Assembly: GCF_029094545.1 (NCBI RefSeq)
Contig: NZ_CP117835.1
Coordinates: 3,514,001-3,578,000 of the forward strand
Source of the DNA: Alkalihalophilus pseudofirmus
Lineage (GTDB): Bacteria; Bacillota; Bacilli; Bacillales; Bacillaceae_D
Direction of reading: 5' to 3'
DNA: 64,000 nt
Positions 1 to 64,000 of this stretch are shown here, piece by piece. Numbering within the stretch: position 1 is the stretch's first letter; each line of letters opens with the position of its first letter. The notes under the pieces were generated by a model. The model saw only the letters and a list, made by a program, of their open reading frames with translations, had not been told where the DNA came from and ran no database searches. A program made the translations under genes and the position numbers.

Positions 1-40
1 CTACTATATGGGAATGACGAAAAGATGAGGAGTGTAGTAT

Positions 41-1174
41 ATGAAAGCTGTGACGTATCAAGGAAATCACTCAGTTGAAGTAAGTGAAGTGCCCGATGCA
101 AAGCTTGAAAAACGAGATGATGTGATCGTTCGTATCACCTCGACAGCTATTTGCGGGTCTGACCTTCACTTGTATCAAGGAAATATGCCTTTGCCAAAAG
201 GATATATCATCGGTCATGAACCGATGGGAATCGTAGAAGAAGTAGGACCTGATGTCGAGCGAGTCAAAAAAGGAGACCGCGTCGTTATTCCATTCAATGT
301 TTCCTGTGGTGAATGTATGTATTGCCAGCATGATTTGACCAGTCAATGTGATAATTCTAATCCTCACTATGATTCCGGCGGATATTTTGGATACACGGAA
401 AAGTTCGGAAACCATCCCGGAGGTCAGGCAGAATATTTAAAAGTTCCTTTTGGAAATTACACACCGTTTGTGATTCCTGAATCATGCGAACTTGAAGATG
501 AATCATTGCTGTTTTTAAGTGATGTGCTCCCGACTGCCTATTGGAGTGTAGTCCATTCTGGGGTTAAAAAGGGTGATACCGTTATTGTACTCGGTTGTGG
601 GCCGGTTGGTTTAATGACCCAAAAATTTGCTTGGATGCACGGAGCTAAAAGAGTGATTGCTGTGGATTATCTCGATTACCGCTTAAGACGAGCAAAAGCA
701 TTAAATAACGTAGAAGTATTTGACTTCGCTGCGTTTGAAGATATGGGTGAATATTTAAAAGAAATTACTAAAGGCGGAGCGGATGTTGTCATTGATTGTG
801 TGGGGATGGACGGTAAAAAATCGCCGATTGAGTTTATTGAACAGAAATTAAAACTGCAAGGCGGGACACTCGGTCCTATTCAAATAGCCACTAAAGCTGT
901 TCGGAAAGCAGGCACTGTTCAGATCACAGGGGTATATGGGAGTCTCTATAACCAATTCCCTTTAGGGGCTTTTTTCACAAGGAATATCACTTTAAAAATG
1001 GGACAGGCTCCTGTTATACCGTTTATGCCTCTTTTATTAGATAAAATAACTAATAAAGAGTTTGACCCAAAGGAGATCATTACTCATAAACTCCCTCTAA
1101 ATGAGGCGAAGAAAGGATATGAAATCTTTAATAACCATGAAGATGACTGTATTAAAGTTGTTTTAAAGCCATAA
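41..1174 (+). CDS. Zinc-dependent alcohol dehydrogenase (MDR family)
   Basis: This 377-residue medium-chain dehydrogenase has the GroES-like N-terminal fold and a Rossmann domain. Catalytic zinc ligands are visible as C38 (AICGSD) and H59-E60 (GHE). Structural zinc ligands are C89, C92, C95 and C103. The nucleotide-binding loop VLGCGPVG lies near residue 185. Length and the long insertion before the C-terminus resemble the glutathione-independent formaldehyde dehydrogenase-like branch, but the substrate cannot be read from sequence. A GAGGAG site lies just upstream of the ATG. It converges on glpD with a shared terminator and is probably transcribed alone. Family call is firm; physiological role is unknown. 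Confidence 0.88.
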   Translation: MKAVTYQGNHSVEVSEVPDAKLEKRDDVIVRITSTAICGSDLHLYQGNMPLPKGYIIGHEPMGIVEEVGPDVERVKKGDRVVIPFNVSCGECMYCQHDLTSQCDNSNPHYDSGGYFGYTEKFGNHPGGQAEYLKVPFGNYTPFVIPESCELEDESLLFLSDVLPTAYWSVVHSGVKKGDTVIVLGCGPVGLMTQKFAWMHGAKRVIAVDYLDYRLRRAKALNNVEVFDFAAFEDMGEYLKEITKGGADVVIDCVGMDGKKSPIEFIEQKLKLQGGTLGPIQIATKAVRKAGTVQITGVYGSLYNQFPLGAFFTRNITLKMGQAPVIPFMPLLLDKITNKEFDPKEIITHKLPLNEAKKGYEIFNNHEDDCIKVVLKP

Positions 1175-1175
1175 T

Positions 1176-1226
1176 AAAAAAGCTGCACCTTACATGTTGC
1201 AACATGCAAGGTGCAGTTCGTTTTTA
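1176..1226. terminator. Bidirectional terminator between adh and glpD
   Basis: A perfect 9-bp stem (CTGCACCTT at 1183-1191 with AAGGTGCAG at 1208-1216) is flanked by an A-run before and a T-run after, so it can act on both converging transcripts. Confidence 0.8.
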
Positions 1227-2921
1227 TGATGAGCGTTTTGCCATCTGAGCTTCTGTTTGAAGGTCTACTGGAATAACGGCATCTGTTAGCTCTTTGTCTA
1301 ACTCATTGCGGTAGGTGTTTAATTCCTCTTTAGACCAGCCAAGTTCAGACTTCATATAAGCCAGAACCGGCTCTTTCCATGTGCGGACCCACTGAATATC
1401 AAAGAATAGAGCCCCTGTGCGGCGAATAAAGAAATCTACAGGCTTCACTGTCATCTCATCATTCATTGCATATTTTAATTTCACATATACATAAAGGCTA
1501 AGCTTTGTCTCTTCTTCACTCTTATAATCTTTAGCATAAGAGAAGAGTTTATCAACATTAGAGCCATACATGCCAGCAAGCTTTTTACCTTCCTCGTACG
1601 TAAAGCCATATCCTGTTGCTTCTTCTGCTTTTTTAGCAATGAATGGCTCTAGACCAATAGATCCGCCTACATCTCCGCCTGAAATCGGGAATTTCTTTGT
1701 CCCACACGTACTGAACACTTTATATTGATCTTCTTTAAAGCGTCTGGCAATTAAATTTACAACAGACTCAGCCATTTTACGGTAGCCTGTTAATTTACCG
1801 CCAGCCATCGTAAGAAGACCGCTCTCCCCTTCCCAAATCTCATCTTTACGAGAGATTTCAGATGGATCTTTTCCTTTTTCATAAATAAGCGGACGAACCC
1901 CTGCCCAGCTTGACTCTACATCCTCTTTTGTGACAGTCACATCCGGGAACATGTAGTGGATAGCGTTTAAAATATACTCACGATCCTCAGAAGTCATCTT
2001 AGGGCTTGCCGTTTCTTGATCAAAGAACGTATCGGTTGTTCCGACATATGTTTTTCCATCACGAGGAATCGCAAACACCATGCGGCCGTCCGGAGTATCA
2101 AAGTAAATCGCTTGGCGCAGCGGGAACACCGATTGATCAATCACTAAGTGAACCCCTTTTGTTAGACGCAGCTGCTTATTGGTTTCAGAGTAATCCTTTT
2201 TAATAATCTGATCGACCCAAGGACCTGCTGCATTAACTACTTTTCTCGCATTAATTTGATACGTGTTTTCTGTCAGACGATCAGAGACGACAGCACCAGA
2301 TACTTTCTTATTTTCATCATATAAGAAGTCTTCTGCTTTCGTGTAGTTAATAATATCTGCACCATGCTCAGCTGCTGCTTTAATAACCTCAATTGTCAGG
2401 CGTGCATCATCTGTTCTGTACTCTACATAATAACCGCCGCCTGTTAAGCCGTCCTTTTTCACAAGCGGTTCTCTGTTTGCTGTTTCTTCAGCTGAGAGCA
2501 TTTTTCTGCGCTCAGACTTCTTAACTCCAGCTAGCATGTCGTATACAAACAACCCAAGGGAAGCACTGTTCTTTCCGAATGTTCCGCCCTTATGCATCGG
2601 CAGCATCATCCATTCAGGTGTTGTTACATGCGGTCCATTTTCATAAACGATCGCACGTTCTTTACCAACTTCAGCTACCATCCCGACTTGGAATTGCTTT
2701 AAATAACGCAGACCGCCGTGAACGAGTTTTGTTGAACGGCTAGATGTACCTGCCGCAAAATCCTGCATTTCCACAAGGGCTACTTTCATTCCACGCAGGG
2801 CTGCATCTAGAGCGATTCCTGCTCCAGTAATACCCCCGCCGATAATTAATACATCATATTGCTCTTTTTCCATTTGTTTAAATTGATCTGATCTAGTCCG
2901 TGCTGAGAAATGTGTGCTCAT
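1224..2921 (-). CDS. glpD: Aerobic glycerol-3-phosphate dehydrogenase
   Basis: GlpD is a membrane-associated flavoprotein that oxidises glycerol 3-phosphate to dihydroxyacetone phosphate and passes electrons to quinone. The FAD-binding GGGITGAG motif is close to the N-terminus ([14 protein letters not shown]), followed by the family block [15 protein letters not shown]. Length (565 residues) matches the Bacillus protein. I place the start at the ATG at 2921 (MSTHFSA); an upstream in-frame GTG at 2939 lies inside the ribosome binding region GGAGG. The long leader contains a transcription terminator, as in GlpP-controlled glpD genes. No glpF, glpK or glpP is visible nearby. Confidence 0.95.
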
Positions 2922-2950
2922 GATCCTCACAACCTCCACTTATATTTTTG

Positions 2951-3027
2951 TATACAAAAAAGACACCGAGAAACGACAACAAGCATAATAACAAGTTCGT
3001 TATTACGCGCATTGGTTCTCCGTGTCT
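2951..3027 (-). promoter_or_regulatory. glpD leader terminator/antiterminator
   Basis: On the minus strand a 12-bp stem with one mismatch (arms at 3016-3027 and 2961-2972) ends in a T-run at 2955-2960, just upstream of the glpD ribosome binding site. A second hairpin is nested in the loop (2986-2992 with 2999-3005). Bacillus glpD is known to be controlled by GlpP-dependent antitermination at such a leader terminator; applying that here is inference. Confidence 0.6.
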
Positions 3028-3262
3028 CCTACCGTCTATTAACTTAACTTCATCATAACATAGTTTTATCTGTTTGGATAGCAAGAAGCTTTTGGGAAAA
3101 AGAGACTGTGGCTAAACCAACTTGAAAATCACGTATGCTAGAGGAGAATTGCCGCTCTTAAACTATACTCCTATGAGTTAGTGCTTTTTTCGGGGAGTTA
3201 GAGGAAGTTCGTCATGTCACCCTTAAGTTCATAGAAAAACAATAAATGCAGTGTAGGCTCAA

Positions 3263-3655
3263 CGCTCCTGAAATATACTGCGCTTTCCGCGTGAAGCTGC
3301 TGAGCCTCCTCGGGCTATAGCCCTGTGGGGTCTCAGCCCAGCTTTACATCACGCAGGAGTCTCCGTATATTTCATCCGCTAAGTTATTGCTTTATTGCTT
3401 TATGTAGTTATTATGTGGATCGATTTAGTCAGGTTCAGTTCAAATTATTAACCGGGCCTTTGTTTACTAAAGTCATTTAGCAGCGAACAAAAGTCGATGA
3501 GGGACCACTACACTACCTCCTCGCTCTGTTGATTGGAGCGGAAGGGACTCGACTCCTGCGGGATGTGCGTGGCCATGGGAGACCCCACAGGAGCGAAGCG
3601 ACGAGGAGGCTTCCGGACCGCCCGCGGAAAGCGAGTCCCTGCAGCGGAGATCAAC
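3263..3655 (-). repeat. Composite B-spacer-A repeat, locus 1
   Basis: Read on the minus strand this is a B element (3655-3528, 128 bp), a spacer of 147 bp, and an A element (3380-3263, 118 bp). The A element folds as nested helices: GAAATATAC with GTATATTTC, GCGTGA with TCACGC, GCTGAG with CTCAGC, and GGGC-TATA-GCCC. B has terminal GTTGATT/AATCAAC-type ends and an internal GGGACTCG/CGAGTCCC stem. A and the reverse complement of B share a skeleton (GACTCCTGCGG, CCCACAGG, CGAGGAGGCT, CGCGGAAAGCGA), so they are diverged members of one family in inverted orientation. Related copies lie at 15989, 26984 and 56945. The only ORFs here are repeat translations. Confidence 0.85.
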
Positions 3656-3660
3656 CACTA

Positions 3661-3910
3661 CTGCAGGGAGGTGTTTTTAATAGCTTCAAGTGCGTGGCCA
3701 TTATTTCTCCAACAAGAGCGGAGCGTTGCAGAAACTCCTGGGCCGCCCGCAGAAAGCGAGTCCTTGCAGCGGAAATCTACCACTACTGCAGGGAGGTGTT
3801 TTTAATAGCTTCAAGTGCGTGGCCATTATTTCTCCAACAAGAGCGGAGCGTTGCAGAAACTCCTGGGCCGCCCGCAGAAAGCGAGTCCTTGCAGCGGAAA
3901 TCTACCATTA
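3661..3910 (-). repeat. Two tandem degenerate B' units (125-bp period)
   Basis: Units 3786-3910 and 3661-3785 are almost identical to each other and repeat with an exact 125-bp step. The first ~60 bp (read on minus) match the left half of B. The remainder is a tail shared with the degenerate unit at 56821 and ends in CTGCAG. They lie directly upstream (minus sense) of the complete B copy. Confidence 0.85.
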
Positions 3911-3916
3911 TTAATA

Positions 3917-3941
3917 GGAGGGGCTGTTTCAGCTCCCTCCT
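3917..3941 (-). terminator. Hairpin after the LCP gene
   Basis: GGAGGG and CCCTCC arms with a GCTG/CAGC extension form a strong hairpin 34 bp after the stop codon at 3975. On the minus strand it is followed by an AT-rich run rather than a clean T-run, so it is only a likely terminator for the LCP gene. Confidence 0.45.
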
Positions 3942-3974
3942 TTTCATCTGCTTGATCTGTACTTTATCCGATCT

Positions 3975-4892
3975 TTAATCCTCTAACTCTAGATGTTCTT
4001 TTAGCTTAGTTGATAGGGATGCAAGCTCTTCTTCATCAGGAGAGAAATAATAAATACCGTCTTTCTTTATATCTTCTCCTTGTAATTCATGCTGTTCGAT
4101 TTGATCAATAGCCACATTATAAGTGGAATAAATGTCCCATAGTTCTCCTAAAGAGAGATTCGTTAAAACATTATCTTCTACGACTTTTAGAATATCATTG
4201 AAATTAGTGAGTGAAGAAATACTCGACCCCTTTTCCATCACCGCTTCCATTACTTCACGCTGCCTTTCTTGGCGTCCGAAATCATCATCCGGATCTAAAT
4301 GCCTCATACGAGCATAACCAAGCGCTTTTTCGCCATCAAGCTTAATCGTTCCTTCAGGGTAATGCATTTCATGAAAAGTAAACTCTTGATCATTTTCTAC
4401 CTCGATACCCCCTACCGCATCGACGGTATCTTTAAAGCTTTCCATATTCACTTTCACATAGTAATCTACCGGCACATCTAAGAAATGCTCCACCGTATAA
4501 ACAGCCGTTTCTCTGCCGCCTAAGGCATGCGCATGACTGATTTTATCTTTTGTTACATAACCTCTTATATCCACCAGCGTATCACGTGGAATACTGACCA
4601 TCTGGATCGACTCCTGATTAGGATTAATCGTTAGAAGGATCATCGTATCGCTGCGCCCAAGATCTTCTCGACCTTCAAGTTCATCTACTCCCATTAATAA
4701 AACAGAAATAGGATCTCCTTCATCTAAGTTAAGTTCTTCGAGCCGCTTTTCAGACTTTGAACGATCCAAGTTTTCTTGAATACTGCCAAAAGCAGACGTC
4801 GCAGCACTCCACACATATCCACCCGCTCCAACTACAAGTACTAGAGCAGCCGTCATTAGAATAAGGATAATTTTTTTCATTTTATCTGACAT
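3975..4892 (-). CDS. LytR-CpsA-Psr (LCP) family wall-polymer ligase
   Basis: LCP enzymes transfer lipid-linked teichoic acids or capsule-like glycopolymers onto peptidoglycan outside the membrane. This 305-residue protein has an N-terminal transmembrane anchor (residues ~7-28) and the LCP core: VLLMGVDE, RSDTMILLTINP, the arginine motif VSIPRDTLVDI, and GYARMRHLDPDDDFGRQERQREV. A GGAGGT site precedes the ATG by 7 nt. It lies 99 bp downstream of the GGT-GT2 fusion gene on the same strand, which suggests the two act on the same surface polymer; that link is inference. Which of TagT, TagU or TagV it corresponds to cannot be told. Confidence 0.88.
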   Translation of the reverse strand: MSDKMKKIILILMTAALVLVVGAGGYVWSAATSAFGSIQENLDRSKSEKRLEELNLDEGDPISVLLMGVDELEGREDLGRSDTMILLTINPNQESIQMVSIPRDTLVDIRGYVTKDKISHAHALGGRETAVYTVEHFLDVPVDYYVKVNMESFKDTVDAVGGIEVENDQEFTFHEMHYPEGTIKLDGEKALGYARMRHLDPDDDFGRQERQREVMEAVMEKGSSISSLTNFNDILKVVEDNVLTNLSLGELWDIYSTYNVAIDQIEQHELQGEDIKKDGIYYFSPDEEELASLSTKLKEHLELED

Positions 4893-4926
4893 GTCGACAC
4901 CTCCATTCTAGCTTCAGCTTAAAAGA

Positions 4927-4959
4927 CGTAAATGCCCAACAGCAGATTGAGCATTTACG
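4927..4959 (-). terminator. Intercistronic hairpin between the GGT-GT2 and LCP genes
   Basis: A perfect 9-bp stem (CGTAAATGC with GCATTTACG) is followed on the minus strand by TCTTTTA. It could partly terminate or protect the transcript between the fusion gene and the LCP gene. Confidence 0.45.
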
Positions 4960-4991
4960 ATTTATTTCCTGATTTAATTCCCCATTGCGAG

Positions 4992-7900
4992 TTAAGCAGC
5001 AGGGCTTGTCTCTGACTTTGTTTCCGTTTGATAGTTTCGGCCTGTACGAGATACTTTGTTCCAATCAGTGTTGAAGAAGTACTCAATGGTCCCGTGCATA
5101 ACAATGTACATCAGAGCAAATCGATAAACAAATACATCTAAGAGAATCGTTACAAATAAAGACGGGATATCTTTCCACCTAAATCTAAACCCGTGATAGC
5201 GATTCATAATGAGCGCAAAAATATCATAAACGACCCCGAAGATAAGCAGGAAGGTTAGATAGTACAGCACATAAGCTAGATACGATTCCGGCGGCGATAT
5301 AATCGCGTTGGCAATAAAGAAGCCGGTCATAATAAAGGCTGAAACAATTCCGACTAAAAATGATTCGAAAATATAGAAGAAAGAAACAGCCTTCCTAAAT
5401 AAGGTCTTTCTAAAGAAGGAGTGGAAATGAATCACACAATCAATATAAGCCTTCTGCCACCGTACACGCTGCTTGAAAAAGTCGGTCCATGTTTCAGGCA
5501 TCTCGGTATATGAAATGGCCTCTTTTAAATGAATAACTTTCTTATTTATATGCTTTGCGATGTACTCATGCATTTTCAGCGTGATGTCAATATCCTCGCC
5601 AATCGTTGAACGGTACCCTCCTACTTCAAGCAATGCATCTTTTCTAAAAATCCCAAATGCCCCTGAAATAACCGCTAGCGCGTGAAAACGTGCTAATGAT
5701 ATTTTGGTTATATAGAAGGCTTTTAAGAAATCAAACATTTGCAAGCGGACAAGGAAGTTAGCGTGACGCAGCGATAAACGCTTGAGCGGGTTCTTTGTTT
5801 TCGTTTGCAGGACATGCACCATCCCTCCAGCAGCAACCACATCTTGATCTTCAAAAGCCTCATTTACTTTCGGCAAGGCATTTTCAGTTAAGACAGTATC
5901 GGCGTCTAATGATACGACGATGTCCTCTCCGGCATATTCAATCCCAGCATTCAGCGCATCCGCTTTTCCTCCATTTTCTTTATCAATAACGTAAATAAAC
6001 GGATACAGTTCGGATTGATAGACACCCCTCACTCGTTTATGCGATAATTTTTGTAAAGGGTTTTTCGTACTCGGCTTAAGCTTTAAATACGTATTTAACA
6101 ATGAAAACGTCTGGTCTTTCGAGCCGTCATTAATATAAATAACTTCCTTCTTTTGATAAGGCAAGGAGCTCATATTTTTTAATGAGGTTTCGATGATCCC
6201 TTGCTCGTTGTAACAAGGAACCAACACACTGATGCCTTTTTCTTCTTCAAGCTGCCTTCTAATACTCTCACCTTTTGATTTGAACCAAGGCAGAGAATGA
6301 AGTAAATGAAGTGCAGGAAAAATAATCCCTAATATAAAGAAGACAAAAAACAGCTTCTCAAAAAACTCACTCCATTTAAATAAATCCTTAGCGTCCCATA
6401 ATCCGCTTCGTCTCAAATCAGCAATCCCCGTGATTGCCCCGTTGACTTTATTTAGCTCCAGTGCTTGAATACCGCCAAAATAGACGGCAAGCTGCCTGTT
6501 TTGAAACTGATAGCCCGCTCGTGCAATATCGCCTAATACGTCCTCAGGAAAGCCATCTTCTACATATAAGACATCATCTTCCCCGTAAAACCGTTTGGCA
6601 TCCACTGCATCTTCAAGCGGCTCATCGAAATAGAGGTGCCTTGATAACACCTGGGCCATGACAGGAGGTATTCGGTTCCCTCCAGGCGTCCCAATTCCAA
6701 TCACTCGCTCGTCCTCTACATAAATAGTAGGTGCCGATAAACTTCTTGAACGTTTATTGGGTGCATATGCGTTTGGAGAATTAGCGAACTCACTAAATTG
6801 CTCAGTAGAATTATTGATAAAAAAACCAGATGTATATTCACCAGAACCAAAGAAGTTGCTCAGAGTATCGGTCGCTGATACGACCATTCCATCAGGATCC
6901 ACAACGACAAAATGTGTCGTATCTGTTTTTTCATCATGTTCTCTTTCTTCATCAAAGATCGTTTCTTCGGATGGTTCAGAAAGTGAAATTTGACTTGCTA
7001 GCTCTTTAATATGTTCGTCGCTTGTCAGCTCGTCCACATCAACATCAGCAAATTCCGGATCCCCCACTTTTGTAATCCGCTCGTTCTTTGTAATCTTTGA
7101 AATTTCATTCATAATATGAACAAATTCAAATTCATTGTCTTTCGTTTCCTCTATATTCATTTCTTCCGCGAGAAGCATAGACTGCACAACAGAAACCCCG
7201 GCAAGAGGAGCACTTGCAGAGTATAACGTTCCATTTTCAAGCTCACCTTTTACTGCTTCAGTTCTTTCTACTTCATATGCAGCTAACTCTTCAGCATCTA
7301 TATAAGGAACTGCCGCTGTGAATTTCTCACCAATTTCCCCTGCATAAAAGGCTCTTGGCCCCATTTCCTGGATAGCCGATAATGTCTCTGCTAACTCTGG
7401 CTGCTTTAAGCTGTCTCCAGGCTCAATAGTCTGACCGTTTGGGAAGAAATGTGGAAGTTCTTCAACTGGCAGACGAGGTTTCGCAGCTTCAAGCCGTTCC
7501 CAAAGAAGATAGTCGACTTCAAACCCCTCTTCTGCAAGAGTAACCGCCGGTGAAATCAGATGTTCCATCGGTGTTAACCCAAGATCCTCATGAATCTCAG
7601 CAAGTCCTCTGACTTGTCCTGGGACGCCCGTTGATTGTTCATTCCATTCTTCATCAGATGTTGCACTTGCCCGGTAATCATACACAACCGGCTCTTCTTT
7701 CTCAGGTGGTAAAATAAGCATTTGACCGCCTCCGCCAATCCCAGATCCATATGGTTCAACTACACCTAACACATAGGAAACAGCAATTGCCGCATCAACA
7801 GCATTTCCTCCATTTTCTAGAACCTCCATCCCCGCTTCGACTGCAGCAGGGTGGGAAGCACTGACACCGTAATTATCGTATTTACTTTCTTTAGGTAATC

Positions 7901-7994
7901 CTTGTTCTTCAGCAGAAGCCGCATGCATTGGTATCAGACTGCTTAAGACAAGACTATTTATGATAAATAAAATAGCTGCTTTCTTTATAAACAA
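4992..7994 (-). CDS. Gamma-glutamyltransferase / GT2 glycosyltransferase fusion protein
   Basis: One uninterrupted frame encodes two enzymes. After a signal-type segment ending MHAASA, residues ~40-525 are a gamma-glutamyltranspeptidase: GGNAVDAAIAVSYVLGVVEP, the YDYRAS arginine, the self-processing TDTTH site (Thr359) and TPGGNRI. After a membrane segment (~547-568) comes a processive GT2 domain with PCYNEQ (593-598), NDGS, DAD (697-699), EDID (800-803) and QRVRW (842-846), then about three more membrane segments. Topology is consistent: GGT outside, glycosyltransferase in the cytosol. I choose the TTG start at 7994 because GGAGGTGA lies 8 nt upstream; an in-frame GTG at 8006 overlaps that site. 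By eye, two glutamate-binding positions of E. coli GGT (Asp433, Ser463) look replaced. The LCP gene follows. Role in making a gamma-glutamyl-containing wall polymer is inference. Confidence 0.85.
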   Translation of the reverse strand: MFIKKAAILFIINSLVLSSLIPMHAASAEEQGLPKESKYDNYGVSASHPAAVEAGMEVLENGGNAVDAAIAVSYVLGVVEPYGSGIGGGGQMLILPPEKEEPVVYDYRASATSDEEWNEQSTGVPGQVRGLAEIHEDLGLTPMEHLISPAVTLAEEGFEVDYLLWERLEAAKPRLPVEELPHFFPNGQTIEPGDSLKQPELAETLSAIQEMGPRAFYAGEIGEKFTAAVPYIDAEELAAYEVERTEAVKGELENGTLYSASAPLAGVSVVQSMLLAEEMNIEETKDNEFEFVHIMNEISKITKNERITKVGDPEFADVDVDELTSDEHIKELASQISLSEPSEETIFDEEREHDEKTDTTHFVVVDPDGMVVSATDTLSNFFGSGEYTSGFFINNSTEQFSEFANSPNAYAPNKRSRSLSAPTIYVEDERVIGIGTPGGNRIPPVMAQVLSRHLYFDEPLEDAVDAKRFYGEDDVLYVEDGFPEDVLGDIARAGYQFQNRQLAVYFGGIQALELNKVNGAITGIADLRRSGLWDAKDLFKWSEFFEKLFFVFFILGIIFPALHLLHSLPWFKSKGESIRRQLEEEKGISVLVPCYNEQGIIETSLKNMSSLPYQKKEVIYINDGSKDQTFSLLNTYLKLKPSTKNPLQKLSHKRVRGVYQSELYPFIYVIDKENGGKADALNAGIEYAGEDIVVSLDADTVLTENALPKVNEAFEDQDVVAAGGMVHVLQTKTKNPLKRLSLRHANFLVRLQMFDFLKAFYITKISLARFHALAVISGAFGIFRKDALLEVGGYRSTIGEDIDITLKMHEYIAKHINKKVIHLKEAISYTEMPETWTDFFKQRVRWQKAYIDCVIHFHSFFRKTLFRKAVSFFYIFESFLVGIVSAFIMTGFFIANAIISPPESYLAYVLYYLTFLLIFGVVYDIFALIMNRYHGFRFRWKDIPSLFVTILLDVFVYRFALMYIVMHGTIEYFFNTDWNKVSRTGRNYQTETKSETSPAA

Positions 7995-8019
7995 ATAACC
8001 GTTCACCTCCGTCTTCCTA

Positions 8020-8047
8020 TATAAAATACATTCGTATCCTATATCAA
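8020..8047 (-). promoter_or_regulatory. Candidate sigma-A promoter of the GGT-GT2 gene
   Basis: On the minus strand TTGATA (8042-8047) is 16 bp from TTTATA (8020-8025), or 17 bp from TTATAT, directly upstream of the ribosome binding site. The -10 match is weak. Confidence 0.3.
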
Positions 8048-8492
8048 TAAGACGGACCCTGCAATTGTGTGCTGAGCGGTGATAACGAGGTGGCGGCAGT
8101 CATTCTTAGTACTATTTCATTATCGTTCACTATGCTTTTTTCACCAAAAACAGAGATACACCCTAAATTAAATTAAGCACAATGATACCTTCATCTTTCG
8201 AATACCTAACATTAATCAAGACGTTTTGCACATGCATTCCCGTACTGAATTAGTTACTTCAAAACTAACCTAATTCGACTTATTCCTTTTTTACCGGCCT
8301 ATCCTCCTCTTAAAATCCAATTTTTTTACAATTTAATTAAACGAAACTAACAGAGGGTCATCCACTATTGGCATGATGCCGCTTTAACTTTTGTTCCCGT
8401 ATGAGCTAGGCATTATTTTTTTGGACAATTTTATAGGGGTTTTCATTTATTTTGGATGATTGGTATAAAAGCTGTAATCGGTTTCGAACAAT
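8048..8492. other. Intergenic region without recognisable gene
   Basis: This divergent spacer between the fusion gene and the Cys-rich protein is AT-rich. I see no ORF with a ribosome binding site, no strong hairpin and no repeat in it. Confidence 0.5.
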
Positions 8493-8517
8493 GTTTAAAC
8501 ATTACGAGTGGAGGTAT
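8493..8517 (+). promoter_or_regulatory. Candidate sigma-B promoter
   Basis: GTTTAA (8493-8498) is separated by 13 bp from AGGTAT (8512-8517), one base off the GTTTAA-N12-14-GGGTAT consensus of the general-stress sigma factor. It lies 36 bp before the start of the Cys-rich protein gene. Confidence 0.4.
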
Positions 8518-8552
8518 ACGTAGAAAGAATACAATTCTAAGGAGGGCTTTTG

Positions 8553-8882
8553 ATGTCACATGAGAAATATAAGTCAATGATAACGACGTTGCATGAATGC
8601 ATGACTGCTTGTAACCATTGTTATGACTCTTGTTTAAAAGAAGATCACCTTGAGATGATGAGAGATTGTATTCGATTAGACCGAGAATGTGCCGACATAT
8701 GCAGTTATTTTGAACAAGCTCTAGTTAGAGGCACACCTTATGTAAGTGAGCTCGCTGCCTTATGTGCAAAAATTTGCGAGGATTGTGGAAATGAGTGCAA
8801 AAAGCACGATCACGACCACTGCCAAAAATGTGCAGAAGCATGCTTTAAGTGCACGGAAGAGTGCAGAAAATTAGCAGCTTAG
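8553..8882 (+). CDS. Cys-rich four-helix copper-storage-like protein (DUF326)
   Basis: This 109-residue protein has 16 cysteines, mostly as CxxxC and CxxC pairs on predicted amphipathic helices, plus a His cluster (KKHDHDHC). This is the pattern of the DUF326/Csp3 family, four-helix bundles that bind many Cu(I) ions in the cytosol; no signal peptide is present. The ATG at 8553 follows AAGGAGGG at ideal spacing; a TTG codon immediately before it is not needed. A sigma-B-like promoter suggests stress induction. It is a single-gene unit ending in a strong terminator. Copper as the metal is family-based inference. Confidence 0.85.
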   Translation: MSHEKYKSMITTLHECMTACNHCYDSCLKEDHLEMMRDCIRLDRECADICSYFEQALVRGTPYVSELAALCAKICEDCGNECKKHDHDHCQKCAEACFKCTEECRKLAA

Positions 8883-8926
8883 TATCTATGCAAAATGAGG
8901 CTGGGACTGTTGATATATCAACAAAA

Positions 8927-8970
8927 AATAGCGTACCAAATCATTGCAAATTGGTACGCTATTCTTATTC
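8927..8970 (+). terminator. Terminator of the Cys-rich protein gene
   Basis: A perfect 13-bp stem (8927-8939 with 8951-8963) is followed by a T-rich stretch on the plus strand; A's before it could also serve the minus strand. Confidence 0.8.
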
Positions 8971-9005
8971 CTATTTTTATTCTCTATCTCAAAACGATGT
9001 TTTTA

Positions 9006-9116
9006 TTATGAAAAAGCTTCTAAGCCAAAAACAAAATGAGCGACTAGAAACACGATAATCATTAATACAATTCCCACTACTAGTCCTGTGAACGGCTCTT
9101 TAATATCATTATTCAT
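9006..9116 (-). CDS. Small single-span membrane protein (36 aa)
   Basis: The frame begins ATG at 9116 (MNNDIKEPFTG) and is almost entirely one hydrophobic helix, ending GLEAFS. A GAGGAG site lies 9 nt upstream. It follows the 112-residue secreted protein gene by 30 bp on the same strand, so they may be cotranscribed. The terminator stem at 8927-8963 lies just beyond its stop. I do not recognise the family. A real gene is likely from the ribosome binding site and clean composition, but function is unknown. Confidence 0.5.
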   Translation of the reverse strand: MNNDIKEPFTGLVVGIVLMIIVFLVAHFVFGLEAFS

Positions 9117-9146
9117 TGATTTCATCTCCTCTAATGTGTGAGTTGT

Positions 9147-9485
9147 TTATAACTTGTGAATAACATTAGAGTGAGCGAAAAAAGTACTTTGATATTTGAT
9201 CGTCATGAGTAAACTTTTTTTCCTAAGTAAAGGAATAGATGATTTGAGATAAAACTGGAGATGAGCTGAAATACTGTCTGCACAAGCTGAGACATAAGCC
9301 TTTAAAACATAACCCGTATATTCAATGGTTGGTCCAGAGCTCAGTCCTCCCAGCTTCTCTAGCTCGTCTAGTTCATGAGTAATGTATGCAGGATGATCGT
9401 AATGATCTTCTGGTAAGAGTACATGGCTGTATGAACTCACAATGACTGACAACAAAAAACTAACGATAAGTAAGCCTTTACCCAT
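9147..9485 (-). CDS. Putative secreted protein, unknown function
   Basis: Starting at the ATG at 9485, preceded by GGGGAGGTG about 9 nt upstream, this 112-residue protein opens with a short basic end and a hydrophobic stretch (GLLIVSFLLSVIVSSYSHVLLP), a probable signal peptide or membrane anchor. The rest is polar with no motif I know. There is no cysteine right after the hydrophobic stretch, so it is not a lipoprotein. The adjoining 36-residue membrane protein on the same strand may be functionally linked. Confidence 0.5.
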   Translation of the reverse strand: MGKGLLIVSFLLSVIVSSYSHVLLPEDHYDHPAYITHELDELEKLGGLSSGPTIEYTGYVLKAYVSACADSISAHLQFYLKSSIPLLRKKSLLMTIKYQSTFFAHSNVIHKL

Positions 9486-9744
9486 CCTACACACACCTCC
9501 CCTACCTTATTTTTGATTCGACCTATTTTTGATTCGTCTCTGTGGATAATCGTACTATAATCTAGTTTTTTCCTTTTGTCTACTGAATATGTGAATAAGA
9601 AGTGGATAACGTCTGCTTCAAAAAATAGCAACACCTTCTGACCCTGAAAACATTTGGGAAACTCTTAAATATGTATCTTCAGTTAATGCGTTAAGAAGAT
9701 GTTTTGTTTATGGAGATTACTTTATAAAGAAAGGAGCTGTATTA
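9486..9744. other. AT-rich spacer upstream of the LAGLIDADG remnant
   Basis: No ribosome-binding-site-supported gene is visible. From about 9608 a plus-strand frame stays open and runs through the endonuclease start region to the TGA at 9760, but it has no clear initiation site. Confidence 0.4.
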
Positions 9745-10156
9745 ATGTTAGAAAAAAACTGAAGCTGCTTATTTAGCCGGAATTATTGATGGGGAAGGTA
9801 CAATTTCTTTAACTAGAGCGCATTTGAAAGAAAATCGTAGACCTGTTATTTCTATACCGAGTAATGACAGGGAACTATTAGACTACATTAAGAACCTGGT
9901 TGGAGGTTACATTACATCAAAGAAAAACTACAAGCCTGGAACTCATAAAGATTCTTATGTTTTATCGGTCAAGAATAAAAGTATGGTTATGAGTATTCTA
10001 AGAGACATTATTCCCTATCTCAAAATAAAACAAAAGAAATTACGGGCTCAATTTATATTAGATCATTACGAAAACGTGACTTGTCGGAATGGTAAATACA
10101 CTGATGAAAAATTAATATTAAAACGAAAATTCGAGCAAGATTTTTTCTCTTTATAA
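9745..10156 (+). pseudogene. LAGLIDADG homing endonuclease, frameshifted
   Basis: A start ATG at 9745 follows AAAGGAG at good spacing, but a run of seven A's (9752-9758) puts the frame into a TGA after five codons. Removing one A restores a frame of about 136 residues that begins TEAAYLAGIIDGEGTISL, the LAGLIDADG helix and catalytic acid of this endonuclease family, and runs to the stop at 10156. One LAGLIDADG motif means it would act as a homodimer. It lies on the opposite strand immediately beyond the 3' end of the intron-containing tmRNA gene, so it may have mobilised that intron. It could also be read at low level by slippage on the A-run, or reflect a sequencing error. Confidence 0.75.
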
Positions 10157-10162
10157 CAAAAC

Positions 10163-10192
10163 AACCCGATCACCTGGTGCAGTGATCGGGTT
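10163..10192 (-). terminator. ssrA terminator
   Basis: An 11-bp perfect stem (AACCCGATCAC with GTGATCGGGTT) followed on the minus strand by TTTTGTT, 14 bp past the CCA end of tmRNA. It also lies at the end of the convergent endonuclease remnant. Confidence 0.8.
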
Positions 10193-10205
10193 GACGGTAT
10201 AAGTA

Positions 10206-10843
10206 TGGTGGAGACGGTGGGACATGTAATTCCATGCTTTCGCAATGGCACTGACTATATCTTGAACTTGATCAACAAGTCCCTTGGCGTATTATGGAAC
10301 ATATATTTTATGCAATCTATTGCAGAATGCTCCATCCTAGTACTACCTTGTAGGCAGCCTATAAGTCGATACACGGCTGTTGGATTGCTCCACATACCGC
10401 TCGGCATCACCTTATCATAACGTATTCGTCATGACGTAGACTTCACCGATAAAGCCAAGTTATCACTCATGCGTCACCACATGAGGCGACTATTCCCATA
10501 ATCGAACCCACGTCCAGAAACAACGACACTTATGCTTCTACGAGTGTAGTTACTGTATTAGCATTTCGCCAATTCTTCTGCCCAGTAACAGGCGTCCGAA
10601 CGGCTAGTCTGATCAATCTCTTCCTTCGCTCACAGACGGAGAGCAGCCGGCGTAGCCCACTTAGAGTGAGTTCCAGTACCTACCACATGGGCGATGGAGG
10701 GTGGAACCGCAGAGTGCTATTAGGCAGCTACTGCGAAGTTGTTGTTTTCTTTGCCAGTTATAGGCTTTGGCGTTTTAACGAGGCCGACCCCCTCGACTCG
10801 CAACATAAGCACGACCTATCCCTGTCGAATCCTAAACGTCCCC
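10206..10843 (-). ncRNA. ssrA: tmRNA (ssrA), interrupted by a group I intron
   Basis: tmRNA rescues stalled ribosomes and tags the stalled peptide. The 5' end at 10843 begins GGGGACGTTTAGGATTCGAC, the 3' end reads CACCGTCTCCACCA to 10206, and the tag frame GGC AAA GAA AAC ... TAA TAG encodes GKENNNFAVAA. The span is 638 nt, but removing the intron at 10223-10500 leaves exons of 343 nt (10501-10843) and 17 nt (10206-10222), together 360 nt, the usual Bacillus length. The joined T-arm reads GTGGG-TTCGATT-CCCAC, a perfect 5-bp stem with a 7-nt loop. It lies just after smpB, its protein partner. Confidence 0.95.
10223..10500 (-). other. Group I self-splicing intron in the T-loop of tmRNA
   Basis: The 278-nt insert splits the tmRNA T-loop after TTCGAT. 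P1 can form from exon CGAT plus intron, CGATTATGGGAATAGTCG (10487-10504), placing the conserved U-G wobble at the 5' splice site. The intron ends in G (ACATG) before exon TCCCACC. Core elements on the minus strand are the S sequence AAGATATAGTC (10253-10263), a Q-like AATCCAACAGCC, and an R-like GACTTATAGG that can pair with S to make P7. A P2 hairpin CTCATG/CATGAG and a P9-like CCAT/ATGG hairpin are present. No ORF lies inside. Folding was done by eye; subgroup is not assigned. Confidence 0.9.
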
Positions 10844-10862
10844 ATGTTGTAAAAAATATGGG

Positions 10863-10925
10863 GGATCTCTTCGTGTTACCGAAGCCATCCGTTGTAATCA
10901 AAAGCCCAGAACATCTGTGCTCTGG
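10863..10925 (-). terminator. Two hairpins in the ssrA leader
   Basis: Between the ssrA promoter and the mature 5' end are a hairpin with stem CCAGAGCA/TGTTCTGG (10925-10906) followed by GCTTTTG, and a second (10890-10863, CTTCG/CGAAG core) followed by ATATTTTTT. Either may terminate smpB transcripts; both lie inside the predicted tmRNA precursor. Confidence 0.45.
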
Positions 10926-10932
10926 ACTTCTT

Positions 10933-10961
10933 ATTATAGCATCCCTTACTTTTTCTTGCAA
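10933..10961 (-). promoter_or_regulatory. Sigma-A promoter of ssrA
   Basis: TTGCAA (10956-10961) and a consensus TATAAT (10933-10938) are 17 bp apart on the minus strand, just after the smpB stop codon. Confidence 0.75.
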
Positions 10962-10970
10962 CTGGAAGTG

Positions 10971-11438
10971 TTACCCTCTCATCCGGTCCTTTAATGCACG
11001 TTCTACTTCACGTTTGGCATCCTTACGCTTAAGCGTTTCACGTTTATCAAAGTTCTTCTTACCTTTTGCAAGTCCGATTAAAATTTTGGCATAGCCGTTT
11101 TTAATATAGACCTTTAAAGGAACAAGTGAGTAACCTTGCTGCTTGGTTAAACCAATTAACTGATTGATTTGCTTTTTGTGAAGCAGCAGCTTGCGGGCAC
11201 GTTCTGGTTCATGGTTGTAACGGTTTCCTTGTTCATACTCACTGATATGAGCGTTATGAAGGTATACTTCACCATTTTTAATCCGCGCAAACGAGTCTTT
11301 TAAATTCATACGGCCTGCACGCATCGATTTAATCTCAGTTCCCTGCAGCACCATACCCGCTTCATATGTTTCTTCAATGAAATAATCATGTCTTGCTTTT
11401 TTATTTTGGGCAATTACTTTTCCTTCTGTTCCAGCCAT
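10971..11438 (-). CDS. smpB: SsrA-binding protein SmpB
   Basis: SmpB binds the tRNA-like part of tmRNA and delivers it to stalled ribosomes. The 155-residue product starts at the ATG at 11438 ([19 protein letters not shown]), preceded by GAGGTG; an upstream in-frame start would overlap that site. Family blocks [35 protein letters not shown] and the basic C-terminal tail [23 protein letters not shown] are all present. It lies between rnr and ssrA, the standard trans-translation cluster. Confidence 0.97.
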
Positions 11439-11535
11439 TGTCCGACACCTCGTCATTCTTCATTCTTTCATCTTAGCAAATAGAAGCGGAATGCGTCAAT
11501 CAGCGCATGTGGAGTCATCTCTGTAATAAAAGGAA

Positions 11536-11561
11536 AGGCTGTCTACTTAAATAGACAGCCT
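11536..11561 (-). terminator. Terminator after rnr
   Basis: A perfect 10-bp stem (AGGCTGTCTA with TAGACAGCCT) followed on the minus strand by TTTCCTTTTA. Confidence 0.75.
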
Positions 11562-11570
11562 GCATGAGTG

Positions 11571-13946
11571 TTAACGTTTTTTCTTACGTCCTTTTTTACG
11601 CTTCACACTTGGCGCATTCTCATAAAAAGCACGTTTCTTTTTCTTCTTACTAGAACCATTACCGCCCTCGCTTAAATTAAGCCCTTTGCTGTTTCCTTTT
11701 TTACTGCGCCCGCCTCGTCTACGGTCGCCTTCTTCGCCGCCTTGACCTGCGCGTTTTTTTCGTTTACCGCCTTCAATGACTTTCGGACGGCCGCGGCCTT
11801 CTCGCGGTTTACGCGGCTTCATGCCTACTACTTCAAAATCAATTGAAGCTTCGTCGACATTAACATTGAGCACACGTACTTCAATTTCATCTCCAATACG
11901 GAAGACTTGGCCGGTACGCTCACCGATCATCGCATATTGCTTCTCATCATAGTGATAGTAATCATCTGTTAAGTAGCTGACATGCACAAGACCTTCAATT
12001 GTGTTCTCAAGCTCAACAAACAAGCCAAAGTTGGTCACACCGCTGATCATGCCTGGGAACGTTTCACCAATTTTATCTTCCATATATTGAGCTTTTTTCA
12101 CACTGTCGGTATCACGTTCTGCCTCCACCGCACGACGCTCCATTTCCGATGCGTGTCGAGTAAGATCTGGCAGCTTTTCACGCCAATGCTCCTGCGTCTC
12201 AGCATCGACATTGCCCTTGATTAAATACGTACGAATTAATCTGTGGACAAGTAAATCCGGATAACGACGGATTGGAGATGTGAAATGTGTGTAGAACTCT
12301 GTCGATAACCCAAAGTGGCCTAAGCTGTTCGGGTCATATTTTGCTTGCTGCATCGAACGAAGCATAACCGTACTGATCACCGTTTCCTCAGGCTCGCCTC
12401 GAACTTCTTCTAAAAGCTTCTGCAACGCACGTGGATGAACCGTGTTGGCATTTCCGCGTACGACATAGCCGAAGTTTGTAATAAACTCTAAGAATTTAGT
12501 GAGCTTTTCAGCATCCGGGTCTTCGTGAATACGATAAACAAACGGCAGCTTCAGCCAGTGGAAATGCTCAGCAATCGTTTCATTCGCTGCCAGCATAAAT
12601 TCTTCAATTAAACGCTCAGCTACAGAGCGTGAACGAAGAACCACATCATTTGCTTTTCCTTCTTCATCCACAAGAACCTTTGCTTCTTTAAAGTCAAAGT
12701 CAATGGCTCCGCGCTCAAAGCGTTTGTTGCGAAGAATCGCTGCAAGCTTCTCCATTGCTTCAAAATTTGGAACAAGGGACTCATAGCGAGCTTTTACTTC
12801 TTCATCATTATCCACTAGAATCTTATTCACGTCTGAATAAGTCATTCGCTCAGTTGTTTTAATCACACTTTGGAAAATCTCGTGGTTAACCACTTGTCCA
12901 TCAGGCGTGATTTCCATTTCACACGACAATGTTAAACGGTCCACTTGTGGATTCAAACTACAGATTCCATTTGAAAGTCGGTGCGGAATCATTGGAACAA
13001 CTCGGTCTACTAAATACACACTAGTCGCCCGATCAGCCGCTTCCTTATCAATAGGCGACCCTTCTGTGACATAATGACTGACATCAGCGATATGAACACC
13101 TAGTAAGAAGTTCCCGTTACTAAGCTGCTTTACATGAACCGCATCATCTAAATCTTTCGCATCGGCGCCGTCAATCGTGACGATCACTTCATCTCTGAGA
13201 TCACGGCGGCCTTCGATATCTTTTGGATCAATTTCATCACTAATTGAGTTGGCATGCGAAAGCACCTCATCTGTAAATTCAAGCGGAATGCCGTGCTTGT
13301 AAATAATCGAGAGAATGTCCATCCCTGGGTCATTTTTATGCCCAAGAATTTTCGTCACTTCTCCTTCTGCACTCATTCGGCCTTCAGGGTACTTCGTAAT
13401 AGATACGACGACTTTATGTCCGTCAACAGCACCTTTATTTGCAGTACTTGGAATTAAAATATCATTTGGAATACGCTTGTCATCAGCTACAACCATTCCG
13501 TATGAATCATGATCTAAGTATGTCCCCACTACATCGGTGACACCCCGTTCTAAAATACGGACAACCTTTCCTTCAGGCCTGTCACCTCTTGAATGCTGGT
13601 GCAAACGGACAAGTACCGTATCACCATTCATCGCACTTTCAAGGTCTGCTTGAGATACATACACATCTTTCTCTCCCTCAATATCAGGGATAATAAAGGC
13701 GAACCCTTTGGCATGTCCTTGTACACGGCCTCTGACAAGATTCATTTTTTCCGGAACCCCGTAACGGTCGCTTCTTGTACGAACGACAAGACCACGGGCC
13801 TCCATTTCATTTAATGATTTCACTAGCTCTTTAAAGTTCTCGCTACCTTCTACTTGAAAAACCTCTTCAAGCTCAGCTACAGAAACGGGCTTCTCGGCTT
13901 CGTCGCGAAAGTAGGTCAACAGTTGCTGGATTTGTTCTTCATTCAT
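11571..13946 (-). CDS. rnr: Ribonuclease R
   Basis: RNase R is a processive 3'-5' exoribonuclease that degrades structured RNA and mRNAs released by trans-translation. The 791-residue protein has an N-terminal winged helix, cold-shock-like RNA-binding domains, an RNB catalytic domain with the acidic motif [15 protein letters not shown], a C-terminal S1 domain ([27 protein letters not shown]) and a long Lys/Arg/Gly-rich tail. AAAGGAG precedes the ATG. Together with smpB and ssrA it forms the ribosome-rescue cluster. Confidence 0.97.
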
Positions 13947-13989
13947 TTTATAATCTCCTTTCGGTACAAACAGCCCCGCCTGTTCTGTT

Positions 13990-14730
13990 CTATACAGTCC
14001 AGTCTAATCCTTCTAAAAATTGAAGAATATCTTCATGAAGCTGTTCTTTTTCTTTATCTAATGTAATAACATGGCCTGATTCCTCATACCATTTTAATGA
14101 TTTTTCATCTGATTCGATTTGATCATGGATGATATTTGCACTTTCGGTGTCAATCATCTCATCATTCCTAGCCTGCACCACAAAAGTTGGAGAATAAATA
14201 TGATCGAGATGATTGTGAACATCTTGTATTAACTCACCAAGGGCACTAAGCGTTCCCATCGGTTTAAATGCCTCCATCTCTTGATTGATCACATCATCTG
14301 ACTTTTGTTCACGCTTTTTATATTCACGGGCATAGGCTAGAACGCCTTTATACATCGCATCCTCTGTTTTTGGGCGAACGGGAGCGCACATTGGCACAAT
14401 ACCCTTTACAGGTAAAGTGTACCCGATTTTCAGGGAGAATACCCCGCCAAGAGAAAGCCCGCACACCGCAATTTCTTCATAACCTTTTTCTTTTAGGTAG
14501 TTATATCCTGCCTCAACATCCTTCCACCAATCTTCAGGACCTGTATGAACAAGCTCTTCAGGAGGAACTCCGTGACCCTTGTATAAAGGGGCGTGGCATG
14601 TGTACCCTTCTTTTTGTAAGTGGCGTCCGATCATTCTCACATCGGCCGTTGTTCCAGTGAAACCGTGCAACAGAAGAACTGCACGGTCCCCTCCTTCAAA
14701 TGTAAATGGCTTAGGTGCTACTACTTTCAT
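13990..14730 (-). CDS. est: Carboxylesterase (Est30/YvaK type)
   Basis: This 246-residue alpha/beta hydrolase begins with the oxyanion block [14 protein letters not shown] and shows the catalytic triad: Ser93 in GLSLGG, Asp190 in ARNDEMID and His220 in SGHVITLD. Length and spacing match the thermophilic Bacillus Est30 carboxylesterase, which hydrolyses short-chain esters. It overlaps the upstream hydrolase gene by 20 bp, and rnr follows 43 bp downstream, the usual Bacillus arrangement. The physiological substrate is unknown. Confidence 0.92.
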
Positions 14731-15454
14731 GTTCGTCTTCCTCTCTTGATTTAAATGAATCTATATCGGTTCCGTCAAATAAAAATTCTTCAATTACTTC
14801 AATTAATACGTCACGTTCAAAGCCGTGGCAGATCATATGATTCGACTTCTCTAAAAAGCGAAGCTCCTTCTCCTCTGAGGTAATCATATCGAATAAATAC
14901 TGCGCACTCTTTTTGGGGACCACACCGTCTTTTCCCCCTTGAATAATAAGAGTGGGAATATTTACTTTAGCTAAATACGGCCGGATCAGTTTCACTGCCT
15001 GCATAAATTGAAAAACCGCAGCCATGGGGGTTTCAAGAACTTTTTTACGGTATAAGTTATAAGTGAAATCATCCTTTAACTCACCGCGAAACTGCATTCG
15101 TACAGCTTCTTTCAAATCTTGCAACAGCTGCATTGGATTCAAGTAATAAGCTGCGGCACTAAGGAGCACCAGCTTTGATACAGGATATTTAGAAGCTATA
15201 TAACAGGCTAACATACCGCCCATTGAAAAACCAATCACATACACTTTTTCACAGCGGTCTAATAATTCTTTGACCGCCACTTCAGCCATGTACACCCATT
15301 CTTTATACGTAACGTCTTTTAAATTGCCGCTAGGTCCGTGTCCAGGAAGCGTTGGGGCATAGACAAGCCACCCTTGTTTTTGCAAATGAGAGGCCACAGG
15401 CTCCACTTCCCACGGTTCACCGGTAAAGCCATGCAAACAGAGGCATCCGATCAT
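14711..15454 (-). CDS. Alpha/beta hydrolase (esterase/lipase family)
   Basis: A 247-residue serine hydrolase paralogous to its downstream neighbour. It has [15 protein letters not shown], nucleophile motif GFSMGG, the acidic residue in GGKDGVVP and the histidine in SNHMICH. The C-terminus is a short acidic, disordered tail ([12 protein letters not shown]). The ATG at 15454 is preferred over an in-frame GTG at 15463, which lies in the GAAGGGTGA ribosome binding region. Overlap with est shows translational coupling. Substrate unknown. Confidence 0.85.
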
Positions 15455-15558
15455 CTCTCTCACCCTTCTCTGCTGTTACTATGATTGTACCCGATTGACA
15501 TGTTTTACAATCTTCTTTTCCATACATTCTCTATATCTTTATGCTTCCCTAACAAAAG

Positions 15559-15585
15559 AAGCAGCAGGTATCGCACCCGCTGCTT
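15559..15585 (-). terminator. Terminator after secG
   Basis: AAGCAGC/GCTGCTT stem extended by GGT/ACC, followed on the minus strand by CTTTTGTT. Confidence 0.7.
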
Positions 15586-15590
15586 AGTAA

Positions 15591-15821
15591 TTACATGAAA
15601 TATGCGACGGCAATTGTTAAGACAAAGAACAATACCGCAAGAACAACTGTCGCTCGGCTTAACACTGCATCAATTCCACGCGCTTTTTGCTTACCTACTA
15701 ATTGTTCTGCTCCACCAGAGATTGCACCAGATAAACCAGCACTACGTCCAGATTGAAGTAGAACAACCGCAATTAACGCGATTGAGACGATAATTAATAA
15801 AACAAAAGCAACCGTTTGCAC
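15591..15821 (-). CDS. secG: Protein translocase subunit SecG
   Basis: SecG is a small membrane subunit of the SecYEG channel. The 76-residue protein has two transmembrane segments ([20 protein letters not shown] and the C-terminal [18 protein letters not shown]) joined by the signature [20 protein letters not shown]. The GTG at 15821 (VQTVAF, as in other bacilli) is chosen because GGAGGTG lies 8 nt upstream. Confidence 0.95.
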
Positions 15822-15988
15822 CCCTTCTACACCTCCAAGCACAATATGCGCTTCTATAACTTTACCACAAATAAGAGTGTTGTAACAACATTATTTACAG
15901 AATCGATTAATAACTAAATAAAGGATGTGCGACGTAAAATAAGGACTTTACCTCGTAAATTCTACGCTTGAGGCTTTCCATGCCATAA

Positions 15989-16239
15989 TTGTTGATTTCC
16001 GCTCCAATCAACAGAGCGAGAAGGTTGTATAGTGCTCCCTCAATATAAGTAGCACTTAGTGAATAGAACTGAGCCTATTAACTACATCAATCCACTCGAT
16101 TCAGGGAGAAAGCAATAACTCAGCGGATGAAATATGCGAAGACTCCTGCGGTGCCTAAAGCAGGGCTGAGATCCCACAGGGCATAAGCCCGAGGAAGCTC
16201 AGCAGCTCACCGCGGAAAGCGAAGCATATTTCAGGAGCG
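15989..16239 (+). repeat. Composite repeat, locus 2, with collapsed B element
   Basis: A 24-nt remnant (15989-16012) joins the left end of B (TTGTTGATTTCCGCT) directly to its right end (CCGCTCCAATCAAC); the ~105 bp between them is missing, as expected from recombination between the TCCGCT copies present at both ends. The B-flanking sequence GAGCGAGAAGG...TAGTGCTCC follows. A full 118-bp A element lies at 16122-16239 with helices GAAATATGC/GCATATTTC, GCGGTG/CACCGC and GCTGAG/CTCAGC. Confidence 0.8.
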
Positions 16240-16338
16240 ACGACTTTGCTATAACCTTTGTTTGAGGCACTTTATGTTTAATTGCTTTTAAAGTATAACT
16301 AAATCGCTCCACATAATAATTACAAAAAGCAGTAACCC

Positions 16339-16456
16339 AGCGGATGAAATATACGGAGACTCCAGTGGCACCTAGAGCAGGAGTGAGATCCCACAGGGCA
16401 TAAGCCCGAGGAAGCTCACTGGCTCCCCACGGAAAGCGAAGTATATTTCAGGAGCG
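16339..16456 (+). repeat. Second A element of locus 2
   Basis: Another 118-bp A copy 99 bp after the first, with the same flanking spacer (TAACTAAATCGCTCCACAT). Its helices have changed on both sides: GAAATATAC/GTATATTTC and AGTGAG/CTCACT. Confidence 0.85.
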
Positions 16457-16520
16457 ACGACTTTGCTATAACCCATGTTTAAGGTACTTGTTTTTCAAGA
16501 TTGGTAAGTAATCTACAAAA

Positions 16521-16546
16521 GAAAAAGAAGCGCATCGTCATGCGCT
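16521..16546 (-). terminator. Terminator of the glycolytic operon
   Basis: AGCGCAT (16529-16535) pairs with ATGCGCT (16540-16546); on the minus strand a T-run follows (16521-16528). It is 16 bp past the eno stop codon. Confidence 0.8.
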
Positions 16547-16562
16547 CCTTTTCATCGATTTA

Positions 16563-20176
<3,614 letters not shown>

Positions 20177-21358
20177 TTATTTTTCGTTTAATGCAACGAC
20201 TCCCGGAAGTTGTTTTCCTTCCATGAATTCAAGGGATGCTCCGCCGCCAGTAGAAATGTGACTCATCTTATCTGCTAAGTCAAATTTCTCAACAGCTGCA
20301 GCAGAATCTCCGCCGCCGATTACTGAATAAGCATCACTTGTTGCAAGAGCATCAGCTACTGCCTTTGTTCCATTTGCAAATACGCTTAATTCAAATACAC
20401 CCATTGGTCCATTCCAGATCACAAGCTTCGATTCCTCGATAACGCTGCGATATGTATCACGTGTTTTTGGTCCGATATCTAGCGCTTCCCAATCAGCTGG
20501 AATCGAATCAATATCTACTACCTCTGTATTTGCCTCTTCTGAGAAATCATCAGCGACAACCACATCTTCTGGCATGTAGAATTTCACGCCTTTTTCTTTC
20601 GCCTTATCCATAAATGACTGAGCTAAGTCAATCTTATCTTCTTCTAGAAGCGACTTCCCTACTTCATGACCTTGAGCTTTGACGAATGTGTAAGCAAGCC
20701 CTCCGCCAATGATTAAGTTGTCTACTTTTTCTAGAAGATTATCAATCACACCGATTTTATCTTTTACTTTCGCACCGCCGATAATCGCTGTGAAAGGACG
20801 CTCAGGGTTAGATAATGCTTTGCCAAGTACATCAAGTTCTTTTTCCATAAGAAGGCCGGCAACTGCAGGAATGTGTTTCGCAATTCCTTCTGTTGAAGCG
20901 TGAGCACGGTGAGCTGCGCCAAATGCATCATTCACATACACATCAGCAAGGCTTGCAAATGCCTTAGCTAGTTCTGGATCATTCTTCTCCTCACCAGCAT
21001 AGAAACGAACATTCTCAAGCAATAACACATCACCATCTTGCAGGCTGTTTGCAGCGGCTTCTGCTTCTGCACCATGCGCTTCGTCTACTTTTTTAACCTC
21101 TTTACCAAGAAGTTCTCCAAGACGAGCGGCAACTGGTGTTAAACGAAGCTCTTCTACTACCTCGCCTTTAGGACGGCCAAGGTGGCTTGCAAGAATTACT
21201 TTTGCCCCTTTTTCTACTAAGAACTCAATCGTAGGAAGTGCTGCACGAATACGAGTCTCATCAGTGATTTCGCCATCTTTCATCGGAACATTAAAGTCCA
21301 CACGGCAAAATACCTTTTTTCCCTTAAGATCAATGTCGCGAACGGTTTTTTTGTTCAT
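20177..21358 (-). CDS. pgk: Phosphoglycerate kinase
   Basis: Pgk transfers phosphate from 1,3-bisphosphoglycerate to ADP. The 393-residue product shows [52 protein letters not shown] and the nucleotide site [12 protein letters not shown] with the [13 protein letters not shown] end. It lies 21 bp upstream of tpiA and 96 bp downstream of gapA. Confidence 0.98.
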
Positions 21359-21454
21359 TAGATCGGACCTCCAGTCACATTCTACTCTCTATACTTGACA
21401 GCGGAAAGGGGAGTTAGTACTCATACTCTCCTCCCCCATTGCTATCTTATTTGA

Positions 21455-22552
<1,098 letters not shown>

Positions 22553-22586
22553 TTATCTACCATCATTATGTTTACTCGATTATGCT

Positions 22587-23606
22587 TTACTCAATTTCAA
22601 GCAATCGTCTTGCTGCAGATTCATCTGTAATCAGCACATCGCTTGGGCGGTATTTCATGTATGCAGAGATGGCCTCTGCCTTAGATTCTCCCCCAGCAAC
22701 GCTTATCACATACTTGTTATCTAATTCATCAAGCTGCAGGCCGATCGTACGCTGTTTGTGAATAATGTCCCCTTCACGGTTAAAGTAGTAGCCAAATGCT
22801 TCTGCTACCGCTTGTTCCCGCTCAATCTTCTCGATAAACGTGCTCTTAGATCCTCGGCGTGACGCCATTGTATTGGCTTCACCTATTCCATGAATAACCA
22901 CACGGGCTGATTTAATCAGCTTTAGGATATCCCCGATTGAAGGCTCTAATACAAGAGAAGAATAAGCTTCTTCACTTAATTGGTCAGGAACGTGAAGCAG
23001 CCTGTACTGAGCCCCTGCTCTTGTTGCAAGCTCGGCGCTGATTGTATTGGCTTGATTTTCTACGTTCTCTCCTAACCCGCCGCGTGCCGGCACAAATGTA
23101 ACATCCCGCATTCCAGCATCAGGCGTCATCATTTCAGCAACAGCGGCTAGTGTCGTCCCTCCCATTACAGCAATGACATCACTTGGTTCGCGTTTGGCTT
23201 TTAATTCAGCCACACTCGCACGTCCAAGCTCATGCTTTACCCAATGGTCTTGATCACTATTTCCAGCGACAACTAATACCTTTTTCACACCAAGCTTATG
23301 CTCTACTTGCTCTTCAAGATTTCTTAGACCAAGCAATTCTTTCATTACATCTTCCAGCTGATAAAACAGCGCCTCTCCAGAAGGTGTAACTGTCATTCCT
23401 GATGTAGCAAAGTGAACGAGGCCTTGGTCTTTTAAAAACGTCACTTCTGTTCTCAGCACTCGCTCTGACATTTGCAGATTTGTGGATAAACTTCTTCTAC
23501 CAATCGGCTGCATCAAACGAATGTACTGGAGAATTTTGAAACGTTTTACCATAACATCGAGCAAGTCTGGTAATAATTTTTGCTGAATATCTAATAATAC
23601 TCGCAT
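22587..23606 (-). CDS. cggR: Central glycolytic genes regulator CggR
   Basis: CggR is a SorC-family repressor that senses fructose 1,6-bisphosphate and controls the gapA operon. The 339-residue protein has an N-terminal winged helix (VKRFKILQYIRLMQPIGRRSLSTNLQMSERVLRTEV) and the C-terminal sugar-binding domain (VIAVMGGTTLAAVAEMM, FVPARGGLGENVENQANTI, HGIGEANTMASRRG). ATG at 23606 with GAGGAG upstream. Its operator lies 45 bp upstream, so it is autoregulated. Confidence 0.96.
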   Translation of the reverse strand: MRVLLDIQQKLLPDLLDVMVKRFKILQYIRLMQPIGRRSLSTNLQMSERVLRTEVTFLKDQGLVHFATSGMTVTPSGEALFYQLEDVMKELLGLRNLEEQVEHKLGVKKVLVVAGNSDQDHWVKHELGRASVAELKAKREPSDVIAVMGGTTLAAVAEMMTPDAGMRDVTFVPARGGLGENVENQANTISAELATRAGAQYRLLHVPDQLSEEAYSSLVLEPSIGDILKLIKSARVVIHGIGEANTMASRRGSKSTFIEKIEREQAVAEAFGYYFNREGDIIHKQRTIGLQLDELDNKYVISVAGGESKAEAISAYMKYRPSDVLITDESAARRLLEIE

Positions 23607-23650
23607 CACACAAAACTCCTCATTCGTTACTCACATAAAATTCCTATCGG

Positions 23651-23686
23651 GTTATTTTGCGTCCCGCGCAGTCATTTTACGTCCCG
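23651..23686 (-). promoter_or_regulatory. CggR operator
   Basis: The minus strand reads CGGGAC-N6-TGAC-N4-CGGGAC-N6-TAAC, matching the two-repeat CggR operator known from B. subtilis (CGGGAC-N6-TGTC-N4-CGGGAC-N6-TGTC) with only single-base differences in the second half-sites. It sits between the promoter and cggR. Confidence 0.85.
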
Positions 23687-23725
23687 ATATGGGTAAAAAA
23701 AGATCAAATCCTCATCTTCACGTTC

Positions 23726-23754
23726 ATTTTAACAAGGATATGATCTCGTTACAA
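23726..23754 (-). promoter_or_regulatory. Sigma-A promoter of cggR-gapA operon
   Basis: TTGTAA (23749-23754) and TAAAAT (23726-23731) are 17 bp apart on the minus strand, with the CggR operator about 35-70 bp downstream of the expected start, suiting road-block repression. Confidence 0.55.
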
Positions 23755-23761
23755 GCGATAT

Positions 23762-24019
23762 TTACCCAATTATCTGAAGTAAACGTTTTCTTATTTTTTC
23801 TTTTGATAATTGCCCGTAATCAAGTTCTTCGATTCCCTCTTCTGTTTCTACTGCTGCGACTGGAATCATAATTTGATATTTCAACAGCAGATCATCATCT
23901 TTGTAAATATCCACTACGGATAACTCAAAAGGAAGCTCATCCTTTAGTTCTTTGAGAACCTGTTCCCCTTTATCACAAAGCGGACATTGTTCTTTCGAAT
24001 ACATTACTACGTGTAGCAT
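23762..24019 (-). CDS. Glutaredoxin-like protein (DUF836)
   Basis: This 85-residue thioredoxin-fold protein carries a CPLC redox motif near the N-terminus (VVMYSKEQCPLCDKGEQVL) and the cis-proline region MIPVAAVE. It matches the small glutaredoxin family that commonly lies between rpoN and cggR in bacilli. It starts 18 bp after the rpoN stop, so cotranscription with rpoN is likely. Its 3' end abuts the cggR promoter. Confidence 0.85.
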   Translation of the reverse strand: MLHVVMYSKEQCPLCDKGEQVLKELKDELPFELSVVDIYKDDDLLLKYQIMIPVAAVETEEGIEELDYGQLSKEKIRKRLLQIIG

Positions 24020-24036
24020 GTGTCACTATTCATCTC

Positions 24037-25377
24037 CTATTCATACCTCTTGCGCTTTGAGGAAGACGGAATGCCAAGCTCATCTCTGTATTTTGCAATC
24101 GCACGGCGAGAAACAGTGATTCCTTTTTCACTCTCAAGCCATGTGACAATTTTTTGGTCTGATAATGGCTTTTGCTTTGATTCATTTGCAATCAACTCTT
24201 TAATCAACTCTTTGATTGATTGGCTTGAGGTCGATTCCCCGAAGCCGTTCTTCACACTTGATGTAAAGAATGCTTTCAGCTCATACAGCCCGCGCGGTGT
24301 CTGCGCGTATTTATGAGTGGTTGCACGGCTGACAGTGGACTCATGCATATCAATTTCTTCAGCAATATCCTTTAGTGTCAGCGGCTTCAATACCCCACTT
24401 TTTGATTCAAAGAAATCGCGTTGATGACGAACGATCGCTTCGGCTACTTTTTTAATCGTCTGTTGACGCTGTTCAATACTTTTTAGGAGCCATTGAATCT
24501 GCTGATATTTTTGCTTAGCATATTCAGTCGCTTCCGCTTGATTCGAACGATGCAGAAGCTGTTCATAATCACGGTTAAGCCGGATTGGCGGCAAGGAGTC
24601 ATCAATTAACTGCACGAATAACTCGCCGTTCTTCCATGTAATAGACAGGTCTGGAATTAAATAATTCGTCGGCTCTCCTGAGTACTGGGTGCCGGGACGC
24701 GGATCTAGTGTTTGAATTAAGTCGTACACATCTTGGATATCGCTCATTGTCACATCTAATTCAGCCGCAAGAGTCTTCCATTTTTTAGAGGCAAGATCCT
24801 CCATATGCCGGGAAACGATGATTTCAGCCAATGGCGCTTTATTTGAAAGGTGCTTAAGCTGCAAAAGAAGACATTCTGAAAGAGATCTAGCACCTATCCC
24901 GGCAGGCTCAAAGCTTTGCAAAATACGTAAAACATCTTCTCCCTCTTCTGTCGAGATCGCTAAATCACTGCACACCTCTTCAAACGGGCGGCAAAAGTAG
25001 CCGTCTTCTCTCAAGCTGAAAATAAAATAATGAAGCTGACGCTCAAGTTCTTCCGATAACGCAATCTCCCCAGCTTGGGAAACTAAGTGCTCGCTCAAAC
25101 TTTTATGGTCAACAAGGGCATAGTCAATAGGCGATGCCTCGTCTTCACTCTTTCTAGTGCTACCGGACCTCGGTGCCGATGCCCCTATATATGAAGATTC
25201 GCTCCCCGCTTGCATAGAAGCTTGATCTTGTAAGTCAATTAATGGATTCTCAAGTGCCTGTTCGTGTATGAAGGCGGACAAGTCTGTTGTGGAGTACTGC
25301 AACAAATTAATCGCCTGGCGCAGCTGCTGCGTCATAATTAATGTTGTTGTCTGCTGTTGAAAAAGACCAAACTGCAT
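24037..25377 (-). CDS. rpoN: RNA polymerase sigma-54 factor
   Basis: Sigma-54 (SigL in Bacillus) directs enhancer-dependent transcription. The 446-residue protein has a glutamine-rich activator-interacting start (FQQQTTTLIMTQQLRQAINLLQY), the core-binding region, a helix-turn-helix (DIAEEIDMHESTVSRATTHKY) and the C-terminal RpoN box VSRRAIAKYRDELGI. Start is the ATG at 25377 after GGAAGGAGGAAG; the frame extends further upstream without a ribosome binding site. The target operons are not in this window. Confidence 0.96.
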   Translation of the reverse strand: MQFGLFQQQTTTLIMTQQLRQAINLLQYSTTDLSAFIHEQALENPLIDLQDQASMQAGSESSYIGASAPRSGSTRKSEDEASPIDYALVDHKSLSEHLVSQAGEIALSEELERQLHYFIFSLREDGYFCRPFEEVCSDLAISTEEGEDVLRILQSFEPAGIGARSLSECLLLQLKHLSNKAPLAEIIVSRHMEDLASKKWKTLAAELDVTMSDIQDVYDLIQTLDPRPGTQYSGEPTNYLIPDLSITWKNGELFVQLIDDSLPPIRLNRDYEQLLHRSNQAEATEYAKQKYQQIQWLLKSIEQRQQTIKKVAEAIVRHQRDFFESKSGVLKPLTLKDIAEEIDMHESTVSRATTHKYAQTPRGLYELKAFFTSSVKNGFGESTSSQSIKELIKELIANESKQKPLSDQKIVTWLESEKGITVSRRAIAKYRDELGIPSSSKRKRYE

Positions 25378-25470
25378 AAACTTCCTCCTTCCTTCCGTAA
25401 AAGTATCATACCATAAAAACCAGATATGTGAGCCGCATTGTAAGCGCTTACTAAAATAGTATGAATACAA

Positions 25471-25780
25471 ATAAAAATCAGACCAACTAAAGCCATTATA
25501 CTACAGAAAAGTTGAGACGTCTCGTTTATGAGCGACTAGTCTTGATGGCCGGCAATTAGAAGTCCGGCCTTGACTTCGTTTGACGGACGGAAAGAACCTC
25601 GAGCGAATAGACGTCGAAACTAGACACGAAAAGTGAATTTGGCTCGTTTAGGTATGAAGGTGGTGGAGCTTTGGCAATGAGAAGCGGCTTTCGAACTCCC
25701 TTTAATGCCACCAGGAGCATTTCACGTTTGAACTACTTTAAATTCGGCTATGATGTAAGAAGGGTTTAAGCACCAACATA
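25471..25780. other. Intergenic region upstream of clpP
   Basis: No gene is visible. It holds a GGCCGG/CCGGCC hairpin (25547-25569) and several short complementary words around it (GACGTCTCG, GAGCGACTAG, AATAGACGTCGAAACTAGACACG), so part may be structured, but I cannot assign it. A weak sigma-B-like pair (GTTTAA at 25764, GGGAAT at 25781, 11 bp apart) lies at its end. Confidence 0.35.
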
Positions 25781-25811
25781 GGGAATAGTATGTAATAGAG
25801 GAGGCAAAACA

Positions 25812-25841
25812 TTTGACCTTCTTTGACCTATTAGGTATGAT
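25812..25841 (+). promoter_or_regulatory. clpP promoter with CtsR operator
   Basis: TTGACC (25813-25818) and TATGAT (25836-25841) are 17 bp apart. Overlapping the -35 region, the minus strand reads GGTCAAAGAAGGTCAAA (25812-25828), a perfect heptad-repeat CtsR box. CtsR is the known heat-shock repressor of clp genes in Firmicutes. Confidence 0.85.
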
Positions 25842-25955
25842 GTACATATATTTAAAAAGCCGTTCGTACATAAGAAACTGTTTACCAAACGGCGGCAAGA
25901 CAGCTAGAATCAGCCTAATGATTTTAGAACAATCCATTATAAGGAGGAACTGATT

Positions 25956-26543
25956 ATGAACTTAATTCCTACAGTTATTGAGCAGACAAACCGAGGTGAG
26001 CGTGCTTATGACATCTACTCTCGCCTACTTAAAGACCGTATCATCATGCTTGGCAGTGCCATTGATGACAACGTAGCAAACTCTATTGTTGCTCAACTTT
26101 TATTCCTACAAGCAGAAGATCCAGAAAAAGATATTTCTCTTTATATTAACAGCCCAGGTGGTTCGATCACAGCTGGTATGGCGATCTATGATACGATGAA
26201 CTTCATCAAGCCGAAAGTATCAACTATTTGTATCGGTATGGCAGCTTCTATGGGTGCATTCCTTCTTGCTGCTGGTGAGCCTGGCAAACGTCTTGCTCTT
26301 CCAAACAGTGAAGTAATGATTCACCAACCGCTTGGCGGAACACGCGGGCAAGCTTCTGATATCGAAATCCATGCTCGCCGCATTATTGAAATGCGCGAAA
26401 CATTAAACAAAATTCTTGCTGAGCGTACAGGTCAACCATTAGAAGTCATCGCACGCGATACAGACCGTGATAACTTCATGACTGCCTCAAGAGCAAAAGA
26501 ATACGGCTTAATTGACGAAGTAATTTCTTCACCAAAAAAATAA
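25956..26543 (+). CDS. clpP: ATP-dependent Clp protease proteolytic subunit
   Basis: ClpP forms the tetradecameric peptidase that works with ClpX, ClpC or ClpE. The 195-residue product has catalytic Ser98 (GMAASMGA), His123 (MIHQPLGG) and Asp172 (RDTDRDNFM). AAGGAGG precedes the ATG. It is monocistronic, repressed by CtsR at the upstream box, and ends in a terminator; tmRNA-tagged proteins made by the ssrA system here would be among its substrates. Confidence 0.98.
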
Positions 26544-26555
26544 TAACACACTGAA

Positions 26556-26584
26556 AACCCACCCGGCATTTTGTCAGGTGGGTT
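26556..26584 (+). terminator. clpP terminator
   Basis: AACCCACC/GGTGGGTT stem followed by TTCTTGTT, 13 bp past the stop codon. Confidence 0.75.
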
Positions 26585-26669
26585 TCTTGTTGTGGCTAAC
26601 CTCACTAGAGAAAGAACTAACTACCCACAAACATCTGTGCAGGGAAACGTAATATCTCTCCTTACAATG

Positions 26670-26983
26670 TTGTTGATTTCCTCTGTAGAGACTCGCTTCA
26701 AACTTTCCCAATTCTCGTTCTTATTTAATGATATCGCTTAAAGATTTCCTCCATACGATAGTTGTTGATTTCCGCTGCAGGCACACGCTTTCCGCGGGCG
26801 GCCCGGGAGCTTCCTCATCGTCTTCACTCATAACAGACATAAGTACACTGGAAAATGGCTCCACTGCAGCAATTGTTGATCTCCACTGCAGGGACTCGCT
26901 TTCCGCGGGCGGTCCGGGAGCTTCCTCATCGTCTTCACTCATAACAGACATAAGTACACTGGAAAATGGCTCCACTGCAGCAA
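26670..26983 (+). repeat. Three degenerate B' units upstream of a full B copy
   Basis: Unit boundaries TTGTTGATYT occur at 26670, 26762, 26873 and 26984. The last two steps are exactly 111 bp and the sequence between them is nearly identical, carrying a locus-specific tail (CATAACAGACATAAGTACAC) that ends in CTGCAGCAA. The first unit is more diverged and 92 bp long. ORFs here on both strands are repeat translations. Confidence 0.85.
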
Positions 26984-27076
26984 TTGTTGATCTCCACTGC
27001 AGGGACTCGCTTTCCGCGGGCGGTCCGGGAGCCTCCTCGGGCTTTCTGCACTGGACCCATAAAGTTGGACACTTTT

Positions 27077-27889
27077 TTAAGCAGCTTTTTGGGTACTGAG
27101 TCGATAAGCTACTGGACTTTTCCGGTTCAATCTTGATTTAATTCTCACATGGTTGTAGTAATAGATGTATTGTTCTAACTCTTCTTTGAAGTGTTCAATA
27201 CTATCAAATTCGTTTAAATAAAGGAACTCCGATTTCAGGATTCCAAAAAAGTTTTCCATGACAGAATTATCGTGACAGTTGCCTTTTCGAGACATACTTT
27301 GTGTGATGTTATGTTCTTTCAGTTTCCTTACGTAAGGGGCCATTCGATAGTGCCAACCTTGATCAGAATGAATCAAGAGATCATCGCCTTTATTTAGGTG
27401 CTTTAACCCTTGGTCCAACATCGTATCGACCAAATCATACGTTGGTCTTGATTGGAGCGTATAGGTTATCAGTTCGCCGTTAAACAGGTCAAATAGTGGA
27501 GACAGATAGAGCTTCTGTCCAAACAATTTAAATTCCGTAATGTCTGTCACCCACTTTTGATTAGGCTTCTCGGCTCTAAAGTTACGGTTTAGGATGTTTG
27601 GAGCTGCTTTTCCAACTTCTCCTTTATATGATTTGTATTTTTTCATTCGTACAAGGCATTTAAGCCCTAGGTCTCTCATCATTCGAAGCACTTTCTTTTT
27701 GTTAATCGCATATCCCTTTTCCTGAAGGAGGTCTGTAATACGACGATAGCCATATCGACCAAAGTGCTTATGGTAAATGAATGCAATTCTTCTTTTCCAT
27801 TTTCGATCAGGATCTGGTTCGCTCCATTTTTTTACAAGGTTATAGTAAGTGCTTCTAGGCATCTTGGCTATCTTTAACATTCGAATCAC
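27077..27889 (-). CDS. IS150-type transposase, OrfB (DDE integrase part)
   Basis: The catalytic half of the transposase shows the DDE residues in WVTDITEF, LIHSDQGWHY and NSVMENFFGILKSE. Coordinates begin at the first internal Met; the frame is open further upstream to the slippery heptamer A-AAA-AAG at 27970-27976, where ribosomes leaving OrfA would enter it to make the OrfAB fusion (KIKAKVVYELRNEFPV precedes the Met). No stop or frameshift disrupts it. Confidence 0.92.
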   Translation of the reverse strand: MIRMLKIAKMPRSTYYNLVKKWSEPDPDRKWKRRIAFIYHKHFGRYGYRRITDLLQEKGYAINKKKVLRMMRDLGLKCLVRMKKYKSYKGEVGKAAPNILNRNFRAEKPNQKWVTDITEFKLFGQKLYLSPLFDLFNGELITYTLQSRPTYDLVDTMLDQGLKHLNKGDDLLIHSDQGWHYRMAPYVRKLKEHNITQSMSRKGNCHDNSVMENFFGILKSEFLYLNEFDSIEHFKEELEQYIYYYNHVRIKSRLNRKSPVAYRLSTQKAA

Positions 27890-27915
27890 CGGGAATTCGT
27901 TCCTTAGTTCATATA

Positions 27916-28434
27916 CTACTTTCGCTTTGATTTTGTTGGTGATTGTTTTTCCTGAACTAAGGCTTTCAGCTTTTTTAAATACGCATTCTCCATACGCAGG
28001 TGTTCCAGTTCTCTTTTCATCTCTTCTATCGATTGGGTTGAAGAGTCGCTGTTGCCCTTGTTTTTATTCTGATTAGAAGTCATTGTAGAAAGCCCCTTTT
28101 CTCTTGGTTCAAGGGCATCTTCTCCAGCTGTTTCCCACTTTTTCTTCCATCTGCGAAGCATACATGGAACGGGAATATGAAAAATGGCTGATGCCTCTCG
28201 AATGGAGTAATTCTCTTCGGTCATAAATTGAATTACTTTCAGTTTAAAGGCAGCTGAATAGTTTGTATAGGGAAAGGTAAAAGCTTGATCCCCATGATAG
28301 CGAACTAACATCACCCAATATCGCAGCGTCGAATCATCTACGCCCACTTGATTTGCAAGTTCTCGATAACTGATGATTTCATTTAGATAACGTTTAGCCA
28401 CTTGAAGTTTATATTCCTTAGTGAACGTAGTCAT
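27916..28434 (-). CDS. IS150-type transposase, OrfA (DNA-binding part)
   Basis: A 172-residue protein with two helix-turn-helix units (SYRELANQVGVDDSTLRYW and SIREASAIFHIPVPCMLRRW) and a C-terminal leucine-zipper-like coil (IEEMKRELEHLRMENAYLKKLK). The slippery sequence TTA-AAA-AAG near its end allows -1 frameshifting into OrfB. Confidence 0.92.
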   Translation of the reverse strand: MTTFTKEYKLQVAKRYLNEIISYRELANQVGVDDSTLRYWVMLVRYHGDQAFTFPYTNYSAAFKLKVIQFMTEENYSIREASAIFHIPVPCMLRRWKKKWETAGEDALEPREKGLSTMTSNQNKNKGNSDSSTQSIEEMKRELEHLRMENAYLKKLKALVQEKQSPTKSKRK

Positions 28435-28915
28435 TTATGAAGGCGCCTCCTATTGTTGGTTGAGGTGTCCAACAATAGGGGTGCAGTACATTTCGCCCTG
28501 TGGGGTCTCCCCTGGCCACGCACTTCCCGCAGGAGTCGAGTCCCTTCCGCTCCAATCAACGGAGGAAGGATGTTATTTAGTGCCCCCATTTGATAATGAT
28601 CTGTTCAGAGACCCTTACAGATGAACCTAAGGATGTCTGCTTTTATATAATTTGAAATGAACCATAACTAAATCGCTACACACAATTATTACATAAAGCA
28701 ACACCCCAGCGGATGAAATATGCGGAGACTCCTGCGGTGCCTAGAGCAGGGCTGAGATCCCACAGGGCATAAGCCCGAGGAAGCTCAGCAGCTCACCGCG
28801 GAAAGCGAAGCATATTTCAGGAGCGACAAGCTTACACCTATCCCAGAAATGTTATGTTTTTTCATTTATTTAAACTGTTTATATGTCTGATCTCTCCCAA
28901 AAACTTTCCTGAACA

Positions 28916-28941
28916 CAAAAAAACGGCCCTGCATCAGGCCG
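28916..28941 (-). terminator. Terminator after crh
   Basis: CGGCC/GGCCG stem followed on the minus strand by seven T's, 7 bp beyond the crh stop. Confidence 0.8.
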
Positions 28942-28947
28942 CCTTTC

Positions 28948-29205
28948 TTAAGCTTCTTTCTCAACATAGGCAGCTAGTGCTTCCAACGCTTCTGCCTCAT
29001 CATGCCCCTCAGTAATAAGAGTAATCGTCGTGCCCTGGCTCAAAGCAAGGCTCATAAGACCCATAATACTCTTCGCATTCACTTTCTTTTCACCCTTTTG
29101 AATAAATACATCAGATGAAAAACGATTCGCCTCTTGAACAAATAGAGCTGCCGGTCTTGCTTGCAAACCGGTTTTTAGTTTAACTTGTACTTCTTTTTCT
29201 GCCAT
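28948..29205 (-). CDS. crh: HPr-like catabolite repression protein Crh
   Basis: Crh is an HPr paralogue that cannot carry sugar phosphotransfer but serves as a CcpA cofactor once phosphorylated at Ser46 by HPrK. This 85-residue protein has Gln15 in place of the catalytic His15 (KTGLQARPAALFV) and keeps Ser46 (NAKSIMGLMSL), which separates it from PtsH. It ends the whiA-yvcK-yvcJ cluster as in B. subtilis; its kinase hprK is also in this window. Confidence 0.96.
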   Translation of the reverse strand: MAEKEVQVKLKTGLQARPAALFVQEANRFSSDVFIQKGEKKVNAKSIMGLMSLALSQGTTITLITEGHDEAEALEALAAYVEKEA

Positions 29206-29239
29206 CTGTGTCCCTCCTCTACTGTTTTTCGTTCTAGTC

Positions 29240-30196
29240 TTACATTTTTAATTCCACCGATTGCCCAGAGCGAATACGTTCAGCCAGCTGGTCAATTTTC
29301 CGGAGACGATGATTGATGCCTGATTTACTAACGACACCGCTTTCCACCATTTCCCCAAGCTCTTTCAATGTAACATCTTGGTGTTTCATTCGAAGTTCTG
29401 CGATTTCACGTAGTTTCGGCGGAAGCTGCTCAAGGCCGATCTCACGTTCCACCAGCCGGATATTCTCCACTTGTCTTAAAGCTGCACCTACCGTCTTATT
29501 TAAGTTAGCGGTTTCGCAGTTTACAAGACGGTTTACAGAATTACGCATATCTTTCATAATACGCACGTCCTCAAAATAAAGAAGAGCTTGGTGTGCGCCG
29601 ATGATGTTTAAGAACTCCGTAATTTTTTCGCTCTCTTTCATATACGTGATGAACCCCTTCTTACGTTCCAAGGTTTTTGCATTTAGATCGTATTCGTTCA
29701 TCAATTCACATAAAGATTGATTATGTTCCTCATAGAGAGAAAAAACCTCTAAATGATAAGATGAGGTTTCTGGGTGATTAATTGAGCCCCCTGCTAAAAA
29801 CGCCCCTCTTAAGTATGCTCTCTTACAGCATGATGTGTTCACTATTTCTTGTGAGATCGTGCGGATAAACGAAAACCCTTCTCCAAGGATTCCAAGGTGC
29901 TCAAGCAATCGTTTTGCCTCATGAGAGATTCGAACAAGATAGACGTTATTTTTCTTTAAGCGCATCTTTTTTCGAACGAGAAGCTCCACAAAAATCTCTG
30001 GATATAACTTTTTAATTAAAGTGTAAATCCGACGAGCAATCGCTGCGTTCTCAGTGGTCACATCAAGCCCAAGCTGCTTGTTTCCAAGTGACATCGATCC
30101 ATTCATACGGATTAAAGCGGAAAGTTCTGCTTTAGCACAACAATCCTCTTGCTCAAACTGGGTTAGTTCTTTTTTTGTAGTGGCTGCGAAGGACAT
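29240..30196 (-). CDS. whiA: DNA-binding protein WhiA
   Basis: WhiA combines a LAGLIDADG-like N-terminal fold without nuclease activity and a C-terminal helix-turn-helix ([34 protein letters not shown]). In bacilli it influences chromosome segregation and cell division. Start is the ATG at 30196 ([12 protein letters not shown]) with AAAGGAGTG upstream, giving 318 residues. It lies between yvcK and crh. Confidence 0.95.
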
Positions 30197-30300
30197 TACG
30201 TTCACTCCTTTCAGCCGTGCAGCACGCATGTATGACCCGCTTTTACTAATTGATCGTTTGCAAAACCACACGCCAATATTCTAGTAACCTTTTACGCCAT

Positions 30301-31254
30301 TTACCTTTTATCTATTACATCTATCAATGCCTTAGATACTTTAATCGCATCATGTCTCAGCATTTTCTCATACTCCACAACAAAATGATCACAGATTATG
30401 CCGACGCCCATTGATTGAAGCCGGTCGGTATCTACAGTAACAGGGACAGCATGTTCTTTTGAATAATGCTTCCTCACTTCATCAGATACAGGTGACCCAT
30501 GAACGAGGATTTCATCTATCATACCTTTTCCGCAATGAGAAAACAACGCATCGAGGTGTTCGGAGGCTGTATAGCCGTCAGTCTCTCCACTTTGTGTCAT
30601 CACATTGCAGATATATACCTTTTTTGCTTCTGACTCTGAAACAGCTTCACTGATCCCTGGAACGAGCAGATTTGGCAGAACGCTTGTATATAGGCTTCCT
30701 GGCCCAAGTACGATGAGGTCTGCCTCTTGAATAGCTTTAACACTTTCATAAAGCGGACTAATGTCTGCTGGTGTTAAAAAGACCCGTTTAATTCGTTTTT
30801 TGGAAAGCGGTATTTTTGACTCCCCTGTTACCACGGTGCCATCTTCCATCTCACCATGTAAGACGACACTGCGATTAGCAGCAGGAAATACTTTTCCACG
30901 TACATTTAAGACCTTGCTGAGCTCTGCAATCCCTTTTGCAAAATCTCCAGTGAGAGACGTCATTCCTGCTAACAGCAAGTTGCCTAAGGAATGTCCTGAT
31001 AAGCCATTCCCATTTTGAAAACGATGCTGAAATAACTCTTCTACTAATGGCTCTACTTCAGCAAGGGCGACGAGAACGTTACGAACATCTCCAGGAGGCG
31101 GAATATCAAGCTCTTGCCTCAAACGCCCTGAGCTGCCCCCATCATCGGCCACTGTTACAACCGCCGTGATCGAAACAGGAAATGTTTTTAACCCTCGAAG
31201 CAATACAGATAGTCCTGTTCCTCCGCCGATTACAACAATTTTCTTTTGCTTCAC
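30301..31254 (-). CDS. yvcK: YvcK/GlmR family protein
   Basis: This 317-residue member of the CofD-like family shows [34 protein letters not shown] and [15 protein letters not shown]. In B. subtilis YvcK (GlmR) binds UDP-GlcNAc and supports wall precursor synthesis on gluconeogenic carbon. It overlaps rapZ by four bases. Confidence 0.95.
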
Positions 31255-32144
31255 GTTGTTTTTTCCTTCCCCTTTTCAATATCTCTATGACTCACATGCA
31301 TTACATACTCATTTGAAAATGCCTCACCAAAGTATTCTGCTAAAGTAACCGAACGGTGCTTTCCGCCAGTACATCCAATTCCGATGACAACCTGGCTCTT
31401 ACCTTCACGTTTATACTGTGGAAGCATATACGTCAGCAAGTCACGAAGCTTTTCAATAAATGTCTGTGTTTCACTCCACTTCAGTACATACGAAGACACT
31501 TCTTCATTTAATCCTGTTTGAGGTCTTAGATGATCGACATAATGAGGATTAGGCAGGAATCTCACATCAAAAACAAGGTCGGCATCAATCGGGATTCCGT
31601 ATTTAAAGCCAAACGACATGATATTGATTGAGAATGGATGACGATCCGTCGTTTTAAAACGCTGGATAATTCTCTCACGCAGCTGGATTGGCTTCATCTC
31701 TGTTGTATCAATAATCTGCTGGGCGCGGCCTTTTAACTCTTCAAGCAATTCACGTTCTTTTTTAATTCCATCCAGCGGAAGTCCGCCTTTAGCTAATGGA
31801 TGAGACCTTCTCGTTTCTTTGTAGCGTTGTACGAGCTTGGCATCCTTTGCATCTAAGAACAAAATTTGCATTTTAAGCTGGATGTTTTCTTCTATGCTGA
31901 TCGCATCAATTGCCTCAAATAAATGATCAAAAAATGCTTTCCCGCGAAGGTCGATAACGAGTGCGACTTTATTCATCGTCCCGTTTGAGCCTTTTAAGAG
32001 ATCAACAAATTTTGGAATTAAAGCAGGGGGCAAATTATCCACACAGAAATACCCTAAGTCTTCAAAACTTTGGACAGCCACAGTTTTTCCTGCCCCAGAC
32101 ATCCCTGTGATGATTACGATTTGTATTTCTTCTTGATTGGTCAT
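31251..32144 (-). CDS. rapZ: RapZ/YvcJ family nucleotide-binding protein
   Basis: A 297-residue P-loop protein with Walker A GMSGAGKT near residue 14, the block [17 protein letters not shown] and the C-terminal [19 protein letters not shown]. coli RapZ is an RNA-binding adaptor for RNase E; the Bacillus YvcJ homologue hydrolyses GTP and affects competence, so the adaptor role should not be assumed. Coupled to yvcK. Confidence 0.95.
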
Positions 32145-32225
32145 AGCCTATCACCTGCTCTTAGATTTAGTTCAATCTTATTAAAAATAACCTTATTTAT
32201 GTTTAATTTATCTTTCAGCTTATCT

Positions 32226-32708
32226 TTACTTAGATTGATCAGGATCTGATGGATCAGGATCTAATCGATAAGATAGCAATTTAAAATCGGGTGTGTAATG
32301 GAACGTTCCATACATCAATCCGTCGTGTTCTAACACGTGACGGAATAACTGTTTATCTCCTTCAGCCATAGGCAGGGATGTAATCTGATCTAGCGGCTGC
32401 CATTTTAAAGATCCTTCTGGTGATTCCTCAAGCTGTTCACCTTCATACTGTGTTGCTTGAAATGTAAACATCATCCACTCAGATTGAATCTTGTCATCTT
32501 CAATAATGACCATTGAAAAAACGGCACGCAGCTTCGCATCTTTCACAAGAAATCCTGTTTCTTCACGGAACTCTCTTGTCACTGCTTCTTTAATGGATTC
32601 ACCAGATTCCATTTTTCCTCCTGGTGCCACCCACCATCCTCTACGTGGCTTCTGTAACAATAACGCTTGATCTCCATTTACTAGTACACAGTTTGTAACC
32701 CTTTGCAA
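32226..32708 (-). CDS. yvcI: Nudix hydrolase (YvcI type)
   Basis: The Nudix box GGKMESGESIKEAVTREFREETGF is complete in this ~160-residue protein. It resembles YvcI, annotated as an 8-oxo-dGTP diphosphatase-like enzyme, but the substrate is not proven. I choose the TTG at 32708 (MQRVTNCVLV, as in B. subtilis) because GAGGTGA lies 5 nt upstream; an in-frame GTG at 32717 is inside that site. The C-terminus is a polar Asp/Ser/Pro-rich tail. Confidence 0.88.
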   Translation of the reverse strand: MQRVTNCVLVNGDQALLLQKPRRGWWVAPGGKMESGESIKEAVTREFREETGFLVKDAKLRAVFSMVIIEDDKIQSEWMMFTFQATQYEGEQLEESPEGSLKWQPLDQITSLPMAEGDKQLFRHVLEHDGLMYGTFHYTPDFKLLSYRLDPDPSDPDQSK

Positions 32709-32830
32709 CAGCTTCACCTCAGTTCTACTACTCCTTAATATTATACATTCATTTTGATAACGTCACAATTACTTGGATTAGGGAAAATTTGCATGAGGGT
32801 TGATTTTGTCGAATCATTTCAAAAATAGAC

Positions 32831-32860
32831 AAAAAAAGGGCACGGACGATGTGTCCGTGC
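32831..32860 (-). terminator. Terminator after trxB
   Basis: Perfect 8-bp stem GCACGGAC/GTCCGTGC followed on the minus strand by CCTTTTTTT. Confidence 0.8.
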
Positions 32861-32973
32861 AAATTATATAAAAAAGGGGGTCAATTACTTATTTATATCA
32901 TACCCCATATATATTTCATCCTTGTTACAAACTCATTAAGACCGAATTACGTTTTTTTCTGCAGTTTTTTGAA

Positions 32974-33933
<960 letters not shown>

Positions 33934-34023
33934 TCACTGCTGTAAATTGATTTCTACCCTTATCCTAATCAAGAGATATATAAGTGTCTACTTATATGCT
34001 CAAACAAAACAAATTCTTTACAA

Positions 34024-35121
34024 TTACCACAGGTGGTATTCTACATCGCGCGCCAAAAGGGTGCCTTGCTCTACTTTTTCAAGAATTTCTGCCGCAGATT
34101 TATTCCCTAGCTTTCCCGCTCTGCGCCAGTAAAATAAGGCCTTTTCATACTGGTCTGTGTGATAGTACGCCACAGCTAAGCAATGGAACAGATCGGGTTC
34201 ACGTTCTAAAATGAAGGGCTCTACACGCATAATCCGTCCGATGACCTGCTCGTAATGTCCGACTGCTGCCAGAACTTGTGCTACCTTCATATGATGTTCG
34301 ATATCAAGCGGATAAATGCGCTTAATCGCATCAATAAAAGGTGCTGCAGACAACTCATTGTCTTTCATCGTATAAAATACTGCTAAATTACAAAGGGCGA
34401 ATAAATTCCCCTCATCTTCTTGTAACACATTTCTGCTTAGTTCAAACGCCGAATCATCGCCTAGACGAAAAAGTGCTTCAGCTAAATGATTATGCGCCGA
34501 CCAGCAAGCAGGGTGCTCCGTAATAATGTCTTGCAAAATAGGAAGCGCCTCTTCAGGTTTCCCGTCTCTAAGCAGTGTACGGGCACGGCCATGCTCAATA
34601 ATATATTCATCAGAGGACAAATCAAACGACTCCCAATCTTCTTCGTCGTCCGCATCAGCCTCTGCTTCATTTTGCTCTACTTGCATTAAATCCAACAAGT
34701 CGCCTGCGTCTTTGAAGAACTCCCCGCCAGGAGTTAATACCATGTAACGCTTTGCGGCCTCTTCAGCCTTTTCAAATAATCCAAGATAGGCATAATTGTT
34801 AGCCATGAAAAAATAACATTCAGATTGATCGTCTCCGTGATTCGTTAGGACCATCTCTAAAATGTCATTCGATCTCTCATACTGGCCGATCTCTGAGAGA
34901 ACTGCCGCTAATTGAACATGAAAAACCGGCTCTTGATCCGTCAGCTTAACAGCACGTTCAAATAATTTCACTGCTCGCTTCAGATGGTTTTTACGATAAG
35001 CAATAATGCCTCTATGAAAGAAATAATCGCCGCTGCGATAAAACGGGATCACATTTCGGTTTTCTTGCTCATTTTCAGGTGTTAAGTTCATGAAGTTTAA
35101 TTCCCCCAAGTTCTCATTCAT
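34024..35121 (-). CDS. Tetratricopeptide repeat protein (YvcD-like)
   Basis: A cytosolic 365-residue protein built of TPR-type helix pairs (for example YFFHRGIIAYRKNHLKRAVKLFERAVKL, AVAYYHTDQYEKALFYWRRAGKL) with an acidic linker in the middle (EAEADADDEEDWESFD). Such scaffolds mediate protein-protein contacts; no partner can be named. It lies upstream of trxB as YvcD does in bacilli. The start at 35121 lacks a clear ribosome binding site; the internal ATG at 35091 with GGGGGA upstream is a fair alternative. Confidence 0.85.
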   Translation of the reverse strand: MNENLGELNFMNLTPENEQENRNVIPFYRSGDYFFHRGIIAYRKNHLKRAVKLFERAVKLTDQEPVFHVQLAAVLSEIGQYERSNDILEMVLTNHGDDQSECYFFMANNYAYLGLFEKAEEAAKRYMVLTPGGEFFKDAGDLLDLMQVEQNEAEADADDEEDWESFDLSSDEYIIEHGRARTLLRDGKPEEALPILQDIITEHPACWSAHNHLAEALFRLGDDSAFELSRNVLQEDEGNLFALCNLAVFYTMKDNELSAAPFIDAIKRIYPLDIEHHMKVAQVLAAVGHYEQVIGRIMRVEPFILEREPDLFHCLAVAYYHTDQYEKALFYWRRAGKLGNKSAAEILEKVEQGTLLARDVEYHLW

Positions 35122-35315
35122 ACACCCAAGTATACAATAAACAAAGAGAAGTAGGAATGTGAAATAACGATTCTTCTTTGTTCTAGCCTCGAATTTCCTC
35201 TACCTTTCCAATCTATATTCTATTACACAAACTTTAGATAGAAACTTTTACCAAAAATGTTATAACATAAGGACTATATACCTATCAACTTTAACATTCT
35301 TACTCGAGGTGATAT

Positions 35316-36458
35316 ATGCTAACTAAATACATAGTAAAAGAAAAAGGCCTTACTTTATTAGAAGTATTAGCTACCATTGTGATCTCATCCCTTTTTATAG
35401 GGATCATTTATAATGTATTACTATCTACTTTTTCATTTAATGAGAAAACAAGCTCGCATATCAACCTTCGTCAAGAGGCCAATATTATGATGACACAGTT
35501 AAGAGAACAGCATAAGGCTGGATATGATGATGTATTTTGCTATGATGATTTTTTTGAATCTGCGCATTTAATCGAACACATTGAGCTTAATGAAATTTCA
35601 CCTGAAGGAACAACTATTACTACGAACAGACGTTGCGGGAATTTAAACGCTGACTATAACTTAAATGTAAATATGAGGCTAACCGATTCTCATAACCCTT
35701 CATTTGAGATACAAACAACCCTGGAAAGTCAATATTCCTCAAGTGTTACACCAATTAATCCAGGCCCTGATCCTGATCCAGAACCCGAGTCTTCGTTTCT
35801 AGACTACTTAAGAAAGGAAAATGTCCTCTTCTTTGGAAATATTCTTGATTTCACAGGGAACGGAACCGTCATAGGTCCAGAAGCTACAGTTGTGATGCGA
35901 AACGGCTTTTCATCGAACAGCGGCTCTAAAACATCAATCAAGGCGAAGAATATTTACATACAAGGAAATTTAGATTTAAAACATATTACTCTTGGCCACA
36001 GCTCTGAGAGCACCATTTACGTAGGCGGTGATATTTTAACAGGAAACTTAAATCAGGTTGATATCAACGGAAAAATACTTTATACAGGTTCAATTACGGG
36101 TAAAGATACACTCCCGCACGAAGATAGCTACACAGTGGAAAAAGTAGATTCTATTTCGTTTCCTGAATTTACTTTGCCTGATGTAGAAAATCAAAATTGG
36201 TATACAGAGAGAGGCTACACCGTATTAAATGACCAGACGACGTACCGCAAACAGATTTCTAATCAGACCATCTATGCCTCTAAAGGAGATGTAAGAATCT
36301 CTAGTAATACGAGCGGCATAATCTTTGCTCCAGATGGTAATGTCACCATTGATAATAATGCTACATTTACCGGAGTGATTATCGCTAAAAGCATTGATAT
36401 AAAAGGGACCGTCGTTTATGAACCTCTTCCGCCGGATGCCGAAGTCCCTTTCAACTAA
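35316..36458 (+). CDS. Type IV pilin-like (pseudopilin) protein with beta-solenoid-like C-terminus
   Basis: The N-terminus is a class III signal peptide: a short basic leader, then G|LTLLEVLATIVISSLFIGIIY with Glu at +5, cut by prepilin peptidase. Two cysteines (in VFCYDD and RRCGN) could bond in the pilin head. A Pro/Asp linker (NPGPDPDPEPE) leads to a ~210-residue region of short beta-like steps (IKAKNIYIQGNLDLKHITLG, STIYVGGDILTGNLNQVDINGK), resembling polymer-forming or bactofilin-like solenoids. GAGGTGAT precedes the ATG. It stands alone with its own terminator, with no secretion ATPase or other pilins nearby. Architecture is what I see; function as a minor pilin or surface protein is inference. 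Confidence 0.75.
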   Translation: MLTKYIVKEKGLTLLEVLATIVISSLFIGIIYNVLLSTFSFNEKTSSHINLRQEANIMMTQLREQHKAGYDDVFCYDDFFESAHLIEHIELNEISPEGTTITTNRRCGNLNADYNLNVNMRLTDSHNPSFEIQTTLESQYSSSVTPINPGPDPDPEPESSFLDYLRKENVLFFGNILDFTGNGTVIGPEATVVMRNGFSSNSGSKTSIKAKNIYIQGNLDLKHITLGHSSESTIYVGGDILTGNLNQVDINGKILYTGSITGKDTLPHEDSYTVEKVDSISFPEFTLPDVENQNWYTERGYTVLNDQTTYRKQISNQTIYASKGDVRISSNTSGIIFAPDGNVTIDNNATFTGVIIAKSIDIKGTVVYEPLPPDAEVPFN

Positions 36459-36460
36459 AA

Positions 36461-36494
36461 AAACTCAGGAGCATGTGGATATGCTCCTGAGTTT
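36461..36494. terminator. Bidirectional terminator between pseudopilin and doxX genes
   Basis: A 14-bp perfect stem (AAACTCAGGAGCAT with ATGCTCCTGAGTTT) with A's before and T's after serves both converging genes. Confidence 0.85.
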
Positions 36495-36503
36495 TATAAA
36501 GTG

Positions 36504-37022
36504 TTAAGCCGCATTCGCTACATCACCTTGAATCCTTTGGCCGCCATTTCGTTTGTTGTTAATGAACCCTTTCATATAAGGAATAGCCCAGCGGTCGCCG
36601 CCGTATCTGCCAGCATTCGCTCCTGCTGCCAAGATGAAGATGGTAAATAAGATCATCCACGGATTAGAAGAAATCGTTCCGGCAAATAAGAAGGCAAAAT
36701 TCATCATAATCCCGAAGAAGGCTGCTGCTGTTGTAAATACCCCAAAGATCAATCCAAGACCGACAAACAATTCTCCCCATGCCACCATGTAGCTGAACAA
36801 TTCTGCATTAGGAACAGCAAACCCCTCAATAAAAGCATGGTATGTTGGATATTGCTCAAGCACAGCGGGATTATTCACAACTCCCATTAAATATCCCTCA
36901 GCACTAAATCCTCCCGTTACTTTACCAAAACCGGCTGTCACCCACATCCAGCCAATATATAATCGGATCAAAGTTAGAGCTCCTGCTGCATAGCGGTTCG
37001 TCCGTAAAAAATTCATAAACAT
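36504..37022 (-). CDS. DoxX family membrane protein
   Basis: The 172-residue protein has four hydrophobic segments and the family start LTLIRLYIGWMWVTAGFGKVTGGF, plus a short charged C-terminal tail. DoxX-like proteins are often tied to redox or thiol stress, but the biochemical role here is unknown. ATG 37022 follows GAGGAGG; the longer frame has no ribosome binding site. Two TGTGA-N6-TCACA palindromes in its promoter region suggest control by a Rex- or Fnr-type regulator. Confidence 0.85.
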   Translation of the reverse strand: MFMNFLRTNRYAAGALTLIRLYIGWMWVTAGFGKVTGGFSAEGYLMGVVNNPAVLEQYPTYHAFIEGFAVPNAELFSYMVAWGELFVGLGLIFGVFTTAAAFFGIMMNFAFLFAGTISSNPWMILFTIFILAAGANAGRYGGDRWAIPYMKGFINNKRNGGQRIQGDVANAA

Positions 37023-37077
37023 CGTAATGTCCTCCTCTTGTTTTCCTTTTGGTATGATTTCAGTTTGCAAATTCGTT

Positions 37078-37182
37078 TGTGAAACATTTCACATGATAAG
37101 TTAAAAAAATTGATTTGGATTAGTGATCACTAACTTCCTTACACTCATAGTATACTACGATCGATTTGTGAAGTTAATCACA
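37078..37182 (-). promoter_or_regulatory. doxX promoter with two Rex/Fnr-type palindromes
   Basis: TGTGAAACATTTCACA (37078-37093) and TGTGAAGTTAATCACA (37167-37182) both fit TGTGA-N6-TCACA; the first also fits TTGTGAA-N4-TTCACA of Rex. On the minus strand TTAACT (37172-37177) and TATACT (37149-37154) are 17 bp apart, so the upstream box overlaps the -35. Another palindrome, TTAGTGATCACTAA, lies between. Confidence 0.6.
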
Positions 37183-37240
37183 TATTCTCATTTTTCTGTG
37201 ACCACTTTGTGAAATATTGAGCAAAGTTTATGGTACTTAT

Positions 37241-37274
37241 AAAAAAGAGACCTATCCACATGTGAATAAGTCTC
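37241..37274 (-). terminator. Terminator of the histidine operon
   Basis: A 14-bp stem with one wobble (GAGACTTATTCACA/TGTGGATAGGTCTC on minus) followed by six T's, 6 bp after the hisI stop. Confidence 0.85.
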
Positions 37275-37280
37275 TCCCTC

Positions 37281-37913
37281 TTATGATTTTGGCTTGTGGC
37301 GTTCCTCAAGCACTGATAATACTTCGTCTAACGGCAGCTTTTGTTCTCTTAGCAGCACGAGAAGGTGATAGAGAAGATCGGCTACTTCCCATTTTAATTC
37401 TTCTGGGTCACGGTTTTTCGCCGCAATAATCACTTCGCCCGCTTCTTCACCGACTTTTTTGAGGATTTTATCCACACCTTTTTCAAACAAGTATGTCGTA
37501 TAAGCTCCTTCTGGCATCTCCGCCTCACGCTCGGCAATGACACGCTCTAACTCATCAAGAATTGCAAATCGTGTAGGATTAGTACGGATATTTTCGCCAA
37601 AAAGCGAATCGCTGAAGCATGTGTAATCTCCTTTATGGCATGCCGGACCTGCCGGTGTGACAAGCACTACAATGGAATCAGCATCACAGTCATACCGCAT
37701 ATCAACAATCTGCTGCGTATTGCCAGAAGTTGCTCCTTTATGCCACAGCTCTTCTCTAGAGCGGCTGTAAAACCACGTTTCTCTAGTATCTAGAGATTTC
37801 TGCAGAGATTCTTCGTTCATATAAGCTAATGTCAGTACTTCTTTACTTGTTGCATCTTGAACGATCGCTGGCACTAGTCCGCGTTCATCAAATTTGATTT
37901 TTTCTACACTCAT
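37281..37913 (-). CDS. hisI: Bifunctional phosphoribosyl-AMP cyclohydrolase / phosphoribosyl-ATP pyrophosphatase
   Basis: The 210-residue HisIE protein catalyses steps two and three of histidine synthesis. The N-terminal HisI domain has [28 protein letters not shown] and the metal cysteine regions DCDADS and [12 protein letters not shown]; the C-terminal HisE domain contains [12 protein letters not shown] and [13 protein letters not shown]. It overlaps hisF by four bases and is the last gene of the operon. Confidence 0.97.
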
Positions 37914-38677
37914 CGAACGAGCACCCCTTCCTGCCTCAAGTATGTTTTTACTTCTTCTACAGATGTTTCTTTGTAATGGAAAATCGACGCTGCGAGTGCT
38001 GCATCCGCATTGACTACTTTAAACACATCAGCAAAGTCTTCTTTTTTTCCTGCACCGCCTGAAGCAATAACCGGTACGCTGACCACTTCATTGACCGCTT
38101 TTGTTAAAGCAAGATCAAATCCAGTCTTAGCCCCGTCCTGGTCCATGCTTGTAAGCAGAATTTCACCTGCACCTAAACGTGTTGCTTCCTTCGCCCAATC
38201 ACGCACTTCCCACTCGGTTGCTTGGCGGCCGCCATGGGTATAAATTCTCCATGAGCCAAGCTCTTCGTCATATTTCGCATCAATGGCCACGACAATACAT
38301 TGCGAGCCAAAAAAGTCCGCTCCCTCACGAATCAGTTCTGGGCGTTTTACTGCTGCTGTATTCAGTGATACCTTATCAGCCCCGGCCCGCAGCACTCGCT
38401 TCATATCTTCTAGCGTATTAATCCCGCCGCCGACGGTAAATGGAATCGCAAGTTTTCCAGCTACTTCTTCAACGACTTCAACCATCGTTTCACGTCCTTC
38501 ATGCGAGGCGGAAATATCTAAGAATACTAGTTCATCTGCCCCCTGCTCATCATAAAAGGCAGCCAGTTCAACCGGATCCCCTGCATCACGCAAGTCCACA
38601 AATTGAACGCCTTTGACCACACGTCCTTCTTTTACATCCAAGCATGGAATCATTCGTTTTGTAAGCACGTGTTTCAC
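37910..38677 (-). CDS. hisF: Imidazole glycerol phosphate synthase subunit HisF
   Basis: HisF is the cyclase barrel that, with ammonia from HisH, makes imidazole glycerol phosphate and AICAR. The 255-residue product shows catalytic aspartate in [14 protein letters not shown], the second in [11 protein letters not shown], and phosphate loops [14 protein letters not shown] and [11 protein letters not shown]. Overlaps both hisI and hisA by four bases. Confidence 0.98.
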
Positions 38678-39402
38678 TCTCCTTTTAATGCATCTTTGAG
38701 GGTAAATTGATTCGTATACAAAGCCTTACCGACAATGGCTCCGCCGATCTCACTCGGGTGTTCGCGAAGTTCTTTTAAGTCCGCTAAGTTGCTGACGCCG
38801 CCGGAAGCAATCACTTCTTTCCCTGTTTCCTCAGCCATTTTGGCAATCGCTTCTGTATTCGGGCCGGACAGCATCCCATCACGTGAAATGTCAGTGAAAA
38901 TAAACACTTCTGCTCCGTGACGTGCGAGCTCATTGGCAAGATCAACTGCCTGAACAGAAGATGTCTCAAGCCAGCCGTCAGTTGCCACATAGCCATCGCG
39001 CGCATCTAAGCCGATTGCAATTTTCTCACCGCCGTATGTAGAAAGCATTTCTTTAGTGAAAGCAGGATTATTAACTGCGACACTTCCTAAAATGACACGA
39101 TCAATCCCGCGCTCTAAATAATAAGCAATATCTTCAGCCGTGCGAATGCCGCCGCCGACTTGAACGGACACATTAAGTTCTTTCGCTACTTTCACGACAT
39201 GCTCATGGTTAATGCGAGTCTTCGCCTTCGCCCCGTCTAAGTCGACCATATGAATCCACTTTGCTCCTGCTTCAGCAAATGATTCAGCCATCTCAAACGG
39301 TGAATCGCCGTACACCGTCTCTTGGTTGTAATCGCCTTGAACAAGACGCACACATTTCCCATCACGCATATCAATTGCTGGATAGATCTCAAACTTAGCC
39401 AC
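38674..39402 (-). CDS. hisA: ProFAR isomerase HisA
   Basis: HisA isomerises ProFAR to PRFAR. The ~242-residue barrel has [32 protein letters not shown] and [14 protein letters not shown]. The GTG at 39402 is favoured since AGGAG lies 9 nt upstream; a TTG two codons earlier is only 3 nt from it. The start overlaps the 3' end of hisH. Confidence 0.97.
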
Positions 39403-40036
39403 GTGCAATCGCTCCTCTCTCTACATAAGCCCCGTAATTTTTCAGAATTGCCATTCCGACCGTGCTGCTTTTCTCCGGGTGAAATTGTGTCCCTAATACA
39501 TTCTCACGGCCAACAACCGCAGGAACAACCCTTCCGTAATCACTTGTAGCAAGGAGTACATTCTTATCGTCTGTTTTCACAACATAGGAATGAACAAAAT
39601 ACACATGTCCTTCTTCTACCCCGCGAAGCAGCAAGCTATCTTTATTGAACGTCAGCTTATTCCAGCCCATATGCGGCACTTTATACGCTTGACCTGCCTC
39701 ATCGACACCGCTGAAGCGCTCAACACGGCCAGGAAGCAAGCCTAGTCCTGATGTAAGGCCATGCTCCTCACTGCTTTCAAATAACAGCTGCATTCCAAGG
39801 CAGATACCAAGCAGCGGTTTGCCCTCATTTGCCCAGTTGCGCAAAAACAGCGCGAGACCTGTTTCGTTTAAAATACTCATCGCATCACGAAACGCCCCAA
39901 CACCCGGGAGGATCAGCCCATCTGCCTTTTCCAGTTCTGCCGGGTCCGCTGATAGAAAATAAGGCATGTCCATACGCTCTAATGCTTTACTGACACTATG
40001 TAAATTCCCCATGCCATAATCGACAATGCCAATCAT
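39395..40036 (-). CDS. hisH: Imidazole glycerol phosphate synthase glutaminase HisH
   Basis: HisH is a class I glutamine amidotransferase that supplies ammonia to HisF. The 213-residue protein carries the nucleophile cysteine in [13 protein letters not shown] and the His-Glu pair in GTQFHPEKS. Its start is directly adjacent to the hisB stop. Confidence 0.97.
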
Positions 40037-40621
40037 CTACAACATTCCTTTCGTGGATGGAACTCCTTTAACACGCTCATCAATAGTTGTTGCCTCATCT
40101 AAGGCACGCGCCAATGCTTTAAAGATTGCCTCAATAATGTGGTGAGTGTTCTGTCCGTAATGAACAATGACATGCAGATTCATTCTCGCTTCAAGCGCCA
40201 GCTTCCATAAAAACTCATGCACAAGCTCCGTATCAAAGGTACCGACCTTCTGGCTCGGGAACTCGGCACGGAATTCAAGATGCGGGCGGTTGCTTAAGTC
40301 CACTACGACTTGGGCAAGCGTTTCATCCATTGGAACAAAGGCACTGCCATAACGCTTAATTCCTTTTTTATCACCTAGAGCATCTTTTAAAGCCGTTCCT
40401 AGACAGATTCCGATATCCTCAGTTGTGTGGTGATCATCCACCTCAATATCACCTTTCGCATCCACTGTTAAATTGAAGTGACCGTGCTTTGTGAATAAAT
40501 CGAGCATATGAGTAAGAAAAGGCACACCCGTTTCGAGTTCAGAAACCCCTTCCCCGTCAATGGTAAAGTCTAAATCGATAGTTGTTTCACCGGTTTGTCT
40601 TTCAAGTCTTGCCTGTCTCAT
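40037..40621 (-). CDS. hisB: Imidazoleglycerol-phosphate dehydratase
   Basis: This monofunctional 194-residue HisB has the two Mn-binding HDHHxxE-type repeats ([14 protein letters not shown] and [15 protein letters not shown]...[19 protein letters not shown]). No phosphatase domain is fused, as usual outside enterobacteria. The start abuts the hisD stop. Confidence 0.98.
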
Positions 40622-41893
40622 CTATTCATCCTCCAACCTAATATCAATTGCTCTAGCATGTGCTTCTAATCCTTCTAATCTAGCAAGGGCAGAAATACTC
40701 GCTCCCTTTTGCTTTAGCGCCTGCTTGCTGTAGCTGATGATGCTTGATTTTTTCACGAAATCATCCACGCTTAATGGGCTTGAGAAACGCGCAGTGCCGT
40801 TCGTCGGCAGAACATGATTCGGTCCTGCAAAATAATCTCCAACAGGCTCTGAGCTGTATGGTCCGACAAAGATTGCTCCAGCATGGCGGATCCGTCCGAC
40901 AAGCGCCATCGCATCTTCTGTTAAAAGTTCAAGATGTTCTGGGGCTAACTCATTCGTTACATCCACAGCTTCATCTAAATCTTTCGTCACATAGACCGCC
41001 CCGTAATCGCGAATTGATGCCTCGGCAATCTCACGCTTCGGCAGTGTTTCAAGCTGCTTCTCTACGGCAGTTTTTACTGCTTCCGCGAGGTCGCTTGAAG
41101 GCGTTACTAATACGGCCGATGCTCTCTCGTCATGCTCTGCTTGGCTCAACAGATCCGCTGCAATGTATTGCGCATTCGCATTCTCATCAGCTAAGACGAC
41201 AATTTCACTCGGTCCTGCAATCATATCAATATCCACTCGTCCAAATACCGCGCGTTTTGCCAAAGCGACAAAGATATTGCCTGGTCCTGTGATTTTATCG
41301 ACAGCTTGGATCGTCTCTGTTCCGTAAGCGAGAGCGGCAATGGCCTGAGCGCCTCCTACTTTATAAATAGAGGTAACACCAAGCTCCTTCGCTGTGACGA
41401 GGACACTTGCTGGGATTGTGCCATCTTTTTGCGGCGGAGTAACGATCGAAATTCTTCCAACGCCCGCTGCCTGCGCCGGGATGACGTTCATCATGATTGA
41501 GGACGGATAAGCAGCCTTGCCGCCTGGCACATATAAGCCGACAGCATCAAGCGGCGTGACTTTCTGGCCAAGGATCGTTCCGTCTTCTTTTGTCGTCATC
41601 CAAGACTGCTGCACCTGACGCTGGTGAAAATCACGGATATTCTCAATCGCCTCTCGAATAGCTTTTAAGACGCCTGGATCCAGCTGTTCATATGCCGCAA
41701 GAAATTCTGACTCTTCAACAAGAAGCGCGTCAAGCTTCGCCCCGTCAAACTTCTCGGTATATGAGAACAAGGCTTGATCACCACGTTTTCTAACCTCTTC
41801 AATAATCGCATCGACAGCCTCGCGCTGCTCGCTCGTACCAGCATCCAAGTCTCTTTTTAAACTGACCGAATCTGTGACCTCTATAATTCTCAT
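40622..41893 (-). CDS. hisD: Histidinol dehydrogenase
   Basis: HisD carries out the last two NAD-dependent oxidations to histidine with one zinc. The 423-residue protein has [57 protein letters not shown] and LAPEHLELL, matching family length and order. Its start overlaps hisG by four bases. Confidence 0.98.
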
Positions 41894-42525
41894 GCTTCCA
41901 CACCATCCACAACACCTGACAAACGTTCAACCATGCGGTCAATCTGCTCATCTTTCATCCGGTAGCTGACTGGGTTAACGATTAGACGTGAGGTGATCGG
42001 CACAATTGTTTCAAACTCAACCAGACCGTTTTCTTTTAGCGTGCGCCCCGTTGAAACAATATCAACAATGCGATCTGCCAGGCCGATAAGCGGTGCCAGC
42101 TCGATCGAACCATTCAGCTTAATCATCTCGACCTGCTCGCCTTGCTCTTTAAAATACTGTGCCGCAAGATTAGGATACTTTGAGGCTACTTTAGGGTTAA
42201 TGTCTTTTTTCTCATACCCCGGAAGTCCTGCCACAGCTAAGTAGCACTCGCTGATTTTCAAATCAAGCACCTCGTACACATCACGTTCTTCTTCAATCAT
42301 GACATCTTTTCCAGCTACCCCAATATCAGCTACCCCGTGCTCCACATAAGTCGGTACATCCATCGGCTTTGCTAGAATGAAGCGCAAATTCTCTTCTTCG
42401 ACATCTATAATTAACTTTCTTGAATCATCAAATTCCTCTGGGAGGCGGTAGCCGGCTTTACGTAATAACTCAACCGCCTCTTCAAAAATACGTCCTTTCG
42501 GCATTGCCACTGTTAACACTTCGCT
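41890..42525 (-). CDS. hisG: ATP phosphoribosyltransferase, short form
   Basis: HisG condenses ATP and PRPP, the first committed step. At 211 residues it is the short catalytic form that lacks the C-terminal regulatory domain and needs HisZ. Motifs include [32 protein letters not shown] and the PRPP-binding [17 protein letters not shown] 42525 follows AAAGGAGG. Confidence 0.97.
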
Positions 42526-42529
42526 CATT

Positions 42530-43711
42530 CTACTCGCCTCCTTTTTTAGACTTTCCAATGCAATAGATTACATCATCATACTGCTCGCTCATTTGATCGA
42601 CATCGCCGACACCAGAGAGATCTTGCAGGACAACAGAAATCCCTTCTTCACGCTTCTGGCTTGCCAACTCTGTTGCTTCCGTGCGGCGTTCCTTACTGAA
42701 AATCACACATACATTTTCCTTAGCAGGTGCTGTTTTTCCGATCGCTTCCGTTAATAAGTCTAAACGCACACCAAACCCTGTTGCAGGCGCCGGACGGTTA
42801 AACTTTTCAAGCAGCTGGTCATAACGGCCGCCGCTGCTTAACGGCACACCGAGATCACCGCCGTAGCCTTCAAATACAACTCCCGTATAATAGCTCAGGT
42901 GCAACACAAGATTTAGGTCAAGCTTCACATACGAATCAATACCGTAACTCTCAAGCACACCCCATAACTGTGTTAATTCATTAAGGGCGCGTTCTCCTTG
43001 TTCTGTTTGAATCAATTCACGTGCTTGATCAAGCGCCTCTTTGCCGCCGCGCAGCTTAAGCAATTTTAAGAGACGGTCTTTATCTATTGATGACAGGCTG
43101 AGCTCTTTCACATGCTCCTTGAAGCCGACGTAATTCTTTTCATACAGATAACGGCGGAGAACAAGCGCTCGTTCCTCATTTCCGACGACATCTAAAAGAA
43201 GAGCATCGACATAGCCGACATGCCCAATCGCTACTTTAAAGTTATCAAGACCGGCACGCTTTAAGCTTGCGATCATTAAAGCAATCACTTCACCGTCCGC
43301 ACTGACCGTCCCATCACCAATCAGCTCTACACCAACTTGTTCAAATTCAGCCGGCTTGCCGCCTTCGTGCTGCTGCGCACGGTAGACATTTGACTGATAG
43401 TTGAGGCGCACTGGGAATGTTGCTTCTTTTAAGCTTGATGCAACAAGTCTTGCAATCGGTGCAGTCATATCTGGACGAAGCACAAGGGTATTTCCTTTTG
43501 AATCTAGTAATTTAAAGAGCTGCTGATCTAAAATCGCAGACGCATCTCCAACCGTATCGTAAAATTCAAGTGTTGGCGTATCAATTGTTTGATAGCCCCA
43601 TAATGACATTTCTGTTGTCAGCTGATCGCGAATCAACTTTTTCGTTCGATAAAGAGCAGGTAAGGTATCTCTCATTCCAATCGGCTTTTCAAACATAAAT
43701 GGCTTCGACAT
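42530..43711 (-). CDS. hisZ: ATP phosphoribosyltransferase regulatory subunit HisZ
   Basis: HisZ is a histidyl-tRNA-synthetase-like protein without charging activity that binds HisG and confers histidine feedback. The 393-residue product has class II synthetase-like motifs ([68 protein letters not shown]) but lacks the anticodon-binding domain. First gene of the operon; ATG 43711 follows AAGGAGTGG. Confidence 0.95.
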
Positions 43712-43834
43712 CACGTTCCACTCCTTGATTTCTCTATTTATAATGTGAGTCAGCTTAAGCGTCTTCCTCATACTAGTTCGTTTTGTTTTTACTTTAGTTC
43801 GCTAATATACTACCGAAATAAAGAATTTATATGT

Positions 43835-43863
43835 AGTCTACACGACGATAACCATACCGTCAA
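43835..43863 (-). promoter_or_regulatory. Candidate promoter of the histidine operon
   Basis: TTGACG (43858-43863) and TAGACT (43835-43840), 17 bp apart on the minus strand, about 125 bp before hisZ. I found no T-box specifier or terminator in the leader. Confidence 0.45.
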
Positions 43864-43937
43864 CTGAAAAGACTGATTTTTTTGAGATTATAGGGTAATA
43901 GAAGCTGGGGATTCAGGGGTGCGGTGTAGTGAGGTCA

Positions 43938-44150
43938 AGCGGCGCAATTGTAGCTCGAACGAATACAATTACTCTGAGACCGACGCAATAATCCATCCAA
44001 CCCGCGCAATTACACCCAATAGGCGCAATAAAGCCTTGAAGCGGCGCAATTACTTGAGCAAGCGAGACTATTACCATTTGAACAGACGCGATTACGTCTC
44101 CAACCGACGCAATCTCCCTCCACCGCATAATCCCTTGCTCCGCACAAACC
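43938..44150. repeat. Degenerate 21-bp tandem repeat (GGCGCAATTA words)
   Basis: About ten imperfect units, each starting with a variant of (A/C)GGCGCAATTA or CGACGCAAT followed by ~11 variable bases, spaced 19-22 bp. Short frames on both strands (60-83 codons) merely reflect the 7-codon period and carry no ribosome binding site. The nearest genes are hisZ and the acetyltransferase gene, whose transcripts both leave this gap unused. Confidence 0.7.
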
Positions 44151-44212
44151 AATGACTTTTCCATTCTGCTTAGTATTCGACTTTTTCTCCTATAAATCCT
44201 CTAGAACAGAAA

Positions 44213-44247
44213 AACCGCTCCAGCACATTATCTGCGCTGAAGCGGTT
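44213..44247 (-). terminator. Terminator after the acetyltransferase gene
   Basis: AACCGCTTCAGC/GCTGGAGCGGTT stem on the minus strand followed by TTTCTG; it begins directly at the stop codon. Confidence 0.75.
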
Positions 44248-44736
44248 CTAGACTCGTTCTTTTATTATTTGCATCGGGTTGCCACCAACAAATGCGCCGG
44301 CTGGTACATCACGGTGGACAAGCGTTCCAGCTGAGATGACAGCCCCGTCACCAATCGTTACACCTGGAAGAATTGTCGTATTCGCACCGATCATCACTTC
44401 ATCGCCGATCACGACATCTCCAAGCCGATACTCTTTAATCAAATATTCATGGGCAAGGATCGTGGTATTATAGCCGATAATCGTATTGCGCCCAATCGAG
44501 ATACGTTCTGGGAACATAACATCCATCATCACCATCAAGGCGACCGCCGTCTCAGGTCCGACTTTCATTCGGAGAAACGTGCGGTACAGCCAATTTTTCA
44601 CCTTTAGAAAAGGAGTGTAGCGGGCAATTTGGATGACAATAAAATTTTTAACAACTTTAAAAAACGGAACTGTGCGGTAAATATGCCATAAGGAATTTGC
44701 GGTTTTCACCGGATAGCTCTCAGTTTTTCGGCTCAC
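44248..44736 (-). CDS. yvoF: Acyltransferase with left-handed beta-helix (YvoF-like)
   Basis: A 162-residue LbH-family transferase: hexapeptide steps ISIGRNTIIGYNTTI, VVIGDEVMIGANTTILPGVTIGDGAVISAGTLVHRDVPAGAFVGGNP form the coil that binds acetyl- or acyl-CoA. The N-terminus is amphipathic and basic. Position after ppaX matches YvoF of B. subtilis. The acceptor is unknown. The start codon overlaps the ppaX stop. Confidence 0.88.
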   Translation of the reverse strand: MSRKTESYPVKTANSLWHIYRTVPFFKVVKNFIVIQIARYTPFLKVKNWLYRTFLRMKVGPETAVALMVMMDVMFPERISIGRNTIIGYNTTILAHEYLIKEYRLGDVVIGDEVMIGANTTILPGVTIGDGAVISAGTLVHRDVPAGAFVGGNPMQIIKERV

Positions 44737-45401
44737 TATCTCGCCTCCACGATATCTAGCAGATCACTCATTTCTGCTAAAATGTAGTCCGGCTCTAAGG
44801 CGCGCATCGCTTCTTCCCCTTTGATTGACCAGCTGACTGCAGCTGTTGGGATCCCCATATTTTTGCCGGCATGAATGTCATGAGGACTATCGCCAATCAT
44901 CATCGCGCCTTCTTTTGTGACACCAAGGGCATTCAATGCTTTTTCAAGCGGCTCTGTGTGCGGTTTCGCATTTTCAACATCATCAAGACCAATGACAACA
45001 TCGAAAAATTGATCGAGCTTCATCAGCTTCAGCCCCATTAAGGCCGTTTTGCGGATTTTTGTTGTCACGATCGCTAGGTTAAAGCCTTTTTCGTGAAGTT
45101 CCTTAATGGTCTCATAAACGCCCGCGTATTCTTTGACTAGCTCATCGTGGAAGGAATGGTTATGCGTACGGTACACGTCAATCATTTCCTCATAACGCTC
45201 AGGGTCTACTTTTCTGAAGCTGTCAATTAAAGGCGGGCCGATAAAATTGATTACCTGCTCGCGAGTGTATTCCCCAGGCTTAAACTGTTCAAGTGTATGC
45301 AAGAATGAAGCAATAATTAAATCATTTGTATTAATTAATGTTCCATCCAAATCAAATAATAGTGTTTTGATACCTGTTTCAGTGTTTGTATTAATGTTCA
45401 T
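44736..45401 (-). CDS. ppaX: Pyrophosphatase PpaX
   Basis: A 221-residue HAD hydrolase with motif I LLFDLDGTLINTN, motif II VTTK and motif IV MIGDSPHDIHAGKNMGI. PpaX in B. subtilis hydrolyses the pyrophosphate made when HPrK dephosphorylates HPr-Ser-P; hprK lies three genes upstream in the same direction, supporting this over a generic phosphoglycolate phosphatase. Confidence 0.93.
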   Translation of the reverse strand: MNINTNTETGIKTLLFDLDGTLINTNDLIIASFLHTLEQFKPGEYTREQVINFIGPPLIDSFRKVDPERYEEMIDVYRTHNHSFHDELVKEYAGVYETIKELHEKGFNLAIVTTKIRKTALMGLKLMKLDQFFDVVIGLDDVENAKPHTEPLEKALNALGVTKEGAMMIGDSPHDIHAGKNMGIPTAAVSWSIKGEEAMRALEPDYILAEMSDLLDIVEAR

Positions 45402-46341
45402 AGGTCGTCGCTTCCTTTCGATTTACCTGTTGATCTTTTTCAAGCCTGTTCCAGATGAAGGCTACTGCCATCGTGAGAACAATTGCCGTGACAAGACGGA
45501 TAATTAACAGCGGCCAAATAGGGATGCCAAGCGGGATAAAGATCAACGTATCTTCAACTACCGCGTGACAGGCCACGAGAAAAATAAATACTAAGTACAA
45601 ATCTTTCTTCGAGACATTGTCCTCTTTCACCGCTTGGATCATCACCCCGGCACCGTAGGCCAAGCCGAATGCCAAACCTGAAGCGAGTGTAGTGGATGTA
45701 TTTTCACGAATGCCAAGCAGCCGCGTAAAAGGCGCCATCCAGCGTGACATCACTTGCAGCCAATTCATTTCTTTTGCAATCTGCACAAAAATCATTAACG
45801 GAATGACAATCATAGCAAGCTGCAGGATACCAAGTGTCGCACTTTCCACGCCAGACCAGGCAATTCCTAGCCATGTTGTCGGCTCAGCACTTGGAGTCGT
45901 TGAAACAAACCCATACTGTGCCTGCTCGCCTCCTCCGCTCCAAAAAAGATTGATCATAAAAGCGGAAAATAAAGCAAGCCCGACGCGCACCGCTAAGACG
46001 ACGCTCATTCTGATACCAACTTTGGTCGCAACCGCAGACTCTACAAAAAGATTGTGAGAGAAAGAGAGCATAACAGCGAGGATAAACACTTCTTTCACTG
46101 TTAAATCAAGCGTTAAAATGGCTCCAATCCCTGCGTACAGATTTAACACATTTCCAAGAACGAGCGGAATCGCTGCTTCCCCAGGAAGACCAATAAATCT
46201 CATTAACGGTGCAAGCAAATCAGCCAGCCATCCAAGCAGCGGTGTATAGCCTAGTATCGTTACAATTAACGTGATCGGAAAAATGATTTTCCCAAGTGTC
46301 CACGTCGTTTTGAGACCGACTAAGAAACCTCTTTTCAGCAT
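45391..46341 (-). CDS. yvoD: Nucleoside-recognition (Gate) domain membrane protein, YvoD-like
   Basis: A 316-residue polytopic protein with about eight hydrophobic segments and Gate-domain loops (GEAAIPLVLGNVLNLYAGIGAILTL, GLAFGLAYGAGVMIQAVKE). The family includes spore maturation proteins and nucleoside transporters, but a substrate is not established. It overlaps ppaX by 11 bp and follows lgt by 27 bp, as in bacilli. Confidence 0.87.
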   Translation of the reverse strand: MLKRGFLVGLKTTWTLGKIIFPITLIVTILGYTPLLGWLADLLAPLMRFIGLPGEAAIPLVLGNVLNLYAGIGAILTLDLTVKEVFILAVMLSFSHNLFVESAVATKVGIRMSVVLAVRVGLALFSAFMINLFWSGGGEQAQYGFVSTTPSAEPTTWLGIAWSGVESATLGILQLAMIVIPLMIFVQIAKEMNWLQVMSRWMAPFTRLLGIRENTSTTLASGLAFGLAYGAGVMIQAVKEDNVSKKDLYLVFIFLVACHAVVEDTLIFIPLGIPIWPLLIIRLVTAIVLTMAVAFIWNRLEKDQQVNRKEATTYEH

Positions 46342-46368
46342 GTGCTCCCTCTCCCTCCAACTCCTTAT

Positions 46369-47235
46369 TTACTTCTTCTTTTTCTTTGTTTTTTTAGAAG
46401 AAGCTTTTGCTTTTGTTTCTGGCAGTGCAGGATCTAAGTATCGTTTTGTACCAGGCTGTTTTCTACGGTAAATCCATAGAATAACGGCTCCAAGGACTAA
46501 TACAATTGAAATGACCTGAGCTGTTTTTAACACGCCAAAAATAAGTAAAAAATCTAAACGAATAATCTCGATAAAGAAACGCCCTACCGAATACCAGATC
46601 ACATACGTAAAGAAAATCTCCCCTTGTTTCAAGTTTACTCTACGTAAGTACAGTAACAAGGCTACCCCGAGCAGATTCCAAATTGACTCATAAAGGAAAG
46701 TCGGATGATAGTACGTACCGTTTATAAACATTTGGTTAATAATGAATTCAGGCAGCATAAGCCCTTCTAGAAACTCACGCGTCACTGGTCCGCCGTAAAC
46801 TTCCTGATTCATAAAGTTGCCCCAGCGGCCGATCGCCTGACCTAATAAAATACTTGGTGCGGCTACGTCAACGAGCTGCCAAAAGGAAAGATTATGTCTT
46901 TTTGTAAACACATAGGCCGTTAAGACCCCTCCAATAAGAGCTCCGTGAATCGCAATTCCGCCTTCCCATATGTAGAAAACACGAATTGGATCGTCTGCAA
47001 ACTGTTCCCACCTAAAGGTCACATAGTATATACGAGCTGAAATAATTGAAATTGGAATCGCAAACAGCAAGAGGTCAGCGAAGGTTTCTTTAGGCATGCC
47101 TAAGCGAACGGATTCTCTTGAAGCTAAGATGTAGCCAAGAAATACCCCGAGTCCAATAATGACCCCGTACCAATAAATCGTAAATGGACCTATATCTAAA
47201 AAGATCCGACTAAGCGGTTCAATCGATTCTTCCAT
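46369..47235 (-). CDS. lgt: Prolipoprotein diacylglyceryl transferase
   Basis: Lgt attaches diacylglycerol from phosphatidylglycerol to the lipobox cysteine of prolipoproteins. The 288-residue polytopic enzyme has the signature [18 protein letters not shown] and [19 protein letters not shown], with a Lys-rich cytosolic tail. ATG 47235 follows GAGGATG. Located between hprK and yvoD. Confidence 0.97.
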
Positions 47236-47269
47236 TTAAAACATCCTCTCTATCTCTTGTTTTATTCGT

Positions 47270-48208
47270 TTAGTTGAATTCGTCACGGTCTCCTTCTTCT
47301 ATTACATCCGTTAAGCGCTCAGAAAATTCTTCCGCCGCGTTAAAGCCAAGGCGTTTTAAACGGAAGTTCATCGCTGCAACTTCAATAATAACAGCAAGGT
47401 TACGACCCGGACGTACAGGCACAGTCAGCTTTTGAATTTCTGAATCCATAATTTTCATCGTCTCTTCTTCTAGCCCTAAGCGATCATAGGCTTTCTTTTG
47501 ATCCCAAAGCTCAAGATGAATACATAACACAATTCGTTTAAATGGACGAACCGCCCCGGCACCGAATAACGTCATCACGTTAATAATGCCTAGCCCGCGA
47601 ATTTCTAATAAATGCTGAATCAACTCAGGAGAACGGCCGACCAGTGTATCTTCATTTTCCTGGCGAATTTCTACCGAATCATCCGCTACTAATCTGTGTC
47701 CACGGCGAACTAAGTCTAGAGCTGTTTCACTTTTACCCACGCCGCTGTTTCCTGTAATCAGCACACCAATCCCATAAATGTCGACCAACACCCCGTGTAC
47801 AGCTGTCATTGGGGAGAGCTTGCTTTCAAGATAGTTCGTCAATTTACTACTCAAACGAGTTGTTGTCTGCTTCGAGCGCATAACAGGAACGCCGTTTTGC
47901 TCAGCAGCTTCGAGTAGCGCACGAGGTGCCTCGTTCCCACGTGAAATAATGATTCCCGGTGTATCATATGTACATAATTTAAGCATCCGCTCTTGTTGAA
48001 CTTCTTTTGTCAGCTGCTCAAAGAACGTGAGCTCCGTTCTACCTAACAGCTGAAGACGTTTTGCCGGGTAATACGTGAAAAAGCCTGCCATTTCCATACC
48101 AGGACGCGATATATCACTCGTTGTAATCGGACGGTAGATTCCTTCCTCACCCGCTAATAACTCTAATTGAAATTGTTCTAGTAAATCATTTGCTGTTACT
48201 TTAGCCAT
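47270..48208 (-). CDS. hprK: HPr kinase/phosphorylase
   Basis: HPrK phosphorylates HPr and Crh at Ser46 and reverses it by phosphorolysis, controlling carbon catabolite repression. The 312-residue protein has the Walker [19 protein letters not shown]-type loop (seen as [16 protein letters not shown]), VADDSVEI, and the HPrK signature [20 protein letters not shown]. Its partner Crh and the pyrophosphatase PpaX are in the same window. Confidence 0.98.
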
Positions 48209-48345
48209 ACTATTCCCACCTCGTCACTTTCCCACATTTATGCCGATTTAAAATCTCTAATCCAGTTTTAAAACCTATTTTCCATTTTATCATGTTTTAA
48301 GGAGCAAGACGAACATGAGAAGCACTGCTCATTTCTTTCACTAGA

Positions 48346-48377
48346 AAAAGGCCGGACCTTTAGAGGCCAGACCTTTT
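48346..48377 (-). terminator. Terminator of the yvlBCD operon
   Basis: A 13-bp stem with one mismatch (arms 48365-48377 and 48346-48358) followed by T's on the minus strand, just after the stop at 48384. Confidence 0.65.
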
Positions 48378-48383
48378 TGTCAA

Positions 48384-48725
48384 TTAATTACGGAGCGGCT
48401 TAACGACAAACGTTTGGATTAAAGCGATTAGAATAGAAGCAAGCAGCGCCATGCCAAATCCATTAATCACAAACGCATCACCCATAAGGGCCGCTGTCAA
48501 CATTAAAGTTAGCGCACTAACCACAAACAAGAATAACCCTAATGTCAAAATGGTAATCGGGAGTGTCAACACGACCAAGACTGGTTTAACAATCGCGTTC
48601 ACAATCGAAAGCAGTACACTGGCGACAATTGCAGCCCAAAATCCAGCAAGCTCAAAGCCGTCAAAGACATATGCAATGAGTAATAAAATGACAGCATTTA
48701 TAACAAGACCTATGATCCATCTCAT
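48384..48725 (-). CDS. yvlD: Phage holin family 4-like membrane protein (YvlD)
   Basis: A 113-residue protein with four hydrophobic helices (IIGLVINAVILLLIAYVF, FWAAIVASVLLSIVNAIV, LTLPITILTLGLFLFVVSALTL, FGMALLASILIALIQTFVV). It belongs to the DUF360/PhgTM group fused by context to PspC-type stress proteins. It starts 3 bp after the yvlC stop, so translation is coupled. Not a phage gene despite the family name. Confidence 0.88.
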   Translation of the reverse strand: MRWIIGLVINAVILLLIAYVFDGFELAGFWAAIVASVLLSIVNAIVKPVLVVLTLPITILTLGLFLFVVSALTLMLTAALMGDAFVINGFGMALLASILIALIQTFVVKPLRN

Positions 48726-48728
48726 TGA

Positions 48729-48926
48729 TTAACGCACATCCTCTTCATTAGGGATTAGGAAGATGGCGATAAAGTATGCAAGGAGTAGCGGGAAACCGAC
48801 TGACAAGAAGAAAAGTACGATAAAGATAATTCGTACAATCGTTGAATCAATGCCAAAGTATTTCGCAAGTCCTCCACATACACCAGCTAATTTGCGATCA
48901 TATTGTGTTCTGACTAATTTTTTCAT
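48729..48926 (-). CDS. yvlC: PspC domain envelope-stress protein (YvlC)
   Basis: A 65-residue PspC domain: KKLVRTQYDRKLAGVCGGLAKYFGIDSTIVRIIF followed by one transmembrane helix (FLSVGFPLLLAYFIAIFLI). Such proteins signal membrane damage. GAGGTGAT precedes the ATG. Part of yvlB-yvlC-yvlD. Confidence 0.93.
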   Translation of the reverse strand: MKKLVRTQYDRKLAGVCGGLAKYFGIDSTIVRIIFIVLFFLSVGFPLLLAYFIAIFLIPNEEDVR

Positions 48927-48969
48927 CTCATATCACCTCATTTTCTGAACGGCTTCACAAGTATTTAAC

Positions 48970-50064
48970 TTAGCGGTCTTTTACCAAAATAGAACCTGTA
49001 TAGGTCACAGCATTCACCTTCACACGTGGCGAGGACTGCTGGTTCCCTACAAAGCTTGTGCTTTTTTGGGCAAATTCTTTTTTCTCATCAAGAATTTCAT
49101 GGTTGGCTAAGTCCATTGTAAAGCCGCCCACATTCGTTTTCAGCTTACCTTCAACGCGGATATCTTCCGGTACATATAAATGAATGCTGCCGGTTGTCGC
49201 TTTAAGGTCAGCATATCCGGACTCATTCAAGGCATCTAGTTTGTAAGTGATGCCACCGTTAACTGTCTCCGCATCCACATCCTGAGCTTTTCCAGATAAC
49301 GTAATGCTTCCGTTGACCGTTTTTACATCCACGAGATCGGACTCCTGATGCTCAAGTTCAATTGCCCCGTTTACGGTTTCTGCCATAATCTTTTTCGCTT
49401 TGATGGATTTAAAAGAAATCGCTCCGTTTAATGTATTTACATCAAATGTATCGACATGAATCTGTTCCCCTTTTATTTGGCCGTTAAACGTATAGAGCTT
49501 AAGGTGTTCAAACGTTGTTTTAGGAACATAGACAGTCGCTTGTACTTTCATTGATTTCACCTTGGTATGGAATAATACTTTTTGATCGTTCACGCGAAAC
49601 GTCGCTTCCTGCAAGAACACACGACGTGCCTCCTCGGAATCTTTCACGCGGTAAACACGTGCCTGACATTCAATTCGAACATCTGGCTCTTCCCAAGGAA
49701 CAAAGGTAATCGACCCGTTTTCAAGTGAAATGTCCACATTAGCAGGTGCTAGGTCACGATGCTGGAAAATGTGGTCCACCACAACAGAAGAACCAAAGTT
49801 AAAGTCTAAATCAAAGTCTTTAATTTTCTGGAGTGCCGTATCAATGAAGCTTGCAAATCGATTTTCAGCAGAAGAGGATTGTCGGTTGCGCTTCTTATAC
49901 TCTTCTCCCTCATCCCAATTCACATCTGTTATTAGAGAAGCTGGCTCAGCACGCCTTTGTTCAGGTTCTGCTTTCGTATCCATCGCTTCTAAAAGCTTAA
50001 TGCCCTCTTCAGCTGTAATTTTACCATCCTCGATCATCTTCAAAATCATTTTCCGCTCTTCCAT
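48970..50064 (-). CDS. yvlB: DUF4097 adhesin-like protein (YvlB)
   Basis: The N-terminus is a short helical SHOCT-like domain (ILKMIEDGKITAEEGIKLLEAMD), then a charged linker and a C-terminal beta-helix made of repeating steps such as VDTFDVNTLNGAISFKSIKAKKIMAETVNGAIELEHQ and VKTVNGSITLSGK. No signal peptide is present. B. subtilis YvlB belongs to an envelope-stress operon induced by wall antibiotics; the same three-gene order is kept here. Molecular function unknown. Confidence 0.88.
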   Translation of the reverse strand: MEERKMILKMIEDGKITAEEGIKLLEAMDTKAEPEQRRAEPASLITDVNWDEGEEYKKRNRQSSSAENRFASFIDTALQKIKDFDLDFNFGSSVVVDHIFQHRDLAPANVDISLENGSITFVPWEEPDVRIECQARVYRVKDSEEARRVFLQEATFRVNDQKVLFHTKVKSMKVQATVYVPKTTFEHLKLYTFNGQIKGEQIHVDTFDVNTLNGAISFKSIKAKKIMAETVNGAIELEHQESDLVDVKTVNGSITLSGKAQDVDAETVNGGITYKLDALNESGYADLKATTGSIHLYVPEDIRVEGKLKTNVGGFTMDLANHEILDEKKEFAQKSTSFVGNQQSSPRVKVNAVTYTGSILVKDR

Positions 50065-50120
50065 CGTTAAAGCCTCCTTAATTAATGTAGCTCATGTCAG
50101 ATTTTCTATAATACTTAGTA

Positions 50121-50155
50121 GAAAAGGTACGCACTAAAAGCACGCACCTTTTCTG
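50121..50155 (-). terminator. Candidate terminator after uvrA
   Basis: AGAAAAGGT and ACCTTTTCT arms form a 9-bp stem with an imperfect extension (GCGTGC/GTGCGT); T-rich sequence follows on the minus strand. It lies about 50 bp after the uvrA stop. Confidence 0.5.
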
Positions 50156-50205
50156 TTGTCATCTTCTATTGTATTACGGATGATCCTGCGATCATGTTTC
50201 ATCTT

Positions 50206-53091
50206 TTAGCTTTTTTGTAACTCTTTTTCTTCCATTTGATCCTTCATTTGATTTTCCATCCGTTTACGATCACGCTCTAGTATCGGCTTTAAATAGCGGC
50301 CGGTATAAGAAGCTTTTGTTTCAGCCACTTGCTCTGGTGTCCCTTCAGCGACAATTTGACCGCCTTTGTCCCCGCCTTCAGGTCCTAGATCAATAATATG
50401 GTCCACCGTTTTAATCACATCTAAATTATGTTCAATAACAAGGACTGTATCCCCATTATCGACAAGTCGCTGCAACACTTTTAATAAACGGTCAATATCA
50501 TCCACATGCAGCCCTGTTGTTGGTTCATCTAAAATATATAATGTTCTGCCTGTCGCACGACGATGAAGCTGAGAAGCAAGTTTCACACGCTGCGCTTCCC
50601 CTCCTGATAAAGTCGTTGCCGGCTGGCCAAGTTTAATGTAGCCAAGCCCAACATCGACCAAGGTCTGAACCTTCCGCTTAATTTTCGGGATGTTAGCAAA
50701 GAATTCTACACTCTCTTCCACCGTCATTTCAAGCACATCAGAAATTGTCTTTCCTTTGTACTTAATTTCAAGTGTTTCACGGTTATAACGTTTCCCTTCG
50801 CACACTTCACAAGGCACATATACATCAGGCAGGAAATGCATCTCAATTTTAATAATCCCATCTCCGCGGCAAGCCTCACAGCGGCCGCCTTTCACATTAA
50901 AGCTGAAGCGGCCTTTCTTATATCCGCGCACTTTTGCCTCGTTTGTCATCGCAAACACATCGCGGATATCATCAAACACTCCCGTATACGTGGCCGGATT
51001 TGAACGAGGTGTACGGCCGATCGGCGACTGGTCAATATCAATAACTTTATCAATTTCATCGATATCAGCAATTTCTTTATGTTTCCCTGGCTTGTCCTTC
51101 GCACGATGAAGCTTTTGAGCCAACGATTTATACACAATCTCGTTAATAAGGGTACTTTTTCCTGAGCCTGAAACGCCTGTTACGGCCATAAATAGCCCGA
51201 GAGGAAATGTAACCGAAACATTTTTCAAGTTATTTTCGCTTGCTTTTTTCACAGTAAATGAGCGCCCGTCAGAATTTCTGCGTTCTGTTGGCAGCGGAAT
51301 AAATTTTTCACCGGATAAATACTGGCCTGTAAGTGACTCTTTATCTTTCATAATCTCTTCTGGCGTCCCTTGTGCCGTAATCTGTCCGCCGTGAACGCCT
51401 GCACCTGGACCAATATCAATAATATAGTCAGCTGCCATCATCGTATCCTCATCATGCTCAACCACAATCAGGGTGTTTCCAAGATTCCGCATATGTTCAA
51501 GCGTTTGAATTAAGCGGTCATTATCACGTTGATGAAGACCAATCGACGGTTCATCAAGAATGTAGAGAACACCCATTAACGATGATCCAATTTGGGTGGC
51601 CAGACGAATACGCTGCGCCTCACCGCCTGATAAGGTACCCGCTGCACGCGATAGAGATAAATAGTCGAGCCCAACATTTATCAAAAAACCGATACGGTCA
51701 TTAATTTCTTTTAGAATAAGGCGAGCAATTGCATAATCCTTCTCACTCAGTTCTAGGTTTTCAAAAAACTCTTTCGCTTCTTTTACTGAAAGAGAGGAAA
51801 CCTCACCAATATGTGTTCCATTAATCTTTACAGCTAGAGCTTCCTTCTTTAAACGGTAGCCCTTACAGCTAGGACAATGCTTATGCGTCATATACGTTTC
51901 CATTTGATCACGGATATAATCAGAGCTTGTCTCATGATAGCGGCGTGAAATATTGTTCGCTACCCCTTCAAAAACAATCTCATTTTCTCTCACTTGTCCG
52001 AATTCATTTTCATATCGGAAGAAGATCTTCTCTCGTCCGCTTCCATGGAGCACTTTATCAAATAAAGCTTCAGGTATTTGTTCCACCGGCTGATCGAGAT
52101 CAATCCCGTAGTGATCAGCAGCTGCCGCTAAGAGCTGCGGATAATACTGTGAACTCGTCGGCTCCCAGGCTGCGATTGCATGCTCACGAAGTGTTTTTGA
52201 TCTGTCAGGAACCACAAGCTCTAAGTCCACTTCAAGCTTTGAACCAAGTCCATCACATGTTGGACACGCGCCGTATGGACTGTTAAACGAGAACATCCGC
52301 GGCTCAAGTTCTGAGATCGAAAAGCCGCACTCAGGGCATGCATGATGCTGGCTGAAGAGCAGCTCTTCTTCACCAATTACATCAACAAGTACACGTCCGT
52401 CTGCTAATTGCAGCGCCGTTTCAAGTGAGTCAGCTAAACGAGTATGAATGCCCTCTTTGATCACAATTCGGTCAATAACGACTTCAATGCTGTGCTTTTT
52501 ATTCTTTTCCAGCTCAATTTCCTCGGCTGCTTCACGCATCTCTCCGTTAACACGCACACGGACAAAGCCTTGCTTCTTAATGTCTTCAAGCACCTTCACA
52601 TGCGTTCCTTTCCGCCCTGATACGAGCGGTGCTAGAATTTGCATTTTCGTCCGCTCTGGATATTCAATAAGGCGGTCCACCATTTGCTGAATCGTCTGCG
52701 AAGAGATTTCAATCCCGTGCTTGGGACAAACTGGTTTTCCGATACGTGCATATAAAAGCCGCAGATAATCATGGATTTCTGTTACTGTACCGACAGTAGA
52801 TCTTGGATTGCGGCTTGTTGTTTTCTGATCAATTGAGATAGCTGGTGAAAGGCCTTCAATTGCATCAACATCAGGTTTATCCATCTGCCCTAAAAATTGA
52901 CGAGCATAGGCAGAAAGGGATTCAACATATCTTCTTTGCCCTTCTGCATAAATCGTATCAAAGGCAAGTGAAGATTTACCTGAGCCTGATAAGCCTGTTA
53001 ATACGACAAGCTTGTCGCGCGGAATCGTCACGTCAATATTTTTTAAGTTATGTGAGCGAGCTCCTTTTACGACGATTTCTTCTAATGCCAT
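50206..53091 (-). CDS. uvrA: UvrABC excinuclease subunit A
   Basis: UvrA recognises DNA lesions and loads UvrB. The 961-residue protein has two ABC ATPase modules (Walker [13 protein letters not shown] and [12 protein letters not shown]; signatures [13 protein letters not shown] and [13 protein letters not shown]) and two zinc fingers (CPEC...CPTC and CEAC...CEVC). ATG 53091 ([16 protein letters not shown]) is used; an in-frame GTG three codons earlier overlaps the AAGGGTGA site. The gene starts 5 bp after uvrB. The C-terminal tail is rich in Gln, Glu and Lys. Confidence 0.98.
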
Positions 53092-53096
53092 CCTGT

Positions 53097-55076
53097 TCAC
53101 CCTTCCGCTTTTAGCTCTAATAATAAATCACGAAGCTCTGCAGCACGCTCAAAATTTAATTCGCGGGCAGCATCCTTCATTTCTTTTTCCATTCGTTCGA
53201 TCATCGCTTCTTTATCTTTCTTGCTTAACTTCGTCTTCGGTGCGGCTGTTGTTTCGCCGTCTTCATCCGATACAATTGTTGCCTGGATCACCTCTGGAAT
53301 TTTCTTTTGAATCGTTTTAGGGGTGATGCCATGCTTTTCATTATATTCTTCTTGAATGCTGCGGCGTCTTGCCGTTTCATCAATGGCGATCTGCATCGAT
53401 TTAGTCATCTTATCTGCATACATAATGACATGACCATTAGAGTTACGAGCAGCACGTCCTATCGTTTGAATCAATGAACGTTCTGCACGCAAGAACCCTT
53501 CCTTATCAGCATCGAGTATCGCAACAAGAGACACCTCAGGAATATCAAGCCCTTCACGCAGCAAGTTAATGCCGACTAACACATCAAACGTTCCCATCCG
53601 CAGCTGACGAATAATTTCGATTCGTTCAAGCGTCTTAATCTCTGAGTGGAGATAACGTACTTTAATGCCGATCTCTTTTAAGTAATCCGTTAAATCCTCA
53701 GACATTTTTTTCGTCAGTGTCGTGACAAGCACTCGTTCATTTTTCTCAACTCTAGCATTAATTTCGCCGATCATATCATCAATCTGGCCTTCGATCGGGC
53801 GCACGTCAATGGTTGGGTCGAGTAAGCCTGTCGGACGAATAATCTGCTCAACCATTTCCGGCGTGTGTTCAAGTTCATACGGACCTGGTGTCGCTGAAAC
53901 GTAGACGCTTTGGGAAACCTTCTTTTCAAACTCATCGAATTTTAAAGGCCGGTTATCGAGCGCTGAAGGCAGACGGAATCCGTGATTAACGAGTACTTCT
54001 TTTCTAGCCCTGTCTCCGTTATACATTCCCCGAACTTGCGGAAGTGTAACATGAGACTCATCGACAATCAGTAAAAAGTCTTCAGGAAAGAAGTCAATCA
54101 GCGTGTAAGGGGTAGCCCCTGCTTCGCGCAATGTTAAGTGACGTGAGTAGTTCTCAATTCCTGAACAAAAACCCATTTCAGCCATCATCTCTAAATCGTA
54201 GCGCGTTCGCTGTTCAAGACGCTGCGCTTCTAGAAGCTTCCCTTCCTCATGCATTTTCTTCAGCTGTTCTTCAAGTTCTATTTCGATATTAGCAATCGCT
54301 TTTTTAAGCTTTGCTTCACGGGTAACGAAGTGGGATGCCGGGAAAATGGCTACATGATTTCGCTCGCCTTTGATTTCACCTGTCAGCGCATCTACTTCTG
54401 TCATCCGGTCTATTTCATCACCAAAAAACTCCACACGAATACATTGTTCATCACGAGATGCCGGAAAAATTTCTACGACATCGCCGCGAACTCGGAACGT
54501 ACCACGCGTGAAATTGACATCATTTCGGTCATATTGAATGTCTACTAAATTACGCAATAAAGCATTACGGTCCAGCTCCATTCCAGTTCTAAGAGACACG
54601 ACTAAGTCGCGGTACTCCTCAGGCGAACCTAAGCCGTAAATACAAGAGACACTGGCAATAATGATGACGTCTTTCCTCTCAAAAAGCGCACTTGTAGCCG
54701 AGTGTCTAAGTTTATCTATTTCTTCATTTATACTTGCATCTTTTTCAATATACGTATCAGAACTAGGGACGTAAGCTTCTGGCTGGTAATAATCATAATA
54801 GCTGACAAAATACTCTACAGCATTGTTTGGGAAGAACTCTTTAAACTCACTATAAAGCTGGCCTGCAAGAGTTTTATTATGGGCGATAATTAATGTGGGC
54901 TTGTTTACTTCTTGTATAACATTAGACATCGTAAATGTCTTACCTGTACCTGTTGCACCAAGCAAAGTCTGATGCTTTCTTCCTTCTTTTATCCCTGCTA
55001 CAATCTCTTTAATCGCAGCGGGTTGATCGCCATCTGGTTGATAAGGCGAGTTAAGTTCAAATGTCTGATCCACCAA
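53097..55076 (-). CDS. uvrB: UvrABC excinuclease subunit B
   Basis: UvrB is the damage-verification helicase. The 659-residue protein has Walker [17 protein letters not shown], the beta-hairpin [15 protein letters not shown], Walker [11 protein letters not shown], helicase motifs [15 protein letters not shown] and [11 protein letters not shown], and a C-terminal UVR motif ([14 protein letters not shown]). The GTG at 55076 is the start, with GAGGAGG upstream. Confidence 0.98.
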
Positions 55077-55209
55077 AAAACCTCCTCACGAACCTATGAT
55101 CTCTTAGCAATAGTATATCACAACCAGCTAGGTTAAAAGCAAATAATAAGAACGTACGTCCCCATTTATTTTCCTTAAATTTGAAACTGTGTAGTATTTA
55201 AATAAAGAA

Positions 55210-55233
55210 AGAGAGCCGATTTCTCGACTCTCT
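55210..55233 (-). terminator. Terminator after csbA
   Basis: AGAGAG/CTCTCT stem with inner CGA/TCG pairing followed by TTCTTT on the minus strand; it separates csbA from uvrBA. Confidence 0.65.
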
Positions 55234-55234
55234 G

Positions 55235-55459
55235 CTACATACCTGGACGTTTGATTAATACTTTTTTAGCGATAAGAACTCCTGCTGCAAATGATGGGAT
55301 GGCGATCAGCAAAAGCCACCAAGGTTTATCATACACACTGATGACAGACAGAATGACCATCCATGTGACAATACTTGCTCCGACCAAACTAAAGGTTACT
55401 CTTGTGGTGATGACCATTAGCAAGAACGGGGCGAACAGTGCTAATAATATTTCTGACAT
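55235..55459 (-). CDS. csbA: General stress membrane protein CsbA
   Basis: A 74-residue protein with two or three hydrophobic segments (LLALFAPFLLMVITTRV, SIVTWMVILSVISVY, WWLLLIAIPSFAAGVLIAKK) and a basic end, matching CsbA of B. subtilis, a sigma-B-dependent protein encoded just upstream of uvrBA. Function unknown. No sigma-B promoter is evident in the 35-bp gap to minJ; the ribosome binding site (AAAGGAG) is rather far from the ATG. Confidence 0.85.
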   Translation of the reverse strand: MSEILLALFAPFLLMVITTRVTFSLVGASIVTWMVILSVISVYDKPWWLLLIAIPSFAAGVLIAKKVLIKRPGM

Positions 55460-55494
55460 GCTCTATACGATTTCTCCTTTACTTTATCTCAAGC

Positions 55495-56685
55495 TTAAAC
55501 CACCGAATCTTGCAATTGATAGTCTTGCTTTACTAATAATACGCCTAGCTGATGATGTTCTCCGTCATAAAGGGCCCCTTGGGTAAATCGAACTTCCCCG
55601 GAATGATCAAGCACATCTATTTTACAGAAGGCAGCAGCATTAAGCTGAAGCGCCTCATAGAAACTGTTCTCATCATGGACGGTTTGACCATTCACTTTAA
55701 CTATTGTCTCTCCTACTTGCAGTTTCATTTTGGTTGCAGGACTATTTGGGATCACCCCTAAAATGACGCAGCCTTTATCCCTTGAGCCGTAAAATGATGG
55801 ACCTGCCTCATCACGAGCCTTGGCAAGCATCCATAATACTTCCCGTAAAATGATCGCAAGGGAAGCAGCCAGTACTGCTACAAACGGATACCAATAACTC
55901 GCTGCTGCAAGAATGCCTAAAAACACCCCAAGCCCTGCCACTCGCATGCCCATCATCTTAATAGGCTCTTTCGGAAGAGCGGAACGAACACGCTGGCCAA
56001 ACCCTACTAGGACAGGGAACAGGATCGGCTGAAAGCTTGTCTCACCTAAAGAGAATACCGGCCAATACTCAAAGCCAGGAATGATTCCTGTCGGTACAAA
56101 GAAGAAGACCGGAACAATCCATAATCGTTTAGCCTCTTGAAATCCTACCCATTTACCGCGTTTACTTCGTTCAACACCAGGCGATGTATACACATCTCCA
56201 TTACGGTAAATAAGGAGTCCTTCCCCAATTGCTAACAGAGCAAGAATAACAGCTATATAATGCAGCGGGAAGCCGCTCAGAAAAGCAGCGATATTTTGCA
56301 GCATACTAACCTCAGTAAATACGGGTGCAAACGCCACAGCTAAAAGTGTCAGGCCGATAATATAAGAAGGTGACATCCACCTGACTGATGTAGTTAATAC
56401 CATCACAATCGAAGCCGCAATCATGACAAAAACCACTTCCATCGTGATCACAATTCCGATTCCAAGCGTTGCGGCTGAAATAAGAAGACCGATCAATAAT
56501 GCTGGCAAGAACGGTATGACAAAGTCAGCAATCTTATCTGTCACACGCGTATGAAATGCTACCCGTTCTTTTTGAACGCGGCGATGCGCAATTAAAAAAA
56601 TCACAAATAATCCTATGTACAAGATGGGGTTGGCGAAAAATGAGCCAATCGTAAGTCCCAAGCTTTTCAGAATGTCGATCATCAT
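55495..56685 (-). CDS. minJ: Cell-division topological determinant MinJ (PDZ membrane protein)
   Basis: The 396-residue protein has about eight transmembrane segments followed by a C-terminal PDZ domain (GCVILGVIPNSPATKMKLQVGETIVKVNGQTVHDENSFYEAL). In B. subtilis MinJ bridges DivIVA and MinD. Placement between csbA and ctpB matches. GGAGGCG lies upstream of the first of two adjacent ATG codons. Confidence 0.92.
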   Translation of the reverse strand: MMIDILKSLGLTIGSFFANPILYIGLFVIFLIAHRRVQKERVAFHTRVTDKIADFVIPFLPALLIGLLISAATLGIGIVITMEVVFVMIAASIVMVLTTSVRWMSPSYIIGLTLLAVAFAPVFTEVSMLQNIAAFLSGFPLHYIAVILALLAIGEGLLIYRNGDVYTSPGVERSKRGKWVGFQEAKRLWIVPVFFFVPTGIIPGFEYWPVFSLGETSFQPILFPVLVGFGQRVRSALPKEPIKMMGMRVAGLGVFLGILAAASYWYPFVAVLAASLAIILREVLWMLAKARDEAGPSFYGSRDKGCVILGVIPNSPATKMKLQVGETIVKVNGQTVHDENSFYEALQLNAAAFCKIDVLDHSGEVRFTQGALYDGEHHQLGVLLVKQDYQLQDSVV

Positions 56686-56820
56686 ACATCTAACGCCTCC
56701 AGAACTCTTTCTCTCTATTCTACATTATATAAGGGGAAAAGAGATAAAGGATCTATGAGAAATTGTGATTTTTGATAATTTCCTACAAAGAAGAGGGTGA
56801 ACAGCTCCCCCTGACAGCAT

Positions 56821-56944
56821 TTGTTGATCTCTGCTGCAAGCACACGCTTTCCACAGGCTGACCGGGAGCATACCTATAGCTTCACTCATACGGGATCACC
56901 ATGGCCACGCACCTAAAGCTACTAAAGCGCCCTACCTGCAATAA
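56821..56944 (+). repeat. Degenerate B' unit, locus 4
   Basis: A single 124-bp unit directly before a full B copy. Its left ~60 bp match B with several changes; its tail (GGCCACGCAC...AAGCTACTAAAGC...CTGCA) matches that of the tandem units at 3661-3910. Confidence 0.75.
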
Positions 56945-57336
56945 TTGTTGATTTCCGCTGCAGGCAATTGCTTTCCGCGGGCGGTCCGGGAGCCTCCTCA
57001 TCGTTTCACTCTTGTGGGGTCTCCCATGGCCACGCACTTCCGGCAGGAGTCGAGTCCCCTCCGCTCCAATCAACGGAGCGAGGAGGTTATATAGTGCTCC
57101 TATTCAAACAACTGATCAATCATCTTAGAAAATAAACCAATGGATGTATGCCCTTTTATAAATTGAACCGAACTACAACTTAATGGCCCCGCATAAGGAT
57201 TACTCAATGCAATAACCTAGCGGATGAAATATGCGAAGACTTCTGCGGTGCCTAGAGCAGGGCTGAGATCCCACAGGGCTAAAGCCCGAGGAGGCTCAGC
57301 AGCTCACCGCGAAAAGCGAAGCATATTTCAGGAGCG
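56945..57336 (+). repeat. Composite B-spacer-A repeat, locus 4
   Basis: Complete B (56945-57074, 130 bp), spacer of 144 bp with TTGAACCGAACTACAACTTAA-like sequence, and A (57219-57336, 118 bp) with GAAATATGC/GCATATTTC, GCGGTG/CACCGC, GCTGAG/CTCAGC and GGGC-TAAA-GCCC helices. Confidence 0.85.
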
Positions 57337-57384
57337 GCGAGTCCGCTCTAACCCATGAACTTAAAAACGAGGTTGAATTCTCCA

Positions 57385-57428
57385 TAAAAAAGGCCCTTAT
57401 CAGTACTAAAAAGTACACCATAAGGGCC
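57385..57428 (-). terminator. Terminator after ctpB
   Basis: GGCCCTTAT/ATAAGGGCC stem with a nested GTACT/AGTAC hairpin, followed by six or more T's on the minus strand. Confidence 0.85.
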
Positions 57429-57465
57429 CAGTTAGAGACTTCGTTTCATCCAAGCCTCTTCGTCA

Positions 57466-58929
57466 TTAATTCGCTTGTTTCAAAATTAACTCAATCGCTG
57501 TTTGCAGCTGCTTGTCATTAGACTCATCGCGGACTTCATCAACGATGAGCTGCTGCAATGTGCCTGCTGTTTCTTCGTCAATTTCACCTGTTTCACTCAG
57601 CCCTTGTGCTTTTTGGAACGCACGAACAGCTTGCTCGGTCTGTTCATCATAATACCCATCTGTGCGGCCAGGCTCATGACCAAGTCCTTTAAGCATTGTT
57701 TGAGCACTACGGATCTGTTCGTTCATCATATCAAGCGTCAGTGTCTCATCCCCTGTTAGAGGTGCAGAATAGAAATAATCTGGCTGCTTCACTTCAACAG
57801 TAGGTTCGACCCCTTCACCATTGATATCATTCCCAGCTGATGTCAGCCATTTGAATAAGGAGAGCTTCAATTCACTTCCGTCACCAAGTTGAATTGTTTG
57901 CTGTACTGTCCCCTTACCAAATGTCGTCTCACCGACTACATCGTAATCACCTGCTTCAATTAAAGCAGCTGATAAAATCTCTGATGCTGATGCGCTTGAG
58001 CGGTCTGTTAAACCGACAATCGGATACGGCTTTCTCTCATCTAATGAAGATACGTAACGAACACGCTCTCCTGCACGATCTTGAATTTGAACAATTGGTT
58101 CTCCACCAGGAATAATCAGCTTACCGATTTTTTCCACGCTATCTAAGTAGCCACCCGGATTTCCGCGAACATCAATTAATAGTCCATCAATACCTTGTGC
58201 TTCTAATTCCGCCAAACCCTCTTCAAAACGTTCAGCTGTATCAACAGAGAACGAGGTAATGTCGAGCATTCCGATCGTTTTCCCGTCACGCTCAATCGTG
58301 CTGACTCTTACTGTTTCAATTGGAATATCATCTCGTACAACCGGAATCGTTAAAAATTCGCTTGCTCCTGCACGGTCTACTGTAAGCGTTACAGTTGTTC
58401 CTTTTTCTCCGCGGATCTTCAACACGGCTTCATAAAGCGATAAACCGTCTGTTGACTCTCCGTCAATTTCAATAATTTTATCGTTTGGCTGAAGACCTGC
58501 TTGTTCTGCCGGTGACTCACGGAACGGGGCAACAATTGTCACCGTGCCGTCTGTCATGCTCACCTCTGCTCCGATCCCTTCAAAGCTTGAACCTAATGAC
58601 TCGACAAATTGGTTTGCCGTTTCTTGATCCATATACACTGAATAAGGGTCATCTAACGTATCAAGCATTCCTTCAATGGCCCCTTGAATCAACTCTTCTT
58701 CACTCACATCTTCTACATATTGCTCTTGAATAATGGCGAATGTCTTCGCAATCTTCTCAAGTGATTCAATATCCTCTAGCTGAACCTCTTCTGCAGGCTG
58801 ATTATCTGGATCAGTTGTTGACGCCCTCTCATTTCCTTCTAATGCAAATGAGCCTGTAAATAAAAAGATACTTCCTAAGCCGATCGCCACTACAGCGACT
58901 AGTATGAGAAGCAATTTCTTGCTATTCAT
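57466..58929 (-). CDS. ctpB: C-terminal processing protease CtpB (S41 family)
   Basis: A membrane-anchored extracellular serine protease. After a transmembrane segment (~5-26) come helical regions, a PDZ domain (~115-195, with GIGAEV and GLQPNDKIIEIDG), the S41 core with LLIDVRGNPGGYL, catalytic Ser314 (SSASASEI) and Lys339 (FGKGTVQ), and a C-terminal peptidoglycan-binding repeat (GLGHEPGRTDGYYDEQTEQAVRAFQKAQGL). B. subtilis CtpB cleaves SpoIVFA during sporulation. Start at ATG 58929 (MNSKKLL). Confidence 0.93.
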   Translation of the reverse strand: MNSKKLLLILVAVVAIGLGSIFLFTGSFALEGNERASTTDPDNQPAEEVQLEDIESLEKIAKTFAIIQEQYVEDVSEEELIQGAIEGMLDTLDDPYSVYMDQETANQFVESLGSSFEGIGAEVSMTDGTVTIVAPFRESPAEQAGLQPNDKIIEIDGESTDGLSLYEAVLKIRGEKGTTVTLTVDRAGASEFLTIPVVRDDIPIETVRVSTIERDGKTIGMLDITSFSVDTAERFEEGLAELEAQGIDGLLIDVRGNPGGYLDSVEKIGKLIIPGGEPIVQIQDRAGERVRYVSSLDERKPYPIVGLTDRSSASASEILSAALIEAGDYDVVGETTFGKGTVQQTIQLGDGSELKLSLFKWLTSAGNDINGEGVEPTVEVKQPDYFYSAPLTGDETLTLDMMNEQIRSAQTMLKGLGHEPGRTDGYYDEQTEQAVRAFQKAQGLSETGEIDEETAGTLQQLIVDEVRDESNDKQLQTAIELILKQAN

Positions 58930-58944
58930 CCTCACCACTCCCAC

Positions 58945-59298
58945 TTGACCTCAAACCACAAGGGCCGATTGATTATCTTGTTTGTTACGATTTTGCAAAA
59001 CATTTCAAGAAAAAACGCATATGTTGAGCGGTATGCGTGCATTAATTTCCCCGAACACTCTTTCATGTGCAATAAAAGGCATTACACGCGCATGTGCAAT
59101 GCCCTACTTTACCTTCATCTTATGTGTGGCTTGTACGTTTTATGTCGTTTCTATCTAATACTTCCATTTTAAACAAGGACGTTTCGTAAGTCAAAAGAGG
59201 ATGAGTGTTTATAGTATGAAAGATTGTCAAAGAACGATTGCGAATTCCTTTACAAATAAAAATGGATAGAAACTATGTGACATTTCCTGCCGAATATT
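58945..59298. other. Divergent spacer between ctpB and nasA
   Basis: It contains a hairpin (59078-59103, GGCATT/AATGCC with inner CAC/GTG) followed on the minus strand by TTTTATT, which looks like a minus-strand terminator with no gene upstream of it. No ORF with a ribosome binding site is seen. Confidence 0.4.
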
Positions 59299-59327
59299 CT
59301 GACAATTATATTTTTTTAATGTATAAA
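59299..59327 (+). promoter_or_regulatory. Candidate nasA promoter
   Basis: CTGACA (59299-59304) and TATAAA (59322-59327) are 17 bp apart, ~40 bp before the start codon. I looked for a TnrA box (TGTNA-N7-TNACA) and did not find a clear one. Confidence 0.5.
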
Positions 59328-59368
59328 CATACTTAGCGAATAAACCTACTTTTAGGAGGACTAGTTAA

Positions 59369-60892
59369 ATGACTGTAACTGAGCTCTTCAGATTCAAGAA
59401 TGAAAAAATCAAGGTATTGCATTTTACATGGTTCGCTTTCTTTATATCCTTTTTCACTTGGTATAATATGGCGCCTCTTGCAACAACAATGCTTGAAACA
59501 ATGGACTGGTTAACACCTCAGCATATTGCTGCGCTTGGCATTTGTAATGTTGCTTTAACCATACCTGCACGCGTTATTATTGGTACGTTATTAGATAAAT
59601 ATGGTCCTAGAAAGGTCTATTCAGCCTTACTGATTATAATGTCCTTTCCCGCTATCGTATTTGCTTTTGGAGATAGTTGGGCACAATTAATGATCGCCCG
59701 TTTAGTGCTTGGAAGTATTGGTGCAAGTTTCGTAATTGGAATTAGAATGGTTGCCGAATGGTTCCCTCCAAAAAGTATTGGATTTGCAGAAGGTATTTAT
59801 GGAGGCTGGGGAAATTTCGGTTCAGCAGTAGCTGCTATGCTTCTTCCTTGGTTCGCCCTTACTCTATTAGGTGGAGATGAAGGATGGAGATATGCATTAG
59901 CTTTCACAGGAGTCATCTGTTTTGTTTATGGATTCATTTATTACTTTAATGTTAAAGATACTCCAGATGGAAAAGAGTTTATTAGACCTAAAAGAACTGG
60001 AGCTTTAGAAGTAAGCACCTGGGGGGATCTCGTTCAATTAATTTTCTGGACGTTACCTCTTGGTGGAGCATTGGCCCTTAGTGCGTGGCGACTAGCAAAC
60101 CTTGGTTTCATCTCAGATACGGCTCTTTATCTTGTGTATGCAGTAATAGGCATCACACTTGTCTATCAAATTTTTATGATTTTAAAAGTGAATATACCTA
60201 TCTTGAAAAAAGGAGTACCTGAGGATGACCGCTATAACTTTAAAAATGTCGGTGCACTAAACAGTACTTACTTTGCTAATTTCGGTGCTGAATTAGCCAT
60301 CGTTTCAATGCTTCCGATGTTTTTTCAATTAACCTTTTCTCTCTCTGCCTCTCAAGCAGGACTAATAGCAGCCTCATTCGCCTTTGTTAACTTGTTAGCT
60401 AGACCTCTTGGCGGAATACTATCTGATCGAATGGGCAGCAGAAGAAAAGTTATGCTTATTTACATGTTTGGAATCACCCTCGGTCTTTTTGGAATGGGTT
60501 TTATGGACTCTAACTGGCCGCTTATATTTGCTGTTGCCATTACCGTCTTAACTTCAATGTTTATCCAGGGTGCAGAAGGAGCTACCTTTGCCGTGATTCC
60601 CATGATTAAAAAGAGAGTAACAGGTCAAATAGCAGGAATGGCTGGAGCATACGGAAACGTTGGGGCTACTATTTACTTAACTCTTTACACTTTTGTAACG
60701 CCTCAACAATTCTTTTTTATCCTTGCCACAGGGGCATTAGCCAGCTTTATTATTTGCTTCTTTACACTAGAAGAACCTAAAAATTCATTTAGTGAGGAAT
60801 ACTATCTTTCCTCAGATGAATTAACATCAGGAGAAGAAGAAGAAATTCCTCAAATAATCAATGGAAAAGAGCTTAAAAGAAAAGCTTTATAG
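59369..60892 (+). CDS. nasA: Nitrate/nitrite transporter, NarK/NasA family (MFS)
   Basis: A 507-residue major-facilitator transporter with about twelve membrane segments. It has both nitrate-signature stretches (YGGWGNFGSAVAAMLLP and GAYGNVGATIYLTLY), the loop motifs DKYGPRKV and SDRMGSRRKVML, and conserved membrane arginines (ARVIIGTL, IGIRMVAEW). TAGGAGGA precedes the ATG. It converges with nasC, so uptake is encoded next to assimilatory nitrate reductase. Whether it moves nitrate, nitrite or both is not readable; the name nasA follows context. Confidence 0.88.
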   Translation: MTVTELFRFKNEKIKVLHFTWFAFFISFFTWYNMAPLATTMLETMDWLTPQHIAALGICNVALTIPARVIIGTLLDKYGPRKVYSALLIIMSFPAIVFAFGDSWAQLMIARLVLGSIGASFVIGIRMVAEWFPPKSIGFAEGIYGGWGNFGSAVAAMLLPWFALTLLGGDEGWRYALAFTGVICFVYGFIYYFNVKDTPDGKEFIRPKRTGALEVSTWGDLVQLIFWTLPLGGALALSAWRLANLGFISDTALYLVYAVIGITLVYQIFMILKVNIPILKKGVPEDDRYNFKNVGALNSTYFANFGAELAIVSMLPMFFQLTFSLSASQAGLIAASFAFVNLLARPLGGILSDRMGSRRKVMLIYMFGITLGLFGMGFMDSNWPLIFAVAITVLTSMFIQGAEGATFAVIPMIKKRVTGQIAGMAGAYGNVGATIYLTLYTFVTPQQFFFILATGALASFIICFFTLEEPKNSFSEEYYLSSDELTSGEEEEIPQIINGKELKRKAL

Positions 60893-60897
60893 TCGTT

Positions 60898-60934
60898 AAA
60901 AACCGCTCTCAAAGCAAATCTGAGAGCGGTTTTT
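60898..60934. terminator. Bidirectional terminator between nasA and nasC
   Basis: A 14-bp perfect stem (AAAAACCGCTCTCA with TGAGAGCGGTTTTT) between converging genes. Confidence 0.88.
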
Positions 60935-60948
60935 AATAGATTGTTTTA

Positions 60949-63087
60949 TCATGTTGTAACTGAACGTATTCTCACTGCACTAACCTTAAACCCTGGCATT
61001 CTGCAAGTAGGATCTAGTTTTTTTGAGATTAATTGATTTACATTTTGGGTTTCTTCCCAGTGAAACGGCACAAAGACTGTATCTTCACGAATTGAATCGC
61101 TCAACCTGCTCCTAACTATAATATTTCCTCGTTTTGACTCAATTTTAACCAAAGCTTGGTCGTTAATATTATATTTCTTCGCCGTTACTGGGTGAATCTC
61201 CATGAAAGACTCAAATTCTCGTGCAGCAAGACTAGAGCTCTTACGTGTTTGAACACCTGTTAAATAGTGAGACATTACTCTTCCTGTTGTTAAATACAAA
61301 GGAAACTCTTCTGATGGTGCTTCCTTTTCAACTTCTGCTTTATTAGGGACGGGAATCATTTTTGCTTTCCCGTCAGAATGGGCAAAACTTTTTTCAAATA
61401 ATCGTTCTGTGCCAGGATGCAGCTCGTCTGTACAAGGCCATAATATTCCTTTTTCCTTTCTAAGACGATCATACGTAATCCCAGAGTAATCAGCTATTCC
61501 ACCTTTGCTAGCTTCCTTTAATTCTTCAAAGATCTCTTCAGAAGTACTATAAGAAAAATAGTCACCATATCCAAGTGTTTGAGCCACTTCGCAAATAATT
61601 TGCCAATCATGCTTAGCATTTGCCCATAATGGAAAGCTCGCCTCCCTTAAAGTCACTCTGCCCTCAACATTTGTCATTGTGCCTGAGGTTTCTAAATAAG
61701 AAGTTGCAGGTAATATCAAATCGGCTAAGCGGGCTGTTTCTGAAATAAACATATCTACAGCTACGAAGAAGTCTAACTTCCCTATAGCTTGTTTCACAAA
61801 AGCAGAGCTAGGATTGGATACTATTGGGTTTGAACACATAAGAAACAAACCTTTTATGTCGCCTTCATCCATTTTTTCAAACATCTCAAAAGCTGAGACC
61901 CCCTTGCGAGGTAAATCCTCCTCTTTAACTCCCCAGATGTTTGCCACGTACTTACGGTGCTCTTCATTTTCAATTGATCTGTAGCCTGGAAGCTGATCTG
62001 CTTTTTGGCCGTGTTCTCTAGCGCCTTGACCATTGCCCTGACCTGTAACAGCTCCAAACCCTGAATAAGCTTTACCAATCTTTCCAGTAGTCAAAAGAAT
62101 ATTCAAGAAATTCCTTACTGAGATCGAACCATCTGTTTGCTGCTCAATTCCTCTTGCTGTAAAAATCATGCCTGTTTCTTCTTTTCCAAACACAGTAGCA
62201 GCTTGCTCGATTAGTTTGCTCTCAACACCTGTTAACCTTGCAATCTCTTCAAGGTCAAGGGAAGCTACATGGTTTTTCACTTCATCAAAACCAGCTACCC
62301 TTTGTTCTATAAATGAGTTGTCTATTAGTCCTTTTTCAATAATAACCTTTAATAATCCATTTGCTAATGCTGCATCCATCCCAGGTTTTACCTTCAAGTG
62401 GACATCTGCTAGTTTTGTTGTCATCGTCTCTCTTGGGTCAATCGCTATGATAAAGCAGCCATTCTCTTTTGCTCTTTCAAAGTAAGGCATCATCGTTGGC
62501 TGGCATTCAGCAATATTAGTTCCTGCTAATATGATACATCTTGTACCTTCAATCTCCTTTATGCTATTGGTAAAACCACGATCCATTCCAAACGTCCGAG
62601 CCGCGGCTGAGGCTGCTGATGACATACAGAGACGACCATTATAGTCGATATATTTAGTTTGAAGAGCAACACGTGCAAACTTGCCAAGCAGATAGGCTTC
62701 TTCATTTGTAATGGTTGCACTGCCATAAACAGAAAGAGCATTTTTCCCATGGAAGGATTGAATGGCTGTGAACTTCTCTTTAATTAGTTTAAGAGCATCC
62801 TCCCATGAGATTTCCTGGAATTCCCCGTCTACATTTAATAATGGTGTTTTTATTCGATCTTTATGTAGGGCATGTTGATGTGCATGTAACCCTTTTATAC
62901 AAAGGCGCCCTTCTGACGTTGGATTATTCTTAGCAATTGTTTGATATTTTTTGCGTGTAACTGTCGATTGCTCAATCAGCTGCATTTTACACTGCATACT
63001 ACAGAAAGGACATTGAGTATCGTATATCTTTTCAGTTTCGGCCTCTTTTTGCTTTTTTCTAAAATAACGTAATAAAAGTTCAGTCAT
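60949..63087 (-). CDS. nasC: Assimilatory nitrate reductase catalytic subunit
   Basis: A 712-residue molybdopterin-guanine-dinucleotide oxidoreductase that reduces nitrate to nitrite in the cytosol. A [4Fe-4S] site is formed by C26, C29, C33 and C63; the molybdenum ligand is Cys154 in NGRLCMSSAASAAARTFG. Further family blocks are GTNIAECQPTMMPYFERA, GAVTGQGNGQGAREHGQKADQLPGYR and the C-terminal cofactor domain YLTTGRVMSHYLTGVQTRKS. No twin-arginine signal is present, fitting assimilatory NasC/NarB rather than periplasmic NapA. nasB is directly upstream. Confidence 0.95.
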   Translation of the reverse strand: MTELLLRYFRKKQKEAETEKIYDTQCPFCSMQCKMQLIEQSTVTRKKYQTIAKNNPTSEGRLCIKGLHAHQHALHKDRIKTPLLNVDGEFQEISWEDALKLIKEKFTAIQSFHGKNALSVYGSATITNEEAYLLGKFARVALQTKYIDYNGRLCMSSAASAAARTFGMDRGFTNSIKEIEGTRCIILAGTNIAECQPTMMPYFERAKENGCFIIAIDPRETMTTKLADVHLKVKPGMDAALANGLLKVIIEKGLIDNSFIEQRVAGFDEVKNHVASLDLEEIARLTGVESKLIEQAATVFGKEETGMIFTARGIEQQTDGSISVRNFLNILLTTGKIGKAYSGFGAVTGQGNGQGAREHGQKADQLPGYRSIENEEHRKYVANIWGVKEEDLPRKGVSAFEMFEKMDEGDIKGLFLMCSNPIVSNPSSAFVKQAIGKLDFFVAVDMFISETARLADLILPATSYLETSGTMTNVEGRVTLREASFPLWANAKHDWQIICEVAQTLGYGDYFSYSTSEEIFEELKEASKGGIADYSGITYDRLRKEKGILWPCTDELHPGTERLFEKSFAHSDGKAKMIPVPNKAEVEKEAPSEEFPLYLTTGRVMSHYLTGVQTRKSSSLAAREFESFMEIHPVTAKKYNINDQALVKIESKRGNIIVRSRLSDSIREDTVFVPFHWEETQNVNQLISKKLDPTCRMPGFKVSAVRIRSVTT

Positions 63088-63153
63088 CTACGATCATTCC
63101 TTCAAAATGTATTATAGTTATTGTAAAGTGCACGCTGTAACTGATACCTTCCC

Positions 63154-64000
63154 TTAGTTACCTACGTATCCACTTTTAAGTTCTGAATTTTCTTGTAATT
63201 CTGTCCGCAGCTCGTTATCTATTAAAATCTCCCGTACATGTAAAAGGTTCATTCGGTCCACCCACTCAAAAAGCCGTTCACTATATCTCGCGGTTTGGCG
63301 ATAATATTCAATCAGACATAGTACTATTTCTAGGACTTCATTTTCAGAATTGGCTACATATAGCAGCTGTTCATCCTTAAACTCATTTAAACACAGTCCA
63401 CCTACATAAATTTCCCAACCAAGATCAGAGCGAACAATCCCTATATCCTCTAATCCAATTCTTGTTTTATTATTTAAACAGCCAGACATCCTGACTTTTA
63501 TACGATGGGGCGTCTTAACATCACTAATTATTTGATCCATTTTTATAGCTAATTCGAAAACTTCCTGCTTTGTACATGTACAATTATGATTCTCCTTGCA
63601 TAAATTAATCACTTGAACTATATTTGCATCTTTCCTCATTAATGGAAGGTCGGTTTCCTTATATATTGCATATAGAGCATCTTCAGGAGCACCTAGTAAT
63701 GAAAGTCTTTGTTCTTCTGTTATGAAAGCTTGTGGAATAAGGTATTCTTCCATTAAATCTGCGACTCTTCTTAGTTGGTTTGCATTTGTGAACCCTCCAT
63801 TCATTTGTGGGGAAATGATGTAAGATCCATCATTTTGCCTTACCGCATTAGAGTGATCAAAAAAAACTAGTGATTTTTCCACCTGATTATAGCCAGGGTT
63901 AAGCATTCTCACATAATAATCGATCGCCGCAACACATTGTGAACATCCTTCTTTATTTGACCAGCCCAGCCTAGAGGTGACTTCTTCAAAAGAGTCAAGC
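63154..64000 (-). CDS. nasB: Assimilatory nitrate reductase electron-transfer subunit NasB, C-terminal part
   Basis: The frame is open to the end of the window, so the N-terminal flavin domain is missing; 281 residues are visible. They begin with a BFD-like [2Fe-2S] region (GWSNKEGCSQCCAAIDYYVRMLNPGY) and continue with a nitrite/sulfite-reductase-like domain (SYIISPQMNGGFTNANQLRRVADL, RIKVRMSGCLNNKTRIGLEDIG). In catalytic nitrite reductases the last motif has a second cysteine (CxxxC) for siroheme and the cluster; here it is Lys. That fits NasB, which passes electrons to NasC, better than NirB/NasD. It starts upstream of nasC by 66 bp on the same strand. Confidence 0.82.
   Translation of the reverse strand, partial: LDSFEEVTSRLGWSNKEGCSQCVAAIDYYVRMLNPGYNQVEKSLVFFDHSNAVRQNDGSYIISPQMNGGFTNANQLRRVADLMEEYLIPQAFITEEQRLSLLGAPEDALYAIYKETDLPLMRKDANIVQVINLCKENHNCTCTKQEVFELAIKMDQIISDVKTPHRIKVRMSGCLNNKTRIGLEDIGIVRSDLGWEIYVGGLCLNEFKDEQLLYVANSENEVLEIVLCLIEYYRQTARYSERLFEWVDRMNLLHVREILIDNELRTELQENSELKSGYVGN

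Follow-up and report, generated by a model that had tools for sequence, protein, structure and literature searches.

A CapD-like gamma-glutamyltransferase fused to a processive-type GT2 synthase in Alkalihalophilus pseudofirmus, a candidate for coupling polyglutamate to a wall glycan

Poly-gamma-glutamate (PGA) is known in three forms: unattached, as a capsule that CapD bonds to peptidoglycan, and within teichuronopeptide. CapD is a PGA transpeptidase and depolymerase (PDB 3g9k, 3ga9), an Ntn-hydrolase with a Thr-Thr-His site that is found with capB/C/A-type genes. GT2 synthases of the hyaluronan, chitin and PgaC/IcaA types have a common fold with the motifs D, DAD, GED and QxxRW, and the LCP (LytR-CpsA-Psr) enzymes, which anchor polymers to the cell wall, usually act on lipid-linked glycans. 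Teichuronopeptide, as in Halalkalibacterium halodurans C-125, is a wall polymer of gamma-polyglutamate and glycan in alkaliphiles that is considered helpful to them at high pH, with tupA being involved in its synthesis, according to passages in two sources (PMC8153356, PMC5938343).

The gene described here brings several of these elements together. Its first half has the catalytic site of CapD, which is its closest relative in sequence, as well as the Arg positions of CapD and a similar gene company in most species. Unlike CapD, however, it carries a GT2 synthase, and the positions of Gln430, Asp433 and Ser463 of the E. coli enzyme differ from most CapDs. Its second half has the motifs and the fold of the GT2 synthases, but differs from these in the extra outer enzyme domain and in family-model scores that stay under the cut-offs. 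No description of such a fusion of gamma-glutamyltransferase (GGT) and GT2 was recognised among titles and the first parts of abstracts, a coverage that mostly leaves out subscription journals.

The window, meaning the whole stretch of 64,000 nucleotides of A. pseudofirmus DNA that was analysed, contains the gene on its minus strand, where it reads as 1000 codons followed by a stop, while the plus strand has stops throughout (Table 1). Of two possible starts, the TTG at 7994 is favoured, because a GGAGG lies immediately 5' of it and the starts of the other fusions fall near the same point; an alternative upstream GTG would give 1004 residues. Pfam places PF01019 at residues 57-531 (4.3e-104, 349.6 bits, profile positions 2-512 of 512) and PF00535 at residues 589-789 (2e-24), with PF13641, PF13632 and PF13506 also covering the GT2 half. 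Full-length homologues with 61-71% identity are present in seven other species, and one with 99% in A. pseudofirmus OF4. Translation, domains and homologues thus bear out that one chain holds both enzymes, and the fusion is genuine.

Table 1. Features of the fusion locus, in window coordinates
Feature	Position	Strand	Basis or remark
Fusion gene, CapD-like GGT domain then processive-type GT2 synthase	4992..7994	-	1000 aa
Signal peptide region, about residues 1-28	7911..7994	-	predicted; hydropathy peak 6-24, first model helix; end set by eye
GGT large-subunit region, residues 45-358	6921..7862	-	matches CapD L chain 3g9k_L, 236.8 bits
GGT small-subunit region from nucleophile Thr359, residues 359-532	6399..6920	-	matches CapD S chain 3g9k_S
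First membrane helix after the GGT domain, residues 548-566	6297..6353	-	hydropathy 2.32; helix in models
GT2 catalytic region, residues 585-880, with NDGS, DAD, GED and QRVRW	5355..6242	-	Pfam, motifs, fold search
Three C-terminal membrane helices, about residues 875-975	5070..5372	-	hydropathy peaks at 881, 912 and 947; models
Terminator-like hairpin between fusion and LCP gene	4927..4959	-	14 pairs and T-rich tail; consensus match only
LCP family glycopolymer ligase gene, 305 aa	3975..4892	-	99 bases downstream of fusion; PF03816 172.4 bits

The earlier note on this DNA had taken the first half for a GGT of the general secreted type. This did not hold, since by sequence the domain is nearer to CapD than to general GGTs. 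The small-subunit region scores 150.9 bits against 3g9k_S and 89.3 against the next chain, the CapD L and S chains reach 236.8 and 152.6 bits where the undivided B. licheniformis GGT precursor reaches 238.5, and in the GGT tree a clade of the eight fusions and three lone GGTs (SH-aLRT 100) groups with the CapDs of pgs clusters. The general GGT model TIGR00066 gives 316.9 bits, below its curated cut-off of 357.85, but this score has no power to separate CapD from general GGTs, because two CapDs of pgs clusters exceed the cut-off (368.5 and 391.4). In a Foldseek search with the full model, whole general GGTs rank above the CapD chains, the CapD entries being stored as separate chains.

The nucleophile that the note had placed in the TDTTH motif is indeed Thr359, and alignment confirmed the two changes that it had seen by eye, with Gln399 in place of E. 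coli Asp433 and Leu419 in place of Ser463. Thr359 and the Gly-Gly pair are kept in all eight fusions, which belong to the PF01019 superfamily. Compared to other CapDs, the fusion clade has pocket changes of its own: among the 21 other CapD-like rows, the Asp433 position holds Asn 18 times and Thr three times, while in seven of the eight fusions it holds Gln, Tyr or His, and the Gln430 position is Ser or Ala in all eight. Given the chemistry of the GGT donor pocket, the Asp433 change may be taken to mean that the enzyme no longer has a site for a free amino group on the donor, an arrangement that would fit a glutamate within a chain in that role. CapD residues are counted here from its nucleophile, which we take to be Thr352. 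On this count the aligned acceptor Arg is residue 432, which is used here, where a review prints Arg423. The two Arg positions that passages of PMC8062742 consider for acceptor binding by CapD are kept in the fusion, and one or the other is also present in general GGTs. Two of the eight fusions have Trp at the site of E. coli Arg114, which counts against a coupling role.

The GT2 half has the features of a processive enzyme (D, DxD, GED, QxxRW and membrane helices), with DAD starting at residue 697, GEDID at 799 and QRVRW at 842, and the motifs D, DAD, GED and QxxRW are invariant in all 31 alignment rows. By sequence and fold it appears to resemble hyaluronan and chitin synthases, and the family models assign it no sugar product: hyaluronan synthases are the best fold matches (rmsd 8.6 and more), and the best NCBIfam match, PgaC_IcaA (TIGR03937), reaches 141.6 bits, far below its cut-off of 422.3. 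Membership in the PgaC/IcaA, NodC and CelA families was rejected, as their cut-offs are not reached, and the remaining synthase models likewise score below theirs. Hydropathy peaks at residues 6-24, 548-566, 881-899, 912-930 and 947-965, together with a weaker peak within the GT2 fold at 765-783, agree with the previously proposed order of signal, outer GGT, membrane, cytosolic GT2 and membrane. The full-length AlphaFold2 model has a mean pLDDT of 88.1 and a pTM of only 0.66, the latter making the placement of the two halves relative to each other uncertain. In the model of the 1004-residue form, residues 356-359, just before the nucleophile, have a pLDDT below 50, which would fit a loose loop.

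The gene context connects the fusion to PGA synthesis. In six of the eight species, pgsB-pgsC(-pgsA)(-capD) lie directly upstream on the same strand, compared to none of 11 lone-GT2 loci (Fisher p 0.001, a value that is too strong since related species are treated as independent). These loci (L072-L082) are the best matches and not all lone GT2 genes; L079 is a contig of only 10.9 kb, and L077 nearly duplicates L078, whose assessment used a single neighbourhood listing. The 15 lone-GT2 genomes that were compared are those with at least 54% identity, the split genome G371 being left out. PgsC is present in all nine fusion genomes and in G371, versus 70 of the 397 genomes of the order sample that score over the cut-off. 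In G425, the only PgsC sits in the series pgsB-pgsC-fusion-LCP, the fusion is the sole CapD-like protein found, and there is just one further GGT, of the general type (27%). In the window's species, the pgs cluster is about 270 kb away from the fusion, which counts against a coupling role, and the fusion of G150 also lies outside a pgs cluster, in a genome that has pgs genes. A separate capD adjoins the fusion in three of the eight (G446, G388, G013), hence the task of CapD has not simply been taken over by the fusion.

Downstream, an LCP gene comes next after the fusion in all eight species, which supports the wall glycopolymer that had been proposed; nine of the 11 lone GT2 loci have one as well (p 0.49), so this neighbour does not set the fusions apart. 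The LCP protein scores 160.2 bits with TIGR00350 (cut-off 62.3) and 373.1 with the TagU equivalog, below its cut-off of 441. The region 3900-8700 holds nine terminator-like sites compared to a mean of 3.0 in shuffled sequence, and the hairpin preceding the LCP gene looks unconserved, as no inverted repeats of at least 12 were found between fusion and LCP gene in four other species examined. Together with the gaps of 213-657 bases upstream of the fusions, this hairpin means that a single transcript for the cluster cannot be assumed. In G444 the cluster closes with a polysaccharide deacetylase gene, and three of the 11 lone-GT2 loci have one beside the GT2. These four loci give the clue to a de-N-acetylated acceptor, but only one of the eight fusions has such a neighbour, another point against coupling.

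This layout suggests that both polymers are linked as the sugar chain exits the cell. We give an even chance to the reading that the protein is a membrane enzyme coupling PGA to an extruded glycan, which the LCP enzyme ties to peptidoglycan. The GT2 half would polymerise a nucleotide sugar in the cytosol and extrude the glycan through its own membrane helices, while the CapD-type half, outside and near the membrane, would mature by cleavage before Thr359 and be kept tethered to the synthase by its small subunit. It would then cut PGA made by PgsB/PgsC and transfer the acyl-bound chain to an amine, the likeliest being that of a de-N-acetylated amino sugar in the glycan as it emerges, and the LCP enzyme encoded next door would attach the glycan to peptidoglycan. 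The result would be a PGA-glycan copolymer, strongly acidic and bound to the wall, similar in idea to teichuronopeptide. The polymer, rather than single glutamyl units, is favoured because the gene clusters include PgsB/PgsC. The earlier outline of gamma-glutamyl transfer coupled to glycan export is therefore likely to stand, although it had missed CapD and polyglutamate. As to the amine, passages of a review report that CapD anchoring of PGA is impaired in two N-deacetylase mutants thought to make the acceptor (PMC7759979). The product of a hyaluronan-type synthase, having no lipid link, would be an unusual LCP substrate, which counts against this scheme. The further reading that this is a single-chain conjugating synthase, in which an outer peptide-polymer ligase grafts polyglutamate onto an emerging glycan to yield a peptide-glycan wall copolymer, is more tentative and falls somewhat short of an even chance. 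The resemblance to teichuronopeptide is one of idea and not of shared genes, since a tupA homologue (PF14305) is absent from the window's genome and present in two of the nine fusion or split genomes searched; a route to teichuronopeptide via tupA was rejected on these grounds.

A rather unlikely alternative is that the CapD-type half works like classical CapD, attaching PGA to peptidoglycan, and that the GT2 half makes a separate glycan, with the fusion serving co-localisation or equal dosage only. Peptidoglycan is the known target of CapD in passages of PMC7759979, CapD is the closest relative, and G425 has no second CapD-like protein among those found; moreover, in G371 two LysM domains, which are wall binders, replace the GT2 on a fusion-type GGT. 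However, the separate capD of three clusters would then be superfluous, pocket residues set the fusion clade apart from the other CapDs, and even the split copies still adjoin the GT2-LCP pair. Less probable is a GGT half that mainly trims or releases PGA and sets its length at the surface, itself being tied to the synthase for placement and no covalent PGA-glycan bond being made. CapD depolymerises PGA as well (PMC7759979), and passages of PMC3815933 report short-chain L-PGA among the wall polymers of B. halodurans, but this account leaves the synthase fusion and the LCP partner unexplained, and the retained Arg positions speak against it, albeit with the reservation that general GGTs have one or the other. 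It is more improbable still that the domain uses small gamma-glutamyl compounds such as glutathione, or adds single glutamyl units to the glycan, and has no role with PGA; its fold and catalytic set are the same as in general GGTs, yet the pgs clusters, the constant presence of PgsC and the CapD-like sequence argue otherwise, as do the general GGTs encoded separately in several of the fusion genomes.

In the sampled genomes, the full-length fusion occurs in eight species of seven genera and four families within one order of spore-forming bacteria. In a phylum-wide sample of 249 genomes, a search at E 1e-130, a limit that would miss weaker fusions, matched only the window's own genome, and none of the 125 plasmid records with a match covers 80% of the query. 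Separate genes in relatives, named in advance as a sign of an assembly fusion, do exist as divergent copies in G371 and G444, where they remain adjacent to GT2-LCP, but eight species have the fusion intact and G444 carries both forms. An artefact of assembly or gene calling that joined two genes has next to no probability and was rejected, since the fusion is intact in nine genomes, the near-identical OF4 copy included, and the split genes lie on opposite strands, so that no single stop would divide them. In quick trees made without bootstraps, the fusions need two changes in the GT2 tree and three in the GGT tree, where starred branches force at least two of the three. A single origin would require later splits or losses. 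The separate GT2 of G371 falls among the fusions and that of G444 outside them, so the G444 pair may be close to the unfused ancestral state instead of being derived.

The passages on teichuronopeptide synthesis in the sources cited above do not name the enzyme that makes its peptide-glycan bond. A CapD-type domain on a synthase, with PGA genes and a wall ligase adjoining in most of the species found, offers a concrete candidate in the laboratory alkaliphile A. pseudofirmus OF4. If the reading as a conjugating synthase is true, this would be a first candidate for the enzyme that links the two parts of a teichuronopeptide-like polymer, and if active, the fusion could serve to make PGA-glycan conjugates.

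The earlier note had claimed that a gamma-glutamyltransferase (GGT) domain and a GT2 glycosyltransferase are joined in one frame, and this fusion is real and conserved over nine genomes. It forms a single open frame of 1000 codons with a TTG start and GGAGG just 5' of it, and the copy in A. pseudofirmus OF4 (G009; G-numbers denote compared genomes), the same species, is 99% identical. When all searches are pooled, the nine genomes represent eight species, seven genera and four families. The individual searches returned full-length fusions in the window's genome, G009 and G013 (3 of 41 genomes), the window's genome, G216, G388 and G150 (4 of 397, order sample), G425 and G216 (2 of 35), G150 (1 of 16), and G444, G446 and G388 (3 of 29), and a phylum sample of 249 genomes gave no match beyond the window's own genome at a limit of E 1e-130. 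Between the eight species, pairwise identity is 55–75% in the GGT half and 65–83% in the GT2 half. Both enzyme kinds are known, however, we know of no earlier protein with this layout, and no published description of it was recognised in full-text literature searches.

Table. Features of the window and of loci (L-numbers) from compared genomes
Feature	Position	Strand	Remarks
GGT-GT2 fusion	4992-7994	-	nucleophile Thr359
Complete gamma-glutamyltranspeptidase domain	fusion residues 57-531		Pfam
GT2 profiles	fusion residues 589-917		profile search
LCP glycopolymer ligase gene	3975-4892	-	next gene after fusion; domain profiles
Tandem repeat	3618-3907		125 bases, 2.3 copies; between LCP gene and glycerol-3-phosphate dehydrogenase-like gene (named by eye)
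Small Cys-rich DUF326 protein (PF03860)	8550-8882	+	divergent to fusion gene
LAGLIDADG endonuclease-like ORF	9824-10156	+	near tmRNA gene; shorter and interrupted relative to OF4 copy (160 aa, PF00961)
tmRNA gene	10499-10835	-	Rfam 157.2 bits; missed by ARAGORN
Fusion-type GGTs (at least two besides fusion) and second GT2-LCP pair, G444	L099:6748-8586; L100		within ~28 kb
Three consecutive CapD-like genes, G150	L102:3809-9228		3' of pgsBCA; fusion elsewhere
Further GT2 (410 aa), flanked by two ORFs without Pfam match, and protein with three NlpC/P60 stretches, window's genome	L083:4978-7947 and 11864-13321		pgs/capD locus
LCP gene split into two frames, G146	L076:10884-11787		beside lone GT2
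More distant lone GT2 (42-43%), G010 (window's genus)	L084:9459-11639		neighbouring secreted ORF is, by eye, GH16 glucanase-like; clustering showed neither LCP nor pgs genes within 20 kb

By sequence, the GGT half is CapD-like, CapD being a poly-gamma-glutamate (PGA) transpeptidase/depolymerase. Among solved structures, the two CapD chains score 236.8 and 152.6 bits (sum 389), whereas no whole general GGT exceeds 238.5, and the small subunit by itself scores 150.9 bits for CapD versus 89.3 for the next structure. The general GGTs encoded by the window's genome and by G425 share 26–27% identity with the GGT half. A quick tree built from 32 GGT domains unites the eight fusions and three lone GGTs in a single clade (SH-aLRT 100), which groups with G033 and three CapDs from pgs (PGA synthesis) clusters (support 93). 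All eight fusions keep the nucleophile, the Gly pair and Arg at CapD 408, 432 and 520 (our own numbering of aligned CapD positions); E. coli GGT shares the Arg at 432, and Bacillus GGTs share the one at 520, therefore these two are no proof of CapD activity.

In GGT, Asp433 (E. coli numbering) binds a terminal donor by its free amino group. This position is Gln, Tyr or His in seven fusions and Asn in one, whereas of the 21 other CapD-like rows 18 carry Asn and three Thr; given this general chemistry, the missing Asp would suit a donor glutamate within a polyglutamate chain. The Ser463 position is Leu in six fusions, Ser in one and Phe in one, against Phe (18) or Tyr (3) in the 21 other rows, and the Gln430 position is Ser in seven and Ala in one. 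We read these further pocket changes as a possible sign of a substrate shift in the fusion clade, although Trp at the Arg114 position in two of the eight speaks against a simple reading of the pocket.

The GT2 half resembles processive synthases. The NDGS, NGGKAD-type, DAD, GED and QxRW positions are invariant in all 31 GT2 rows, and a predicted model of this half (pLDDT 84.8) has hyaluronan synthases as its closest structures (TM-score 0.62 relative to query length, E 3e-17, rmsd 8.6), followed by chitin and cellulose synthases. Hydropathy places one membrane helix before the catalytic region and three after it, and the positive charges beside the helices agree with a GT2 domain in the cytosol and the GGT domain outside. 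The full model (pLDDT 88.1, pTM 0.66) leaves only a few residues between the end of the GGT domain and the first membrane helix, so this domain should lie near the membrane, the relative placement of the halves being uncertain.

The neighbourhood links the fusion to PGA synthesis. The same-strand gene order is pgsB-pgsC-fusion-LCP in G425 and G216, pgsB-pgsC-pgsA-fusion-LCP-deacetylase in G444, pgsB-pgsC-pgsA-capD-fusion-LCP in G446, G388 and G013, and fusion-LCP without adjoining pgs genes in the window's species and G150; pgs genes thus adjoin the fusion in six of eight species and LCP in all eight. Cluster representatives were checked by Pfam and NCBIfam, with PgsB and PgsC above equivalog cut-offs. 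Gaps measure 213–657 bases 5' of the fusion and 61–244 between fusion and LCP, and the window has a terminator-like hairpin ahead of the LCP gene, so one shared transcript cannot be assumed from gene order. Lone GT2 relatives (11 loci, L072–L082, 56–63% identity) adjoin LCP in nine cases and a deacetylase in three, but pgs in none, which argues that the pgs link tracks the CapD-type domain and the LCP link the GT2. PgsC was found in all ten genomes with fusion or split genes, above cut-off in 70 of the 397 genomes of the order sample, and in 5 of 15 having a close lone GT2. The window's genome carries pgsB, pgsC, pgsA and capD ~270 kb from the fusion. G425 has no CapD-like protein besides the fusion; its sole PgsC lies in the fusion cluster and its single PgsA-family match outside it. 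Domain identity and PGA link are well supported. The pgs cluster of the window's genome (L083) also includes a protein with three NlpC/P60 stretches, and NlpC/P60 relatives occur close to pgs or CapD genes in L070, L099, L101 and L103 as well; all of these are possibly PGA hydrolases.

GGT and GT2 occur as separate genes in G371 and, in addition to its fusion, in G444. Each genome has one divergent pair, in which LCP-GT2 and a fusion-type GGT lie on opposite strands; that they adjoin even when separate supports a shared task. The G371 GGT has two LysM wall-binding domains where the fusion has GT2. The G371 GT2 places among the fusions in the GT2 tree and appears to retain a remnant of their signal peptide, therefore this split is probably derived. 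The G444 GT2 places outside the fusions, so that pair may represent the pre-fusion arrangement.

A review (PMC7759979) describes CapD as cleaving PGA and forming amide bonds with peptidoglycan, and reports impaired PGA anchoring in two N-deacetylase mutants, the deacetylases being thought to create an amine on GlcNAc residues. A hyaluronan-, chitin- or PgaC-type synthase with a deacetylase nearby could provide such amines on its own glycan product. On this basis we propose grafting: the fused enzyme would attach PGA to the glycan as it emerges, and LCP would fix the glycan to the wall. In this scheme the identities of acceptor and sugar and the part played by LCP are inferred. The nearest known product to the one proposed is teichuronopeptide, a wall polymer of alkaliphiles composed, according to PMC8153356, of poly-gamma-L-glutamate and polyglucuronic acid; the window's genome has no homologue of tupA, the gene named for its synthesis. 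The fusion is a testable candidate enzyme for a peptide-glycan bond in the wall.
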